Below, in pieces: positions 1 through 64,000 of a DNA stretch of 64,000 bases (within the stretch, counting starts at the first letter, position 1; each line of letters starts with the position of its first letter). Position numbers and translations under genes: made by a program. Source of the stretch: Yonghaparkia sp. Root332 (GTDB lineage: Bacteria; Actinomycetota; Actinomycetes; Actinomycetales; Microbacteriaceae); assembly GCF_001425665.1 (NCBI RefSeq), contig NZ_LMCX01000001.1, positions 865,651 through 929,650 on the forward strand. Reading direction: 5' to 3'. The notes under the pieces are model-generated. The model saw only the letters and a list, made by a program, of their open reading frames with translations, was not told the DNA's origin and did not search any database.

Positions 1-635
1 TCCCGCGAAGAAGGCTCCGGCGAAGGCCGCTGCCGACAAGCCGGCTGCTGAGAAGGCTCCCGCGAAGAAGGCTCCGGCGAAGGCCGCTGCCGACAAAGAA
101 GGCTCCGGCGAAGGCCGCTGCCGACAAGGCTCCGGCCGAGAAGGCTCCCGCGAAGAAGGCCCCGGCCAAGAAGGCGGAGTCGACCGAGGTCGCGCGCCCG
201 CAGGTCCTCAAGGTCCACCACCTCCGCCCGGCCCCCGGTGCGAAGAAGGACAAGACCCGCGTGGGTCGCGGTGAGGGCTCGAAGGGCAAGACCGCCGGTC
301 GTGGCACCAAGGGCACCAAGGCCCGCTACTCGGTGCGCCCCGGCTTCGAGGGCGGCAACCTCAACTTCGTGATGCGCGCGCCCAAGCTGCGCGGCTTCAC
401 GAACCCGTTCCGCGTCGAGTACCAGGTCGTGAACCTGGCGACGTTGGCCGAGCTGTACCCGAAGGGCGGCGACGTCACCATCGGCGACCTCGTGGCCAAG
501 GGCGCCGTTCGCAAGAACGAGAAGGTCAAGGTTCTCGGCGATGGCGACATTGCGGTTAAGCTGAACGTGGCCGTCGACAAGGTCTCGCGCTCCGCGGAGC
601 AGAAGATCGTCGCGGCCGGCGGTTCGATCAACTAG
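1..635 (+). CDS. rplO: 50S ribosomal protein L15, 5' end outside window, apparent frameshift
   Basis: L15 is an early-assembly protein of the large ribosomal subunit. The conserved body starts near base 207 ([17 protein letters not shown]) and continues [19 protein letters not shown] to the stop at 633-635. Upstream is an Ala/Lys/Pro-rich extension, known in L15 of this family. The extension reads in frame 2 ([12 protein letters not shown]) up to about base 97 but in frame 3 from base 96 on, so extension and body are not in one frame as written. No ATG, GTG or TTG lies in the body frame before a GTG at 261, and starting there would lose the conserved N-terminus. Either an assembly error in the repeat or a real frameshift. 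secY follows after 108 bases. Confidence 0.9.
2..128 (+). repeat. Direct repeat in the L15 N-terminal extension
   Basis: A 38-base unit at 2-39 recurs exactly at 59-96, an offset of 57 bases or 19 codons. A third, shortened copy runs from about 97 to 128, displaced by 31 bases relative to the second copy. Because 31 is not a multiple of three, the reading frame changes between copies 2 and 3. The unit encodes an Ala-Lys-Lys-Ala-Pro pattern. Repeats of this kind are prone both to slippage and to assembly error. Confidence 0.85.
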
Positions 636-743
636 CCGCTCGGGCGGCCCCTCCGGGGGCCGCCCGGCTTCCGGCCCAACCGGGCCACAGCATCTCGAGC
701 CGTCGTGCGCGAGATGCTCATGCTGTTTAGTACGGGAGGTCTC

Positions 744-2069
744 GTGTTCAGAGCTATCGGGCGGATCTTCCGCACGCCCGACCTCCGCCGGAAGATCGGT
801 TTCACCCTCGGAATCGTCGCGCTCTTCCGTCTGGGTTCGTTCATCCCTGCGCCGTTCGTCGACTTCGAGAACGTCCAGATCTGCCTCCAGGGCAATGCCG
901 ACGCGACCGGGCTGTACCAGCTGGTCAACCTCTTCTCCGGCGGAGCGCTCCTGCAGCTCTCGATCTTCGCGCTGGGCATCATGCCGTACATCACGGCGTC
1001 GATCATCACGCAGCTGCTGCGCGTGGTCATCCCCCACTTCGACACCCTCTACAAGGAGGGTCAGGCCGGTCAGGCCAAGCTCACGCAGTACACGCGCTAC
1101 CTCACGATCGCGCTCGCCGTGCTGCAGTCCACGACGCTCATCACGGTCGCCCGCGCGGGCGCGCTGTTCCCCACGACCTCCGGCGTCGCCGAGTGCAGCC
1201 AGCTCATCACCGACTCGAGCTGGTACGCCATCCTGCTCATGGTGATCACGATGACCGCCGGCACCGGCCTGATCATGTGGCTCGGCGAGCTCATCACCGA
1301 GCGCGGCATCGGCAACGGCATGTCGCTGCTGATCTTCACCTCGATCGCCGCCACGTTCCCCTCCGCGCTGTGGGCCATCGCCCAGGCGCAGGGCTTCGAC
1401 ATCTTCCTCCTCGTCCTCGCCCTCGGCCTCGTGGTCATGGCGGCCGTGGTCTTCGTCGAGCAGTCGCAGCGCCGCATCCCCGTTCAGTACGCCAAGCGCA
1501 TGGTCGGTCGCCGCACCTACGGCGGGAACAATACCTACATCCCCATCAAGGTCAACATGGCGGGCGTCGTGCCCGTCATCTTCGCCTCCTCGCTGCTCTA
1601 CCTGCCGGCGCTCGTCGCGCAGTTTAACCAGCCGCAGGCGGGCGAGACGGCGCCCGAGTGGGTCGTCTGGATCCAGAACAACCTGGTCTCCGGCGACAAC
1701 CCGATCTACATGATCGTGTACTTCCTGCTCATCGTCGGGTTCACCTACTTCTACGTCGCGATCACCTTCAACCCCGAGGAGGTCGCCGACAACATGAAGA
1801 AGTACGGCGGCTTCATCCCCGGCATCCGCGCGGGCCGCCCGACGGCCGAGTACCTCGACTACGTGCTCACGCGCGTCACGCTGCCCGGGTCGCTCTACCT
1901 CGGCCTCATCGCGCTCATCCCGCTCATCGCCCTCGCCACGGTCAATGCAAACCAGAACTTCCCCTTCGGCGGTGCGAGCATCCTGATCATCGTCGGCGTG
2001 GGTCTGGAGACGGTGAAGCAGATCGACGCCCAGCTCCAGCAGCGTCACTACGAGGGGCTCCTGAAGTGA
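744..2069 (+). CDS. secY: Preprotein translocase subunit SecY
   Basis: SecY forms the protein-conducting channel in the cytoplasmic membrane with SecE and SecG. The protein is 441 aa, the usual length, with ten hydrophobic segments and the family N-terminus FRTPDLRRKIGFTL. The GTG at 744 was chosen because GGAGG (735-739) precedes it and the protein then begins VFRAIGRIFRTPDL as in relatives; an in-frame ATG further upstream would add an unsupported leader. It lies between rplO and adk, and its stop overlaps the adk start. Confidence 0.95.
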   Translation: MFRAIGRIFRTPDLRRKIGFTLGIVALFRLGSFIPAPFVDFENVQICLQGNADATGLYQLVNLFSGGALLQLSIFALGIMPYITASIITQLLRVVIPHFDTLYKEGQAGQAKLTQYTRYLTIALAVLQSTTLITVARAGALFPTTSGVAECSQLITDSSWYAILLMVITMTAGTGLIMWLGELITERGIGNGMSLLIFTSIAATFPSALWAIAQAQGFDIFLLVLALGLVVMAAVVFVEQSQRRIPVQYAKRMVGRRTYGGNNTYIPIKVNMAGVVPVIFASSLLYLPALVAQFNQPQAGETAPEWVVWIQNNLVSGDNPIYMIVYFLLIVGFTYFYVAITFNPEEVADNMKKYGGFIPGIRAGRPTAEYLDYVLTRVTLPGSLYLGLIALIPLIALATVNANQNFPFGGASILIIVGVGLETVKQIDAQLQQRHYEGLLK

Positions 2070-2656
2070 GCGCCCGCCTCCTCCTCATCGGCCCGCCCGG
2101 CGCAGGCAAGGGCACGCAGGCGGTCCGCCTCTCGGCGATGCTGCAGGTGCCCGCGATCTCGACCGGCGACATCTTCCGCGCGAACGTCCGCGACGAGACG
2201 CCGCTCGGCGTGAAGGCCAAGGCGTACATGGACGCCGGCGACAACGTCCCCGACTCCCTGACGAACGACCTCGTGCGCGATCGTCTCGAGCAGCAGGACT
2301 GCGCACCGGGCTTCCTGCTCGACGGGTACCCGCGCACTCTCGACCAGGTCGCGTACCTCGACTCCTTCCTCGCCGAGCACGACACGGCGATGGATGTCGT
2401 GGTCGAGCTGGTCGCCGACCCCGACGTCGTCGTCGAGCGGCTCCGCAAGCGGGCCATCGACCAGGGGCGCAGCGACGACGACGAGTCCGTCGTCCGTCAC
2501 CGCCTCGAGGTGTACCGGGAGCAGACCGCGCCGCTCGTCGACGTCTACGAGGGTCGCGGGATGCTCGTGAAGGTCGACGGCATCGGCGAGATCGATGAGG
2601 TGACGGCCCGCATCGCCTCGGCTCTCGCCGAGCGCGGTGTCGTCGTCGCCGGCTGA
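2066..2656 (+). CDS. adk: Adenylate kinase
   Basis: Catalyses ATP + AMP = 2 ADP in the cytosol. The protein has 196 aa. The P-loop GPPGAGKGT is at residues 9-17, the AMP-binding region contains STGDIFR, and DGYPRT lies before the LID. The LID is the short type (KRAIDQGRSDDDE), without the four zinc ligands. The GTG start overlaps the secY stop as GTGA, so the genes are translationally coupled. Many actinobacteria have map between adk and infA; here it is absent and infA follows after 174 bases. Confidence 0.96.
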   Translation: MSARLLLIGPPGAGKGTQAVRLSAMLQVPAISTGDIFRANVRDETPLGVKAKAYMDAGDNVPDSLTNDLVRDRLEQQDCAPGFLLDGYPRTLDQVAYLDSFLAEHDTAMDVVVELVADPDVVVERLRKRAIDQGRSDDDESVVRHRLEVYREQTAPLVDVYEGRGMLVKVDGIGEIDEVTARIASALAERGVVVAG

Positions 2657-2668
2657 GCGGCCGTCGAG

Positions 2669-2698
2669 TTGCCAGTGGGCGCCTTTACCACCTAAGCT
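2669..2698 (+). promoter_or_regulatory. Candidate promoter for infA-rplQ
   Basis: TTGCCA (2669-2674), an 18-base spacer, and TAAGCT (2693-2698) fit a housekeeping sigma promoter. It lies in the 174-base gap after adk and would give a leader of about 125 bases before infA. The assignment rests on the motif alone. Confidence 0.5.
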
Positions 2699-2830
2699 AG
2701 ACCCTTGGTGCTCATGGCACGCCTTCGGCGTGTCGACGTGGCGCGTCGCTTGTGCAGTCGACGCGGACTTCCACGGGTGCCGGTATGCGCACGACCAGCG
2801 AAATCCCCAACTTTTAGCGACGAAGAGGCT

Positions 2831-3052
2831 ATGGCCAAAAAAGACGGTGTCATCGAAATCGAGGGCGCGGTGATCGAAGCTCTGCCCAACGCGATGTTCC
2901 GCGTTGAGCTGACCAACGGTCACAAGGTGCTCGCCCACATCTCGGGCAAGATGCGCCAGCACTACATCCGCATCCTCCCGGAGGACCGCGTGATCGTGGA
3001 GCTGAGCCCGTACGACCTGACCCGCGGCCGGATCGTCTACCGCTACAAGTAA
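2831..3052 (+). CDS. infA: Translation initiation factor IF-1
   Basis: IF-1 binds the 30S A site during initiation. The 73-aa protein is a single OB fold: [20 protein letters not shown] at the start and GRIVYRYK at the end match the family along the whole length. The ATG at 2831 is preceded by GAAGAGG. It stands between adk and rpmJ, the standard actinobacterial position. Confidence 0.97.
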
Positions 3053-3127
3053 CGGATCTCGCTGCACAAGGAACGGCCCGGGACTCCACCCGGCGCACGA
3101 GGCCAGCGAACCCCCGAAGGAAGAACC

Positions 3128-3241
3128 ATGAAGGTCAACCCCAGCGTCAAGCCCATCTGCGACAAGTGCAAGGTGATCCGCCGCCACGGCAACGTGATGG
3201 TCATCTGCGAGAACCCCCGCCACAAGCAGCGCCAAGGCTGA
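3128..3241 (+). CDS. rpmJ: 50S ribosomal protein L36, zinc-ribbon form
   Basis: This 37-aa protein is the smallest of the large-subunit proteins. It keeps the zinc ligands Cys11, Cys14, Cys27 and His32, so it is the C+ form used when zinc is sufficient. It starts [15 protein letters not shown] at the ATG at 3128, with GGAAGAA upstream, and ends KQRQG. It lies between infA and rpsM in the usual order. Confidence 0.97.
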
Positions 3242-3438
3242 CGCCTTGCCGCTGCTTGCGGCCAGCCCAGTGCTTATTGGCTGATATGAGCAAGCTCAGA
3301 TCAGCGCCAGCGCCAGAGCTCATAACTGAATAGACGAACTGGCAGTTCCAGAAGCCGCGCACGCGGCGGACACCCCGGGCGGGAGGCGCGGGCACCGGAA
3401 CTGCTCCACACCTCCCCGATTCATCCGAAGGAGCCGTC
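3242..3438 (+). other. rpsM leader region with inverted repeats
   Basis: This 197-base gap contains no gene. It holds TATGAGC (3285-3291) matched by GCTCATA (3318-3324), a nested TGAGC-AA-GCTCA at 3287-3298, and AACTG...CAGTT at 3325-3347. These could fold as an mRNA leader. Alpha-operon leaders bind S4 in enterobacteria, but rpsD is not in this operon, so I assign no regulator. Confidence 0.3.
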
Positions 3439-3819
3439 ATGGCCCGTCTTGCCGGAGTCGACATCCCGCGCGATAAGCGCGTCGAGGTCGCCCTCACCTA
3501 CATCTACGGCGTCGGTCGCACTCGCGCCGTCGAGACCCTCGTGGCCACGGGCATCGACCCGAACACGCGCGTCAAGGACCTCAGCGACGACCAGCTCGTC
3601 CAGCTCCGCGACCACATCGAAGGCACCTACAAGGTCGAGGGAGACCTCCGCCGCGAGGTCGCCGCCGACATCCGCCGCAAGGTCGAGATCGGCTCGTACG
3701 AGGGCATCCGCCACCGTCGCGGCCTGCCCGTGCGCGGTCAGCGCACCAAGACCAACGCTCGCACCCGCAAGGGCCCGAAGCGCACCGTCGCCGGCAAGAA
3801 GAAGGCCGGCCGCAAGTAG
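3439..3819 (+). CDS. rpsM: 30S ribosomal protein S13
   Basis: S13 sits in the head of the small subunit and contacts the P-site tRNA and bridge B1. The protein has 126 aa with the family start [20 protein letters not shown], the helix-hairpin region [10 protein letters not shown], and a basic tail [17 protein letters not shown]. The ATG at 3439 follows AAGGAG. It heads the rpsM-rpsK-rpoA-rplQ group. Confidence 0.97.
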
Positions 3820-3876
3820 CCGACTGCCGGGCACGAGCTCGCCCGGCGCCACGAACTCACACGGAGAGAGAAAAAC

Positions 3877-4275
3877 ATGGCAGCACCCAAGTCGGCCGCT
3901 CGCAAGCCGCGCCGCAAGGAGAAGAAGAACATCGCCGTGGGCCAGGCCCACATCAAGTCGACGTTCAACAACACGATCGTCTCGATCACCGATCCCAGTG
4001 GGGCCGTCATCAGCTGGGCGTCGTCCGGCGGAGTCGGATTCAAGGGCTCGCGCAAGTCGACGCCGTTCGCCGCTCAGCTCGCCGCCGAGTCGGCGGCGCG
4101 CCAGGCGCAGGAGCACGGCATGAAGAAGGTCGACGTCTTCGTCAAGGGCCCCGGCTCGGGCCGCGAGACGGCGATCCGCTCTCTGCAGGCCGCCGGCCTC
4201 GAGGTGGGCTCGATCAGCGATGTGACGCCGCAGGCGCACAACGGCTGCCGTCCGCCCAAGCGCCGCCGCGTCTAA
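3877..4275 (+). CDS. rpsK: 30S ribosomal protein S11
   Basis: S11 forms the platform of the small subunit near the E site. The 132-aa protein has a basic N-terminal arm, then [20 protein letters not shown], and ends [12 protein letters not shown], typical of the family. GGAGAGA precedes the ATG. rpsD, which follows rpsK in many bacteria including mycobacteria, is absent here, as in streptomycetes. Confidence 0.97.
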
Positions 4276-4450
4276 CCGCGATTTCCGTCCCCGGTGACCG
4301 ACCAAGGCTGAGCCTTGGTCGGCGCTGGGGTCGCGGCGATGCGCTGCATCGCCCTTAGCTCCACCGCGCATAACTCAACACACTCGACGAGCCAGCCACT
4401 CGTCGCAAACAAGTGTCATATGGCGGACACTTTGCCGAAAGGAATCCATA

Positions 4451-5440
4451 GTGCTCATCGCACAGCGTCCCACCCTCACCGAGGAGAGCGTCTCCGACTT
4501 CCGCTCGCGGTTCATCATCGAGCCGCTCGAGCCGGGCTTCGGCTACACCCTCGGCAACTCGCTTCGCCGCACTCTGCTCTCCTCGATTCCCGGAGCGGCC
4601 GTCACGAGCATCCGCATCGACGGCGTGCTGCACGAGTTCAGCACCATCCAGGGCGTGAAGGAGGATGTCACCGAGATCATCCTCAACATCAAGAACCTCG
4701 TCGTCTCGAGCGAGCACGACGAGCCCATCACGGCCTACCTCCGCAAGACCGGCTCGGGCGAGGTCACCGCGGCCGACATCTCGGCCCCCGCGGGCGTCGA
4801 GATCCACAACCCCGAGCTCGTCATCGCGACGCTCAACGACAACGCGAAGTTCGAGCTCGAGCTCACCATCGAGCGCGGCCGCGGCTACGTGTCGGCGACC
4901 CAGAACCGCAGCGAGTTCAGCGAGGCCGGCCAGATCCCCGTCGACTCGATCTACTCGCCCGTGCTCAAGGTCACCTACCGCGTCGAGGCGACGCGCGCCG
5001 GTGAGCGCACCGACTTCGACCGCCTCGTGGTCGACGTCGAGTCGAAGCCCGCGATCACCCCGCGCGACGCGATCGCGTCGGCCGGCCGCACGCTGGTCGA
5101 GCTGTTCGGTCTCGCTCGCGAGCTCAACACGCAGGCCGAGGGCATCGAGATCGGCCCCGCGCCGGTCGACGCCGTGCTCTCGACCGAGCTGTCGATGCCC
5201 ATCGAGGACCTCGACCTCTCGGTCCGCAGCTACAACTGCCTCAAGCGCGAGGGCATCAACACGGTCAGCGAGCTCGTCGCCCTCTCGGAGACGCAGCTCA
5301 TGAACATCCGCAACTTCGGGCAGAAGTCGGTCGACGAGGTCAAGGACAAGCTCGTCGAGATGGGCCTCTCGCTCAAGGACGCGGTTCCCGGATTCGACGG
5401 CGCCCACTACTACGGCGGCAACGAGGACGACTACATCTAA
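4451..5440 (+). CDS. rpoA: DNA-directed RNA polymerase subunit alpha
   Basis: The alpha dimer nucleates RNA polymerase assembly and its C-terminal domain contacts activators and UP elements. The protein has 329 aa: an N-terminal dimerisation domain (about 1-230, with [19 protein letters not shown]) and a C-terminal helix-hairpin domain (about 250-315, with [13 protein letters not shown] and [11 protein letters not shown]). The GTG start at 4451 is preceded by AAAGGA. A 175-base gap with no recognisable gene lies before it. Confidence 0.97.
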
Positions 5441-5494
5441 GGGCCCGTCGTCCCCGACAGCCCCGGCAGCACCTGACACTGGAGAACACTGATC

Positions 5495-6031
5495 ATGCCT
5501 AAGCCCACCAAGGGTCCGCGCCTCGGCGGAGGCCCCGCCCACGAGCGCCTGCTCCTCGCGAACCTCGCCACGGCGCTGTTCACGCACAAGAGCATCACGA
5601 CGACGGAGACGAAGGCCAAGCGCCTCCGCCCGCTCGCCGAGCGTCTCATCACCTTCGCGAAGCGCGGCGACCTCCACGCCCGCCGCCGCGTCATGACGAT
5701 CATCCGCGACAAGAGCGCAGTGCACGAGCTCTTCACGCAGATCGCTCCGCTCGTCGCCGAGCGCGAGGGCGGCTACACCCGCATCACGAAGGTCGGCTAC
5801 CGCAAGGGCGACAACGCCCCCATGGCGGTCATCGAGCTCGTCCTCGAGCCCGTGAACCCGAAGCCGAAGTCGGCGAAGAAGTCCGCCGCGAAGGAGGCGC
5901 CCGCCGCCCCCGTCGAGGAGCCCGCCGAGGACGTCGTCGAGGAGGCTCCTGAGGAGTCCGCCGAGTCGGAGGCCCCCGAGACCCAGGCCCCCGAGGCTGA
6001 GTCGACCGAGGGCGACGCCGAGTCCAAGTAG
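5495..6031 (+). CDS. rplQ: 50S ribosomal protein L17 with acidic C-terminal extension
   Basis: The L17 core (about residues 1-122) starts [20 protein letters not shown] and includes [18 protein letters not shown] and [19 protein letters not shown] tail of about 56 residues rich in Glu, Ala and Pro follows, starting with a short Lys/Ala stretch. Such tails occur in actinobacterial L17; their role is not known to me. It is the last gene of the alpha operon and is followed by a strong terminator. Confidence 0.96.
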
Positions 6032-6055
6032 TCCCGTTCGCTCCCGGGCGAACGC

Positions 6056-6091
6056 AGGGCCCCGTCCGTTCGGACGGGGCCCTACTCTTTT
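6056..6091 (+). terminator. Intrinsic terminator after rplQ
   Basis: A perfect 12-bp GC-rich stem, AGGGCCCCGTCC and its complement, encloses the tetraloop GTTC. It is followed by ACTCTTTT at 6084-6091. This is a classical rho-independent terminator. Its T-rich tail also carries the -10 box of the next gene. Confidence 0.88.
6083..6088 (+). promoter_or_regulatory. -10 box for the leaderless GNAT gene
   Basis: TACTCT lies exactly six bases before the ATG at 6095, so transcription would start at or next to the start codon. There is no Shine-Dalgarno sequence. The box overlaps the T-tract of the rplQ terminator. Confidence 0.6.
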
Positions 6092-6094
6092 GGC

Positions 6095-7129
6095 ATGACC
6101 GAGGCCGAGCCCCTGCCGCCGCTCCGCGAGCGTGTCCCCGCACCGCTGGAGGTGCGCCTGCCCGACCCGATCGACGGCGTCACGTGGCGGCCCGCGACCA
6201 TCGACGACGCGCCGGCCGTCACCGGGCTCCTGGAGGCCATGAGCCGCCGCGACCACCCGGAGTGGAGCGAGACGCTGGCGGAGGTCGTCGACGAGCTGAG
6301 CCACTCGTGGGTCGACCTTCCGCACGACAGCGTGCTGGGCCACGACGCCGGGGGCGCCCTCGTCGCGTGGGGCCTCGTCGTCGAGATGCCCGAGCCGGAG
6401 TCGCTGCTGCGGATCATCCTGCCGGGCGGCGTGCACCCCGAGCGGCGCGGCCGCGGGCTCGGGAGGCGACTGCTCGCCTGGCAGCGCGCGCGGGCCGAGC
6501 AGCGCCTGTCGCGCAGCGACAGCATCCTGCCGGCGTGGGTGCTGTCGTACGCGCCCGATCGCGCTCCCGAGCACGGGCGGCTTCTCGAGCGCTCCGGGTT
6601 CGAGCCGGCCCGCTGGTTCACGAGCCTCGTCGCGGTCCTCGAGGGCGCCGATCTGGAGAGGACCCTCCCCGAGGGCGTCCGCGTCGAGCCCATGAGCGCC
6701 GAGCTCTCGGAGCGCGTGCGCCTGGCGAAGAACGCGAGCTTCGCCGACCACTGGGGCAGCCAGCCGGCGACCGTCGAGGGCTGGACCTCGATGCTCGCGC
6801 TGCCGAGCGCGCGGCCCGAGCTCAGCCGCGTCGCGCTCGTCGGCGACGAGGTCGTCGGCTTCGTGCTCGCCGAGATCACGGAGGACGACTGGGAGCGCCA
6901 GGGCTTCACCGGCTGCTACATCGGCCTCGTCGGCACGGTGCGCGCGTGGAGGGGGCGCGGGCTCGCGAGCGCACTCCTGGCCGAGGTTATGCGCGCCGCG
7001 CGCGACGCGGGCCTCGAGCGCGTCGTGCTCGACGTCGATGCCGAGAACCCCACGGGCGCGCTCGGCGTGTACACGCGGCTCGGCTTCACGGCGACATCGC
7101 GGGATGTCTCCTACCGCATCGCCCGCTGA
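6095..7129 (+). CDS. Tandem GNAT-domain N-acetyltransferase
   Basis: Two GNAT folds lie in one 344-aa chain. The first (about residues 30-185) has an acetyl-CoA loop RRGRGLGRRLL; the second (about 190-344) has WRGRGLASALL followed by NPTGALGVYTRLGF. Two-domain GNAT proteins include mycothiol synthase MshD, but nothing here identifies the substrate, so I leave the name general. The gene appears leaderless and is convergent with the acyltransferase gene, with only 33 bases between the stops. Confidence 0.85.
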   Translation: MTEAEPLPPLRERVPAPLEVRLPDPIDGVTWRPATIDDAPAVTGLLEAMSRRDHPEWSETLAEVVDELSHSWVDLPHDSVLGHDAGGALVAWGLVVEMPEPESLLRIILPGGVHPERRGRGLGRRLLAWQRARAEQRLSRSDSILPAWVLSYAPDRAPEHGRLLERSGFEPARWFTSLVAVLEGADLERTLPEGVRVEPMSAELSERVRLAKNASFADHWGSQPATVEGWTSMLALPSARPELSRVALVGDEVVGFVLAEITEDDWERQGFTGCYIGLVGTVRAWRGRGLASALLAEVMRAARDAGLERVVLDVDAENPTGALGVYTRLGFTATSRDVSYRIAR

Positions 7130-7162
7130 CCGGCGGCCCCGCGGGCGGTCGCCCTCCGGCGC

Positions 7163-9031
7163 TCAGCGCTGGTCGAGCGGATCCGGCAGGTAGTCCGTCA
7201 CGCGCGGCAGCGAGGCGAGCCGGGTGAGCGGCGCCGCGAGAGCCTCGGCGTAGACCTCGCCGCCGGTCGGCCCGGGGTGGATCTGGTCGCCGGCCAGCAG
7301 GTCGAGGCGCGGCTGGATGGCCGCCCGCCAGTCGCTCAGCTCGACCGCGCGGTAGCGCTCGGCGAACGCGGTCAGGGTGCTGTTGACGCCGTCCGTCCAG
7401 CTGCGCGGCGCCTGGGTCGTGACGAGCACGAGCTCGCGCTGCGGGCCGATGATGTTCCGCACCTCGTCGAGGGTCTCCGCCTCGATCGGCCCGTTGGTGC
7501 CGAGGGCGACGACGACGACGGGGCGCAGCTCGCCGCGCTCGGCGAGCCCGCGGAGGATCTCCGGAGCCTGCCGCATCTGCCGCGACACGGCGGCGTCGAT
7601 CGCGATCCCGGGGAAGCGCTCCGTGAGCGCGGGGGCGGAGGCGAGCATGACGGAGTCGCCGATCGCGAGCACATCCTCGCCGGGCGGCGTGCTCGGCGGA
7701 GGAGTGGGCGTCGTGGTGATGATCGGCTGCGGCGGCACCGACGCCGCGGGCGCGTCGGTCGGCGCCCGCAGCGCGGCCTCGCCCGCCGCGATGGCCGCCG
7801 CGGCGCTCGATGCGCCCGGGGAGCGCACGACGGCGGCGCCGGCGCCGACCGTCACCGCGAGTGCGACCCCGCCGGCGAGGGCGAGGCGCCCGACGTGCCG
7901 CTCGGGGCGCCGGAGGAGGCCGAGCCCGTTGCGACGCACGGGCTGCTCGAGCCAGCGGTACGAGGCCGCCGTGAGCGCGACGCTCGCGGCGAGGGCGACG
8001 GCCCCGAGCATCCACCCGCCGGTGCCCGCCCGCTCGACGGCCGGGAGCGCGGACCCCATCAGCACGATGATCGGCCAGTGCCACAGGTACAGGCCGTACG
8101 AGCGCTCGCCGATCCAGCGGGGCACGGGGGCGTCGAGCACCGCCGCGGCTCGCCCCTCCGGGTGGTCGAGGGCGACGAGCAGCACGACCGTGAGCGCGAC
8201 GACGAGCGCCATCCCGCCGCGGTAGGCGAGCGCCGCGTCGATCGCGAGGGCGCTCGCTGCCAGCACGATGCCGATCGCGGCGGTGGCCGCGGCGGCATCG
8301 GCGACCCGGGCGGGGATGCGCGGCGTCCGCGCCCTCCCGCTCGACAGCGGCGTCCGCGCCATCGCGAGCGCCGCCCCCGCGAGCAGCCCCCCGCCGTGCG
8401 TGAGCGTCGAGTAGTACGCCGTCGACGCGGCAGCCGGATCCGCCGCCGGGTCGCCCGCGACGAGCGCCATGGCGAGGGCCGAGGCGACCGCGAGCGCGGC
8501 GACGGCGAGCACGCGCGGGGCGCGCCGAGGGATGAGCAGCAGGGCCATGAGCGCGAGCGGCCAGAGCAGGTAGAACTGCTCCTCGACGGCGAGCGACCAC
8601 GCGTGGCGCAGCAGCTCGGGGCTGGTCTGCTCGAGGTAGCTCGCCCCCTGGGCGATCGCGAGCCAGTTGCTGGAGAAGGTCGCGGCGCCGAGGATCTGCC
8701 AGCCGACGCCGACGAGCACGTCGCCGCCGATGAGGGCGGCGGCGGTGGCGGAGACGCCGACGACGAGCGCGAGGGCGGGCAGCAGACGTCGGGCGCGGCG
8801 GCGCCAGAAGCGGCCGAGGGCGATGCGGCCCGTGCGCTCGTGCTCGGCGAGCAGCAGCGCGGTGATGAGGTAGCCGCTCACGACGAGGAAGACGTCGACG
8901 CCGACGAACCCGCCCGGCGCGAGGCCCGGGAACAGGTGATAGCTGAGGACGAGCACGATCGCGAGGGCGCGGATCCCGTCGAGACCGGGGAGCCGCTCGC
9001 GCGCGCTCGACACGGCGGTGGAGGAGCTCAT
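7163..9031 (-). CDS. Membrane acyltransferase 3 with C-terminal SGNH domain (OafA/YrhL-like)
   Basis: Proteins of this architecture O-acylate cell-surface glycans. The 622-aa chain starts LPGLDGIRALAIVLVLSYH with the catalytic His at residue 32, followed by about ten membrane segments (to about residue 400, including WSLAVEEQFYLLWP). A Pro/Thr-rich linker leads to an SGNH hydrolase domain with GDSVMLAS, GTNGPIE and DQIHPGPTGG. The ATG at 9031 follows GGAGGGG. The gene is divergent from truA. The glycan acceptor cannot be told from sequence. Confidence 0.9.
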   Translation of the reverse strand: MSSSTAVSSARERLPGLDGIRALAIVLVLSYHLFPGLAPGGFVGVDVFLVVSGYLITALLLAEHERTGRIALGRFWRRRARRLLPALALVVGVSATAAALIGGDVLVGVGWQILGAATFSSNWLAIAQGASYLEQTSPELLRHAWSLAVEEQFYLLWPLALMALLLIPRRAPRVLAVAALAVASALAMALVAGDPAADPAAASTAYYSTLTHGGGLLAGAALAMARTPLSSGRARTPRIPARVADAAAATAAIGIVLAASALAIDAALAYRGGMALVVALTVVLLVALDHPEGRAAAVLDAPVPRWIGERSYGLYLWHWPIIVLMGSALPAVERAGTGGWMLGAVALAASVALTAASYRWLEQPVRRNGLGLLRRPERHVGRLALAGGVALAVTVGAGAAVVRSPGASSAAAAIAAGEAALRAPTDAPAASVPPQPIITTTPTPPPSTPPGEDVLAIGDSVMLASAPALTERFPGIAIDAAVSRQMRQAPEILRGLAERGELRPVVVVALGTNGPIEAETLDEVRNIIGPQRELVLVTTQAPRSWTDGVNSTLTAFAERYRAVELSDWRAAIQPRLDLLAGDQIHPGPTGGEVYAEALAAPLTRLASLPRVTDYLPDPLDQR

Positions 9032-9082
9032 GTCCCCTCCAGGCTCGCCGGTCGAGGCCGCGCCGTCAAAACGGACGCGCCG

Positions 9083-9088
9083 TAGACT
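9083..9088 (+). promoter_or_regulatory. -10 box for truA
   Basis: TAGACT lies eight bases before the GTG start at 9097. No Shine-Dalgarno is present and no clear -35 is seen. It fits the leaderless pattern repeated through the window. Confidence 0.55.
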
Positions 9089-9096
9089 TGCCGCTC

Positions 9097-10011
9097 GTGA
9101 CCTCCGAGTCGCTCGTGACACCCGAGCCCGCCGTGCGCCTGCGCCTCGACCTGGCGTACGACGGCGCCGAGTTCTCCGGCTGGAGCCGCCAGCCGGGGCT
9201 CCGCACCGTCCAGGGCGAGCTCGAGGCCGCGCTCGCGACGATCGTCGCTCGCGCGGTACCCGACCAGCCGACCCCGACGCTCACGGTCGCGGGCCGCACC
9301 GATGCGGGCGTGCACGCGACCGGTCAGGTCGCGCATCTCGACCTCTCGGCGGAGCAGTGGGGCGCGGTGAGCGCACGGCGCCGCTCGGCCGCCGACGAGC
9401 ACGACCCGCAGTCCTCGCTCGTCCGACGCCTGAACGGCATCGCCGGGGCGGAGGGCGATCTCGTCGTCCACCGCGCCTCGATCGCCCCTGCCGGGTTCGA
9501 TGCGCGCTTCTCGCCCGTCTGGCGCCGCTACGAGTACCGGCTCGCCGATGCCGTCGCGAGCCGAGACCCCCGCCGCCGCGGTCACACCCTCTGGTACCCG
9601 GCCGCTCTCGACGGCGGGGCGATGGATGCCGCGGCGCGCGCTCTCGAGGGACTCCACGACTTCGCGGCCTTCTGCCGACCGCGCGAGGGCGCCACGACGA
9701 TCCGCACGCTCCTCGACTACACCTGGGCACGGGATGACGACGGCGTGCTCGTCGCCGCAGTGCGGGCCGACGCCTTCTGCCACTCGATGGTGCGCGCCCT
9801 CGTCGGGGCGGCCGTCGCGGTCGGGCTCGGCCGGCTCGACGCCGAGCGGCTCGTCGCGATCCGCGACGGCGCAGCACGAACGAGCGACTTCCCCGTGCTC
9901 GGCGCGAAGGGGCTGACGCTCATGGAGGTCGGCTACCCCGACGACGCGGCGCTGGCCGCGCGGGCCGAGCAGACGCGGGCGAAGCGCGAATTGACCGCAG
10001 AACCGCGGTGA
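9097..10011 (+). CDS. truA: tRNA pseudouridine(38-40) synthase TruA
   Basis: Converts uridines 38-40 of tRNA anticodon arms to pseudouridine. The 304-aa protein has the TruA start LRLDLAYDGAEFSGW, the catalytic Asp69 in GRTDAGVHATG, and RRYEYRL, HDFAAFC and FCHSMVRALVG motifs. The GTG at 9097 is preferred because TAGACT is placed for leaderless transcription; a TTG nine bases earlier is the alternative. Its end contains the promoter of the rplM operon. Confidence 0.95.
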   Translation: MTSESLVTPEPAVRLRLDLAYDGAEFSGWSRQPGLRTVQGELEAALATIVARAVPDQPTPTLTVAGRTDAGVHATGQVAHLDLSAEQWGAVSARRRSAADEHDPQSSLVRRLNGIAGAEGDLVVHRASIAPAGFDARFSPVWRRYEYRLADAVASRDPRRRGHTLWYPAALDGGAMDAAARALEGLHDFAAFCRPREGATTIRTLLDYTWARDDDGVLVAAVRADAFCHSMVRALVGAAVAVGLGRLDAERLVAIRDGAARTSDFPVLGAKGLTLMEVGYPDDAALAARAEQTRAKRELTAEPR

Positions 10012-10019
10012 TCTAGGCT
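9991..10019 (+). promoter_or_regulatory. Promoter of the rplM-rpsI operon
   Basis: TTGACC (9991-9996), a 17-base spacer and TAGGCT (10014-10019) form the best housekeeping promoter in the window. It overlaps the stop codon of truA at 10009-10011 and gives a leader of about 120 bases before rplM. Confidence 0.85.
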
Positions 10020-10145
10020 TGCCCCTTGGTGTCCGTCGCCGACGGTCATCCAGTTGAGCCCTCCACCGGGACGTTCCCGTGCGATCCGCACGAAACCACC
10101 CACCGGAGCGGGATTCACGAACACCTCGACAAGAAAGCACGTACT

Positions 10146-10592
10146 GTGACGCGCACGTTCAGCCCCACGCCCGCTGACGTCAAGCGCGACTGGGTCATCA
10201 TCGACGCAACCGATGTTGTCCTGGGTCGCCTTGCCAGCCACGCCGCCGCCCTCCTCCGCGGCAAGCACAAGCCCACCTTCGCCCAGCACATGGACATGGG
10301 CGACTTCGTCATCATCGTGAACGCCGACAAGGTCGCGCTCACCGGGTCGAAGCTCGCGCAGAAGAAGGCCTACCGCCACTCGGGCTACCCGGGCGGCCTC
10401 ACGGCCACCTCCTACTCGGAGCTGCTCGAGAAGAACCCCGAGCGCGCCGTCGAGAAGGCGATCCGCGGCATGCTGCCGAAGAACAGCCTCGGTCGCGCCC
10501 AGCTCAAGAAGCTCAAGGTCTACCGGGGTGCCGAGCACCCCCACGCTGCTCAGCAGCCCAAGACCTTCACCCTCGACCAGGTCGCCCAGTAG
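10146..10592 (+). CDS. rplM: 50S ribosomal protein L13
   Basis: L13 is an early assembly protein of the large subunit. The 148-aa protein reads [20 protein letters not shown], then [18 protein letters not shown] and RHSGYPGGL, as expected. The GTG at 10146 is chosen because AAGAAAG lies about eight bases upstream; an upstream in-frame extension would cross the promoter leader. It is followed by rpsI after 32 bases. Confidence 0.97.
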
Positions 10593-10624
10593 CGACCGCC
10601 TGACGACGTTTAAGGATCGATACC

Positions 10625-11107
10625 GTGGCGAACGACACCACCACTGACGCAGCTCCCGAGAGCTACACGACCGAGTCCACCGCGGCGCCGGCCCAGGCCG
10701 CGCCCCGCGCCGTCCTCTCCGTCTCCGGCGCGGCCGTGGGTCGACGCAAGCAGGCCATCGCCCGCGTGCGCCTCGTCCCCGGCGCCGGCACCTACAAGGT
10801 GAACGGCCGTACCCTGGAGGACTACTTCCCCAACAAGCTGCACCAGCAGCTGATCAACGACCCGCTGACGATCCTGCAGCTCGGCGGCGCGTACGACGTC
10901 ACCGCGCGCATCACCGGCGGCGGCCCCTCGGGCCAGGCGGGCGCGCTTCGCCTCGCGATCGCTCGCGCGCTCAACGAGATCGACCGCGAGAACAACCGCG
11001 CGACGCTCAAGAAGGCGGGCTTCCTCACTCGTGACGCGCGCGTCATCGAGCGCAAGAAGGCCGGTCTCAAGAAGGCCCGCAAGGCGCCCCAGTACTCGAA
11101 GCGCTAA
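10625..11107 (+). CDS. rpsI: 30S ribosomal protein S9 with N-terminal extension
   Basis: S9 contacts P-site tRNA through its C-terminal tail, here RKAPQYSKR. The 160-aa protein has about 35 extra N-terminal residues rich in Thr, Ala and Glu, then [15 protein letters not shown] and [20 protein letters not shown]. The GTG start follows AAGGAT. Pairing with rplM is conserved across bacteria. Confidence 0.97.
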
Positions 11108-11140
11108 CGCGCTCCGGCTGCTCACCACTCGCCGATCGAC

Positions 11141-12502
11141 ATGGGTCGACTCTTCGGCACGGACGGGGTCCGGGGGCTGGCCAACGGTGATCTCACCGCT
11201 GACCTGGCCCTCGGCCTCGCCCAGGCCGCCGCACTCGTGCTCACGCAGGGCCGTCACGCCGACGAGCTGCGGGCTGCGGGCAAGCGCCCGCGCGCGGTTC
11301 TCGCGCGCGACCCTCGCGTCTCGGGCGAGTTCATCGGCGCCGCGGTCGCCGCGGGCCTCGCCTCGTCGGGCATCGACGTGCTCGACGCCGGCGTCATCCC
11401 GACGCCGGCCGCCGCGTTCCTCGTGAGCGACATCCGCGCCGACTTCGGCGTCATGATCTCGGCCTCGCACAACGCCGCGCCCGACAACGGCATCAAGTTC
11501 TTCTCCTTCGGCGGCGTCAAGCTGCCCGACGAGGTCGAGGACCGCATCGAGGCCGCCATGGCGGGCGACAAGCTCGCGCCCACGGGCGGCGGCGTGGGGC
11601 GCATCCGCCGCTTCGCCGATGCGGAGGACCGCTACGTCCTGCACCTGCTCGGCACACTCGACACGCGCCTGGACGGTCTGCACGTCGTCATCGACTGCGC
11701 GCACGGGGCCGCCGCGGGCATCTCGCCGCAGGTCTTCGCCGACGCCGGCGCGACGGTCACGGTCATCGGCTCCGACCCCGACGGCCTCAACATCAACGAC
11801 GGCGTCGGCTCGACGCACCTCGAGCTCCTGCAGCGCACGGTCGTCGAGACGGGCGCCGACCTCGGCATCGCCCACGACGGCGACGCCGACCGCTGCCTCG
11901 CGGTGGATGCCCGGGGCCAGGTCGTCGACGGCGACAAGATCATGGCGGTCCTCGCCGTCGCCGAGCACGGGCGCGGGCTGCTCGTCGACGACACGCTCGT
12001 CGTCACGGTCATGAGCAACCTCGGTCTCAAGCGCGCGATGGCCGAGCGGGGCATCCGCATCATCGAGACCGGCGTCGGCGACCGCTACGTCCTCGAGGCC
12101 CTCGCCGAGCACGGGCTGAGCCTGGGCGGCGAGCAGTCGGGCCACATCATCTTCAGCCGTCATGCGACGACGGGCGACGGGATCCTCACGGGCATCCAGC
12201 TCGCCGCCGAGATGGCGCGTACGGGCAAGAGCCTCGCCGAGCTCGCGAGCGTCATGACGGTCTTCCCGCAGGTGCTCATCAACGTGCGCGGCGTCGACCG
12301 CACGGGGCTCGCGGGCCACGCGGGCATCGCGGCCGCCGTCGCGGAGGTGGAGGCCGAGCTCGGCGACACCGGGCGCGTGCTGCTGCGTGCGAGCGGCACC
12401 GAGCAGATGGTGCGCGTCATGGTCGAGGCCGCGACGGAGGAGACCGCTCAGGCGATGGCCGAGCGGCTCGCCGAGGTCGTTCGCGAGCAGCTCGCGGCCT
12501 GA
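11141..12502 (+). CDS. glmM: Phosphoglucosamine mutase
   Basis: Interconverts glucosamine-6-phosphate and glucosamine-1-phosphate for UDP-GlcNAc and hence peptidoglycan. The 453-aa protein begins [14 protein letters not shown], has the phosphoserine loop ISASHNA with Ser109, the metal loop DGDADR and the C-terminal phosphate loop [14 protein letters not shown]. It follows rpsI by 33 bases. It works with GlmS, encoded just downstream past coaA. Confidence 0.96.
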
Positions 12503-12526
12503 CCCGGCTCGCCGCGGCGCCCTTCG

Positions 12527-13471
12527 TCAGATCTTGCGGAGGAGCACCGTCGAGACGGCGTGATCGCTCTCCTTGCGGAGCACGAGCGATGCCCGCGCTC
12601 GCGTCGGCAGGATGTTCTGCACGAGGTTCGGCTCGTTGATCTCGCGCCAGATCTCGCGCGCCTTCGCGACCGCCTGCTCGTGGCTGAGCGCGGAGTAGCG
12701 GTGGAAGTAGCTGCGCGGATCGGCGAAGGCGCCGCGCTGGAGGGCGAGGAAGCGATCCTCGTACCACTGCGCGATGTCGCTCGTGCGGGCATCCACGTAG
12801 ATCGTGAAGTCGAAGAGGTCGCTCACGGCGAGCGCGGCGCCCGGCCCGGGCGGCTGCAGCACGTTGAGGCCCTCGACGATGAGGATGTCGGGCCGGCGCA
12901 CGATGATCTCGGCGTCGGGCACGATGTCGTAGCTCATGTGCGAGTAGACGGGGGCGCGCACCTCGTCGGCCCCGGCCTTGATGCGCGAGACGAACCGCAG
13001 GAGGGCCCGCCGGTCGTAGGATTCCGGGAAACCCTTGCGGTGCAGGATGCCTCGGCGCCCGAGCTCCGCGGTGGGGAGGAGGAAGCCGTCCGTCGTGACG
13101 AGCTCGACCCGGGGGGTGTCCGGCCAGCGCGAGAGCAGCTCCCGCAGCAGGCGCGCGATCGTCGATTTGCCGACCGCGACGGAGCCTGCGACGCCGATCA
13201 CGAAGGGCGTGCTCGTGCCCGGCGCGCCGAGGAACTCGCGCGTGGAGTCGTGCAGGCGTCGCGCGCCGACGGCGTAGAGCGAGATCAGCCGGCTGAGCGG
13301 CACGTAGACCTCGGCGACCTCCTGGAGGTCGAGCTGGTCGCCGAGCCCGCGGAGCTGGACGAGCTCGGTCTCGCTGAGCGGCTGCGGAGTGGCGGGTGCG
13401 AGCGCGGCCCAGCGGCGTCGATCGAGCTCGACGAAGGGGGAGTTGTCGCGCGCTGCGCTCGCCTCGGACAT
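12527..13471 (-). CDS. coaA: Type I pantothenate kinase
   Basis: Phosphorylates pantothenate in the first step of CoA synthesis. The 314-aa protein has the P-loop [12 protein letters not shown] (about residues 93-104), [18 protein letters not shown], and [12 protein letters not shown] near the end, typical of the bacterial CoaA fold. The ATG at 13471 has TACTGT seven bases upstream; an alternative GTG three codons earlier would be nearer that box. Divergent from glmS. Confidence 0.95.
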
Positions 13472-13478
13472 CGGCTCC

Positions 13479-13484
13479 ACAGTA
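13479..13484 (-). promoter_or_regulatory. -10 box for coaA
   Basis: On the reverse strand TACTGT ends seven bases before the coaA ATG, which fits leaderless transcription. The glmS -10 box lies 32 bases away on the other strand, so both promoters share a 57-base gap. Confidence 0.5.
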
Positions 13485-13515
13485 GTGCCCGGCCACCCCC
13501 CGCCCGACCGGGCAA

Positions 13516-13521
13516 TAGACT
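13516..13521 (+). promoter_or_regulatory. -10 box for glmS
   Basis: TAGACT ends seven bases before the glmS ATG at 13529. No Shine-Dalgarno is visible, so the transcript is probably leaderless. Confidence 0.6.
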
Positions 13522-13528
13522 CGATCTC

Positions 13529-15379
13529 ATGTGCGGAATCGTGGGCTATGTCGGAACCCGGGGGAGCGTCGACGTTCTGATCGGCGGGCTCAAGCGGCTG
13601 GAGTACCGGGGCTACGACTCCGCGGGTGTCGCCGTGATCGACGCCGACGGGCACCTCGGTACGCGCAAGCACGCCGGCAAGCTCGCGGTGCTCACCGACG
13701 ACCTGGGAGCGAGGCCGCTCGCCGACGGCACGACAGGCATCGGCCACACTCGCTGGGCGACCCACGGCGGCCCGACCGACGAGAACGCGCATCCGCACCT
13801 CGGCGACGGCGGAAGGCTCGCGCTCATCCACAACGGCATCATCGAGAACTTCGGTGAGCTCAAGGACGAGCTCCTCGCGAGCGGCCACGAGTTCAGCTCG
13901 CAGACCGACTCCGAGGTCGCCGCCCTCCTGGTCGGCGACGCGTACCGCGAGACGGGCGACCTCACGAGCGCGATGCTGCAGGTCGTGAACCGGCTCGAGG
14001 GCGCCTTCACGCTCCTCGCCGTGCACGCCGACCAGCCGGGCGTCGTGGTCGGCGCTCGCCGCAACTCGCCGCTCGTCATCGGTCTCGGCGAGGGCGAGAA
14101 CTTCCTCGGCTCCGACGTCGCGGCGTTCGTCGCGTACACCAAGCAGGCGATGGAGATCGGGCAGGACCAGCTCGTCACGATCCGCCCAGACAGCGTCGAG
14201 GTCGTCGACTTCCACGGCGCGCCCGTCGAGACGAAGACCTTCGAGGTCGACTGGGACGCGTCGGCGGCCGACAAGGGCGGCTGGTCGAGCTTCATGGCGA
14301 AGGAGATCAGCGAGGAGCCCGAGGCCGTCGCGAAGACGATCATCGGTCGTGTCGAGGACGGGCTCGTGCGCATCCCGGAGCTCGAGGGCCTCGACGCCGA
14401 CACGCTCCGCGACATCGACCGCGTCGTCGTGATCGCGTGCGGCACCGCCGCCTACGCCGGCATGGTCGGCAAGTACGCGATCGAGCAGTGGGCCCGCGTG
14501 CCCGTCGACGTGGAGCTCGCTCACGAGTTCCGCTACCGCGACCCGGTGCTGAGCGCGCGCACGCTCGTGGTCTCGATCAGCCAGTCGGGCGAGACGATGG
14601 ACACCCTCATGGCCGTCAAGTACGCCCGCAAGCAGGGTGCGCGCACGCTGTCGATCTGCAACACGCAGGGCGCGACGATCCCGCGCGAGTCCGACGCGGT
14701 CGTCTACACGCACGCCGGCCCCGAGGTCGCCGTCGCGTCGACGAAGGCCTTCGTCGCGCAGATCACGGCGATGTACCTGTTCGGCATCCAGCTCGGTCAG
14801 GTCCGCGGCACGCTCGAGCCCGAGCGCGCGCGCGGGCTCGTGCGCGAGCTGCAGGCCGTGCCCGACAAGCTGGCCGCGGTGCTGAGCTCGGGCGAGCGCA
14901 TCCGCGAGATGGCGAAGTGGATGGCCGATACGCAGTCGGTCCTCTTCCTCGGCCGCCACGTCGGCTACCCCGTCGCTCTCGAGGGCGCGCTCAAGCTCAA
15001 GGAGCTCGCGTACATCCACGCCGAGGGCTTCGCGGCGGGCGAGCTCAAGCACGGGCCCATCGCCCTCATCGAGCCCGGTCAGATCGTCTTCGTGATCGTG
15101 CCGAGCCCGCGCGACCCGAACTCGCTGCACGCCAAGGTCGTCTCGAACATCCAGGAGATCCGCGCGCGCGGCGCCCGCGTCATCGCCATCGCGGAGGAGG
15201 GCGACGCGGCGGTCCTCCCGCACGCCGACGAGGTCATCCGCATCCCGCTCGCCTCGCCGTTCTTCGAGCCGCTCCTCGCCGTCGTGCCGTTGCACATCTT
15301 CGGCATGGAGCTCGCTGCCGCGAAGGGCCTCGACGTCGACCAGCCGCGCAACCTCGCCAAGTCGGTCACGGTCGAGTAG
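13529..15379 (+). CDS. glmS: Glutamine-fructose-6-phosphate aminotransferase (isomerising)
   Basis: Makes glucosamine-6-phosphate from fructose-6-phosphate and glutamine. The 616-aa protein starts MCGIVGYVG, placing the catalytic Cys at position 2, which fixes the start. The glutaminase domain occupies about residues 1-220. Two SIS domains follow, with [16 protein letters not shown] and the C-terminal KSVTVE. The gene is followed after 21 bases by acpS. Confidence 0.97.
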
Positions 15380-15400
15380 CCGGGGCTGCGCGGTGCGGTC

Positions 15401-15754
15401 GTGATCGTGGGCATCGGCGTCGACGTCGTCGACCTCGCGCGCTTCGAGCGGGCGCTCGGCCGCACGCCGGGTCTGCGCGAGCGGCTCTTCGCCGACCCGG
15501 AGCGCGCGCTGCCGCTGCGCTCGCTCGCCGGACGCTTCGCCGCGAAGGAGGCCCTCATGAAGGCCCTCGGCGAGACCGACGGCATCCGCTGGGTCGAGAT
15601 GGCGATCGAGACGGATGCCGACGGCAACCCCGATTTCGCCCTTAGCGGGCGGGCGGCCGAGATCGCCGCGCGGCGGGGCATCGGCCGCATCCACGTGTCG
15701 ATGTCGCACGACGCGGGCATCGCGACGGCCTTCGTCGTGGCGGAGTCGGTGTGA
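15401..15754 (+). CDS. acpS: Holo-[acyl-carrier-protein] synthase
   Basis: Transfers 4'-phosphopantetheine from CoA to acyl carrier protein. The 117-aa protein has the magnesium-binding [16 protein letters not shown] near the N-terminus and [12 protein letters not shown], both diagnostic. The GTG at 15401 yields the full motif. Its stop overlaps the alr start (GTGA). NnrD, often next to alr in actinobacteria, is absent. Confidence 0.94.
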
Positions 15755-16857
15755 GCGACCGACCGTTCCGCGAGGCCCGCGTCGCGATCGACGCGATCGC
15801 GCACAACGTCGAGCTGCTGCGCCGCCTGGCGCCGAGCCGGCACCTCATGGCGGTCGTCAAGGCCGACGGCTACGGGCACGGAGCGGTGACGGCGGCGCGC
15901 GCGGCCCTCGAGGCCGGCGCCGATCACCTGGGCGTCGCCGACGTCACGGAGGCGCTCGAGCTGCGCCGCGCCGGCATCGACGCTCCGGTGCTCGCGTGGC
16001 TCCACGACCCCGCGGCCGACCTGTCCGTCGCGACCGAGGCGGGCATCGCGCTCGGGGTGAGCTCGCTCGCCGAGCTCGAGCGCGCCGCCGCCGCCGGCCA
16101 CCGCCCTGTCGTGCACGTGAAGGTCGACACGGGACTGTCGCGCAACGGCGTCGTCGAGTCCGAGTGGGGCGCGCTCCTCGAGCGGCTCGCCGCGCTCGTC
16201 GATTCCGGGGACGTCCGGCTCGACGGCGTCTTCAGCCACCTGTCGAACACGAGCACCGACGACGACCGTGCGCAGCGCGAGGTCTTCGAGCGGTTCCTCG
16301 ACGCCGTCGACGCGGTCGGCCTCGAGCCGGGCATCCGTCATCTGGCCGCCTCCGCCGCCGCGATCGACCTGCCCGAGACGCGGTTCGACATGGTGCGCTC
16401 CGGCATCGCGGTCTACGGCGTCGCCCCCGCGCCCCAGCACCGCGCGATCGGCCTGCGGCCCGCGATGGAGCTCAGCGCGACCGTCGTGAGCGTCAAGCGC
16501 GTGCCGGCGGGCAGCGGCGTCTCGTACGGCTACCTCCACCGCACCCAGGGGGCCTCGACGCTTGCGCTCGTTCCGCTCGGCTACGCCGACGGGGTGCCGC
16601 GACACGCGCGCGGGGCCCGCGTGCTCATCGGCGACGAGATCTTCCCGGTCGCCGGGCGCATCGCCATGGACCAGCTCGTGGTCGACGTCGGCGACCGCCG
16701 CGTCGCCGTCGGGGATCGCGCGGTGCTGTTCGGCGATCCCGCGTCGGGGGCGCCGACCGCCGATGACTGGGCCGACGCGGCCGGCACGATCGGCTACGAG
16801 GTCGTCACGCGCCTCGGCCGCCGCGTCACGCGCACCACCGTGAGGGCCCACGCGTGA
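15751..16857 (+). CDS. alr: Alanine racemase
   Basis: PLP enzyme that makes D-alanine for peptidoglycan. The 368-aa protein carries the PLP-binding Lys37 in [10 protein letters not shown], the [12 protein letters not shown] strand, and the second catalytic base Tyr in GVSYGYLHR. It overlaps acpS by GTGA at its start and tsaE by GTGA at its end, so the three are translated together. Confidence 0.96.
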
Positions 16858-17390
16858 GCGGAGGGAAGCGCCTCGTCATCGCCGACCCCGAGGCCATGGA
16901 GCGCTTCGGCGCGCGCGTCGCGGCCGAGCTGCGCGCGGGCGATGTCGTCCTGCTCACGGGCGAGCTCGGCGCCGGCAAGACGACCTTCACGCGCGGGCTC
17001 GGCGCCGCGCTCGGCGTGCGCGGCGCCGTCACGAGCCCGACCTTCGTCCTCGCCCGCACCCACCCGCGCGAGGGAGGGGCGCCGCTCGTGCACGTCGACG
17101 CCTACCGGCTCGCCGACGCGGCCGAGCTCGACGATCTCGACATCGACTTCGCGGGCTCGATCGTCGTGGTCGAGTGGGGCGCGGGGCTCGTCGAGCACCT
17201 CGTCGACGAGTGGCTGTCGATCGTGATCGAGCGCCCGACGGGAGGCGGAGCATCCGCGCCCGATGGTGCATCGGACGCCGACGAGATCGACGACCCGGAC
17301 GACGCCCCCGTCGAGCCGCGCACCGTCACGGTCGCGGGCACGGGCGCGCGCTGGGCCGACCTAGGCTGGGTCCATGCTGCTCGCGATTGA
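16854..17390 (+). CDS. tsaE: tRNA t6A biosynthesis ATPase TsaE
   Basis: ATPase that supports the TsaB-TsaD complex in threonylcarbamoylation of A37 in tRNA. The 178-aa protein has the Walker A loop GELGAGKTT (residues 36-44), TSPTFVLARTH, HVDAYRL and a VVVEWG Walker B-like strand. An unusual low-complexity Asp/Ala/Pro segment of about 30 residues sits near 125-155. Its 3' end overlaps tsaB by 17 bases. Confidence 0.93.
   Translation: MSGGKRLVIADPEAMERFGARVAAELRAGDVVLLTGELGAGKTTFTRGLGAALGVRGAVTSPTFVLARTHPREGGAPLVHVDAYRLADAAELDDLDIDFAGSIVVVEWGAGLVEHLVDEWLSIVIERPTGGGASAPDGASDADEIDDPDDAPVEPRTVTVAGTGARWADLGWVHAARD
17362..17367 (+). promoter_or_regulatory. Internal -10 box before tsaB
   Basis: TAGGCT lies six bases before the tsaB ATG, inside the tsaE coding region. 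It would give a leaderless internal transcript for tsaB-rimI-tsaD in addition to read-through. Confidence 0.45.
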
Positions 17391-17988
17391 CACCTCCGCG
17401 GGCACGGCGGTCGCGATCGTCGCCGACGACGGCCGCGTGATCGCGGAGCGCTCGAGCGCCGACACTCGCCGTCACGCCGAGGTCATCGGGCCGCTCCTTT
17501 CCGAGGTGCTCGCCGCCGCGGAGGTCGACGACGCACGCCTCACGCACGTCGTCGCCGGCATCGGGCCCGGGCCGTTCACGGGCCTGCGGGTCGGCATCGC
17601 CGCCGCCCGCGCGGTCGCGATCGCCCGCGGCATCCCGCTGCTGGCCGTGCCGAGCCACGAGGCGGTCGCACTGCGGCTGACCGAGGGCGGCGTCGCCGCC
17701 GGCCGCTTCGCGGTCATCACGGATGCCCGCCGTCGCGAGGTCGCCGTCACCGTCTTCGCCGCGCAGCTCCCCCTCCCCGCCGAGGTCGAGTCCGCGCACC
17801 TGGTGGCCCGCGCCGCGTTCGCGCCCGCCGAGGGCGTCACGCCGTTCGAGGCGCAGGAGATCCCCGCCGCCGCGCTGGCGCACGCCGCCCTCGCGCGCCT
17901 CGCGACCGGGGTCGCATTCCCGGAGGCGCAACCGCTGTACCTGCGCGCCCCCGACGTCACGCTGTCGACGCCGAAGCGGGTGAGCTGA
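17374..17988 (+). CDS. tsaB: tRNA t6A biosynthesis protein TsaB
   Basis: Partner of TsaD in the t6A complex. The 204-aa protein has the ASKHA fold start [28 protein letters not shown] and the conserved [19 protein letters not shown]. The start at 17374 lies inside the tsaE end. The stop overlaps the rimI ATG by one base. Confidence 0.94.
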
Positions 17989-18481
17989 TGGCGAGCACGC
18001 GCGGGGCGGCCGGGAGCGGGGGCGGCGCCCCCGCCATCCGCGTGCGCGATGCGGAGCTCGCCGATCTCGACGCGATCATGGCGCTCGAGATCGCGACCTT
18101 CCCCGGCGACGCGTGGAGCCGCGACCTCATGGCCGCCGAGCTCGCGAGCCCGCACACGGTGTACGTGGTCGTGGAGTCGGGCGACGAGGTCGTCGCCTAC
18201 GCCGGGCTGAGCGCGCCGGCCGGGGCGGGGCAGGGCGACATCCAGACGATCGCGGTCGACCCGACGCATCGGCGCCTCGGCATCGGCACGGTGCTCATGC
18301 AGCAGCTCCTCGGGGCGGCGCAGGTGCGCGGGGCGAGCGAGGTGTTCCTCGAGGTGCGCGCCGACAACCCGGGCGCCGAGGAGCTCTACCGCCGGCACGG
18401 CTTCGTCCGCATCGGCGTGCGGCCCCACTACTACCAGCCCGACGACGTCGACGCGATCGTCATGCGATGGGAGGGGGAGGG

Positions 18482-18485
<4 letters not shown>
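17988..18485 (+). CDS. rimI: Ribosomal-protein-alanine N-acetyltransferase RimI-like
   Basis: GNAT enzyme of 165 aa. It has the acetyl-CoA loop [11 protein letters not shown] and the C-terminal [17 protein letters not shown] followed by RPHYYQP, characteristic of RimI (S18 acetylation in E. coli). Its position between tsaB and tsaD is widely conserved. The actual target in this organism is not shown by sequence. Confidence 0.9.
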
Positions 18486-19546
<1,061 letters not shown>

Positions 19547-19562
19547 GGTCGCGCGTGGTTCG

Positions 19563-19591
19563 TTGACACCTCCTCAGCCCCCTGGCACAGT
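19563..19591 (+). promoter_or_regulatory. Candidate promoter before the DUF4190 gene
   Basis: TTGACA (19563-19568), a 17-base spacer and CACAGT (19586-19591). The -35 is a perfect consensus. The leader to the ATG at 19661 would be about 62 bases. Confidence 0.65.
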
Positions 19592-19660
19592 GGCGGATGC
19601 GCGCGCCCTGCGCCGCCGGCGGACTGCACCGTCGTCCTTCCACCCCACCAGGAGACCCCG

Positions 19661-20038
19661 ATGACCGACGCCCCGCCGCCTCCCTCGCCCGACTACCCCG
19701 CGCAGCCGGCCGAGTCCGCCCAGCCCGCGCAGCCCAATCCCTACGCGAGCCAGAACCCCTACGCCTCGTCGACGCCCTACGCGGCCGCCCCGGCGCAGAA
19801 GACCAACGTCCTCGCGATCGTGTCGCTCGTCCTGTCCATCCTCTGGATCTCGATCCCCGGCGTGATCTGCGGCCACATCGCCATGAACCAGATCAAGAAG
19901 ACCGGCGAGAACGGGCGCGGCCTCGCGATCGCGGGCCTCGTCGTCGGCTACCTCGGCATCGTCGGCGGGATCCTGCTCGCCGTGCTGTGGATCGGCCTCT
20001 TCGCGGTCGCGGGCGTCAACAGCTACACGACCTACTGA
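19661..20038 (+). CDS. DUF4190-type small membrane protein
   Basis: 125 aa. A Pro/Ala/Tyr-rich N-terminal half with repeats of the NPYAS type precedes two hydrophobic segments (about 48-70 and 85-115). Between them lies CGHIAMNQIKKTGENGRG, the hallmark GH.A...I..TGE.GRG loop of DUF4190. The function is unknown. GGAGA precedes the ATG. A second, similar gene follows at 20125. Confidence 0.85.
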   Translation: MTDAPPPPSPDYPAQPAESAQPAQPNPYASQNPYASSTPYAAAPAQKTNVLAIVSLVLSILWISIPGVICGHIAMNQIKKTGENGRGLAIAGLVVGYLGIVGGILLAVLWIGLFAVAGVNSYTTY

Positions 20039-20051
20039 TCCGCGTCGCACC

Positions 20052-20084
20052 ACGGCCCGCCCGCGCTCAGCGCCGGCGGGCCGT
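20052..20084. terminator. GC-rich hairpin between the two DUF4190 genes
   Basis: ACGGCCCGCC (20052-20061) pairs with GGCGGGCCGT (20075-20084); the loop contains a further GCGC/GCGC pairing. No T-tract follows. It is placed as a terminator would be, just after the stop of the first gene. Confidence 0.45.
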
Positions 20085-20124
20085 CGTGCGTACGCTGGAG
20101 CAGGCCCAGCCCCCGAGGAGACCC

Positions 20125-20490
20125 ATGCCCGCACCGACCGAGCCCGACGCCGAGCCCGGGTCGACCGCCGAGCTCCCGGCCCTCGCGCCGCACCCGCCCG
20201 CCGCCGCGAGCGCGCAGACGCTCAGCGTGCTCGGTCTCGTGTTCGGCATCGTCGGGCTGCTCGCCTCGTTCGCCGCCGTGGGCCTCGTGTTCGCGCTCGT
20301 CGGCGTGATCCTCAGCCACCTGGGCCTGCGGCGCGAGCCGACCGGGCGCTCGATGGCGATCGCGGGGCTCGCCTGCGGCTATGCGGGGCTCGGCATCTCG
20401 GTGATCTGGGGCGTCATCCTGCTCGCCTCGGTGCTCGTCCCGCTCTTCGCGGTCGGGCTGTTCGCGAGCCTCTCCACCATCGGCGGGTAG
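20125..20490 (+). CDS. DUF4190-like small membrane protein
   Basis: 121 aa. A Pro/Ala-rich N-terminus is followed by two hydrophobic hairpins with the intervening LSHLGLRREPTGRSMAIAG, matching the DUF4190 loop. The ATG follows GAGGAG. TACGCT at 20091-20096 may be a -10 box. It seems to be a diverged paralogue of the preceding gene. The function is unknown. Confidence 0.75.
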   Translation: MPAPTEPDAEPGSTAELPALAPHPPAAASAQTLSVLGLVFGIVGLLASFAAVGLVFALVGVILSHLGLRREPTGRSMAIAGLACGYAGLGISVIWGVILLASVLVPLFAVGLFASLSTIGG

Positions 20491-20498
20491 GGCGCCGC

Positions 20499-21677
20499 TC
20501 AGTCGACGCGCTCGACGAGCAGCGCGACGCGCTCGCCCGCGACCCGCGTGAGCACGAGCGTCGCCGCGTTCGGCCCCTGCGGCTTCAGCTGCTTCCGGAA
20601 GACGGCCGGGTCGATGTCGACGCCGCGCTTCTTGATCTCGATCGTGCCGATGCCGCGCTCCCGGAGCGCCTTCGCGATCCGCTTCGCGTCGAGCGGCCAC
20701 CGCTCGAGCACGCGGAACGCCCGTGCGAACGGCGTCGGGGCGAGCCGATCGGCGGTCACCCACGCGATCGTGCCGTCGAGCATCCGCCCCTCGAGCGAGC
20801 GGGCCAGGTCGCCGATGAGGCGGGCGCGGATGACCGCCCCGTCGGGCTCGTACACGTACTCCCCGAGGGGGCCGGCCTCGACGTCGGGCGCATCCTCGGC
20901 CGCCACGAGCTCCGCGGCCCCCTTCGGGCCGAGCACGAGCGCCGCCCGCCGGACGCCCGGCCGCGCGAGCGCGCCGCTCCACAGCACGACCTCCACGACC
21001 TCGCCGCCGTCGCTCACCCACTGCGCCTCGTGCGTCTCGGGGATGAGCGCGCGATCCATGCCGGGCGCGAGCTTGATGCCGCCGGGCCGCCGCTGCGAGA
21101 TCGCGAGGGCGGCGTCGAGCGAGGGCGACCAGTCGTCGGGGGAGGACAGCCGTCGGGCGCCCGTGCGTCGTGCGGGGTCGAGCCACACGGCGTCGGCACG
21201 GCTGACGTCGACGGCCTCCGCGTCGCCGAGCTCGACGGTCGCGCTCTCCCACGGGGCGAGGTTGTAGGCGGCGATCGCCGCGGTCGGCTCGTCGCGCTCG
21301 ACGGCGAGCACCTCGAGGTCGAGGGCCGCGAGGGCCATCGCGTCGCCGCCGATGCCGCAGCCGAGGTCGGCGACGCGCGCGAGCCCGGCGGCGGCGAACC
21401 GGCCGGCGTGCTGCGCGGCCACTCCGAGCCGGGAGGCCTGCTCGAGCCCGGACTCGGTGAAGAGCATCCGCTCGGCGAACGGGCCGAACTTCGCGACGGC
21501 CCGCCTGCGCAGTCGGTACTGCGTCAGGACGGCGGCGACGCGAGCGGGTGGATGCCCGGCCGACCGCAGTCGGCTGACGAGAGCCACGGCATCGGTGGCC
21601 GAGTCGCTCGGCGCCAGGCTCGTGAGCAGCTCGAGCGCCTCCGCCGTCAGCAGCTCCCGCACCTCGGACGCGTCCAT
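20499..21677 (-). CDS. Class I SAM-dependent methyltransferase with THUMP-like C-terminal domain
   Basis: 392 aa. The SAM-binding motif VADLGCGIGGDAMALA lies near residue 105, followed by VLAVERDE, a DAVWLDPARR motif and PGGIKLAPGMD. The C-terminal part (IEIKKRGVDIDPAVFRKQL) resembles the THUMP-like domain found in actinobacterial methyltransferases. The substrate is unknown; a nucleic acid is likely. It is convergent with the DUF4190-like gene, with eight bases between the stops. Confidence 0.8.
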   Translation of the reverse strand: MDASEVRELLTAEALELLTSLAPSDSATDAVALVSRLRSAGHPPARVAAVLTQYRLRRRAVAKFGPFAERMLFTESGLEQASRLGVAAQHAGRFAAAGLARVADLGCGIGGDAMALAALDLEVLAVERDEPTAAIAAYNLAPWESATVELGDAEAVDVSRADAVWLDPARRTGARRLSSPDDWSPSLDAALAISQRRPGGIKLAPGMDRALIPETHEAQWVSDGGEVVEVVLWSGALARPGVRRAALVLGPKGAAELVAAEDAPDVEAGPLGEYVYEPDGAVIRARLIGDLARSLEGRMLDGTIAWVTADRLAPTPFARAFRVLERWPLDAKRIAKALRERGIGTIEIKKRGVDIDPAVFRKQLKPQGPNAATLVLTRVAGERVALLVERVD

Positions 21678-21711
21678 CGTCCGATCCTCCCACGCCCTCC
21701 CGCGGCGAGCG

Positions 21712-21738
21712 CTGGCACTCGGATTGCATGAGTGCTAA
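21712..21738. promoter_or_regulatory. CIRCE operator of groES
   Basis: CTGGCACTC, nine bases, GAGTGCTAA. The right arm is a perfect match to the CIRCE consensus and the left arm matches seven of nine. HrcA repressor binds CIRCE and is released on heat shock. A weaker relative with a seven-base spacer lies at 21759-21783. Confidence 0.9.
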
Positions 21739-21753
21739 CGGCTTGGGTACAGT
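21724..21753 (+). promoter_or_regulatory. groES promoter
   Basis: TTGCAT (21724-21729) sits inside the CIRCE spacer, and TACAGT (21748-21753) follows 18 bases later. HrcA bound to CIRCE would therefore cover the -35 box. Confidence 0.75.
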
Positions 21754-21819
21754 GGTTCCTGGCACTCGCAGGGCGAGTGTGCCAATCCCCTCAACGTCTT
21801 AGGAAAGAAGAGGTCAACC

Positions 21820-22116
21820 GTGTCGGTCTCCATCAAGCCGCTCGAAGATCGCATCGTCATCAAGCAGGTCGAGGCGGAGCAGACCACCGCTTCGGGTCTC
21901 GTGATCCCCGACACCGCCAAGGAGAAGCCCCAGGAGGGCGAGGTCGTGGCGGTCGGCCCCGGCCGCATCGACGACAACGGCAACCGCGTCCCGCTCGACG
22001 TCGCGGTCGGCGACAAGGTCATCTACTCGAAGTACGGCGGCACCGAGGTCAAGTACGACGGCCAGGAGTACCTGGTCCTCTCGGCCCGCGACATCCTCGC
22101 GGTCATCGTCCGCTAG
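21820..22116 (+). CDS. groES: Co-chaperonin GroES
   Basis: GroES caps GroEL during folding. The 98-aa protein reads [20 protein letters not shown] with the mobile loop [14 protein letters not shown], and ends [15 protein letters not shown]. The GTG at 21820 follows AGGAAAGAAG. groEL is not adjacent; a transport gene follows instead. Regulation is by CIRCE. Confidence 0.97.
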
Positions 22117-22132
22117 TCGCGACGCTGCGCTC

Positions 22133-22164
22133 CGGCCCCCACTCGCCTCGGCGGGCGGGGGCCG
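22133..22164. terminator. Hairpin after groES
   Basis: CGGCCCCC (22133-22140) pairs with GGGGGCCG (22157-22164), with further pairing inside the loop region. There is no T-tract. It is a probable terminator of the short groES transcript. Confidence 0.5.
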
Positions 22165-22194
22165 TTCGCGTCCGAACGGGCCGCTGCCCGGGCG

Positions 22195-22200
22195 TACACT
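22195..22200 (+). promoter_or_regulatory. -10 box for rarD
   Basis: TACACT ends six bases before the GTG at 22207. No Shine-Dalgarno sequence is present, so a leaderless transcript is likely. Confidence 0.6.
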
Positions 22201-22206
22201 GACCCG

Positions 22207-23133
22207 GTGCCCGACTCTCGCTCGTCCCGCAGCGGGTTGCCGCTCGCGGTCGGTGCCTACGGCCTCTGGGGCTTCCTGCCCGCCTACTTCCTGCTCCTGA
22301 CCCCGAGCGGTGCCGTCGAGATCGTCGCCTGGCGGGTCGTGCTGTCCCTCGTCTTCTGCGTGGCGCTGCTCGCGCTCACGCGGGCGTTCCGGCCGTTCGC
22401 GGCCATGCTGCGCGACCGGCGGATCATGGTGCTGAGCCTCCTGGCCGGCATCCTCATCGCCGTCAACTGGACGGTCTACGTCTACGCCTCGACCAACGGC
22501 TTCATCGTCGAGGCCGCCCTCGGCTACTTCATCAACCCGATCGTCACCGTCGCCCTCGGCGTGCTCGTGCTGCGCGAGCGGCTGCGGCCCTGGCAGTGGG
22601 CCGCGGTCGGCATCAGCATCGTCGCCGTGCTCGTGCTCGCCATCGGCTACGGGCAGCCGCCGTGGGTCGCGCTCACGCTCGCTGCGTCGTTCGGTGTCTA
22701 CGGCCTGCTGAAGAACCGCATGGGTCCCCGCGTGACCGCCGTCGCCGGGCTCACGCTCGAGACGGCCTGGCTCACGCCGATCGCCCTCATCGTGCTCGTC
22801 GCGATCACGAGCGCGGGCGATCTCACGATGGGGCGCGAGGGTCTCGGCCACGCCGTGCTGCTCGGGCTCGCCGGAGTCGTGACCGCGGTGCCGCTGCTGC
22901 TCTTCGCCGCGGCCGCCCGACGGCTGCCGCTCACCGTCATGGGCTTCATCCAGTACCTCGCCCCGCTGCTGCAGTTCGCCTTCGGCGTCGCCGTCATGGG
23001 CGAGCCGATGCCGTTCGAGCGGTGGGTCGGATTCGGTCTCGTCTGGCTGGCCCTCGTCGTCCTGACGGTCGACGCCGTCGGGCACCGGCGGCGCACCGGG
23101 GCGGTGCGCCTGCCGGAGGTCGCGGCCGGGTAG
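22207..23133 (+). CDS. rarD: RarD-type EamA-family transporter
   Basis: Ten-helix drug/metabolite transporter of 308 aa, in the cytoplasmic membrane. GAYGLWGFLPAYFLLL near the N-terminus, NWTVYVYASTNGFIVEAALGYFINP and GFIQYLAPLLQF are typical of the RarD subfamily. The substrate is unknown (the E. coli name comes from chloramphenicol sensitivity). The stop codon overlaps a TAGGGT that may be the -10 of the next gene. Confidence 0.9.
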   Translation: MPDSRSSRSGLPLAVGAYGLWGFLPAYFLLLTPSGAVEIVAWRVVLSLVFCVALLALTRAFRPFAAMLRDRRIMVLSLLAGILIAVNWTVYVYASTNGFIVEAALGYFINPIVTVALGVLVLRERLRPWQWAAVGISIVAVLVLAIGYGQPPWVALTLAASFGVYGLLKNRMGPRVTAVAGLTLETAWLTPIALIVLVAITSAGDLTMGREGLGHAVLLGLAGVVTAVPLLLFAAAARRLPLTVMGFIQYLAPLLQFAFGVAVMGEPMPFERWVGFGLVWLALVVLTVDAVGHRRRTGAVRLPEVAAG

Positions 23134-23168
23134 GGTTCCGCCGAGCCCTGCACCCCGGAAGGATCCCC

Positions 23169-24467
23169 ATGCGCCGTCGTGCCGCGACCGCCCTCGTCGT
23201 CGTGATCGCGCTCGGGGCGCTGGCGGGGTGCACTCCGGCCGCGCCGGTCGCCGTCCCCACCCCCGCGCCCGGAACCGCAACACCCACGCCGATCCCGCCG
23301 AGCGGCGACGGCGTCCTGCGCATCGGCACCCTCGCGCCGCTCACCGGCCCCTCGGCCTCGCGCGGCCCCGTCCAGGTCGCCGCCGTCGAGATCGCCGCGC
23401 GCGACATCGCCGCCGCGGGCGGCATCCTCGGCGCCGCCGTCGAGGTCGTCCACCGCGACGTCGGCGACCCCGCGACGTCGACGGCCGAGGCGTCCCTCGC
23501 CGCCCTCGTCGAGCGCGGCATCGACGTCGTCATCGGTCCCTCCGATCCCGGCCTCGTGCTGCGGCTCGCCCCGCTCGCGGCGGAGGCCGGCGTCACGATG
23601 CTCGTCCCCGGCTCCGGCGGCGCGGCCGTCGGAGCGGCCGACCCCGCCGACGTGCTCTTCCGCATCGCGCCCCCGCTCACCGCGCAGGTCGCGGCCGTCG
23701 GTCGGGCGCTCGCCGCCGGCGGTGCCGAGTCGATCGCGCTGCTCACCGCCGAGGGTGACGAGGGCAGCGCGCTCGCCGAGGCGCTCCGCACCGCGCTCGA
23801 GGGCGTCGACGTCGACGTCGTCGTGCCCGAGCCCCTCACGGCGTCCACCCGCGCCCCGGCCCTCGCGCGCGCGCTGCTCGAGCCGGAGGCGGGCGACGGC
23901 GAGGAGCCCGCGCCGCGGACCGCCGACGCCGTCATCGTCGCCACGAGCGCCGACCTCGCGCCCCCGACCGCGGCAGTGCTGGAGGCGCTCGTCGATGCGG
24001 GGCTCGATGCCGACGGCCTGTGGCTCCTCGGCGACAGCCTCGTCGACTACACGACGGTCGTCGAGCCCGGAGCGCTCGAGGGGGCGCACGGCGTGCGCGC
24101 GGGCGCCGACGCGAGCGAGCGCTTCCGCACGATCCTGCGGCAGTCCGACCCGGGCATCCCCTCGTTCGCCCTCGCCGCCGAGGTGTACGACGCGGTCATG
24201 CTCGCGGCGCTCGCCGCGGAGCTCGCGGGCGACGACGGCGGGCCCTCGATCGCCGGCTCGCTGCGCGCGGCCGCGGCCGGCGGGGTTCCGTGCACGAGCA
24301 TCGGCGCCTGCCTCGACGTCATCGCGCAGGACCGCGAGCCCGACTACGACGGCATCAGCGGCCCCCTGACGATCGACGACGCGGGCGATGTGGTGGATGC
24401 ACTCCTCCCGCTTTTCCGATACTCCGCGGCGGGCTCTCCGGAGCGCGACGGGGTGCTCGGGGGCTGA
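23169..24467 (+). CDS. Branched-chain-type ABC transporter substrate-binding lipoprotein
   Basis: 432 aa. A signal peptide ends in the lipobox LAGC with Cys21, then a Pro/Thr linker and a type I periplasmic-binding fold (LRIGTLAPLTGPSASRGPVQ, VVIGPSDPG). It resembles the LivJ family at low level. The protein is unusually Ala-rich with a Glu-rich insertion near residue 245 (GDGEEPAPR). GGAAGGA precedes the ATG. No transporter genes follow on this strand; it sits directly before a second binding-protein gene and may share the LivFGMH transporter or act as a receptor. Confidence 0.8.
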   Translation: MRRRAATALVVVIALGALAGCTPAAPVAVPTPAPGTATPTPIPPSGDGVLRIGTLAPLTGPSASRGPVQVAAVEIAARDIAAAGGILGAAVEVVHRDVGDPATSTAEASLAALVERGIDVVIGPSDPGLVLRLAPLAAEAGVTMLVPGSGGAAVGAADPADVLFRIAPPLTAQVAAVGRALAAGGAESIALLTAEGDEGSALAEALRTALEGVDVDVVVPEPLTASTRAPALARALLEPEAGDGEEPAPRTADAVIVATSADLAPPTAAVLEALVDAGLDADGLWLLGDSLVDYTTVVEPGALEGAHGVRAGADASERFRTILRQSDPGIPSFALAAEVYDAVMLAALAAELAGDDGGPSIAGSLRAAAAGGVPCTSIGACLDVIAQDREPDYDGISGPLTIDDAGDVVDALLPLFRYSAAGSPERDGVLGG

Positions 24468-24609
24468 GCCGCGCGGCCCCCGCCGCTGCGCCCGAGCAAC
24501 GGCGGTGCGCCGCACGACCCGGCGGGTCGGACCTGCGGAATCCGTCGCCGGAAAGCGCGACCACTGCGAAAACCGCCGTCGAGCATCCGCCGTGAATTCG
24601 TTTCGGGGC

Positions 24610-24638
24610 GTTACAGGGCTGTAACCCCAATGTATTGT
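24610..24638 (+). promoter_or_regulatory. Promoter with palindromic operator before the livJ-like gene
   Basis: GTTACAG-GG-CTGTAAC at 24610-24625 is a perfect palindrome; written as GTTAC-N6-GTAAC it resembles the half-site spacing of GlnR boxes (GTnAC-N6-GnAAC). TATTGT (24633-24638) is a good -10 box, and GTTACA, 17 bases upstream, would serve as the -35. The leader is about 87 bases. Confidence 0.55.
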
Positions 24639-24731
24639 GCGCGCCCGCTCCGTCACCTACCGTGGCAGGACGGCGATGGCGCATGCGCGCTGTCGTCTTC
24701 CTGAACACATTCGAACTACGCAAGGAGCAAC

Positions 24732-25994
24732 ATGGGCGTATTCACCACGGCCTCGGCCGGCCGCTCGCGGTCCCTCTCAGCGACGCTCGGCGGCCTCTCG
24801 CTGCTCGGCGCCAGCGCGCTCATCCTGAGCGGCTGCGCTGCGCCCGCCGCGGAGGAGCCCGAGGAGTCGCAGGGCCCCCGCGAGGACCTCACTCTCACGA
24901 TCGGCACGATCCTTCCCCAGTCCGGCACCCTCGCCTTCCTCGGCCCGCCCGAGATCGCGGGCGTCGACCTCGCTGCTCAGGAGATCAACGAGGCCGACCT
25001 CGGCATCCAGGTCGAGGTCGTCCACCGCGACTCCGGCGACACCACGACCGACACCGCGACCGTCTCGGTCACCGACCTCCTCTCGCAGGACGTCTCGGCG
25101 ATCGTCGGCGCCGCCTCGTCGGGCGTCTCGTTCACGGTCATCGACCAGATCACGGGCGCCGGCGTCGTGCACTTCTCGCCGGCGAACACCTCGCCCGACT
25201 TCACCACCTACGAGGACGACGGGCTCTACTGGCGCACCGCCCCCTCCGACCTGCTGCAGGGCGAGGTCCTCGGCAACGTCATCGCCGGTGATGGCAAGTC
25301 GACCCTCGGCCTCCTCGTCCTCAACGACGCCTACGGCACCGGCCTCGCGGCCGCGGTCAAGGAGTCGTTCGAGGCCGCCGGCGGCGAGGTCGTCGCGGAG
25401 GAGCTGTTCAACGAGGGCGACACGAGCTTCGACGCTCAGATCTCCTCGCTGACGGCCGCCGCGCCCGACGCGATCGCGGTCATCACCTTCGACCAGGCCA
25501 AGGTCGTCGTCCCCGCCCTCGTCGGCACCGGCTACCCCGGTGACTCGCTGTACTTCGTCGACGGAAACCTCGCCGACTACAGCGCCGACTTCGAGGCGGG
25601 CCTCATCGAGGGCGCCAAGGGCACCCTCCCCGGCCCGGCCATCGAGGACGACTTCCGCGACCGTCTGCTCGAGGTCAACCCCGATCTCGACGACTTCTCC
25701 TACGCGGCGGAGTCGTACGACGCCGTCATCCTGATCGCGCTCGCCGCTCTCGCGGCGAACTCGACCGAGGGGGCCGACATCGCGTCGTACCTCCAGGAGG
25801 TCTCGGGCGGCTCCGGCGATGGCGAGCAGGCGACCGACTTCGCGTCGGCCGCGCAGATCATCCTCGACGGCGGCACGGTCGACTTCGACGGCGCGTCCGG
25901 TCCGATCACGTTCGATGAGAACGGCGACCCGACCGAGGCCACCATCGGCGTCTACCAGTACGGCGCGGACAACACCTACACCCGCATCAACTAG
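24732..25994 (+). CDS. Branched-chain amino acid-type ABC substrate-binding lipoprotein (LivJ-like)
   Basis: 420 aa. Signal peptide with lipobox LSGC (Cys35), an acidic linker, then a type I periplasmic-binding fold: LTIGTILPQSGTLAFLGPPE, VSAIVGAASSG, FSPANTSPDF, VLNDAYGTGL. It is the expected partner of the convergent LivH-M-G-F transporter. AAGGAG lies four bases before the ATG. Ligand specificity (branched-chain amino acids, other amino acids or urea) is not settled by sequence. Confidence 0.88.
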   Translation: MGVFTTASAGRSRSLSATLGGLSLLGASALILSGCAAPAAEEPEESQGPREDLTLTIGTILPQSGTLAFLGPPEIAGVDLAAQEINEADLGIQVEVVHRDSGDTTTDTATVSVTDLLSQDVSAIVGAASSGVSFTVIDQITGAGVVHFSPANTSPDFTTYEDDGLYWRTAPSDLLQGEVLGNVIAGDGKSTLGLLVLNDAYGTGLAAAVKESFEAAGGEVVAEELFNEGDTSFDAQISSLTAAAPDAIAVITFDQAKVVVPALVGTGYPGDSLYFVDGNLADYSADFEAGLIEGAKGTLPGPAIEDDFRDRLLEVNPDLDDFSYAAESYDAVILIALAALAANSTEGADIASYLQEVSGGSGDGEQATDFASAAQIILDGGTVDFDGASGPITFDENGDPTEATIGVYQYGADNTYTRIN

Positions 25995-26013
25995 CTCTCG
26001 CGAGAGCGGCAGA

Positions 26014-26046
26014 GAAAGGGCCCCGGCATCGCGCCGGGGCCCTTTC
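26014..26046 (+). terminator. Intrinsic terminator after the livJ-like gene
   Basis: A 14-bp perfect stem GAAAGGGCCCCGGC with its complement encloses the loop ATCGC. The right arm ends in CCCTTTC, giving a short T-run. A strong terminator, 20 bases after the stop. Confidence 0.85.
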
Positions 26047-26115
26047 CCGTGCGTCCGGATGCCCGTTGCGCAGCCACCGCCGCCGAGCCGGGCGGGGCCC
26101 GTACGCCACTCACGA

Positions 26116-26215
26116 CCTGTCGACCCAAATGAAGGGAGCGCGGTTCGCTGCAGCGGCGTGTCGGCACGACACGCCGCGCGGAGACCCGCGGCTCCCTTCA
26201 TTTGGTCGTGACAGG
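26116..26215. repeat. Nested palindromic repeat, copy A
   Basis: Outer arms CCAAATGAAGGGAGC (26125-26139) and GCTCCCTTCATTTGG (26191-26205) are perfect; CCTGTC at 26116 and GACAGG ending at 26215 extend the pairing with one indel. An inner 11-bp stem GCGGCGTGTCG (26153-26163) / CGACACGCCGC (26167-26177) has a three-base loop. Copy B at 40024-40113 shares both arm sequences. It lies between two convergent transcription units that each have their own terminator. Confidence 0.85.
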
Positions 26216-26226
26216 GCTCGGAGAGA

Positions 26227-26269
26227 CGCTGATCGGCCCCGAGCGCGGTGCGCTCGGGGCCGATCAGCG
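26227..26269 (-). terminator. Terminator of the livHMGF operon
   Basis: A perfect 20-bp stem (26227-26246 with 26250-26269) with the loop GGT lies eleven bases beyond the livF stop on the reverse strand. It is followed, reading in reverse, by TCTCTCC. Confidence 0.8.
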
Positions 26270-26280
26270 GTGCTGCGGGG

Positions 26281-27037
<757 letters not shown>

Positions 27038-27066
<29 letters not shown>

Positions 27067-27967
27067 CTGCCAGCTCCTTGATCGCGGTCACCACGCCGGT
27101 GTCGGGGTCGCCGAGGTCCTGGTCGTGGTGCGAGCCCAGGTAGGCGTCGATCACGGCGGGGTTCGCCATGACCTCGTGAGGGTCGCCCTCGGCGACGACG
27201 CGGCCCTCCGCCATCACGACGACCCAGTCGGCGATGTGCCGCACCATGTGCATGTCGTGCTCGACGAAGAGCACGGTCATGCCCTCCTTCTTGAGGTTGA
27301 GGATGTGGTCGAGCAGCGACTGCGTGAGCGCGGGGTTCACACCGGCCATCGGCTCGTCGAGCATGACGAGGGTCGGCTCGCTCATCAGCGCGCGCGCCAT
27401 CTCGAGCAGCTTGCGCTGGCCGCCGGAGAGGCTCGCGGCGTAGTCGTCCTTCTTCGCGTCGAGCTTGAAGCGGGCGAGCAGGTCGAGGGCTCGTGCCTCG
27501 ATCGCCTCCTCCTCCTTGCGCCAGAACCACGGGAAGATCGCGCGGGCGAGGCTCTCGCCCGACTGCCCCTTCGCCCCGAGCTTCATGTTGTCGAGCACCG
27601 TGAGGAGGCCGAGGGCCTTCGTGAGCTGGAAGGTGCGCACCTGCCCCTTGCGGGCGACCCGGAAGGCGGGCACGCCCGAGATCGACTGCCCGTCGAAGGT
27701 CCAGGTGCCCTCGTTCGGCTTGTCGAACCCGGTGAGCAGGTTGAACAGCGTGGTCTTGCCGGCGCCGTTGGGCCCGATGAGCGCCGTGATGGCGCCGCGC
27801 GGGATCTCCAGGTGGTCGACGTCGACCGCCGTGAGACCGCCGAACTGACGCTTGATGCCGTCGGCGACGATGATCGGGTCGACCTTCTTGACGCCGGGAG
27901 CGGGCTCCCCGACGTGCAGGCCGGTGGACTTGACGGGGGCGCCGTTGGCGCCGGCGCTACTTGACAA
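27038..27967 (-). CDS. livG: Branched-chain amino acid-type ABC transporter ATP-binding protein LivG
   Basis: 309 aa. Walker A GPNGAGKTT, FQLTKALGLLTVLDNM, signature LSGGQRKLLEMARAL, Walker B VMLDEPMAGVNP and VEHDMHMV identify LivG. The start is an unusual TTG at 27967, overlapping the livM stop; AAGGAG lies seven bases upstream, and no ATG or GTG is available nearby. There is an N-terminal extension of about 30 residues and an acidic C-terminal tail. Confidence 0.92.
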
Positions 27968-28940
27968 AGGCCAGCTCCTTCTTGTTGCCGAGGATGCCCT
28001 GTGGTCGATAGATGACGATGACCATGATCGCGATTCCTACGAGGATGAATCGAAGCTGACCTGCCTGGACGCTCGACATGAACGGCAGCCAGCCCGCCTC
28101 GACGGCGCGGGCGATGAAGCCCGAGAAGAACGACAGGAGCACCCAGAAGATGACGGATCCGACGATGGGCCCGAGCACCGTCGCGGCCCCGCCGAGCAGC
28201 AGGATCGCGTAGATGAAGAACGTCAAGGACGTCTGGTAGTTCGAGGGCACCACGGCGCGCGGAAGGATGAAGATCATGCCTGCCAGGGAGCCGAACACGC
28301 CGCCGATGACGAGCGACTGCATCTTATAGAAGTAGACGTTCTTGCCGAGCGCGCGCACGGCATCCTCGTCTTCGCGGATGCCCTTGATCACGCGGCCCCA
28401 GGGGCTCTTCATGAGGCGCCACGTGATGAGCGCGGCGATGACGACGAGACCCCAGCCGAAGATGCGGACCCACCAGTCGTACTCGTTGTAGACCCACGGG
28501 CCGAAGCCGTACGTGCCCTCCGGGATGGGGTTCAGATCCTCGAAGCCGCCCTTGTAGCCCTGGAGGCCGTTCGCCGAGCCCGTGACGGGCTCGAACGTGT
28601 TGGTCGTGAAGAGCAGGCGGAGGATCTCGGCGGCCGCGATGGTCACGATCGCGAGATAGTCGGCGCGCAGCCGCAGCGTCGGCACGCCGAGTATCAGCGC
28701 GAACACGATCGAGGCGACGATGCCGAAGAGGACCGCGCCCCACACCGGCAAGCCGAACGTCAGGGTCGCGATCGCATACCCGTACGCGCCGAGGGCCATG
28801 AAGCCGGCCTGACCGAAGTTGAGCAGGCCCGTGAACCCGAAGTGGATCGCGAGGCCGAGAGCCGCGAGCGCGTAGGCGGCCGTCGTGGGAGAGATGATCT
28901 CCTGCGCGGCGTTGGAGAAGAGGAGAAGCCAGTCGATCAT
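27957..28940 (-). CDS. livM: Branched-chain amino acid-type ABC permease LivM
   Basis: 327 aa, about nine membrane segments. FGFTGLLNFGQAGFMALGAY is the signature start, and GIREDEDAVRALGKNVYFYK is the coupling loop that contacts the ATPases. It ends YRPQGILGNKKELAFVK. It pairs with LivH to form the pore, nine bases after livH. Confidence 0.93.
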   Translation of the reverse strand: MIDWLLLFSNAAQEIISPTTAAYALAALGLAIHFGFTGLLNFGQAGFMALGAYGYAIATLTFGLPVWGAVLFGIVASIVFALILGVPTLRLRADYLAIVTIAAAEILRLLFTTNTFEPVTGSANGLQGYKGGFEDLNPIPEGTYGFGPWVYNEYDWWVRIFGWGLVVIAALITWRLMKSPWGRVIKGIREDEDAVRALGKNVYFYKMQSLVIGGVFGSLAGMIFILPRAVVPSNYQTSLTFFIYAILLLGGAATVLGPIVGSVIFWVLLSFFSGFIARAVEAGWLPFMSSVQAGQLRFILVGIAIMVIVIYRPQGILGNKKELAFVK

Positions 28941-28949
28941 GATGCGCTC

Positions 28950-30269
28950 CTAGCCGATCCGCTCTTTGCGGCCGAGGATTCCCTGGGGCCGGATGAGCAG
29001 GACGATGATGAGGATGACGAGGGCGCCGACGTACTTCATGTCGGACGGGATCCACAGCGTCGAGATCTCGACGAACATGCCGACCACGAGCGAGCCGACG
29101 AGGGCGCCGAACGCCGTGCCGAGACCGCCGAGCGTGACCGCGGCGAAGGTCAGGAGCAGGATCTGGAAGCCCATGTCCCAGCTCACGCCCGGCCGGAAGT
29201 ACGCCCACAGGATGCCCGAGAGGCCGGCGAGAGCGCCCGACATGACCCAGACGATGCGGATCACTCGGTCGACGTCGATGCCGCTCGCGGCCGCGAGGGC
29301 CGGATTGTCGGAGACCGCGCGGGTGGCCTTGCCGATCCGCGTCCGCAGGAGGAAGAACGCGACGCCGAGCAGGACGACGATCGACAGCGCCATGCTGCCC
29401 ACGTCGACCCAGGTGAGGCCGAAGAGGCCGATCGACCCGGAGGTGTCGGTCGCGCCGGGAAGCTGCGAGGTGCCGCCGCCGATGAAGTACTGGTAGACGT
29501 AGCGGACGGCGAGCGAGAGGCCGATGCTCACGATCATGAGCGGGATCAGGCCCACGCCCCTCTTGCGCAGCGGCTTCCAGAGGGCGGCGTCGTTGAGCCA
29601 GCCGAAGGCGCCGCTCAGCACGACCGCGATCGGGATGGCGAGCCAGATCGGCACGTCGAGGAAGACGCTGAAGAGCAGCGTCATCAGGCCGCCGAAGGTG
29701 ATGAGCTCGGCGTGGGCGAAGTTGCTCAGCCCCGTGGTGCCGAAGATCAGCGAGAGCCCGATGGCCGCGAGCGCGAGGAGCAGGCCGAAGTTCAGGCCGT
29801 TGAAGATGCGGTCGACCACCTGGTCGAGGTAGCTGGTCGTGTTGCGCTCGCCCTGCCCGATGAAGAAGTTGGCGACGGTGCTGCCGCTCTGGCCGACGTT
29901 CACCTCGCGGACGTTCGGGGTCTCGTCCTCCTCATCGATGACGGCGATGCCCTCGGGCAGGCTCTCCTCGTCGAGGGTGACGTTGTAGTCCGCTTTGTCC
30001 GGGACTCCGACCGCCCAGCGGCCCTCCGCGTCCGTCTCGACCTCCACCTCGAACCCGCTGCCGGTGATGACGAGCCGGACATCCTCCAGCGGCTCGTCGG
30101 CCAGCTCGACGATGCCGAAGATGCGGAAGTCGTAGTCGTCGAGGCCGACCTCGTCGGCGACGGCGGGTGACGCCATCGAGAGCGAGAGTGCGGCCAATCC
30201 GGCGGCGAAGAGGCCGGCGAGGAACCGCGGGGCCTTTCGCGCGCGTGGTCTGCTAGCAGCGTGAGCCAC
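28950..30269 (-). CDS. livH: LivH-family ABC permease with signal peptide and extracytoplasmic beta-sandwich domain
   Basis: 439 aa. The membrane core (about 150-439) is standard LivH: GLSLIFGTTGLSNFAHAELI, AVSDNPALAAASGI, RPQGILGRK. In front of it lie a signal peptide (1-38, AVA before DE) and a domain at about 48-136 with GIVELADEPLEDVRLVI and TDAEGRWAVGVPD, the pattern of carboxypeptidase-regulatory-like or CNA-B sandwiches. LivH proteins normally lack both. The GTG at 30269 follows GGAGG. First gene of livHMGF, divergent from guaB. Confidence 0.9.
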   Translation of the reverse strand: MAHAASRPRARKAPRFLAGLFAAGLAALSLSMASPAVADEVGLDDYDFRIFGIVELADEPLEDVRLVITGSGFEVEVETDAEGRWAVGVPDKADYNVTLDEESLPEGIAVIDEEDETPNVREVNVGQSGSTVANFFIGQGERNTTSYLDQVVDRIFNGLNFGLLLALAAIGLSLIFGTTGLSNFAHAELITFGGLMTLLFSVFLDVPIWLAIPIAVVLSGAFGWLNDAALWKPLRKRGVGLIPLMIVSIGLSLAVRYVYQYFIGGGTSQLPGATDTSGSIGLFGLTWVDVGSMALSIVVLLGVAFFLLRTRIGKATRAVSDNPALAAASGIDVDRVIRIVWVMSGALAGLSGILWAYFRPGVSWDMGFQILLLTFAAVTLGGLGTAFGALVGSLVVGMFVEISTLWIPSDMKYVGALVILIIVLLIRPQGILGRKERIG

Positions 30270-30426
30270 GAAACCTCCAGGTCGTTTCGGGTGAGGCGCT
30301 CTGCCCCGCGGGCGGGTAGCCCGAGTTCGTCCACGGTGACGATACGGACGGGATGTTGCACGCGTGTTTCCGCGCCCAGCCTCCCGACCGTCCCCCATTA
30401 TGACCGCGGAATACTCACGGGCCTAA

Positions 30427-32034
<1,608 letters not shown>

Positions 32035-32061
32035 CCGCTCGGCCGCTCGGCGGCGCGCCGG

Positions 32062-32067
32062 TAGGCT
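32062..32067 (+). promoter_or_regulatory. -10 box for guaB3
   Basis: TAGGCT ends six bases before the GTG at 32074, in the 39-base gap after guaB. No Shine-Dalgarno is present. Confidence 0.55.
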
Positions 32068-32073
32068 GGGAGC

Positions 32074-33195
32074 GTGACGGACATCGAGATCGGGCGGGCC
32101 AAGCGCGCCCGGAGGGCCTACTCCTTCGACGACATCGCGGTGGTGCCCAGTCGGCGCACGCGCGACCCCGAGGTCGTGTCGCTCGCGTGGAGCATCGACG
32201 CCCTCAAGTTCGACATCCCGGTCATCGCGGCGCCGATGGACTCGGTCGTGAGCCCGGAGACGGCGATCGCGATCGGGCGGCTCGGCGGCCTCGGAGTCCT
32301 CGACCTCGAGGGGCTGTGGACCAGATACGAGGATGCCCCGGCGCAGCTCGCCCGGATCCGCGAGCTCGACGGCGACGAGGCGACCGCGGAGATGCAGCGC
32401 ATCTACGCCGAGCCGATCAAGCCCGAGCTCATCAGCGCGCGCCTCGCCGAGATCCGCGCGGCCGGGGTGCCCGTGGCCGCTGCGCTCAGCCCCCAGCGCA
32501 CGCAGGAGCATCACGCGGCCGTCGTCGACGCCGGCGTCGACCTCTTCGTCATCCGCGGCACGACCGTGAGCGCCGAGCACGTGTCCAACTCGAGCGAGCC
32601 CCTCAACCTCAAGAAGTTCATCTACGAGCTCGACGTGCCCGTCATCGTGGGCGGCGCCGCCACCTACACCGCCGCGTTGCACCTCATGCGCACGGGTGCG
32701 GCCGGGGTGCTCGTCGGCTTCGGCGGCGGGGCCGCGTCGACGACGCGCCTGAGCCTGGGCATCCACGCCCCGATGGCGACCGCGGTGAGCGACGTCGCCG
32801 CCGCCCGACGCGACTACCTCGACGAGTCGGGCGGGCGGTACGTGCACGTCATCGCCGACGGTGGCCTCGGCACGAGCGGCGACATCGTGAAGGCGGTCGC
32901 GATGGGCGCCGACGCGGTCATGCTCGGCTCGACCCTCGCGCGCGCCGCCGAGGCGCCCGGCGGCGGCTGGCACTGGGGCGCCGAGGCGCACCACCCCGAG
33001 CTCCCGCGCGGCAACCGCGTGCACGTCGGCCAGCTCGCGCCGCTCGAGCAGCTGCTGTTCGGGCCGAGCTCGCACGCCGACGGCCGGGTCAACCTCATGG
33101 GTGCGCTCCGGCGCTCGATGGCGACGACCGGCTACTCCGACCTCAAGGAGTTCCAGCGGGTCGACGTCGTCGTCGCGCCCTACCAGGGGCACTAG
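32074..33195 (+). CDS. guaB3: GuaB3-type IMP dehydrogenase-related protein
   Basis: 373 aa, the TIM barrel of the IMPDH/GMP reductase family without CBS domains. RAYSFDDIAVVPSRRTRDPE and the C-terminal HVGQLAPLEQLLFGPS are typical of the actinobacterial GuaB3 group. The loop that holds the catalytic Cys in IMPDH reads GGGAASTTR here, and the whole protein contains no cysteine, so ordinary IMPDH or GMP reductase chemistry is not possible. The role is uncertain. It sits directly after guaB. Confidence 0.88.
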   Translation: MTDIEIGRAKRARRAYSFDDIAVVPSRRTRDPEVVSLAWSIDALKFDIPVIAAPMDSVVSPETAIAIGRLGGLGVLDLEGLWTRYEDAPAQLARIRELDGDEATAEMQRIYAEPIKPELISARLAEIRAAGVPVAAALSPQRTQEHHAAVVDAGVDLFVIRGTTVSAEHVSNSSEPLNLKKFIYELDVPVIVGGAATYTAALHLMRTGAAGVLVGFGGGAASTTRLSLGIHAPMATAVSDVAAARRDYLDESGGRYVHVIADGGLGTSGDIVKAVAMGADAVMLGSTLARAAEAPGGGWHWGAEAHHPELPRGNRVHVGQLAPLEQLLFGPSSHADGRVNLMGALRRSMATTGYSDLKEFQRVDVVVAPYQGH

Positions 33196-33201
33196 CCGAC
33201 C

Positions 33202-33954
33202 GTGTGGCGCATCGCTCGCCGCCCCAGGTGGATCGCGGCGCTCCTCCTCGCGCTCGGCGTCGCCGCGGCCTTCGCGGCCCTCGGCCAGTGGCAGCTCGAG
33301 CGCTCGATCGACGCGGCGACGGTCGTCGAGCGCGACACCGAGACGCCGGTGCCGCTGGCGAGCATCGCCGAGCCGCAGGAGGTCATGACCTCCGACGCGA
33401 GCGGCCGCACCGTGACGGTCGAGGGCACCTGGGTCGAGGGCGACGAGGTCGTCGTGACGGGTCGCGAGAGCGGGGGAGAGCCCGGCGACTGGGTCGTCCG
33501 CCACCTCGAGACGAGCGATGGGGCGAGCCTCGCGGTCGTCGTGGGGTACGTCGCTCCCGGAGCGGGCATCCCCGACCTGCCTCTCGGCGAGGCGAGCCTC
33601 GTCGGCCGCTACGTGCCGAGCGAGTCGCCGCAGCAGTCCGACTTCGAGGCCGGCGAGCGGCGCGCGATCGCGGTGGCCGAGCTCATCAACCTGTGGCGCG
33701 ACGTCGACCTCGTCTACTCGGGCTATCTCGCGGTGGCGGATGCTCCGCCGGGGCTCGCCGAGATCGCCGCCCCGCCGCCCGAGGCCGACGTCGAGCTCAA
33801 CCTGCTCAACCTCTTCTACGCGATCGAGTGGGCGCTCTTCGGCGGCTTCGCGGTGTACCTCTGGTGGCGCCTGGTGAGGGACGAGTTCGAGAAGGAGCAG
33901 GCGGCGCTCGCCGAGGTCGAGGCGGCGGCCGAAGCCTCCAGCGAGCCCGCCTAG
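33202..33954 (+). CDS. SURF1 family protein
   Basis: SURF1 proteins help assemble haem-copper oxidases in the membrane. The 250-aa protein has an N-terminal membrane helix (about 10-28) followed by FAALGQWQLERSID (matching the LGxWQxxR motif), an external domain, and a second helix (about 207-225, YAIEWALFGGFAVYLWWRLV). A charged tail follows. GTG start, six bases after guaB3. Confidence 0.85.
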   Translation: MWRIARRPRWIAALLLALGVAAAFAALGQWQLERSIDAATVVERDTETPVPLASIAEPQEVMTSDASGRTVTVEGTWVEGDEVVVTGRESGGEPGDWVVRHLETSDGASLAVVVGYVAPGAGIPDLPLGEASLVGRYVPSESPQQSDFEAGERRAIAVAELINLWRDVDLVYSGYLAVADAPPGLAEIAAPPPEADVELNLLNLFYAIEWALFGGFAVYLWWRLVRDEFEKEQAALAEVEAAAEASSEPA

Positions 33955-33957
33955 ACT
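33952..33957 (+). promoter_or_regulatory. -10 box for the DUF3817 gene
   Basis: TAGACT overlaps the SURF1 stop codon and ends six bases before the ATG at 33964. It predicts a leaderless transcript for DUF3817-guaA. Confidence 0.55.
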
Positions 33958-33963
33958 TGAGGC

Positions 33964-34416
33964 ATGGCGCTCGGCCCTCAGCCCTCTGACATCCCTCTCA
34001 TCCGGCGCACGCTCGCCGTGTTCAAGGTCTCGTCGATCGTCACGGGCGTCTTCCTCCTCGGCCTGGTCGTGATGATGGTCACGCGCTACGGCTTCGGTCG
34101 CGACATCGAGCTGATGGGCCCCGACGGGTTCCTCGCCCTCACGCCGAAGGATCAGCTGACGGGCGTGAACCTCTCGATCGTGCTCCTCACCGTGCACGGC
34201 TGGCTCTACGTCGTGTACCTCGCCTGCGACTTCGTCCTGTGGCGCGTCGCCTACCAGGGGGCGCGCTCGAACGCGTTCCTGCGCTTCCTCTGGATCGCCA
34301 TGGGCGGCATCGTCCCCTTCCTCTCCTTCTTCTTCGAGCGGCGGGTGCCGGGCGAGGTCGAGGCGATCGTCGCCGAGCTCGACCAGCACCCCACGACCCA
34401 GGAGGCCGCCGCGTGA
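33964..34416 (+). CDS. DUF3817 membrane protein
   Basis: 150 aa with about three membrane segments: [18 protein letters not shown], an internal segment with [18 protein letters not shown], and [20 protein letters not shown]. The conserved [10 protein letters not shown] and PFLSFFFER motifs define DUF3817. The function is unknown. The gene is overlapped by guaA through GTGA, a frequent actinobacterial pairing. Confidence 0.88.
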
Positions 34417-35987
34417 GCGAGACCGTCCACCGCCCCGTTCTCGTCGTCGACTTCGGCGCTCAGTACGCGCAGCTGATCGCGCGCCGCGTGCGCGAGGCGA
34501 GCGTGTACAGCGAGATCGTGCCCCACACCATCACGGCCGAGGAGGTCGCGGCGAAGAACCCCGTCGGCATCGTCCTGAGCGGCGGCCCGTCGAGCGTCTA
34601 CGAGCCCGGCTCGCCGACCCTCGACCCGGGAATCCTGCAGCTCGGCGTGCCGGTGATGGGCATCTGCTACGGGTTCCAGGTGATGGCGCAGCAGCTCGGC
34701 GGCGAGGTCGCGAGGACCGGCCGCCGCGAGTACGGCGCGACGACGACGACCATCCTCGGCGACGGCGGCGCGCTCCTCACCGAGCAGCCCGAGACCCAGA
34801 CGACCTGGATGAGCCACGGCGACTCGGTCGCGAAGGCCCCCGAGGGCTTCCAGGTGCTCGCCTCGACCCCCGACACCCCCGTCGCCGCCTTCGCGAGCGA
34901 CGAGCGGAAGATGTACGGCGTGCAGTGGCACCCCGAGGTCAAGCACTCGGAGTTCGGCCAGCGCGTGCTCGAGAACTTCCTGCACCGCGCCGCCGGCATC
35001 GCCCCCGACTGGAACAGCGGCAGCGTCATCGCCGAGCAGGTCGAGCGCATCCGCGAGCAGGTGGGGGATGCCCGGGTCATCTGCGGACTGTCGGGCGGCG
35101 TCGACAGCGCGGTCGCCGCGGCCATCGTGCACGAGGCGGTCGGCGACCAGCTCGTGTGCGTGTTCGTCGACCATGGCCTGCTGCGCGCCGACGAGCGCCG
35201 CCAGGTCGAGGAGGACTACGTCGCGGCGACGGGCATCCGCCTGGTGACGGTGGATGCGCGGCAGCAGTTCATGGACGCCCTCGCGGGCGTCACCGACCCC
35301 GAGACGAAGCGCAAGATCATCGGGCGCGAGTTCATCCGCACCTTCGAGAGCGCGGCCGAGGCGCTCGTGCTCGAGGCGCAGGGCGAGGGCGAGGCCGTGA
35401 GGTTCCTCGTGCAGGGCACCCTCTACCCCGACGTCGTCGAGTCGGGCGGCGGCACGGGCACGGCGAACATCAAGAGCCACCACAACGTCGGCGGTCTCCC
35501 GGAGGACCTGGAGTTCGAGCTCGTCGAGCCGCTACGCACCCTCTTCAAGGACGAGGTGCGCTCGATCGGCCGCGAGCTCGGGCTGCCCGAGGCGATCGTG
35601 TCCCGTCAGCCGTTCCCCGGCCCGGGCCTCGGGATCCGCATCATCGGCGCGGTCACCGAGGAGCGCCTGGAGATCCTCCGCCAGGCCGACGCGATCGCGC
35701 GCGAGGAGCTCACGGCGGCCGGCCTCGACGGCGAGATCTGGCAGTGCCCGGTCGTGCTGCTCGCCGACGTGCGCTCGGTCGGCGTGCAGGGCGACGGACG
35801 CACGTACGGGCATCCGATCGTGCTGCGCCCCGTGTCGTCGGAAGACGCCATGACGGCCGACTGGACGCGCCTGCCCTACGACGTGCTGGCGCGCATCTCG
35901 AACCGCATCACCAACGAGGTGCCCGACGTCAACCGCGTCGTGCTCGACGTCACCTCGAAGCCCCCGGGCACGATCGAATGGGAGTAG
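34413..35987 (+). CDS. guaA: GMP synthase (glutamine-hydrolysing)
   Basis: Aminates XMP to GMP. The 524-aa protein has a class I glutaminase domain (nucleophile Cys85 in [17 protein letters not shown]), the PP-loop GLSGGVDS of the ATP pyrophosphatase domain, and the C-terminal dimerisation domain ending KPPGTIEWE. The GTG start is preceded by AGGAGG and overlaps the DUF3817 stop. Its stop lies within a long hairpin. Confidence 0.97.
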
Positions 35988-36032
35988 TTGCACGTTCTGG
36001 AAGGCCGGCAGGCCTTCCAGTGCAACTACTCC
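35981..36032. terminator. Long two-tier hairpin over the guaA stop codon
   Basis: Outer arms GGAGTAGTTGCA (35981-35992) and TGCAACTACTCC (36021-36032) and inner arms CTGGAAGGCC (35997-36006) and GGCCTTCCAG (36011-36020) give 22 bp with a four-base bulge and loop GGCA. The guaA stop (35985-35987) is in the left arm. There is no T-tract, so terminator or other element is open. Confidence 0.6.
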
Positions 36033-36174
36033 TGCCAGCGCCCCCGCCGGCAGAGCCTTGCGTGAGCGCGGCATGAACGCAGTGGGTCGAGCGGCAGGGC
36101 GAGGTCGCACCCGCGGATAACGCGAGCACGTGCACGAACCGCCCGGTCTACTGTGCGCGCGCTCGGGGCAGGCG

Positions 36175-36180
36175 TACCGT
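36175..36180 (+). promoter_or_regulatory. -10 box for the SGNH hydrolase gene
   Basis: TACCGT ends six bases before the ATG at 36187. There is no Shine-Dalgarno sequence, so the transcript is probably leaderless. Confidence 0.5.
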
Positions 36181-36186
36181 CCCACC

Positions 36187-37038
36187 ATGACACGAACCCC
36201 GCACACCCGAATGCGCTTCCTGTCACGGCTCAGCGCCGTCTCGATCCTCACGCTCGGCCTCGTGGTCGCCGCAGGGATCGCCCCCACCTCCGCGGCGCCC
36301 GGCGCCTCCGTCGGCAACTCGGTCGGAGGCTCGTACGTCGCGCTCGGCGACTCGTTCACCGCCGGGCAGGGCGCCTCGCCCTCGCTCGATGATCCGTGCC
36401 TCCGGAGCGCGACCGAGAGCTACCCGGCGATCCTCGCGAGCACGAGCAGCTATCGGGACAGGACGATCAATGCCGCATGCTCGGCGGCCAGCACGGGAAG
36501 CATCCCCGGTCAGATCGCGTCGGTCGACCCGAGGGTCGCGGCCCAGGCCTCGCTCGTCACGATCACGGTGGGCGGCATCGACGCGGGCGTCGCGGCGATC
36601 GTCGCGGCGTGCGGGCAGGACGCCCAGTCGCTCGCGTGCCAGGCCGCGTTCGGCACCGCGCTGGAGAACCTGCCGGACGTCGGCACGAGGCTGGCCGGAA
36701 CGTACGCCGCCGTCGCGGCCGCGTTCCCCCGCGCGCGCATCCACGTGCTGACGTATCCGCGACTGTTCGACCCGGGGTTCCCCGACCCGGTGACGGCGGC
36801 CACGGTGAACGGCGCGACCGACGCCCTCAACCAAGTGATCGCGGGCGCCGTGGTCGCGAGCGGCCAGTCGCGCGTCTCGCTCGTCGACGTCACCGCGCGG
36901 TTCGCCGCCCACGGCATCGGCTCGTCGGACCCGTGGATCGCCTTCGGCCCGCCCGTCGAGAGTCTCCACCCGAACGCCGCCGGCAACGCCGCCTACGCTG
37001 CTGCGGTGCGGGAGGTCGCCACGATCCGCGGGCGCTGA
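36187..37038 (+). CDS. Secreted SGNH/GDSL hydrolase
   Basis: 283 aa. An N-terminal signal peptide (AGIAPTSAAPGA region) indicates export. Block I is ALGDSFTAGQG with the nucleophile Ser, block V is ESLHPNAAGNAAYA with the catalytic His, and several Cys suggest disulfides. The block III GxND site reads VGGIDAG, lacking the oxyanion-hole Asn. Esterase or lipase activity is inferred from the family; the substrate is unknown. Starts leaderless at 36187. Confidence 0.85.
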   Translation: MTRTPHTRMRFLSRLSAVSILTLGLVVAAGIAPTSAAPGASVGNSVGGSYVALGDSFTAGQGASPSLDDPCLRSATESYPAILASTSSYRDRTINAACSAASTGSIPGQIASVDPRVAAQASLVTITVGGIDAGVAAIVAACGQDAQSLACQAAFGTALENLPDVGTRLAGTYAAVAAAFPRARIHVLTYPRLFDPGFPDPVTAATVNGATDALNQVIAGAVVASGQSRVSLVDVTARFAAHGIGSSDPWIAFGPPVESLHPNAAGNAAYAAAVREVATIRGR

Positions 37039-37067
37039 GCACCCGCCTCCACCCACCCGGAACGCAG

Positions 37068-37095
37068 AACGGGCCGCCCCGAGGGGCGGCCCGTT
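37068..37095. terminator. Shared terminator between convergent genes
   Basis: AACGGGCCGCCC pairs with GGGCGGCCCGTT over 12 bp with the loop CGAG. It stands midway between the SGNH gene stop (37038) and the BI-1 family gene stop (37112), so it can serve both strands. Confidence 0.7.
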
Positions 37096-37111
37096 CGTGC
37101 AAGAGGTGCGG

Positions 37112-37924
37112 CTACTCGCCGCCGCGCAGGATCGCGAGGAGGCGCAGGATCTCGACGTAGAGCCAGACGACCGTGACCATGATGCCGAACGCGGCGGTCC
37201 AGCCGAAGGCGGCGGGGGCGCCGCGGCGGACGCCCTGCTGGATCGAGTCGAAGTCGAGCACGAGCGAGTACGACGCGAGCAGGATGACGAAGATGCCGAT
37301 CAGCACGCCCCACGGGATTCCGAAGAGCGGGCTCGGCGCGCTGCGGAGACCGAAGTCGCCGTCCGTCCCGCCGAAGACCATGAGGCCGAGGTTGATGAGG
37401 GAGAAGACCCCGTATCCGATCATCGCGACCAGGAAGACCTTCGTCGCCCTCTTCGACGCGCGGATCTTGCCGCTCCGGAAGAGGACGAGCACGACTCCCA
37501 CGACGACCATGGTGCCGATCACGGCCTGACCGACGATGCCGTCGAGCTGCGACTCGAAGATCGCCGAGATGCCGCCGACGAAGATTCCCTCGAGGGCGGC
37601 GTAGGCGAGGGTGAGAGGCGCGCTGGGCTTCTTCTTGAAGATCAGGATGAGCGAGATGACGAACGCGGCGATCGCGGCCGGGATCGCGAGCAGCGGCACG
37701 AACCAGCCGACCGCGGCACCCGCCAGGAGGACGGCGAACGAGCCGACGATCTTCTGGATCGTGTTCTCGTACGTCATGCGGTCGGTCTGCTCCGCCGTGG
37801 CGGCGGGCCGGCCGTAGAGCTCGTCGAGCTGCTCGGCGCTCGGCGTCTGCGAGAACTGGACGGCCTTCGATGCGCTCTGCGTGAAGGCGGGGGAGTTCGA
37901 GAAAGCGGGATTGGACGTTGCCAT
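37112..37924 (-). CDS. Bax inhibitor-1/YccA family membrane protein
   Basis: 270 aa. A soluble N-terminal segment of about 75 residues (Ser/Ala/Gln-rich, with ENTIQKIVGSFAVL at its end) precedes seven hydrophobic segments including AYAALEGIFVGGISAIFES and DFDSIQQGVRRGAP, the Asp-containing region of the family. Bacterial members such as YetJ are pH-sensitive calcium channels; whether this one is remains inference. GAGGAA precedes the ATG. Confidence 0.9.
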   Translation of the reverse strand: MATSNPAFSNSPAFTQSASKAVQFSQTPSAEQLDELYGRPAATAEQTDRMTYENTIQKIVGSFAVLLAGAAVGWFVPLLAIPAAIAAFVISLILIFKKKPSAPLTLAYAALEGIFVGGISAIFESQLDGIVGQAVIGTMVVVGVVLVLFRSGKIRASKRATKVFLVAMIGYGVFSLINLGLMVFGGTDGDFGLRSAPSPLFGIPWGVLIGIFVILLASYSLVLDFDSIQQGVRRGAPAAFGWTAAFGIMVTVVWLYVEILRLLAILRGGE

Positions 37925-38017
37925 GGGTTCCTCTTCGACGTGTCGGCCGCGGGGAGGCTCCCCGGTCGGCACTGCCCCCAGTGTAGAGAGGGATGCTCGG
38001 CGAAGGAACGCGGAACC

Positions 38018-38617
38018 CTATGCGCTCGCTGTGGGCGTATCGGGCGCGGTCGCGGCCTCCGGGCCCCGGGCGGGGCGGCGGATGCTCGCCACGGGCCGGG
38101 CGAGAGCCCGAGCGCCCCAGGCCGACGCGACGAGGACGGCGGCCGAGAGGGCGACGGCCACGGGCATCCAGCGATATTCGGTGAAGAGGGTCGCGCAGAC
38201 GACGCCGTTGAGGAGGACGGGGCCGACGGCGAGCGCGCTGCGCCACGGACGGTGCCGCACGAGGAGCCAGAAGAGGAAGGGGACGGTCAGCGTCCACATG
38301 GACGACGGGCCGGTGAGGAGGAGCCAGACGACGAGCGTCGACGGTCCGAGCGGGACGATGCGTCGCCACCCGGCGGCGGGCATGATGAGCCAGCCGAGGA
38401 CGTGCGCGGCTGAGCCCGTGATGAGCGGGATGAGGTTGCCGGTGTCGGAGGACTGCAGGTGCAGCAGGCCGCCGGCGATGAGGAGCAGGCCCAGCACCCA
38501 GCGGTCGCGGTAGCTGCCCCAGCGCAGGGGGAGGCGCGCGGCGGGCTCGACCCATGGGGTCGGAACGCGGGAGGCCGGGGGCGCGTCGGGCTCGCGACGG
38601 GGCGCGTTCTCGCTCAC
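38018..38617 (-). CDS. Hypothetical membrane protein, about six helices
   Basis: 199 aa, mostly hydrophobic with about six membrane segments (WVLGLLLIAGGLLHL, AAHVLGWLIMPAAG, LVVWLLLTGPSSMWTLTVPF and others). I do not recognise the family. The GTG at 38617 overlaps the stop of the upstream DUF4190-like gene as GTGA, so the two are coupled. Confidence 0.75.
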   Translation of the reverse strand: MSENAPRREPDAPPASRVPTPWVEPAARLPLRWGSYRDRWVLGLLLIAGGLLHLQSSDTGNLIPLITGSAAHVLGWLIMPAAGWRRIVPLGPSTLVVWLLLTGPSSMWTLTVPFLFWLLVRHRPWRSALAVGPVLLNGVVCATLFTEYRWMPVAVALSAAVLVASAWGARALARPVASIRRPARGPEAATAPDTPTASA

Positions 38618-38904
38618 GAGCTCAGGGCCACCCAGACGGCGCCCACGGCGATGACCAGCAGCAGGAACCACAGCCAGCCCAGGCCCACGGCGACCCAGGC
38701 GATTCCGGCCCCGCGCTCGGCGCCGAACGAGCGGGCGACCTGACCGGCGGCGAGGTGGCCGAAGAGGGCGGCGAGCGGGCTGAGGAGGACTCCGAGGATC
38801 AGGGCGAGCACGGCGAGCGGGTTGAGGCGGGCGGCGCGAGCGGGCGGCGCGAGCGGGGCGACGTCGGTCGCGGCGGGGCTCGGGCCGGGCATCCCGTCGA
38901 TCAT
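38614..38904 (-). CDS. Small DUF4190-like membrane protein
   Basis: 96 aa. A Pro/Ala-rich N-terminus, then two hydrophobic segments separated by GHLAAGQVARSFGAERGAGI, matching the DUF4190 loop found in the two genes at 19661 and 20125. The function is unknown. The start at 38904 is seven bases from a reverse-strand TAGCCT, so the transcript is probably leaderless and includes the membrane protein gene downstream. Confidence 0.75.
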   Translation of the reverse strand: MIDGMPGPSPAATDVAPLAPPARAARLNPLAVLALILGVLLSPLAALFGHLAAGQVARSFGAERGAGIAWVAVGLGWLWFLLLVIAVGAVWVALSS

Positions 38905-38911
38905 GCTCGGC

Positions 38912-38928
38912 AGGCTACCCCGTAGGGT
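38912..38928. promoter_or_regulatory. Divergent pair of -10 boxes
   Basis: Reverse-strand TAGCCT (38912-38917) lies seven bases from the DUF4190-like ATG, and forward TAGGGT (38923-38928) lies seven bases from the glycerophosphodiesterase GTG. The two start codons are only 31 bases apart, so each polymerase must cover the other promoter. Confidence 0.6.
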
Positions 38929-38935
38929 GGTCGCC

Positions 38936-39946
38936 GTGATCGAGCCCACGCGCGCGCTGCCGCTCATCGTCGCCCACCGCGGAGCGAGCGGGCATCGGCC
39001 CGAGCACACGCGGGCCGCGTACGAGCTCGCGATCGCCCTCGGCGCCGACGCGATCGAGCCCGACATCGTCGCCACGCGCGACGGCGTGCTCGTGCTGCGG
39101 CACGAGAACGAGATCAGCGGCACGACCGACGTCGCCGACCGCCCCGAGTTCGCCCACCGGCGCACGACGCGCGTCATCGACGGCGAGCGCCTCACCGGCT
39201 GGTTCACCGAGGACTTCACGTGGGGCGAGCTGTCGACCCTGCGCGCGCGCGAGCGGCTGCCGGGCACGCGGCAGGCGTCGACGCGCTTCGACGGGCGGTA
39301 CCCGATCCTGCGCCTGCGCGACCTGATGGCGATCCTGGATGCGGCGCCCCGGCCCGTCGGCATGGTCGCCGAGATCAAGCACGCGACGCACTTCGCGGCG
39401 CTGGGCCTTCCGCTCGACGAGCTGTTCGCCGCCGAGGTCGCCGGCTGGAGCCCGGCGGCCCCCCTCGTCGTGGAGTCGTTCGAGCAGTCGGTGCTGCGGC
39501 AGCTCAGCGCGCGCGGGCTGCCGGCGCGGTACGTGTTCCTGCTCGAGAAGAGCGGGTCGCCTGCCGACCTCGTCGCCCGGTACGGCGCCGCGTCGCTCTC
39601 GTACGCGGGCCACCTGACGGATGAGGGACTCGCGCGGCTCGCGCGCGAGGTCGACGGGATCAGCGTCGACACCGCGCTCGTCGCGCGACCGGCCACGCGG
39701 GGCGGACCGGTCGTCGTGAGCGACCTCGTCGACCGCGCCCACGCCGCCGGGCTCTCCGTGTTCGCGTGGACCCTGCGCCCCGAGAACCGCTTCCTGCCCG
39801 GCTCGCTGCGGATCGGCTCGAGCGCCGCGGCGCACGGCGACTGGATGACCTGGTTCACCACCCTCATGCGGGCAGGCCTCGACGGCGTCTTCGCCGACCA
39901 TCCCGACCTGGCGCTCGAGGCGCGCGCGGCGCTCGCCGCGGGCTGA
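38936..39946 (+). CDS. Glycerophosphodiester phosphodiesterase family protein
   Basis: 336 aa. VAHRGASGHRPEHTRAAYELAI carries the catalytic His and Arg, followed by IEPDIVATRDGVLVLRHENEISG with the metal-binding Glu and Asp and the second His. The length and the H-E-N-E-I-S pattern point to the GlpQ type, releasing glycerol-3-phosphate from glycerophosphodiesters. No signal peptide is present with the GTG start chosen, so a cytoplasmic location is likely. Confidence 0.9.
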   Translation: MIEPTRALPLIVAHRGASGHRPEHTRAAYELAIALGADAIEPDIVATRDGVLVLRHENEISGTTDVADRPEFAHRRTTRVIDGERLTGWFTEDFTWGELSTLRARERLPGTRQASTRFDGRYPILRLRDLMAILDAAPRPVGMVAEIKHATHFAALGLPLDELFAAEVAGWSPAAPLVVESFEQSVLRQLSARGLPARYVFLLEKSGSPADLVARYGAASLSYAGHLTDEGLARLAREVDGISVDTALVARPATRGGPVVVSDLVDRAHAAGLSVFAWTLRPENRFLPGSLRIGSSAAAHGDWMTWFTTLMRAGLDGVFADHPDLALEARAALAAG

Positions 39947-40023
39947 CCGGCTGCGCGCCCGCCCGCGGCCTGCCCGCGCGGTCGATCCTCCCGGCCCGCC
40001 CCGCGCTCCCCGCGCGGCAGTGC

Positions 40024-40113
40024 TCGACCAAATGAAGGGAGCGACGCGCGCGAACGCGGCGTGTCGAGCTCGACACGCCGCGGAGCGGCGTCCTGCTCCC
40101 TTCATTTGGTCGA
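40024..40113. repeat. Nested palindromic repeat, copy B
   Basis: Outer arms TCGACCAAATGAAGGGAGC (40024-40042) and its exact complement (40095-40113) form a perfect 19-bp inverted repeat. An inner perfect palindrome of 28 bases at 40055-40082 contains GCGGCGTGTCG and its complement, as in copy A. It lies between the convergent glycerophosphodiesterase and DUF559 genes. Confidence 0.88.
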
Positions 40114-40148
40114 CGGCCGGGGCGTGAGCGCGGTTGCTGATCACCGCG

Positions 40149-40859
40149 TCAGTGGTGATCGCCGCGTTCGATCGCGGCGAGTACGGCGTGCTCGACCTCG
40201 GCCCAGCGGTGGAGCACCTGGTCGTGGCTGAACCGCAGACCCCGGCGGCCGCCGCTGCTGATCGCCGCGTCGCGTGCGCGATCCCGCTCGAACTGGTCCG
40301 CGAGATCGTGATAGCCGCGTCCATCGACCTCGATGACGAGCCTGCGCCCGATGAGGAAGTCGACGCGTCCCACTCCCGGCAGCGGGACCTGCCGGAGCGG
40401 CGCGATACCGAGGCGGAGCATCCGCACGGAGAAGACCGTCTCGGTGCCGGAGTCGCGGCGTCCATCCACGCCTTCCCACTCGTCGACCCCGAAGCGCCGA
40501 CGGAGCTCGGAAGCCTGCTCCGGCACCCGCCGGATCAGCGAATCGAGCGCCGCGAGCGCGATGTCGCGCTCGATGCACGAGAAGTAGTCGTCGAGTGCGT
40601 CGAGCGGGCCGGCGAGGAGGCGCGAGGAGTCGGTCGAGCTCGGTGACCAGTGCACGACTGCGCGATCGTCGGGATGCTCGGAGAGGCGCTCGCGCGAGTC
40701 CCGAGTCGTGCGCAGCCGGCACGAGGTGTGGTGCACGCGAACGTGCACGCCGCTCCGCTGCACGCTCCATAGGTCGTGAGCCTCGAGCGCCCGTGAGCAG
40801 GTGAGCACGCCTCCGACGCGCACGGCCTGGAGCGCGGGAGCGGCGGTGCCGGGCAGCAC
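40149..40859 (-). pseudogene. DUF559 (Vsr-like PD-(D/E)XK) nuclease gene, 5'-truncated
   Basis: 236 codons from a GTG at 40859. The nuclease half is intact: Glu140 in SGTETVF, Asp167 in GRVDFLIG, Glu177 and Asp179 in LVIEVDGRGYH, then a basic RDAAISSGGRRGLRFS tail. Related actinobacterial proteins carry an AbiEi-like winged-helix domain before a (R)GWYVLPG motif. Here the frame upstream of GWYVLPG runs only twelve codons before a TGA that belongs to the repeat half-site at 40887-40904, with no start codon between. So the N-terminal domain is missing; a shortened nuclease could still be made from the GTG. Confidence 0.75.
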
Positions 40860-40886
40860 GTACCAGCCCTGCCGGGCGCGCCCGCA

Positions 40887-40904
40887 CTCCCTTCATTTGG
40901 TCGA
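40887..40904. repeat. Half copy of the palindromic repeat
   Basis: CTCCCTTCATTTGGTCGA is identical to the right arm of copy B at 40096-40113, giving 18-base direct repeats on both sides of the DUF559 gene. No matching left arm or inner stem is present here. Confidence 0.85.
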
Positions 40905-40993
40905 TCCCGGGGGCGAGGGGTGGGGGGTGAGGGCGACGGCGGGCGGCGCGGATGCTCTGCTCCCGCTCGGCGGGCGGCGTCGGGGGTGCGACC

Positions 40994-40999
40994 TAGACT
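40994..40999 (+). promoter_or_regulatory. -10 box for pcrA
   Basis: TAGACT ends nine bases before the ATG at 41009. The spacing is slightly longer than at the other leaderless starts, leaving at most a two- or three-base leader. Confidence 0.5.
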
Positions 41000-41008
41000 T
41001 GGGCGGTC

Positions 41009-43423
41009 ATGTCCTTCCTGCCCGACGAGTCCCTCGACATCCCCGGTCTCACGCCGCCGCCGCGTGCGCAGCCCCCCGCCGCCGCACAAACCGCCCCCGC
41101 CGCCGCGACCGACGACCCCCTGCTCGCGGGCCTCAACCCGCAGCAGCGCGCGGCCGTGCTGTCGCGCGCCGAGGCGCTGCTCATCGTCGCGGGCGCGGGC
41201 TCGGGCAAGACGAGCGTGCTGACCCGGCGCATCGCGCGCCTGCTGCGCGATCGCGAGCTGTGGCCGAGCCAGATCCTCGCCATCACGTTCACGAACAAGG
41301 CCGCGGGCGAGATGCGCGAGCGGGTCGGCCAGCTCATCGGCCACGAGGCCGCGAACGGAATGTGGATCTCCACCTTCCACTCCGCGTGCGTGCGCATCCT
41401 GCGCCGCGAGGCCCAGCAGTTCGGCTTCACGCAGGCCTTCACGATCTACGACTCCGCCGACTCGCGCGCCCTCATCAAGCGCATCGTCAAGGACCTGCAG
41501 GCCGACACCCTCGGGCTCACGGTCAGCGCTGCGTCCGGCAAGATCTCGCGCCTGAAGAACGAGCTCATCGACGCGGAGGGCTACAGCCGCCAGCTCAACC
41601 CGAACGATCCGACCGAGGTGATGTTCCTCGAGGTGTTCCGCCGCTACTCGGCCGAGCTCGCCCGGGCGAACGCCTTCGACTTCGACGACCTCATCGCGCA
41701 GACGGTCTACCTGTTCCGCGCCTTCCCGCAGGTCGCGGCGCTCTACCAGCGCCGCTTCCGGCACATCCTGGTCGATGAGTACCAGGACACGAACCATGCC
41801 CAGTACGCGCTCATCCGCGAGCTGACGCGGGCGGTCGAGCCGCAGCACGTGCCCGCCGACACCCGCATCGAGACCGACGCGACCGGGGGCATCCCCGCTG
41901 CGGCCCTCACGGTCGTCGGCGACTCCGACCAGTCGATCTACGCGTTCCGCGGCGCCGACATCCGCAACATCGTCGAGTTCGAGCGCGACTTCCCGGGCGC
42001 CGAGGTGATCCTGCTCGAGCAGAACTACCGATCGACCCAGACGATCCTCGACGCCGCGAACGCCGTGATCGGCAACAACTTCGACCGCATCGCCAAGAAC
42101 CTCTTCACCGAGGTCGGCGCGGGCGACAAGATCACGGGCTTCACCGGCTACAGCCAGCACGACGAGGCGCAGTTCGTCGCGGACGAGATCCAGAAGCTGC
42201 ACGAGCAGGGTGTGCCGTACAACCAGATCGCCGTGTTCTACCGCACCAATGCGCAGACCCGCGCGCTGGAGGAGATCTTCATCCGCTCGGCGCTGCCGTA
42301 CCGGGTGCTCGGCGGCACGAAGTTCTACGAGCGCGCCGAGATCAAGGACGTCATGGCGTACCTGATCGCGGTCGCGAACCCCGCCGACGCGCTCGCGCTG
42401 CGGCGCATCCTGAACACCCCGAAGCGCGGCATCGGGCCGGCGACGGAGACGGCCCTCGCCCTCCACGCCGACCAGCTGGGCGGCACCATGCGCGATGCGC
42501 TGGGGGATGCCGCGGCTCTCGGTCTCGGACCGAAAGTCACCGCGGCCATGCTCGACCTCGCCGGTGTTCTGGACGGCGCCTCGGCGAAGGTCGACACCGC
42601 GCTCGTGCCCGACATCCTGACTGCGATCCTCGAGCGGACGAAGTACGTCGAGCTGCTGCGCGCGAGCCGCGACCCGCAGGACGAGGCGCGCGCCGAGAAC
42701 GTGGAGGAGCTCGTGGCGGTGACCCGCGAGTTCCAGCGCAACAACCCCGAGGGTCGCCTCATCGACTTCCTCACCGAGGTCGCGCTCGTCGCGGCCGCCG
42801 ACGACCTCGACGACTCGAGCGGCACGGTGTCGCTCATGACGCTTCACACCGCGAAGGGCCTCGAGTACGACGCCGTCTTCATCACGGGCGTGGAGGAGAA
42901 CCTCCTGCCCCACCAGATGAGCGCGAGCGAGCCCGGCGGCCCGGCGGAGGAGAGGCGCCTGTTCTACGTCGGCATCACGCGCGCCCGCAAGAGGCTGCAC
43001 CTCTCTCTCGCCATGACGCGCTCGACCTTCGGCGACACCCAGGTCGCCGCGCCCAGCCGGTACCTCCAGGAGATCCCCGCCGAGCTCATCGACTGGCGCG
43101 ATGCCCCCGGCATGGGCAATCGATCGGGTTCGAGCCAGCGCGCGCTGGGCACGACCCGCAGCGGGCGCGAGCAGTTCAGCTACGGCACCTCGCTCCCGCC
43201 CGGCAAGCCGAAGACCGAGTGGGCGAACCGGGTGACGGCGACCGTGCGCGACAACGGCGACCTCACCCTCGCCGCCGGCGACCGCATCCGTCACGTCGAC
43301 TTCGGCGAGGGGCGCGTGACGGCCGTGACGGGCATCGGGCCCAAGAGCATCGCCGAGGTGCAGTTCGAGTCGGCGGGGCGGAAGAGGCTCCTCATCAAGA
43401 TCGCGCCCATAGAGAAGCTGTAA
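41009..43423 (+). CDS. pcrA: ATP-dependent DNA helicase PcrA/UvrD
   Basis: Superfamily 1A 3'-5' helicase used in repair and replication-restart. The 804-aa protein shows the Q motif LNPQQRAAV, motif I VAGAGSGKTSVL, Ia TFTNKAAGEMRERV, II VDEYQDTN, III VGDSDQSIYAFRGAD, V LMTLHTAKGLEYDAVF and VI VGITRARKRLHLS. A Tudor-like C-terminal end (RIRHVDFGEGRVTAVTG) fits PcrA. In many actinobacteria pcrA lies close to sucCD; here an accessory operon separates them. Confidence 0.96.
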   Translation: MSFLPDESLDIPGLTPPPRAQPPAAAQTAPAAATDDPLLAGLNPQQRAAVLSRAEALLIVAGAGSGKTSVLTRRIARLLRDRELWPSQILAITFTNKAAGEMRERVGQLIGHEAANGMWISTFHSACVRILRREAQQFGFTQAFTIYDSADSRALIKRIVKDLQADTLGLTVSAASGKISRLKNELIDAEGYSRQLNPNDPTEVMFLEVFRRYSAELARANAFDFDDLIAQTVYLFRAFPQVAALYQRRFRHILVDEYQDTNHAQYALIRELTRAVEPQHVPADTRIETDATGGIPAAALTVVGDSDQSIYAFRGADIRNIVEFERDFPGAEVILLEQNYRSTQTILDAANAVIGNNFDRIAKNLFTEVGAGDKITGFTGYSQHDEAQFVADEIQKLHEQGVPYNQIAVFYRTNAQTRALEEIFIRSALPYRVLGGTKFYERAEIKDVMAYLIAVANPADALALRRILNTPKRGIGPATETALALHADQLGGTMRDALGDAAALGLGPKVTAAMLDLAGVLDGASAKVDTALVPDILTAILERTKYVELLRASRDPQDEARAENVEELVAVTREFQRNNPEGRLIDFLTEVALVAAADDLDDSSGTVSLMTLHTAKGLEYDAVFITGVEENLLPHQMSASEPGGPAEERRLFYVGITRARKRLHLSLAMTRSTFGDTQVAAPSRYLQEIPAELIDWRDAPGMGNRSGSSQRALGTTRSGREQFSYGTSLPPGKPKTEWANRVTATVRDNGDLTLAAGDRIRHVDFGEGRVTAVTGIGPKSIAEVQFESAGRKRLLIKIAPIEKL

Positions 43424-43529
43424 GTCCCGAGACGCCCGTGTGAACGTCCTGGCCCGTGCGGCGTGCGAGCGACGCCGACCCGCACGCACCAGAATGGGTG
43501 ACGACGATCATCCGATGAAGGAGACGACC

Positions 43530-43865
43530 ATGGATCTCGTGTCCATCCAGCACCCCGGCGGAGTCACCGAGCTCACCCTCGACGGCCGCCTGAACATGGT
43601 CACCGCCGCGCGCGTGCGCGAGGCCATCCACGAGGCGATCGTGGCGAACAGCGCCTCGATCGCGGTCGACCTGTCGAGGACGTCGTTCCTCGACTCCTCC
43701 GGTCTCGGAGCCCTCGTCTGGGGCCTCAAGGCCGCCCGCGAGGCCGGAGGCGACCTCGTGCTCGTGAACCCCACCGAGCAGGTCGTCCTCGTGCTCGACC
43801 TGACCAACATGAACGCGACCCTGCGGTCGTTCACGAGCGTCGCCGAGGCCTACCCGCATGGCTGA
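43530..43865 (+). CDS. STAS-domain anti-sigma-factor antagonist (first copy)
   Basis: 111 aa, a single STAS fold. [19 protein letters not shown] holds the conserved phosphorylatable Ser56. AAGGAG lies six bases before the ATG at 43530; upstream in-frame codons are not supported. Such proteins are dephosphorylated by PP2C enzymes and sequester RsbW-like kinases, and the next gene encodes both activities. It overlaps that gene by eight bases. Confidence 0.9.
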   Translation: MDLVSIQHPGGVTELTLDGRLNMVTAARVREAIHEAIVANSASIAVDLSRTSFLDSSGLGALVWGLKAAREAGGDLVLVNPTEQVVLVLDLTNMNATLRSFTSVAEAYPHG

Positions 43866-45468
43866 CATGGTGGCGCGCACTCTGCGCATCACCTCCCCGC
43901 CCGACACCGTCGACACCGTCCACTCCGCCCTCGAATCCGTCTGGGCGGTCGTGCCCGACGTGCACCCCACCGACCGGATGTCCGTGGAGACCGCCGTCAT
44001 CGAGCTCACCGCGAACGTCATCCAGTACGCCAATCGCGGAAACCCGGTCTCGTTCGCCCTCACGATCGTCGTCTACGACGATCGCATCGAGGCGACGCTG
44101 AGCGACGGGGGAGAGGTCGACGACGTCGGCCTCCACGACCGCGGGATGCCCGAGCCGATGGCCGAGCACGGCCGCGGCATCCCGATGATCCAGGCGCTCG
44201 TGGACTCGGTCGAGCACCGCCGCGTCGAGGGCTTCAACCACTGGACTCTCGTGCGCGCGCGCGAGGCCTCGCGCGACGTCCTGACCCCGGCCCGCGGCCT
44301 CCCCTCGGTCTCGATCAGCGGCGTCATCGACGAGATGGCACGGCAGCGCGCGCTCGAGGAGCTCGCGATACTCGACACCGCCCCGGAGGAGCGCTTCGAC
44401 CGCGTGACCCGCCTCGCGCAGCAGCTGTTCGGCGTGACGGGCTCTGCGATCAACCTCATCGACCGCGACCGGCAGTGGTCGAAGTCGATGGTCGGGCCGT
44501 TCGGCACCGAAGTGCCGCGCGAGAACTCGGCGTGCGCCGTGACGATCGAGTCGGACGACACGCTCGTCGTCGCCGACCTCACGGCCGCACCCGGCTTCGA
44601 GCTCATCGCCATCCCCGGCGAGTTCGAGTTCTACGCCGGTCACCCGCTCTACGCTCCGGGCGGCGAGCGCATCGGATCGTTCTGCGTCTACGACGCGAAG
44701 CCCCGGCACTTCAGCGAGAAGGAGGCCGCGATGCTGCGCGACCTCGCCGCGTGGGTGCAGCAGGAGCTGTCGGTCAGCCAGGAGCTGAGCCGCGCCGCCG
44801 AGGTGCAGCAGGGCCTCCTGCCGCAGCAGCTGCTGAGCATGCCCGGGTGGGACATCGCCGGCATGTGCCTGCCCGCGCGCGCGGTCGGCGGCGACTTCTT
44901 CGACTGGTACCCGGTGGGGGAGGGCGCGGCGTTCACGCTCGCCGACACGATGGGCAAGGGCATCGGGGCCGCGATCATCGCCGCCACCGTGCGAGCCGTG
45001 CTGCGATCGGCGGCGCGATTCGGCGACGTCGCCGGCGCGGTCGACGCGGCCGCGGCATCCCTCACCGGCGACCTCGACTCGACGGGCCTGTTCGTCACGC
45101 TCTTCCACGGTCGTCTCGACATGGACTCGGGCGAGCTGACCTTCGTCGATGCGGGCCACGGTCTGACCTTCATCGCGCGGGCCGACGGCACGGTTGAACG
45201 ATTGAAATCGACATCGCCTCCCCTCGGGATCGACATCGAGACCGAGTGGATCCCGCAGACGGTGACGATCGAGCCCGGCGACGCGCTCATCAGCGTGAGC
45301 GACGGCGTGCTCGATCTCTACGACGGCGTCCCCGAGGCGCTCGAGAGCGTCACGACGCTCACCCTGCTCGCCGACAGCGCCGCGGAGATCGTCGATGCGA
45401 TGCGCGCGCGTGCGCGAGGCGTGGCCCCCGACGACGTGACCGTCCTCGTCGTCCGGAGAGACGTGTGA
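43858..45468 (+). CDS. RsbW-like kinase-GAF-PP2C (SpoIIE) fusion protein
   Basis: 536 aa in three parts. Residues about 1-135 form a GHKL ATPase with the N box IELTANVIQYANRG and the G box HGRGIPMIQALV. Residues about 165-305 form a GAF domain (ILDTAPEERFDRVTRLAQQL, CAVTIESDD). Residues about 315-536 form a SpoIIE/PP2C phosphatase with Asp346 in GGDFFDW, Asp363 in ADTMGKG, and SVSDGVLDL. The chain could therefore phosphorylate and dephosphorylate STAS partners under control of a GAF ligand. No membrane segment. STAS genes lie at both ends of the operon. Confidence 0.88.
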   Translation: MADMVARTLRITSPPDTVDTVHSALESVWAVVPDVHPTDRMSVETAVIELTANVIQYANRGNPVSFALTIVVYDDRIEATLSDGGEVDDVGLHDRGMPEPMAEHGRGIPMIQALVDSVEHRRVEGFNHWTLVRAREASRDVLTPARGLPSVSISGVIDEMARQRALEELAILDTAPEERFDRVTRLAQQLFGVTGSAINLIDRDRQWSKSMVGPFGTEVPRENSACAVTIESDDTLVVADLTAAPGFELIAIPGEFEFYAGHPLYAPGGERIGSFCVYDAKPRHFSEKEAAMLRDLAAWVQQELSVSQELSRAAEVQQGLLPQQLLSMPGWDIAGMCLPARAVGGDFFDWYPVGEGAAFTLADTMGKGIGAAIIAATVRAVLRSAARFGDVAGAVDAAAASLTGDLDSTGLFVTLFHGRLDMDSGELTFVDAGHGLTFIARADGTVERLKSTSPPLGIDIETEWIPQTVTIEPGDALISVSDGVLDLYDGVPEALESVTTLTLLADSAAEIVDAMRARARGVAPDDVTVLVVRRDV

Positions 45469-47519
45469 GCCCGGAGAACGACCTGACGCCGGAGACCTCC
45501 GCGCGTCGCCATCTGCTCCTGCGGATCCTCGTCCTGCTGACGCTCACCTCCGGGCTCGTCTACATCTCGTGGCGATGGACGGCCTCGCTGAACTTCGACG
45601 CGTGGTGGATCGCGATCCCTCTCGTCGTCGCGGAGACCTACAGCATCATCGACGTGGCTCTCTTCGGCATGACCATGTGGAGGGCCAGGCGGCGGCCGGC
45701 GCCGCCCGCCGCCCCCGATGGCGCGACGGTCGACGTCTTCATCACGACCTACAACGAGGACGTCGAGCTCGTCTCCGCCACCGCCGCCGCGGCGCGGCGG
45801 ATCAGCTTCCCGCATCGCACCTGGATCCTCGACGACGGCGCCCGGCCCGAGATGGCGAAGGCCGCCGAGGCGCTCGGAGTCGGATACATCACGCGCACGC
45901 CCGACTGGAAGAACAAGCCGCTTCACGCGAAGGCGGGCAACGTCAACAACGCCCTCATGCAGACGGACGGCGAGTTCCTCCTGATCCTCGACGCGGACCA
46001 GATCCCCCGTCCCGAGATCCTCGACCGGACGCTCGGCTACTTCGACGATCCGCGGGTCGCGCTGGTCCAGACCCCGCAGCGCTTCTCGAACGTCGCGTCG
46101 GGCGACCCTCTGGGCAGTCAGGCTCCGCTCTTCTACGGTCCGATCCAGCAGGGCAAGGACGGCTGGAACGCCGCATTCTTCTGCGGCTCCAACGCCGTCC
46201 TGCGGCGCGACGCGCTCATGCAGCTCGGCGTCACGCGCTACGTCGTCGAGCTCGAGCAGGCGCTCGTCCGGGCGCTCCGCGGGGCGCGCAGCGTCATCCG
46301 TCGCGCGCGCCGTCATCCGGCGGCGGCGCACCCCGGGGTCTCGGAGGCGCTCGACGAGGTCCAGGCCGCCCTGCGTGACGCTCGGCAGGCGCTCGCCGCG
46401 GGTCAGGCCTTCGGGCGCGTCACCTACGACCTCCAGAGCCGTGTCGGCGAGATCTCGAGCCGCCTCGTCGAGTCCGACCTCCGACTGATCCGCTCCGATC
46501 TGGATGCCCTGCGCGAGCTCCCGATGGAGTCGGACGAGACCGTCGACACGGTCTCCGACATCGACCTGACGATCGACCGCCTGACGGCTCAGCAGCTCAG
46601 CCCCCTCGGCGCGATCGAATCCGTGCAGCGGCTCATCCGCTCGATCGACGTCGATCGTCACGACGAGGCGCAGCCCCTCATGCCGCTCGCCACGATCTCG
46701 GTGACGGAGGACATGGCGACGTCGATGCGCCTGCACGCTCTGGGCTGGTCGAGCGCGTACCACCACGAGACGCTCGCCGACGGTCTCGCGCCGGACGATC
46801 TGGGCACGATGCTCAAGCAGCGCCTTCGCTGGGCGCAGGGGACGGTCCAGGTCATGCTCCGCGACAATCCTCTGGTCAAGCGGGGCCTGAGCCTCGCGCA
46901 GCGCCTCATGTACTTCTCGACGATGTGGAGCTACCTCAGCGGGTTCGCGGCCGTGGTCTACTTCACGGCGCCGGTCGTCTTCCTCCTCTTCGGGATCCTC
47001 CCCGTGGACACGACGGCCGCGGAGTTCTTCCTCCGCTTCCTGCCCTTCATGGTGCTCAACCAGCTGATGTTCCTGGTGGCCAGCCGCGGGGTCTCGACCT
47101 GGCGCGGGCAGCAGTACAGCCTCGCGCTCTTCCCCGTGTGGATCCGCGCCGTCGTGAGCGCCGCGGGCAACGTACTCGCGGGCCGCCCGCTCGACTTCGT
47201 GGTCACGGCGAAGAGCCGCCAGTCCACCTCCGGAGGATGGCGGCTCGTGCGCTGGCAGCTCGTGGTCGCCGTGGTCCTCATCGTCGCGGCCGTCGTGGGG
47301 ATCGTGCGCCTGGCGCTCGGAGTCGGGGAGTGGATCGGGACCGCCGTGAACCTCGCCTGGGTCGTGTTCGACCTGGTGATCCTGAGCGTGCTGATCCCCG
47401 CGCTGCGGTACGACGGCTACGACGGTGACGGTGCGGAGGCGCCGGAGGATGCCGCCGACGCTCGCGATCTCCGCGCGCGCGTCGGCGATGAGAGAGGAGA
47501 GGCCCATGGAGCTGAGTGA
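45465..47519 (+). CDS. Cellulose-synthase-like family 2 glycosyltransferase with helical insertion
   Basis: 684 aa. Two N-terminal membrane helices precede the GT-A domain: DVFITTYNEDVE, ILDDGA, LDAD (176-178), CGSNAVLRRDAL, TED (414-416) and QRLRW (452-456), the D,D,D,QxxRW set of BcsA-type processive synthases. C-terminal helices follow. Between residues about 252 and 408 is a charged, helical insertion ([38 protein letters not shown]) where normal synthases have only a few residues. No PilZ domain is seen, so cyclic di-GMP control as in BcsA is not indicated. GTG start overlaps the preceding stop as GTGA. Confidence 0.88.
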   Translation: MSPENDLTPETSARRHLLLRILVLLTLTSGLVYISWRWTASLNFDAWWIAIPLVVAETYSIIDVALFGMTMWRARRRPAPPAAPDGATVDVFITTYNEDVELVSATAAAARRISFPHRTWILDDGARPEMAKAAEALGVGYITRTPDWKNKPLHAKAGNVNNALMQTDGEFLLILDADQIPRPEILDRTLGYFDDPRVALVQTPQRFSNVASGDPLGSQAPLFYGPIQQGKDGWNAAFFCGSNAVLRRDALMQLGVTRYVVELEQALVRALRGARSVIRRARRHPAAAHPGVSEALDEVQAALRDARQALAAGQAFGRVTYDLQSRVGEISSRLVESDLRLIRSDLDALRELPMESDETVDTVSDIDLTIDRLTAQQLSPLGAIESVQRLIRSIDVDRHDEAQPLMPLATISVTEDMATSMRLHALGWSSAYHHETLADGLAPDDLGTMLKQRLRWAQGTVQVMLRDNPLVKRGLSLAQRLMYFSTMWSYLSGFAAVVYFTAPVVFLLFGILPVDTTAAEFFLRFLPFMVLNQLMFLVASRGVSTWRGQQYSLALFPVWIRAVVSAAGNVLAGRPLDFVVTAKSRQSTSGGWRLVRWQLVVAVVLIVAAVVGIVRLALGVGEWIGTAVNLAWVVFDLVILSVLIPALRYDGYDGDGAEAPEDAADARDLRARVGDERGEAHGAE

Positions 47520-47874
47520 GCGGATGACGGATGACGGCATCTCGGTGGTGTCGCCGTCGGGGCGTCTGACGATGGTCGGAGCCCCGGACCTGCGTGAGAT
47601 GGTCTCGAGCCTCGTCCGGGACGGGCGCACCCGTCTCGTCGTCGACCTGAGCGGCGTCACGTTCCTCGACTCCTCCGGCCTCGGGGCGCTCGTGGCCGGT
47701 CTGAAGTCGGCGCGTCAGGCGGGCGGCGACCTGCGGATCGCCGCGGCCTCCGAGCAGGTCCTCCTCGTCCTCAAGCTCACGAGCCTGGATCGCGTGCTCG
47801 AGCCCCACGCGAGCGTCGACGCGGCGTTCGCCGAGCTCCGCCCGCGGGATCGGCGGGGGCGTCGGGCTCGCTGA
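47506..47874 (+). CDS. STAS-domain anti-sigma-factor antagonist (second copy)
   Basis: 122 aa. [21 protein letters not shown] places the conserved Ser at residue 56, exactly as in the first copy, and the two proteins align along their length, so they are paralogues. The start overlaps the glycosyltransferase end by 14 bases and AGGAG precedes it. A basic tail RDRRGRRAR is specific to this copy. Confidence 0.9.
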
Positions 47875-47903
47875 CGAGTGTCACCGATGCCTCTCGGCGG
47901 GAG

Positions 47904-47956
47904 TACCCTGGACGAGGCCGTTTCTCTCGATATCGAGAGATCTCTCGACGTCGAAC
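47904..47956 (+). promoter_or_regulatory. sucCD promoter with two tandem palindromic operators
   Basis: TACCCT (47904-47909) is a candidate -10. Downstream lies TCTCTCGATATCGAGAGA (47923-47940), a perfect 18-base palindrome, directly followed by the degenerate copy TCTCTCGACGTCGA at 47941-47954. A third palindrome, CGAGAGATCTCTCG (47934-47947), bridges the two. The position just after the predicted transcription start suggests repression. The regulator is not identifiable. Confidence 0.6.
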
Positions 47957-48022
47957 CACCTCGAGACCGAGAACCGCCGGCCGGTTCCGACGTACATCGC
48001 ACGTGGATGGGAAGAGCAGAGC

Positions 48023-49186
48023 GTGGATCTTTTCGAGTACCAAGCACGGGACATGTTCGAGAAGCACGGTGTTCCCGTGCTCGCCGGCATCGTCGCCGAC
48101 ACCCCTGAGGAAGCCCGCGCCGCGGCCGAGAAGCTCGGCGGCGTCACGGTCGTGAAGGCTCAGGTCAAGACCGGAGGCCGCGGCAAGGCCGGCGGCGTCA
48201 AGGTCGCCAAGACGCCGGAGGACGCGGAGGCCGCGGCCGAGGCGATCCTGGGCCTCGACATCAAGGGCCACGTCGTCAAGCGCGTCATGGTCGCCGCCGG
48301 AGCGGACATCAAGGAGGAGTTCTACTTCTCCGTCCTGCTCGACCGCGCGAACCGCAGCTACCTCGCGCTGTGCAGCTACGAGGGCGGCATGGAGATCGAG
48401 CAGCTCGCCGAGGAGCGCCCCGAGGCGCTCGCGCGCGTCGAGGTCGACCCGGGTCGCGGCATCGACCTGGACAAGGCGCGCGAGATCGCGGTCGAGGCGA
48501 AGTTCCCGACCGAGCTCGTCGAGAAGGTCGCCCCCGTCTTCGTGACGCTGTACGACGTGTACGTGAAGGAGGACGCGACGCTCGTCGAGGTCAACCCGCT
48601 CGTGCTCACCGGCGCCGGCGACATCGTCGCCCTCGACGGCAAGGTCTCCCTCGACGAGAACGCCTCGTTCCGCCAGGCCGACCACGCGGCGCTCGAGGAC
48701 AAGGACTCGACCGACCCGCTCGAGGCCAAGGCCAAGGAGCACGACCTCAACTACGTCAAGCTCGACGGCGAGGTCGGCATCATCGGCAACGGCGCCGGGC
48801 TCGTCATGTCGACGCTCGACGTCGTCGCCTACGCCGGTGAGGCGCACGGCGGCGTGAAGCCCGCCAACTTCCTCGACATCGGCGGCGGCGCCTCGGCCGA
48901 GGTCATGGCCGCGGGCCTCGACGTCATCCTCGGCGATGAGCAGGTCAAGAGCGTGTTCGTCAACGTCTTCGGCGGCATCACCGCGTGCGACGCCGTCGCG
49001 AACGGCATCGTGAAGGCCCTCGAGATCCTCGGCGACACGGCGACCAAGCCGCTCGTCGTCCGACTCGACGGCAACAACGTCGAGGAGGGTCGCCGCATCC
49101 TCGCCGACGCGAACCACCCGCTCGTGACGATCGCGAGCTCCATGGACGAGGGCGCCGACAAGGCCGCCGAGCTGGCTGCGAAGTAA
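48023..49186 (+). CDS. sucC: Succinate-CoA ligase (ADP-forming) subunit beta
   Basis: Beta subunit of the TCA-cycle enzyme linking succinyl-CoA and ATP formation. The 387-aa protein starts [19 protein letters not shown] (ATP-grasp), has [25 protein letters not shown] and [18 protein letters not shown], and [17 protein letters not shown]. The GTG at 48023 follows GGGAAGAGC. It forms an operon with sucD, eleven bases downstream. Confidence 0.97.
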
Positions 49187-49197
49187 GGGACGCGAAC

Positions 49198-50100
49198 ATG
49201 TCGATCTTCCTCAACAAGGACTCCAAGGTCATCGTCCAGGGCATCACCGGCGGCGAGGGCACCAAGCACACGGCGCTCATGCTGAAGGCCGGCACCCAGG
49301 TCGTCGGCGGCGTCAACGCCCGCAAGGCCGGCACGACCGTCTCGCACACCGCGGCCGACGGCTCGACCGTCGAGCTCCCGGTCTTCGGCACGGTCGCCGA
49401 GGCGATGTCGGCCACGGGCGCCGACGTCTCGATCGCGTTCGTGCCGCCGGCGTTCGCCAAGGACGCGGCGATCGAGGCCATCGACGCCGAGATGCCCCTC
49501 CTCGTGATCATCACCGAGGGCATCCCCGTGCTCGACTCGGCCGAGCTGTGGGCGCACGCGAAGGCCAAGGGCGGCACGACCCGCATCATCGGCCCGAACT
49601 GCCCGGGCATCATCACGCCCGGCGAGGCGCTCGTGGGCATCACGCCCGCGACGATCACCGGCAAGGGCCCGATCGGCCTCGTGTCGAAGTCGGGCACGCT
49701 GACCTACCAGATGATGTACGAGCTGCGCGACCTCGGCTTCTCGACCGCCATCGGCATCGGCGGCGACCCGATCATCGGCACGACGCACATCGACGCCCTC
49801 GCGGCGTTCGAGGCCGACCCCGAGACGAAGGCGATCGTCATGATCGGCGAGATCGGCGGCGACGCCGAGGAGCGCGCGGCCGACTTCATCAAGGCGAACG
49901 TCACCAAGCCCGTCGTCGGCTACGTCGCGGGCTTCACGGCCCCCGAGGGCAAGACGATGGGCCACGCGGGCGCGATCGTCTCCGGCTCGGCCGGCACGGC
50001 GCAGGCCAAGAAGGAGGCGCTCGAGGCCGCCGGCGTGAAGGTCGGCAAGACGCCGAGCGAGGCCGCCGCCCTCATGCGAGAGATCATCGCGGGGCTCTAG
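49198..50100 (+). CDS. sucD: Succinate-CoA ligase (ADP-forming) subunit alpha
   Basis: Binds CoA and carries the phosphorylated His. The 300-aa protein reads [33 protein letters not shown], and [21 protein letters not shown] with the active-site His (GHAGA). The length is normal. Confidence 0.97.
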
Positions 50101-50118
50101 CGGGCATCCGCACCATCG

Positions 50119-50153
50119 ACGGCCCTGTCGCTCCTCGTGAGCGGCGGGGCCGT
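50119..50153 (+). terminator. Terminator after sucD
   Basis: ACGGCCC pairs with GGGCCGT and the inner CGCTC with GAGCG, giving about 15 pairs with G-T wobbles and the loop CTCGT. A short TTCG follows. It lies 18 bases after the sucD stop. Confidence 0.6.
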
Positions 50154-50232
50154 TCGCATGCCCCGGCGGGCGCACCGAATCAGCGGATGCTCGCCCGGAC
50201 CCGATCGTCGACCGAGGCCGCGCTCCGCCGGG

Positions 50233-51003
50233 TCAGTCGTCGTCGCGCGGGCTCACCGCGGGCGGCCAGCTCGACGAGCCGAGCTCGCGGGAGATGTTGC
50301 GCGCCGTCTCGCGCAGGTCGTTGAGCACCCCCGCCTCGGGGGGCCACTCGCTCGAGGGCATGACGACCGAGACCGCGGCGATGACGGAGCCGCTGCGGTC
50401 GGCGACGGGCACGGCGACGGACGATTCGCCGAGGACCGCCTCGTCCTCCTCGAAGGCGAGGGCGCGCTCAGCGATCTGTGCGAACTGGAGGCGGAGCGTC
50501 GCCGGGTCGGTGATGGTGTCACCCGTGAGGCTGCGCAGGGGCTTCGCGAGCAGCTCGTCGGCCGCCGACGGGTGGTAGGCGAGCAGCACCTTGCCGAGCG
50601 CCGAGGCGTGGGAGGGGATGGTGAGGCCCGTCTCGAGCATCTGCTGGCTGCCGTCGGGGCGCCGGTTGTGGTGGATGATGATGACCTCGTCGAACAGCTC
50701 GGCCCCGAGCCGGGCGGAGAGCCCGGTGCGGCGGGCGAGCTCGCGCGTCCAGCGCATCGCGCGCGCGCGAACGTCGAGCGTGTCGAGGTAGACGTTCGAG
50801 AGCTTGAGCAGTGCAGGGCCGAGCATGTAGCGCTGGCTGCCGGGCTCCTTCGCCACGAGGCCGTGGGCCTGCAGCGACTTGACGATGCCGTGCACGGTCG
50901 ACGGCGGGAGCTCGAGGATCGCCGCGAGCTCGGTGATGCCGAGGTGCCGGGCGCCCTGCAGCGACGTGAGCACGCGCGCGGCGCGATCGATCGCCTGGAT
51001 CAT
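50233..51003 (-). CDS. IclR-family transcriptional regulator
   Basis: 256 aa. The N-terminal winged helix (about 1-65: AIDRAARVLTSLQGARHLGI, LPPSTVHGIVKSLQAHGLV) and the C-terminal ligand domain (GLTIPSHASALGKVLLAY) identify IclR. It is divergent from glpF-dhaKLM, as GylR-type regulators of glycerol genes are, so control of that operon is likely. GGAGG precedes the ATG. Confidence 0.92.
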   Translation of the reverse strand: MIQAIDRAARVLTSLQGARHLGITELAAILELPPSTVHGIVKSLQAHGLVAKEPGSQRYMLGPALLKLSNVYLDTLDVRARAMRWTRELARRTGLSARLGAELFDEVIIIHHNRRPDGSQQMLETGLTIPSHASALGKVLLAYHPSAADELLAKPLRSLTGDTITDPATLRLQFAQIAERALAFEEDEAVLGESSVAVPVADRSGSVIAAVSVVMPSSEWPPEAGVLNDLRETARNISRELGSSSWPPAVSPRDDD

Positions 51004-51086
51004 CGTCGAACCTCCTCGGTCTCCGCCCATTATGCGTGCTGTGCGCCTCGCCATCCGCAATTGCCGAACCCCTCAGCGATTCGCTC

Positions 51087-51116
51087 TTGACAGCACCCGC
51101 ATTCTCGTCGCATATT
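51087..51116 (+). promoter_or_regulatory. glpF-dhaKLM promoter
   Basis: A perfect TTGACA (51087-51092), an 18-base spacer and CATATT (51111-51116). Transcription would begin near 51123, leaving a leader of about 78 bases. Confidence 0.7.
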
Positions 51117-51129
51117 CGACATTATCGAA
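51115..51129. promoter_or_regulatory. Candidate IclR operator
   Basis: TTCGACATTATCGAA is a palindrome with five-base arms TTCGA/TCGAA overlapping the end of the -10 box and the start point of glpF. IclR repressors commonly bind there. A further TTCCGGAA lies just downstream. Confidence 0.5.
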
Positions 51130-51200
51130 AGGTGTTCCGGAAAACCCGGCTCACTCGGCGCCCATCGCCATCGATGATCCGCATGTTCGAAGGAGCACAT

Positions 51201-51964
51201 ATGGATGACAACCGGCAGTGGCAGAAGCTCGCCGCCGAGTTCCTCGGCACCGCCTTCCTCGTCTTCGTCGGGGTGGGTTCGGTGCCCGCCACCCTCATCG
51301 TGAACGGCGACGCGCCCTTCACGATGGCCGACCTGGGCATGATCTCGCTCGCGTTCGGGACGATCGTCGTCGTCACCGTCTACGTGTTCGGGTACATCTC
51401 GGGCAACCACATCAACCCGGCCGTGACCATCGCCCTCGCGGTGAGCGGCAAGTTCCCGTGGCGCGACGTCCCGGCCTACCTCGCCGCGCAGGTCGCCGGC
51501 GCGATCGCCGGCTCGTTCGCCATCGTCGGCGTGCTCGGGGCCCGCGCGAGCGAGGTCGGCCTCGGCGTCGCCGCCTACGATGCGGCGACCGTGCCCTGGT
51601 ACCAGGCGTTCTTCGCCGAGTTCGTCGGCACCTTCCTGCTCGTGTTCGCGGTCTTCGGCGTGATCTACCGCCGCGCGGCGCCGGGCTGGGCGGGCCTCGC
51701 GATCGGCTTCGTGGTGTTCGCCGCGATCATCCCGGTCGCCCCGACCACGGGCGCATCCATCAACCCCGCCCGCACGACGGGGCCGATGCTCGTCCAGCAG
51801 CTGCTGGGCGGCGAGGTGGCGTGGGAGCAGTGGCCCGTGTACGTCGGCGCCGAACTGCTCGCCGGTGCACTCGCCGCACTCGCATTCGCCCTGTTGGCTC
51901 ACACTGAAGGCGACAAGACTGGCCTCAAGGAAACCCTTGCGAAGAAGGAAGGAACCCTCTCGTC

Positions 51965-51968
<4 letters not shown>
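51201..51968 (+). CDS. glpF: MIP-family channel, probable glycerol facilitator
   Basis: 255 aa, six membrane helices and two pore half-helices with GNHINPAVT and GASINPARTTGP. The NPA motifs are intact. After the second NPAR, glycerol facilitators usually have Asp and water channels Ser; here it is Thr, so selectivity is not decided by sequence. Context (dhaK, dhaL, dhaM) supports glycerol or dihydroxyacetone uptake. AAGGAG precedes the ATG; the end overlaps dhaK. Confidence 0.88.
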
Positions 51969-52963
<995 letters not shown>

Positions 52964-53039
52964 CCGAGAGCGCCGCCGCGACCACCCGCACCCCGCACCG
53001 CCTGCCACCCCGGCACCGACGCCGAGACCGAGGAGAACC

Positions 53040-53684
53040 ATGAGCACCACCGACACCATCACGATCGAGGGCTTCACCGCCTGGCTCGCCGCTTTCCGCG
53101 ACCGCGTCACCGAGCACAGGTCGTACCTGACCGAGCTCGACTCGGCCATCGGCGACGCCGACCACGGGGCCAACATGGCCCGCGGCATGGCCGCCGTGAT
53201 GGAGAAGGTGGGCGCCTCGCCCGCCACGACCGCCGACGAGCTGTTCAAGACGGTGGGGATGACCCTCGTCACGTCGGTGGGCGGGGCGAGCGGGCCGCTC
53301 TACGGCACCTTCTTCCTCCGACTCGGGATGACGGCCGGGGCGGTCGCGGAGTGCGATGCGGCGGCGCTCTCCTCCGCCCTCCGCGCCGGGCTCGACGGAG
53401 TCGTCGCGCGCGGCAAGGCCGAGGCGGGCGACAAGACGATGTTCGACGCGATGGCGCCCGCGCTCGAGGCGATGGATGCGGCGATCGCCTCGGGCGCATC
53501 CCTCGCCGAGGCGACGGCCGCGGCCCGCGATGCCGCCGAAGCCGGCCGCGACGCGACCGAGCCGCTCGTGGCCCGCAAGGGTCGCGCGAGCTATCTCGGC
53601 GAGCGCAGCGCCGGCCACCTCGACCCCGGCGCCACCTCTACCGCGCTGCTGTTCGACGCCCTCGCGGAGGTCACGGCGTCGTGA
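53040..53684 (+). CDS. dhaL: Dihydroxyacetone kinase subunit DhaL (ADP-binding)
   Basis: 214 aa. The conserved LDSAIGDADHGANMARGM binds Mg-ADP through its Asp residues; SVGGASGPLYGTFF, GDKTMFDAMAP and GHLDPGATSTALLF complete the family pattern. In the PTS form, ADP is a fixed cofactor rephosphorylated by DhaM. GAGGAG precedes the ATG. It overlaps dhaM by GTGA. Confidence 0.96.
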   Translation: MSTTDTITIEGFTAWLAAFRDRVTEHRSYLTELDSAIGDADHGANMARGMAAVMEKVGASPATTADELFKTVGMTLVTSVGGASGPLYGTFFLRLGMTAGAVAECDAAALSSALRAGLDGVVARGKAEAGDKTMFDAMAPALEAMDAAIASGASLAEATAAARDAAEAGRDATEPLVARKGRASYLGERSAGHLDPGATSTALLFDALAEVTAS

Positions 53685-56206
53685 GCGTCGAAGCCCCCCG
53701 CGTCGGCATCGTCGCGGTCTCGCACAGTCGACCCCTCGCCGAGGCGGCCGTCGCCCTCGCCCTCGAGATGGTCGCGGGCGATCCGCCGCCCATCGCGATC
53801 GCGGCGGGCACGGCCGACGGCGGCACGGGCACCGATGCGGTGCGGGTCTCCGAGGCGATCGTGGAGGTCGGCGCGGGCGGCGCGGGCGTCGTCGTGCTCA
53901 TGGATCTCGGCTCGGCCGTCATGAGCGCCGAGATGGCGCTCGAGTTCGTGGCCGACCCCGATCTCCGCGTGCGCCTCGTCTCGGCGCCCTTCGTCGAGGG
54001 CCTCCTCGCGGCCGTCGTCCGCGCGGCCGGCGGGGCCGACCTCGACACCGTCGCCACCGAGGCGCTCGGCGCCCTGCGTCCGAAGAGCGAGCAGCTGGGG
54101 GACGCGCCCGTCGTCAGTGGGGACTCCGCGACCGCCGACGCGACGAACGCGGCGGATGCCCCGCCGGCCCCCGTCGACGACCTCGCGTCGGCCGCACCCC
54201 CGCCCGCGATCGCGGAGGCGGTCGTGCGCAACGTGGCAGGCCTTCACGCCCGCCCGGCGGCCGAGATCGCCGGTCTCGTGGCCGAGCGCGGCGTCGCCCT
54301 CACTCTCGCGACCGGGTCGAAGGGCCCGGTCGACGCGACGAGCCCGATCGGCATCGCCATCCTGGGCGCGGGCCCCGGCACGATCGTCCGCATCGCGGCG
54401 AGCGGCGCGGGCGCCGCCGAGGCGGTCGAAGAGGTGCGCGCGCTCATCGAGTCGGGCTTCGGCGAGGAGCTCGCCGAGCTCGACGGCGCCGCTGCGACAC
54501 CCGCCGCCCCGGCCGCCGCCCCCGCCGCCTCGGCCCCCGTCGCCCCCGCGCGCCCTGCCGCCCTGTCCCACCCCCTGGGCGTGAGCTCCGGCCGTGTGGT
54601 CGGCCCCGTCGCCGTCATGGTGCACGCGGCCGACGAGCCTGACGCGGCCGCGCGCATCCCCGCCGACGAGCGGCGCGGCGCGGCGACGCGCCTGCGCGAG
54701 TCGATGCTCGCCGTCGCGGGCGAGATGCACACGACGGCGCAGACCCTCAGCGGCCAGCGCCGCGACGTGCTCGTCGCGACCGCCGCGATCGCCGCCGACC
54801 CGGCCCTGCATCGTGCGGCCGAGTCGCTCGTGCGCGACGAGGGGCTCACGCCCGAGCGCGCGGTCTGGGTCGAGCTGGGCCGCACCGCCGCGCAGTACCG
54901 CGAGCTCGGCGGGCGCATGGCCGAGCGCGTGACCGACCTCGTCGACGTGCGCGACCGCATCATCGCCCGTCTCACGGGCGTCGAGCGGCCGGGTGTGCCC
55001 GAGCGCGACCACCCGTTCATCCTCGTCGCCGACGACCTCGCCCCCGTCGACACGGTCGGCCTCGACCCCGAGCGCTGCCTCGCGATCGTCACCGAGCAGG
55101 GCGGTCCGACCTCGCACACGGCGATCCTCGCGCGCGAGCTCGGTCTGCCGGCCATCGTCGGCGCGGCCGGGGCGACGGCGCTCGCCGACGGCACCGTCGT
55201 TCTCGTCGACGGCGACACGGGCGAGCTCATCGTCCAGCCCGACGAGGGCACGCGCGCGACCGCGACGGGCGTCATCACCCTGCCGCCCTTCGAGGGCCCG
55301 GGCGAGACGGCCGACGGGCACCGCGTCGTGCTCGGGGCGAATGTCGGCGCCCCCCGCGACATCCGCCGCGCCGTCGAGCGCGGGGCCGAGGGCGTCGGGC
55401 TGTTCCGCACCGAGTTCTGCTTCCTCGACCGCACGAGCGAGCCGAGCGTCGACGACCAGATCGCGGCCTACCGCGAGGTCTTCGCGGCCTTCCCCGGTGC
55501 GCGCGTCGTCGTCCGCACCCTCGACGCCGGCAGCGACAAGCCCCTGCCGTTCCTCACCTCCGACGACGAGCCGAACCCCGCGCTCGGAGTCCGCGGCTAC
55601 CGCACCTCCCGCCGCGACCCCGAGGTGCTCGACGCGCAGCTGCGCGCGATCGCGCGCGCCGCCGGCGCCGAGAGGGCGGATGCCTGGGTCATGGCCCCGA
55701 TGATCGCGACCGTCGCCGAGGCGACCGAGTTCGCCGCGCGCGCCCGCGCCGCGGGCAACGCCACGGTCGGCGTGATGATCGAGACTCCGGCCGCGGCGCT
55801 CGTCGCCGACGAGCTGTGCGCCGCCGTCGACTTCGTGAGCATCGGCACCAACGACCTCTCGCAGTACACGATGGCCGCCGACCGCATGTCGGGCGAGCTC
55901 GCCCACCTCGCCGACCCGTGGCAACCCGCGGTGCTCCGCGCCATCCGCCTGATCGGCGCGGCGGGCACCCGGTCGGGCACCCCGGTCGGGGTGTGCGGCG
56001 AGGCCGCCGCCGACCCCGCGCTCGCGCCCGTGCTCGTGGGGCTCGGCGTGACGAGCCTGTCGATGGCGGCGCGCGCGATCACCGCGGTGGGGGCGATCGT
56101 GTCCTCCGCGACGCTCGCGCAGTGCCGGGCCGCGGCCGAGGCGGCGTGCGCGGCGACCGATCCGGCGGCGGCCCGAGCGGCGGCGCGGGAGGCCCTGGCC
56201 AGCTAG
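53681..56206 (+). CDS. dhaM: DhaM-HPr-enzyme I fusion protein
   Basis: 841 aa. DhaM EIIA-type domain at about 5-135 with His15 in VSHSRPLAE; HPr domain at about 178-265 with His189 in [12 protein letters not shown]; enzyme I domains at about 297-841 with His479 in [33 protein letters not shown] and [10 protein letters not shown]. The chain carries phosphoryl groups from phosphoenolpyruvate to DhaL-ADP by itself, independent of the general PTS. Ala/Pro-rich linkers join the parts. Last gene of the operon. Confidence 0.93.
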
Positions 56207-56215
56207 CCCCGCCGG

Positions 56216-56221
56216 TAGGCT
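56216..56221 (+). promoter_or_regulatory. -10 box for the DUF6350 gene
   Basis: TAGGCT ends eight bases before the ATG at 56230, in the 23-base gap after dhaM. No Shine-Dalgarno is present. Confidence 0.5.
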
Positions 56222-56229
56222 CGCCCCCG

Positions 56230-57468
56230 ATGAACCGCCGGTCGACCGTCCTCTTCTCCGCTCTCGAGGCGTTCCTCGTGGTCGGCATCGGCATCGGCAT
56301 CCCGCTGTCGATCCTCACCGTGATGTGGGCGGTGCAGTTCGGCTTCCAGCTCGACTGGCTGCCGTTCTGGCGCGCCGCGGTCGACATCTGGGCGCTCGGC
56401 CACGGCGCCGACGTCACGTTCACGCTCGACCCGGTGACCGCCGCGGCCGTCGGCGCCGACGCGGCGGCCGAGCCGTTCCTCGTCTCCCTCGCCCTCCTGG
56501 GCTTCGCGGCGCTCACGCTGCTCGCCGGGTGGCAGATGGGCCGGCGATCGCTGGGCGAGCCGCACCGGGCGCTCGGCGGCGCGGTCGCGATCGCGGGCAT
56601 CCTCGTCATCGGCGGTCTCGCGGCGCTCAGCGCGACCCACCCCGCGGCTCTCATCGCGCGCGGGCAGACCGCGATCTTCCCCGCCCTCGTCTTCGCTCTC
56701 GGCTTCGGCGTCGCCTCGCTCGACGCGCGCGGTCCGTGGCGCGAGCGGGCGGATGCCCTGCTCGAGCGCCTCCCCTCCCTCGCGCGCGGCATCATCGGCT
56801 CGGCGCTGCGCCTCGGCTCCGGCGCCGTCATCACCGTCGTCGGCGCGGCCGGCGTCGTGACGGCCGCCGCGCTCGTCCTCGGCTACGGGCAGGTCATCGC
56901 CCTGTACGAGAGCGTGCAGGCCGACGTGCTCGGCGGCATCGCCCTCACGGTCGGGCAGCTCGCGCTCATCCCGACCGTCGTGCTCTGGACGGCCTCGTGG
57001 CTCATCGGCCCCGGGTTCGCGATCGGCACCGGCTCGGCGATCTCGCCGCTCGGCACCGTCGTCGGGCCGCTCCCGGCCGTCCCGCTGCTCGGCGCCCTGC
57101 CGACGAGCGATGCGAGCCCCGGGCTCGTGGTGGTGCTCGTGCCGGTGCTCGCGGCCTTCGTCGCGGGCGTGCTCGTGCGGCCGCGGCTCGTCGCCGCGCT
57201 CGGCCCCGACCGGCGACCGGAGCCCTGGGCGCTCGCGACGGCGGGGGCGGCGGCGCTCGCCGCGGGCATCCTCGCCGCCTTCTCGGCCTGGATCGCCGCG
57301 GGCGCGGCGGGCCCGGGTCGCCTCGCGACGGTCGGCCCCGACCCGGTCGCCGTGGGGGTCTGGATGCTCGTCGAGACGCTCGTCGGCGCCGCACTCGGCC
57401 TGCTCGCCGGGGGAGTGCGCCTGCCGTGGGCCCCTCGGGCGTCCGATGCTCATCCGCGCAGCGAGTAG
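56230..57468 (+). CDS. DUF6350 family membrane protein
   Basis: 412 aa with about ten hydrophobic segments. The pattern [20 protein letters not shown] with [11 protein letters not shown] is the conserved core of the actinobacterial DUF6350 family, usually found directly before purN-purH. The function is unknown. Its stop codon is part of the purN -10 box. Confidence 0.8.
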
Positions 57469-57471
57469 CCT
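57466..57471 (+). promoter_or_regulatory. -10 box for purN
   Basis: TAGCCT overlaps the DUF6350 stop codon and ends six bases before the purN GTG at 57478, giving a leaderless start. Confidence 0.55.
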
Positions 57472-57477
57472 GGGAGC

Positions 57478-58062
57478 GTGCTGCGGGTCGTCGTTCTGAT
57501 CTCGGGCGGCGGGTCGAACCTGCGCGCTCTGCTCGAGGCGTCGGCGCACGCGGACTACCCCGCGCACATCGTCGCGGTCGGCGCCGATCGCGAGGCCGAC
57601 GGTCTCGCGCACGCCGAGGCCTTCGGGATCCCGAGCTTCACGGTGCCGTACTCGTCGTTCCCCTCGCGCGAGGCCTGGGGCGACGAGCTGCTGACGACGA
57701 TCCGCGAGTGGGAGCCCGACCTCGTCGTGCTGAGCGGGCTCATGCGCCTGCTGCCCGCGACCGTCGTCGACGCGCTCGCCCCGACCATCATCAACACGCA
57801 CCCCGCCTACCTGCCCGAGTTCCCCGGCGCCCACGGCGTGCGCGACGCGCTCGCGGCCGGTGTCGAGCAGACCGGCGCGAGCGTCATCGTCGTCGACGCG
57901 GGCGTCGACTCCGGGCCGATCCTCGCGCAGGAGCGCATTCCGGTCCTCCCCGGCGACACCGAGCACAGCCTGCACGAGCGCATCAAGCCCGTCGAGCGGC
58001 GCCTGCTGATCGAGACCGTGCGCGGCATCGCCACGGGCGAGATCGACCTCGCCGCCCTCTAG
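57478..58062 (+). CDS. purN: Phosphoribosylglycinamide formyltransferase
   Basis: Formylates GAR with 10-formyl-THF in purine synthesis. The 194-aa protein starts [20 protein letters not shown] and has the catalytic Asn-His-Asp set in [17 protein letters not shown] and [13 protein letters not shown]. It lies 38 bases before purH. Confidence 0.96.
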
Positions 58063-58100
58063 AACCGCACCCCACCACCCCACACTCGAGGAGCACCCCC

Positions 58101-59696
58101 ATGGCCGGCCCCGCCCACGACCCCGCCTCGTACCGCCACCGCGACGCCGTGCCCGTGCGCCGCGCGCTCGTGAGCGTGAGCGACAAGACCGGGCTGCTCG
58201 AGCTCGCGGCGATTCTCGCGAGCGCGGGCGTCGAGATCGTGTCGACGGGCTCGACGGCGTCGACGATCGCGGCGGCCGGGCATCCGGTCACGGAGGTCTC
58301 GAGCGTCACGGGCTTTCCCGAGGCGCTCGACGGGCGCGTGAAGACCCTGCACCCGAGCGTGCACGCGGGCGTTCTCGCCGACCTGCGCCTCGAGAGCCAC
58401 GAGCGGCAGCTCGCCGAGCTCGGCATCGCCGCCTTCGACCTCGTCGTCGTGAACCTCTACCCCTTCGTCGAGACCGTCGCGAGCGGCGCCGAGGGCGACG
58501 CGGTCGTCGAGCAGATCGACATCGGCGGCCCCGCGATGGTGCGCGCCGCGGCGAAGAACCACGCCAACGTCGCGATCATCGTCGACCCGGCCGACTACGT
58601 CATGATCAGCAAGGCCGTGACGCTCGGCGGTACGACGCTCGCGCAGCGCCAGCGCTTCGCCGCGAAGGCGTTCGCGCACACCGCCGCGTACGACACCGCC
58701 GTCGCCGGCTGGTTCGCCGACTCGCTCGGCATCCGCGCCGAGCATCCCGCGGCCGGCGGCAGCCCCGCGACGATCGACGTGCACGCGACGCTGCAGCAGG
58801 TGCTGCGATACGGCGAGAACAGCCACCAGGCCGCCGCGCTCTACCGCGTCGACGGCGCGCAGGGCATCGCCCACGCGCGCCAGCTGCACGGCAAGGAGAT
58901 GTCGTACAACAACTTCGTGGACGCCGACGCCGCCGTGCGCGCCGCGTACGACCACGAGGCTCCCGCCGTCGCGATCATCAAGCACGCGAACCCGTGCGGC
59001 ATCGCCGTCGGGTCGAGCATCGCCGAGGCCCACGCGGCCGCCCACGCGTGCGACCCCGTGTCGGCGTTCGGCGGCGTCATCGCCGCCAACCGCGTCATCA
59101 CCGCCGAGGCCGCCGCGTCGATCGCGCCGATCTTCACCGAGGTCGTCGTCGCTCCCGGCTTCGAGCCCGAGGCGCTCGAGCTGCTGATGGAGAAGAAGAA
59201 CATCCGCCTGCTCGAGCTGCCCGCCGGCTTCGCCGTGCCGAGCGTCGAGCTGCGCCAGGTGAGCGGCGGGATGCTGCGGCAGCAGGCCGACCACCGCTTC
59301 GCACCGGCCTCCGACTGGACGCTCGCGAGCGGCGAGCCCGCCGACGATGCGACCCTCGCCGACCTCGAGTTCGCGTGGCGGGCCTGCCGCGCCGTGAAGT
59401 CGAACGCGATCCTGCTCGCCGCAGGCCTCGCCTCGGTAGGCGTCGGCATGGGCCAGGTCAACCGCGTCGACTCGTGCCACCTCGCGGTGTCGCGCGCCGG
59501 AGACCGGGCGCGCGGCTCGGTCGCGGCGAGCGACGCGTTCTTCCCCTTCGCCGACGGCCTGCAGGTGCTCATCGACGCGGGCGTGCGCGCGGTCGTGCAG
59601 CCCGGCCGCTCGGTGCGCGACGAGGAGGTCATCGCGGTGGCCCAGGCGGCCGGCGTGACGATGTACCTCACGGGCGAGCGGCACTTCTTCCACTAG
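58101..59696 (+). CDS. purH: AICAR transformylase / IMP cyclohydrolase
   Basis: Last two steps of IMP synthesis. The 531-aa protein has the cyclohydrolase domain (about 1-205: [41 protein letters not shown]) and the transformylase domain ([40 protein letters not shown]). The ATG at 58101 follows GAGGAG. Confidence 0.97.
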
Positions 59697-59716
59697 GCGC
59701 CGACCCGGAACCGGTG

Positions 59717-59746
59717 TCGACAATCCCTCCGCTCCGGGTCTAAGCT
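59717..59746 (+). promoter_or_regulatory. Promoter of the ABC exporter operon
   Basis: TCGACA (59717-59722), an 18-base spacer and TAAGCT (59741-59746). The leader of about 140 bases to the ATG at 59893 is Cys/Ala-codon rich and contains no gene that I can support. Confidence 0.5.
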
Positions 59747-59892
59747 GGAAGGCTACGCTGCGCCGCTCCCGATCGGGGGCGGTCGCAGCCCGGCACCGCA
59801 CCAGCAGCCACCAGCATCCGCCACCTGACTGCGGCATCCGCCGCTTCGATGCGCGCCCCGACACGATCGGAGCGCGCCGCCAGAGGACCACC

Positions 59893-61812
59893 ATGTCGAC
59901 GACGCAGCACGACCGACCCCGCTTGAGCACGGCCAGGGCCATCGCCCGGCTGTACCCGTACGCGAAGCCGGCGATGCCGCGCATCTACCTCGGCATGGTC
60001 GCCGCGCTGCTCGCCGGAGTCGTCGCGCTCGCGATCCCGCTCGTGCTGCAGCAGCTCGTCGACGGGCCGCTGTCGTCGGGCTCGTCCGAGGCGATCGTGC
60101 CCGCCGTCGTGCTCGTCCTCGTGCTCGGCGTGCTCGAGGCCGTCATGATCGCCCTGCGCCGCTGGTTCGTGCTCACGCCCGGCACCCACATCGAGGCGCG
60201 CATGCGCAACGGCCTCTACGCGAAGCTGCAGGACCTCCCCGTCGCCTTCCACGACCGGTGGCAGTCGGGCCAGCTGCTGTCGCGCGCCGTGAGCGACCTC
60301 AACCTCATCCGCCGCTGGATCTCGTTCGGCCTCGTGCTGCTCGTCGTCAACGTCGTGACGATCGTCATCGGCTTCGGCGTGCTCGTGTACTGGAACCTCT
60401 GGCTCGGACTTCTGTTCCTCGTGTGCTCGGCCCCGCTCTGGATCTACGGCTACGTCTTCGAGAAGAAGTACTCGGTCATCTCGCGCCGCGCGCAGGACCA
60501 GCAGGGCGACCTGGCGACAGCGGTCGAGGAGAGCGTGCACGGCATCCGCGTGCTCAAGGCGTTCGGTCGCGGCAAGCACTCGCTGCTGAAGTTCGCCGAC
60601 CAGGCCGAGCTGCTGCGCTCGACCGAGATCGAGAAGGCGCGCTCCGTCGCCGGCATCTACTTCTGGCTCATCATGATCCCCGACGTCGCCTTCGCGCTGT
60701 GCCTGCTGGGCGGCGTGGGGCTCGCGGCGGCGGGCGAGCTGAGCGTGGGCGAGCTGCTGGCCTTCTTCGCCACGGCGACGGTGCTGCGCTTCCCCGTCGA
60801 GTCGATCGGGTTCCTGCTCGCCATGACCTACGACACGCGGTCGGCGACCGACCGATACTTCGAGGTCATGGACGAGGTCAATGCGATCGTCGACCCCGCG
60901 CATCCGGCCACGATCGGTGCGCCCGAGGGGCGGCTGACGTTCGAGAACGTGGGGTTCCGGTACCAGGATGCCCCTGCCGACCGCCCCGGGACCCTCGCGG
61001 GGCTCGTTCTCACCCTCGAGCCCGGCGAGACCATGGCGCTCGTCGGCATCACGGGCAGCGGCAAGACGACGCTCACCGCGCTCGCGACGCGCCTGTACGA
61101 CGTCACGAGCGGGCGCGTTCTGCTCGACGGCGTCGACATCCGCGACCTGTCGCGCGAGGAGCTGCGCCGCCACATCGCGATGGCCTTCGAGGACGCGACG
61201 CTGTTCTCGGCGAGCGTGCGCGACAACGTGCTGCTCGGCCGCCCCGAGCTCGAGGGCGACGACCCCGCGGTGCGCGCCGAGGCCGACCGCGTGCTCGCCG
61301 AGGCGCTCGAGATCGCCCAGGCCGACTTCGTGCACCGGCTGCCCGACGGCGTCGACACGACCGTGGGGGAGGAGGGGCTGAGCCTCTCCGGCGGCCAGCG
61401 GCAGCGCCTCGCACTCGCGCGCGCGGTCGCCGCGCGCCCCGCGGTGCTCGTGCTCGACGACCCGCTCTCGGCGCTCGACGTCGACACCGAGGCGCTCGTC
61501 GAGGCGGCGCTGCGGCGCGTGCTCGCGACGACGACCGGACTCATCGTCGCCCACCGACCCTCCACCGTGCAGATGGCCGACCGCGTCGCCCTCCTGCAGG
61601 AGGGGCGCATCACCGACGTCGGCACCCACAGCGAGCTGCTCAGGCGCAACGAGCACTACCGCTACGTCATCTCGTCGCTCGAGGACGAGGAGCTCGCTCA
61701 GACCGAGCGCGAGGATCGCGAGCTCAAGCTCGCGGAGGAAGAGGGTCGGCGCCGCGAGGCCGTCGATCGCGAGTCGCGCGTCATCGAGCGCGACGGGGAG
61801 GTCAAGCGATGA
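59893..61812 (+). CDS. ABC exporter subunit with degenerate catalytic site
   Basis: 639 aa: a six-helix exporter domain (about 25-320) and an ATPase domain with Walker [10 protein letters not shown], signature [10 protein letters not shown], and Walker [13 protein letters not shown]. The residue after the Walker B Asp is Asp rather than Glu, as in the inactive half of heterodimeric exporters such as TM287/288. A charged, coiled C-terminal tail follows. It overlaps the partner gene by ATGA. The substrate is unknown. Confidence 0.9.
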
Positions 61813-63617
61813 GCGTCACCGGTGTCGAGGGCGAGGAGAGGGACGACTTCTCGAAGGCCGAGTCGCGCGCCCTGCGTCGGCGATCGCTGCGCCTGCTCGG
61901 GTCGCTCGTGCGCCCGGTGCGCGGTCGCGCCATCGCGACGATGGCGGTCATCGTGCTGTCCATCGCGCTGCAGGTGGCCGGTCCCGCTCTCATCGCGGCG
62001 GGCATCAACCGAGGACTCCCGGCGCTGCAGGGGCAGGGCGACTGGATGCCCGTGGTCCTGATCGTGTCCGCCTACGTTCTGACGGGCGTGGCCGGCGCGA
62101 GCTTCATCGCGCTGTTCCAGGTGATGGCGGCGCGGCTGAGCCAGGCCATCCTGCTCGACCTGCGCAAGCGCGTGTTCCTGCACACCCAGCGGCTGTCGCT
62201 CGAGTTCCACGAGTCGTACACCTCGGGGCGCATCATCGCGCGGCAGACGAGCGACCTCGACTCGATCCGCGAGCTGCTCGATGCGGGGCTCACGCAGCTC
62301 GTCTCGGGCGCCCTCTACATGGGCTTCACCGCCGCCGCACTCGTGCTGCTCGACCCCACCTCGGGCCTCGTGCTCGCGGTCGCGCTCATCCCGCTCATCG
62401 CGCTCACGCGGTGGTTCCAGGTGCGATCGCAGAAGCTCTTCCGGCAGACGCGCGTGGCCTCCGCGCGCCTCATCGTCCAGTTCGTCGAGACCATGACGGG
62501 CATCCGCGCCGTCAAGGCGTTCCGGAAGGAGAAGCGCAACGAGGAGCACTTCGGCGGACTCGTCGAGGACTACCGGCACGCCAACGCGCGCGTGATCCAG
62601 GTCTTCGGCATCTTCGATCCCGGGCTCGTGCTCATCGGCAACATCACGGTCGCGGCCGTGCTCCTCGTCGGGGCGTTCCGGATCATCGAGGGCGACCTGC
62701 TCATCGGCTCGCTGCTCGGCATCGTTCTCTACACCCGTCGGTTCTTCGACCCGGCGGAGGAGATGGCGATGTTCTACAACTCGTACCAGTCGGCCGCCGC
62801 CGCGCTCGAGAAGATCTCGGGCGTGCTCGAGGAGAAGCCGTCGGTGCCCGACCCCACGACGCCGATCGACCTGTGGAAGGCGCGCGGAGCCGTGCACTTC
62901 GACCAGGTGCGCTTCTCGTACAACGACGACTCGGTCGTGCTGCCGCGCCTCGAGCTCACCATCCCGGCCGGGCAGACGATCGCGCTCGTCGGCACGACGG
63001 GGGCCGGCAAGTCGACGCTCGCGAAGCTCATCGCGCGCTTCTACGACCCCAGCGAGGGCGCGGTGACGCTCGACGGCGTCGACCTGCGGAAGCTGCACCC
63101 GAAGGATCTGCGGCGCGCGATCGTCATGGTCACGCAGGAGGCGTACCTGTTCTCCGGCACCGTCGCCGACAACATCGCGCTCGGCAAGCCCGAGGCGACG
63201 CGCGACGAGATCGTCGCGGCGGCGCGCGCGGTGGGGGCGCACGAGTTCATCGAGTCGCTGCCCGACGGGTACGACACCGACGTCAACAAGCGCGGCGGCC
63301 GCGTCTCGGCGGGGCAGCGGCAGCTGATCTCGTTCGCGCGGGCGTTCCTCGCCGACCCGGTCGTGCTGATCCTCGACGAGGCGACGGCGTCGCTCGACAT
63401 CCCGAGCGAGCGGCTCGTGCAGATCGGCCTGCAGACGCTGCTCGCCGACCGCACCGCGGTGATCATCGCGCACCGGCTCTCGACCGTCGCGATCGCCGAC
63501 CGCGTGCTCGTCATGGAGCACGGCGAGGTGATCGAGGACGGCACGCCGGCCGAGCTCATCGCCGGGTCGGGGAAGTTCGCGCAGCTGCACGCCGCCTGGC
63601 GCGAGTCGCTCGTCTAG
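61809..63617 (+). CDS. ABC exporter subunit with catalytic Walker B
   Basis: 602 aa: six-helix exporter domain (about 35-330) and ATPase domain with Walker [11 protein letters not shown]-loop [10 protein letters not shown], Walker [13 protein letters not shown] with the catalytic Glu, and IIAHRLST. Its signature is VSAGQRQ instead of SGGQ, which is the side that completes the partner's degenerate site. Together the two genes encode one heterodimeric exporter. Confidence 0.9.
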
Positions 63618-63660
63618 GGGCTCTGCGGAAGGCGAGTCGCGCGGCGCGGTCGGCGCGCTC

Positions 63661-63698
63661 CGTCGGCGCGGTCGCGCTAGCGCTCGACCGCGCCGACG
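63661..63698. terminator. Terminator hairpin between convergent genes
   Basis: CGTCGGCGCGGTCG (63661-63674) pairs perfectly with CGACCGCGCCGACG (63685-63698). The ten-base loop contains CGCTAGCG, which holds the stop codon of the reverse-strand gene. No T-tract is seen. Confidence 0.6.
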
Positions 63699-64000
63699 TG
63701 CAGCGCGACCACGCCGAGCCCCGGCACCTCGGCCGTGAATCGACCCTCGCCGTCGACCTCGATCACCTCGCCCGACACCGCGTCGGTGTACCGGCCGGCC
63801 ACGAGCGACGTGTCGAAGCTCGCCGTCGCGCCCGTGGCGCCCGCGTTGAAGGCGACGAACCCGTAGGCGCCGCGGCCGAATGCCGTGACGCTGCGCAGCT
63901 CGCGCGCCTCGAACTCGGTCGCGTCGGTGAGAGGAGCGTCTCCGACCGCGGCGCGGAAGGCGAGCATGCCGCGCACGAGATCCCAGCTCTGCGGGCACAC
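63677..64000 (-). CDS. C-terminal part of an alpha-amylase-like (GH13) enzyme, truncated by the window
   Basis: Only the last 108 codons are in the window. CPQSWDLVRGMLAFR followed by an all-beta segment (GFVAFNAGATGATASFDTSL, AGRYTDAVSGEVIEVDGEG, VVALHVGA) fits the C-terminal domain of bacterial alpha-amylases, where the region after the barrel reads W..I.GM..FR. No catalytic residue is inside the window, so the assignment is by this end alone. Confidence 0.65.
   Translation of the reverse strand: MCPQSWDLVRGMLAFRAAVGDAPLTDATEFEARELRSVTAFGRGAYGFVAFNAGATGATASFDTSLVAGRYTDAVSGEVIEVDGEGRFTAEVPGLGVVALHVGAVER

Follow-up and report, generated by a model that had tools for sequence, protein, structure and literature searches.

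Known STAS-based switches and the locus compared

The closest known systems, as far as the source excerpts describe them, act through a diguanylate cyclase, and the module analyzed here has none. In the BgrV-BgrR system of Rhizobiales the STAS protein BgrV acts on a diguanylate cyclase (PMC8457831), and BgsA, a BcsA-like, PilZ-less glucan synthase of Sinorhizobium, binds c-di-GMP by its tail (PMC5567048). In Pseudomonas aeruginosa, phosphorylation of the STAS protein HsbA and of the STAS-like (DUF1987) protein SiaC decides their action on an enzyme rather than on a sigma factor, and SiaC of the SiaABCD system binds its enzyme directly (PMC8457831); in the part of that source drawn on here, the target in SiaABCD and HsbA-HsbD is a diguanylate cyclase and not a polysaccharide synthase itself. 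In Vibrio fischeri the unphosphorylated single-domain STAS protein SypA promotes polysaccharide-dependent biofilm, and SypE has serine kinase and phosphatase in one protein (PMC4517449, PMC8256260). The Anabaena glycosyltransferase all4160 carries an N-terminal STAS domain and is needed for envelope polysaccharide (PMC8256260). In the M. smegmatis RsfB-RsbW2 system the controlling serine is on the STAS protein, and the kinase itself does not bind the sigma factor (PMC7693655). Which protein STAS acts on directly when it governs polysaccharide has yet to be settled; the target of SypA, for example, is given as unknown in the excerpts of PMC4517449 and PMC8256260.

The locus described here lies in a window (the whole stretch of DNA analyzed) of 64,000 nucleotides and comprises four genes, for two STAS proteins, a kinase-phosphatase fusion and a BcsA-type synthase (Table 1). 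As in the Bgr case, where we take BgrU and BgrW to be the partners of BgrV, a STAS-based partner switch would set the output of a glucan synthase that is BcsA-like and lacks PilZ. In the excerpted accounts of the Rhizobiales system, however, STAS acts on the cyclase and c-di-GMP on the synthase, whereas the present module, from Actinomycetes, has no cyclase and has an insertion in the synthase. SypA and SypE share with it a single-domain STAS and the union of kinase and phosphatase in one protein, but, as excerpted, syp is an 18-gene locus. The STAS domain of all4160, a cyanobacterial protein, is N-terminal as its source excerpt has it, whereas the STAS-synthase fusions of three actinomycete relatives (see below) are C-terminal. 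Searches of the open-access literature, which leaves subscription journals mostly outside, yielded no paper that describes a synthase-STAS-RsbW operon in which the synthase has such an insertion, and PMC9495663 contained no partner-switch terms.

Table 1. Features of the four-gene module, by position in the window
Feature	Position	Strand	Evidence
STAS1, single-domain STAS, 111 aa	43530..43865	+	PF01740, 63.9 bits, above curated cut-off
Putative phospho-acceptor Ser56 of STAS1	codon 43695-43697	+	DSSG at 55
RsbW-GAF-PP2C fusion, 536 aa, one chain holding both kinase and phosphatase	43858..45468	+	Pfam
RsbW-type ATPase/serine-kinase domain, residues 13-128	43894..44241	+	HATPase_c_2, 49.3 bits
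GAF sensor domain, residues 176-303	44383..44766	+	Pfam GAF, 44.2 bits
PP2C/SpoIIE phosphatase domain, residues 356-534	44923..45459	+	SpoIIE-type PP2C, 112.5 bits
BcsA-type GT2 membrane synthase, 684 aa, GTG start	45465..47519	+	Glycos_transf_2/Cellulose_synt, 58.7/91.2 bits
Helical insertion in synthase, residues 256-407, between FFCGS and TED	46230..46685	+	Structure, alignment
STAS2, 122 aa, positional equivalent of the family-wide STAS 3' of the synthase	47506..47874	+	Pfam STAS, 67.9 bits
Putative phospho-acceptor Ser56 of STAS2	codon 47671-47673	+	DSSG motif
STAS1/RsbW-GAF-PP2C overlap, 8 bases	43858..43865	+	
RsbW-GAF-PP2C/synthase overlap, 4 bases	45465..45468	+	
Synthase/STAS2 overlap, 14 bases	47506..47519	+	

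The signalling genes

An initial annotation of this DNA had listed four overlapping genes (STAS, RsbW-GAF-PP2C, synthase, STAS); all four lie where it placed them, the overlaps it gave are exact, and the domains were confirmed, the Pfam domains of all four proteins exceeding curated cut-offs. Its claim that the overlaps require joint translation is too strong, for they only suggest translational coupling. Both STAS proteins read D55-S56-S57-G and both pass TIGR00377 (STAS1 62.4 and STAS2 69.2 bits, cut-off 53.45). The kinase-phosphatase fusion scores under the cut-offs of the NCBIfam RsbW and SpoIIE equivalog models. Its kinase domain has an N box, DGG and GRG, which we take to be RsbW-type kinase motifs, and its phosphatase domain has GGDFF, DTMGKG, SDGVLD and PDDVT, presumably PP2C/SpoIIE phosphatase motifs. 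By our reading of the neighbor genes, the module is flanked directly by pcrA and sucC. In a scan of 43350-48100 nothing resembled a promoter, and the single terminator-like site is on the minus strand.

These are the kinds of protein that make up SigB/SigF partner switching as its excerpted descriptions present it. It had been noted that no sigma factor is present, which is true for the module. The genome has nine Sigma70_r2 matches, of which eight were classified, as RpoD and seven ECF-type proteins; none of the SigB/SigF/SigG type occurs in the module or among these eight, and a sigma-factor reading was rejected as the main account on this ground. The genome has no STAS domain outside the module at E 0.001. 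There is no GGDEF protein in the module; the genome has just one GGDEF match, a GGDEF-EAL protein on the other contig, which adjoins a PilZ-bearing synthase paralog (L127:7571-9916).

The synthase and its insertion

The best structure matches of the synthase are to the bacterial cellulose synthase BcsA, and its own predicted structure is good (mean pLDDT 85.0). It shares with BcsA the fold, the GT2 motifs (DDG, DAD, TED and QRLRW were found) and the FxVTxK gating loop, here FVVTAK. Unlike BcsA it has no PilZ match (Pfam, E 0.01) and scores under the CelA cut-off (364.8 bits with NCBIfam TIGR03030, CelA/BcsA, cut-off 699.1); it has STAS, RsbW and PP2C neighbors and an extra helical insertion of about 150 residues that is missing from E. 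coli BcsA. This insertion was not detected in the eight paralogs examined. Past residue ~652 a short tail follows; it differs across 17 aligned relatives, and confidence in its predicted structure is low.

Conservation of the gene order

Insertion-type synthases occur in at least ten actinomycete families among those sampled. STAS and then RsbW lie directly downstream of them in 54 of 73 loci of a family set, in 37 of 40 of an order/class set and in 62 of the 80 named loci that are the best 80 of 578 relatives, which are not a random sample because they were ranked against a fusion-type query. The three sets overlap slightly, so that the 153 rows with STAS and RsbW represent 144 distinct loci. 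In first looks two candidates (one search) or eight (the others) were scored per genome, so these tallies are lower bounds. Two loci, L124 with a shortened synthase frame and L075 with STAS-RsbW upstream, were counted as misses in the 54/73; weak second matches in G836, G947 and G1059 and matches in G1007 and G723 were left out. With start codons chosen by rule, 52 of 64 named loci have overlapping frames for synthase and STAS, and in 62 of the 64 the two frames either overlap or are no more than 20 nt apart. The recurrence of this gene order in nine families cannot sensibly be put down to chance. The serine motif DS[ST]G of STAS is kept in all 153 rows with an adjacent RsbW and is absent in eight loci without an adjacent RsbW: the phosphosite tracks the kinase.

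None of eight insertion-less paralogs has STAS or RsbW nearby, which ties the partner-switch association to the insertion; five of the eight have PilZ. These controls were hand-picked from weaker search matches, not drawn at random, and most matches ending at residue 255 were counted as insertion-less by match end alone.

A synthase inside such a module, which the initial annotation called unusual, is thus widespread in actinomycetes, with STAS, RsbW and PP2C proteins encoded beside the enzyme in several families; in the window RsbW and PP2C are fused and lie on its upstream side. That the synthase belongs with the partner switch is borne out by the STAS and RsbW genes downstream in most relatives; the further step, direct control by STAS, is one that we infer. 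Nor is the expected four-gene order what the relatives share: the family-wide unit is synthase-STAS-RsbW.

Is the STAS1-kinase pair of the window dedicated to the synthase? The pair, with the kinase fused to the phosphatase, lies between pcrA and sucC/sucD in 10/10 same-genus genomes; in six of them there is no synthase at this site, and no insertion-type synthase was found among the two candidates scored per genome. The pair is therefore not dedicated to the synthase, and judging from gene content the signalling proteins must have another role in these congeners. One genome (G366) keeps both STAS/RsbW pairs and lacks the synthase. This persistence marks the four-gene layout of the window, on gene order, as a merged one, made up of the synthase-STAS2 of the family-wide unit and the STAS1/fused kinase pair; the stand-alone RsbW of the family-wide unit is missing from the window and present in two congeners (L062, L086). 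A synthase apart from signalling genes, proposed earlier as evidence against the association, occurs in few loci, but the reverse split is common in the genus.

Exceptions

The insertion is degraded in eight loci, scoring 23-54 bits (all below 60) versus 109-184 elsewhere. All eight keep STAS, without the serine motif and without an adjacent RsbW, and in three (L114, L116, L227) STAS is fused C-terminally to the synthase, an indication that STAS does more than titrate RsbW. Five of the genomes concerned were searched; against the RsbW profile of the module, all 11 HATPase_c_2 matches (1e-6) score at most 21 bits, which leaves these five with no RsbW found.

Curtobacterium presents another arrangement. 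All ten named loci of this label (from the best 80 of 578 relatives) have a synthase and an RsbW but no STAS next to them, and the insertion is intact at 163-173 bits; on this arrangement, RsbW could bind the synthase. A STAS-RsbW pair is found elsewhere in all seven searched genomes of this type, and G163 and G295, of the same genus label, retain STAS in place. Among single cases, L089 has an intact STAS motif, and its genome (97% complete) gave no HATPase_c_2 match at 1e-6; L223 has STAS and lacks RsbW; and both are lacking from the vicinity of L224 and of three Arthrobacter copies (L250, L303, L304). A contig edge cuts short L197, L288 and L296.

Covariation and structure

Covariation was analyzed in 112 loci of less than 90% identity, out of the 153 rows. 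The partial correlation of divergence with the insertion is 0.23 for STAS and 0.19 for RsbW, versus -0.07 and 0.07 with the catalytic GT block. The insertion-RsbW distance correlation (0.19) is reached by 6 of 300 within-cluster shuffles, and the GT-RsbW correlation is likewise above shuffles. Within-cluster pairs give 0.44 for insertion-STAS versus 0.45 for STAS-RsbW; in a second analysis insertion-RsbW is about as large as insertion-STAS, which is near 0 in some clusters. The STAS-RsbW control drops to 0.14 under the tightest limit, a value reached by 35 of 500 shuffles, and the signal is missing or reversed in some clusters. As computed on these alignments, distance correlations do not tell whether the insertion contacts STAS or RsbW. 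Mutual information with APC initially leaned to insertion-RsbW, but its positive control, STAS-RsbW, gave z = -0.2 versus within-cluster shuffles; the measure thus has no power and was dropped. In the predicted structure of the natural fusion L227 most of STAS has pLDDT below 60, much even below 50, so the model says nothing on docking.

A proposed switch and its alternatives

The conserved operon ties STAS, RsbW and PP2C to one recognizable enzyme domain, which makes that domain a specific candidate target and suggests on/off control of the polysaccharide-making enzyme itself by the switch. We give an even chance to post-translational switching of a membrane beta-glucan synthase between on and off states by STAS, RsbW and PP2C, with STAS2 probably acting through the insertion. 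The GAF domain would sense a signal, upon which the PP2C domain would dephosphorylate Ser56 of STAS; the unphosphorylated STAS (here STAS2) would engage the synthase, most likely via the insertion, and open it; the RsbW domain would then rephosphorylate STAS and remove it, and the synthase would close. Insertion and STAS would thereby fill the role that PilZ and c-di-GMP have in an ordinary cellulose synthase. The fused RsbW-GAF-PP2C protein probably serves STAS1 and STAS2 alike, being the only kinase/phosphatase at the locus, and STAS1 probably has a further partner, since both it and the kinase are retained by congeners that lack the synthase. The predicted polymer is a beta-glucan, cellulose or mixed-linkage.

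The Curtobacterium loci, with their intact insertion and RsbW and no adjacent STAS in all ten, would fit another scheme, in which RsbW is a direct "anti-synthase" that sits on the insertion and keeps the enzyme inactive, just as sigma-B is kept inactive by RsbW, until unphosphorylated STAS pulls RsbW away. On its side are the degraded insertion in exactly the eight loci with motif-less STAS and no RsbW, and the positive insertion-RsbW distance correlation (6 of 300 shuffles). Yet STAS should be useless once RsbW is gone, and it is kept in 8/8 of these loci and fused in three; moreover, the Curtobacterium-type genomes have their STAS-RsbW pair elsewhere (7/7), and G163 and G295 keep STAS in place. 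We consider this scheme unlikely. We would give no better prospects to control of some other target, be it a regulator, a cyclase or a transcription step, with co-expression as the only bond between signalling genes and synthase. The six congeners with signalling genes and no synthase speak for it, as do BgrV, HsbA and SiaC, which in the excerpt of PMC8457831 act through a diguanylate cyclase; but the module has no cyclase, the genome's sole GGDEF match sits beside the other, PilZ-bearing synthase, no SigB-type factor is among the 8/9 classified, and the association goes with the insertion and not with the paralogs examined, STAS-synthase fusions being found besides. A c-di-GMP reading is weakened by the same GGDEF location and by the lack of PilZ. 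Its variant in which c-di-GMP binds the C-terminal tail, leaving the partner switch a minor modifier, can appeal to BgsA, which as excerpted in PMC5567048 is also PilZ-less and binds c-di-GMP by its tail; the window synthase has a short, variable tail of low-confidence prediction, and the lone GGDEF-EAL protein lies by another synthase, so that we regard this variant as very improbable.

If the switch acts on the synthase as proposed, direct gating of a membrane synthase would be added to the outputs of partner switching, and cellulose-synthase-type enzymes would be under c-di-GMP-free control in genera from Arthrobacter and Nocardioides to Clavibacter and Microbacterium. A broader claim, to which we give somewhat less than an even chance, is that these beta-glucan synthases form a distinct actinomycete class with direct gating by partner switching, in which the insertion replaces PilZ, phosphorylatable STAS replaces c-di-GMP, and STAS is a detachable regulatory subunit that has become permanently attached in the kinase-less lineage. 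In the tree the eight motif-less STAS proteins group together, so the loss of the motif may be a single event.

The module and its synthase

Four plus-strand genes, whose neighbouring frames share 8, 4 and 14 bases, encode STAS1, an RsbW-GAF-PP2C fusion, a GT2 synthase and STAS2 (see table). STAS1 and STAS2 both carry D55-S56-S57-G, presumably the site of the phosphorylated serine in RsbV/SpoIIAA. The fusion has an N box, DGG and GRG in one domain and acidic motifs in the other, which we take to be kinase and phosphatase motifs, respectively.

Features of the module and of related loci (L, fetched loci; C2, contig of the window's genome)
Feature	Location	Strand	Remark
pcrA (presumed)	41009-43423		precedes module; named by sequence reading, not family scan
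STAS1	43530-43865	+	Pfam domain above cut-off
RsbW-GAF-PP2C fusion	43858-45468	+	Pfam domains above cut-offs
GT2 synthase	45465-47519	+	Pfam domain above cut-off
STAS2	47506-47874	+	Pfam domain above cut-off
sucC (presumed)	48023 on		follows module; named by sequence reading, not family scan
PilZ paralogue and GGDEF gene	C2:217178-220329 (L127:7571-9916, L127:9592-11925)		window's genome
Distant STAS-RsbW pairs	L140-L144, L147, L148		probable Curtobacterium
STAS-RsbW, GAF-PP2C gene, LssY_C-domain gene	L145:6449-10143		genome G026; no synthase
Second, divergent STAS, PP2C, RsbW-like cluster	L135:7585-9254		genome G275
OpgC-type acyltransferase genes	L230:8538-11297, L260:8280-11339, L067:4706-8461

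The solved structures nearest to the synthase are those of BcsA. Alignment to E. coli BcsA breaks into two blocks (21-255 with 201-447, and 408-642 with 449-684), and residues 256-407 are therefore an insertion, placed between the FFCGS (238) and TED (414) motifs that presumably line the active site. An AlphaFold2 model (61-row alignment, mean pLDDT 85.0) predicts long helices in this region (248-281, 290-311 and 316-338). The DDG, DAD, TED and QRLRW motifs and the FxVTxK gating loop are all found, the CelA model score is below the cut-off, and Pfam gives no match to a PilZ domain. PMC5567048 describes the gating loop of BcsA as locked, through a salt bridge that links the GT domain to PilZ, for as long as c-di-GMP is not bound. 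Whereas PilZ and c-di-GMP control the loop in BcsA, the window synthase has the same loop motif without PilZ, and so needs another gate.

The window's genome (2.63 Mb, two contigs) encodes two further CelA-like synthases, whose match halts at the start of the insertion and resumes past it. One has PilZ, and the next gene encodes a PAS-GGDEF-EAL protein, the sole GGDEF match of the genome; the two are a self-contained c-di-GMP/synthase pair. The window synthase has STAS, RsbW and PP2C as neighbours, with neither PilZ nor an adjoining GGDEF gene. No further STAS domain was found in this genome outside the module (E 0.001). Eight of its nine sigma-70 region 2 matches were classified, as RpoD and seven ECF-type proteins, with no SigB/F/G among these eight.

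Distribution among Actinomycetes

In a sample of 398 genomes of the family, 109 match the synthase at 1e-30, and 73 insertion-bearing loci come from 71 genomes (the window's counted). STAS and RsbW lie directly downstream of the synthase in 54 of the 73; L124, which has both genes outside the distance rule, is not among them. In the window and L053, STAS is downstream and RsbW upstream in fused form, and in L075 STAS-RsbW is upstream. Searched with an insertion profile, the class draw (394 genomes) and the order draw (396 genomes) each gave 23 matching genomes, spanning ten families including the window's; a phylum draw (396 genomes, make-up only partly listed) gave two matches, the window's genome itself and a member of the class. 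The order and class matches supplied 40 loci, 39 of them outside the window's family; STAS and RsbW lie downstream in 37 and a PP2C domain is no more than 6 kb away in 36, so that the full gene order is found in nine of the ten families; the sole locus of the tenth (L197) stops at a contig edge. Of the best 80 of 578 relatives from named genomes, 62 have STAS and RsbW, and these 62 come from Arthrobacter, Nocardioides, Clavibacter, Microbacterium, Cellulomonas, Kocuria, Gordonia, Rhodococcus, Mycobacterium, Kitasatospora, Geodermatophilus and others. The three sets overlap: their 193 rows stand for 182 distinct synthases, and 144 are distinct among the 153 in which STAS and RsbW are present. 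The most frequent order is (GAF-)PP2C, synthase, STAS, RsbW. None of eight insertion-less controls, picked by hand from the same family search and including the two own paralogues, has STAS or RsbW nearby; five have PilZ.

Loci in which parts of the switch are missing or lie elsewhere

The DS[ST]G motif is kept in all 153 rows with STAS and RsbW and lost in eight loci, none with RsbW next to the synthase. These are the same eight in which the insertion scores below 60 bits (23-54); in loci with RsbW it scores 109-184 bits. All eight keep STAS, fused in three (L114, L116, L227) to the synthase C-terminus. HATPase_c_2 searches (1e-6) of five of these genomes gave 11 matches, each at most 21 bits with the module RsbW profile, by which reference RsbW domains score 133-161 and one divergent domain 34; on these weak scores RsbW was judged not found in the five. 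Since STAS is retained or fused in loci without RsbW, it seems to act for the synthase even without the kinase. The eight STAS proteins are neighbouring leaves of the STAS tree (leaf order), so these changes may be a single event. The L227 fusion is from Bifidobacterium tibiigranuli, which belongs to a different family from that of L114 and L116, and may have been transferred horizontally.

Neither STAS nor RsbW is found at L224, L250, L303, L304 and three loci cut by contig ends. L224 (G987:C22), a second insertion-type copy in the same genome as the complete module L225, is without the stretch around QxxRW and without signalling neighbours, and looks like a decaying synthase copy.

All ten named Curtobacterium loci have synthase and RsbW and no adjoining STAS. 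In all seven probable Curtobacterium genomes whose synthase locus lacks STAS, a STAS-RsbW pair lies away from any synthase; in leaf order it adjoins the synthase-linked pair of L091. Two genomes with the same genus label (G163, G295) still have STAS at the synthase. In L141, the one locus of these scanned with Pfam, the distant pair has MFS/PEP-carboxylase genes on one side and an AraC regulator on the other.

All ten sampled genomes of the window's genus have the STAS1 and RsbW-GAF-PP2C pair, flanked by pcrA before and sucC or sucD after, whereas just four have the synthase. A second RsbW occurs in G310 and G074 and is absent from the window and G340; G366 has STAS1, the fusion, STAS2 and the second RsbW without a synthase. 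The window thus reads as a merger of a genus-wide switch with a family-wide synthase unit, in which the fused kinase-phosphatase is probably the kinase remaining to serve STAS2. Elsewhere, the divergent L135 cluster adjoins a 1132-residue open frame without a Pfam match at 0.001.

Covariation

Partial correlations of pairwise divergence were calculated over 112 loci. STAS and RsbW track the insertion (0.23 and 0.19, respectively) and the membrane part (0.17 for each), but scarcely the catalytic GT block (-0.07 for STAS, 0.07 for RsbW); the STAS-RsbW pairing, of a kind already established, gave 0.27. Within-cluster shuffles reached the value, out of 300, in 0 (insertion-STAS), 6 (insertion-RsbW), 16 (STAS-RsbW), 28 (membrane-RsbW), 73 (membrane-STAS), 76 (GT-STAS) and 0 (GT-RsbW, though its value is small) cases. 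Changing the cluster limits alters how STAS ranks against RsbW and lifts GT-RsbW to 0.15-0.17. These sequence comparisons point to the insertion as the side facing the switch, and do not separate STAS from RsbW as the contact. Mutual information had no power on these pairs, and the predicted fold of a synthase-STAS fusion did not place STAS.

Proposed mechanism and product

We propose that, on a signal, GAF-PP2C would take the phosphate off STAS, that unphosphorylated STAS would act via the insertion to turn the synthase on, and that RsbW would rephosphorylate STAS and take it away from the synthase. We commit ourselves to unphosphorylated STAS as the putative active form because the kinase-less lineage has STAS without the serine motif, and by analogy with SypA and SiaC as described in PMC4517449, PMC8256260 and PMC8457831. 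The partner switches on glucan or biofilm output described in these papers act via a diguanylate cyclase or on a target not known there. Partner switching of such output is already known; in the open-access literature searched, we found no account of a synthase-STAS-RsbW operon or of the insertion.

An OpgC-type acyltransferase gene occurs in the fetched stretch of 32 of 72 family, 9 of 40 order/class and 21 of 80 named loci, in none of the eight controls, and has no match in the window's genome. The OpgC-type proteins have a long N-terminal part outside any Pfam family (1e-5), and in L067 the preceding gene matches glycosyl hydrolase family 26 (GH26). The OpgC and GH26 neighbours fit an exported, acylated beta-glucan and suggest one that is also trimmed.
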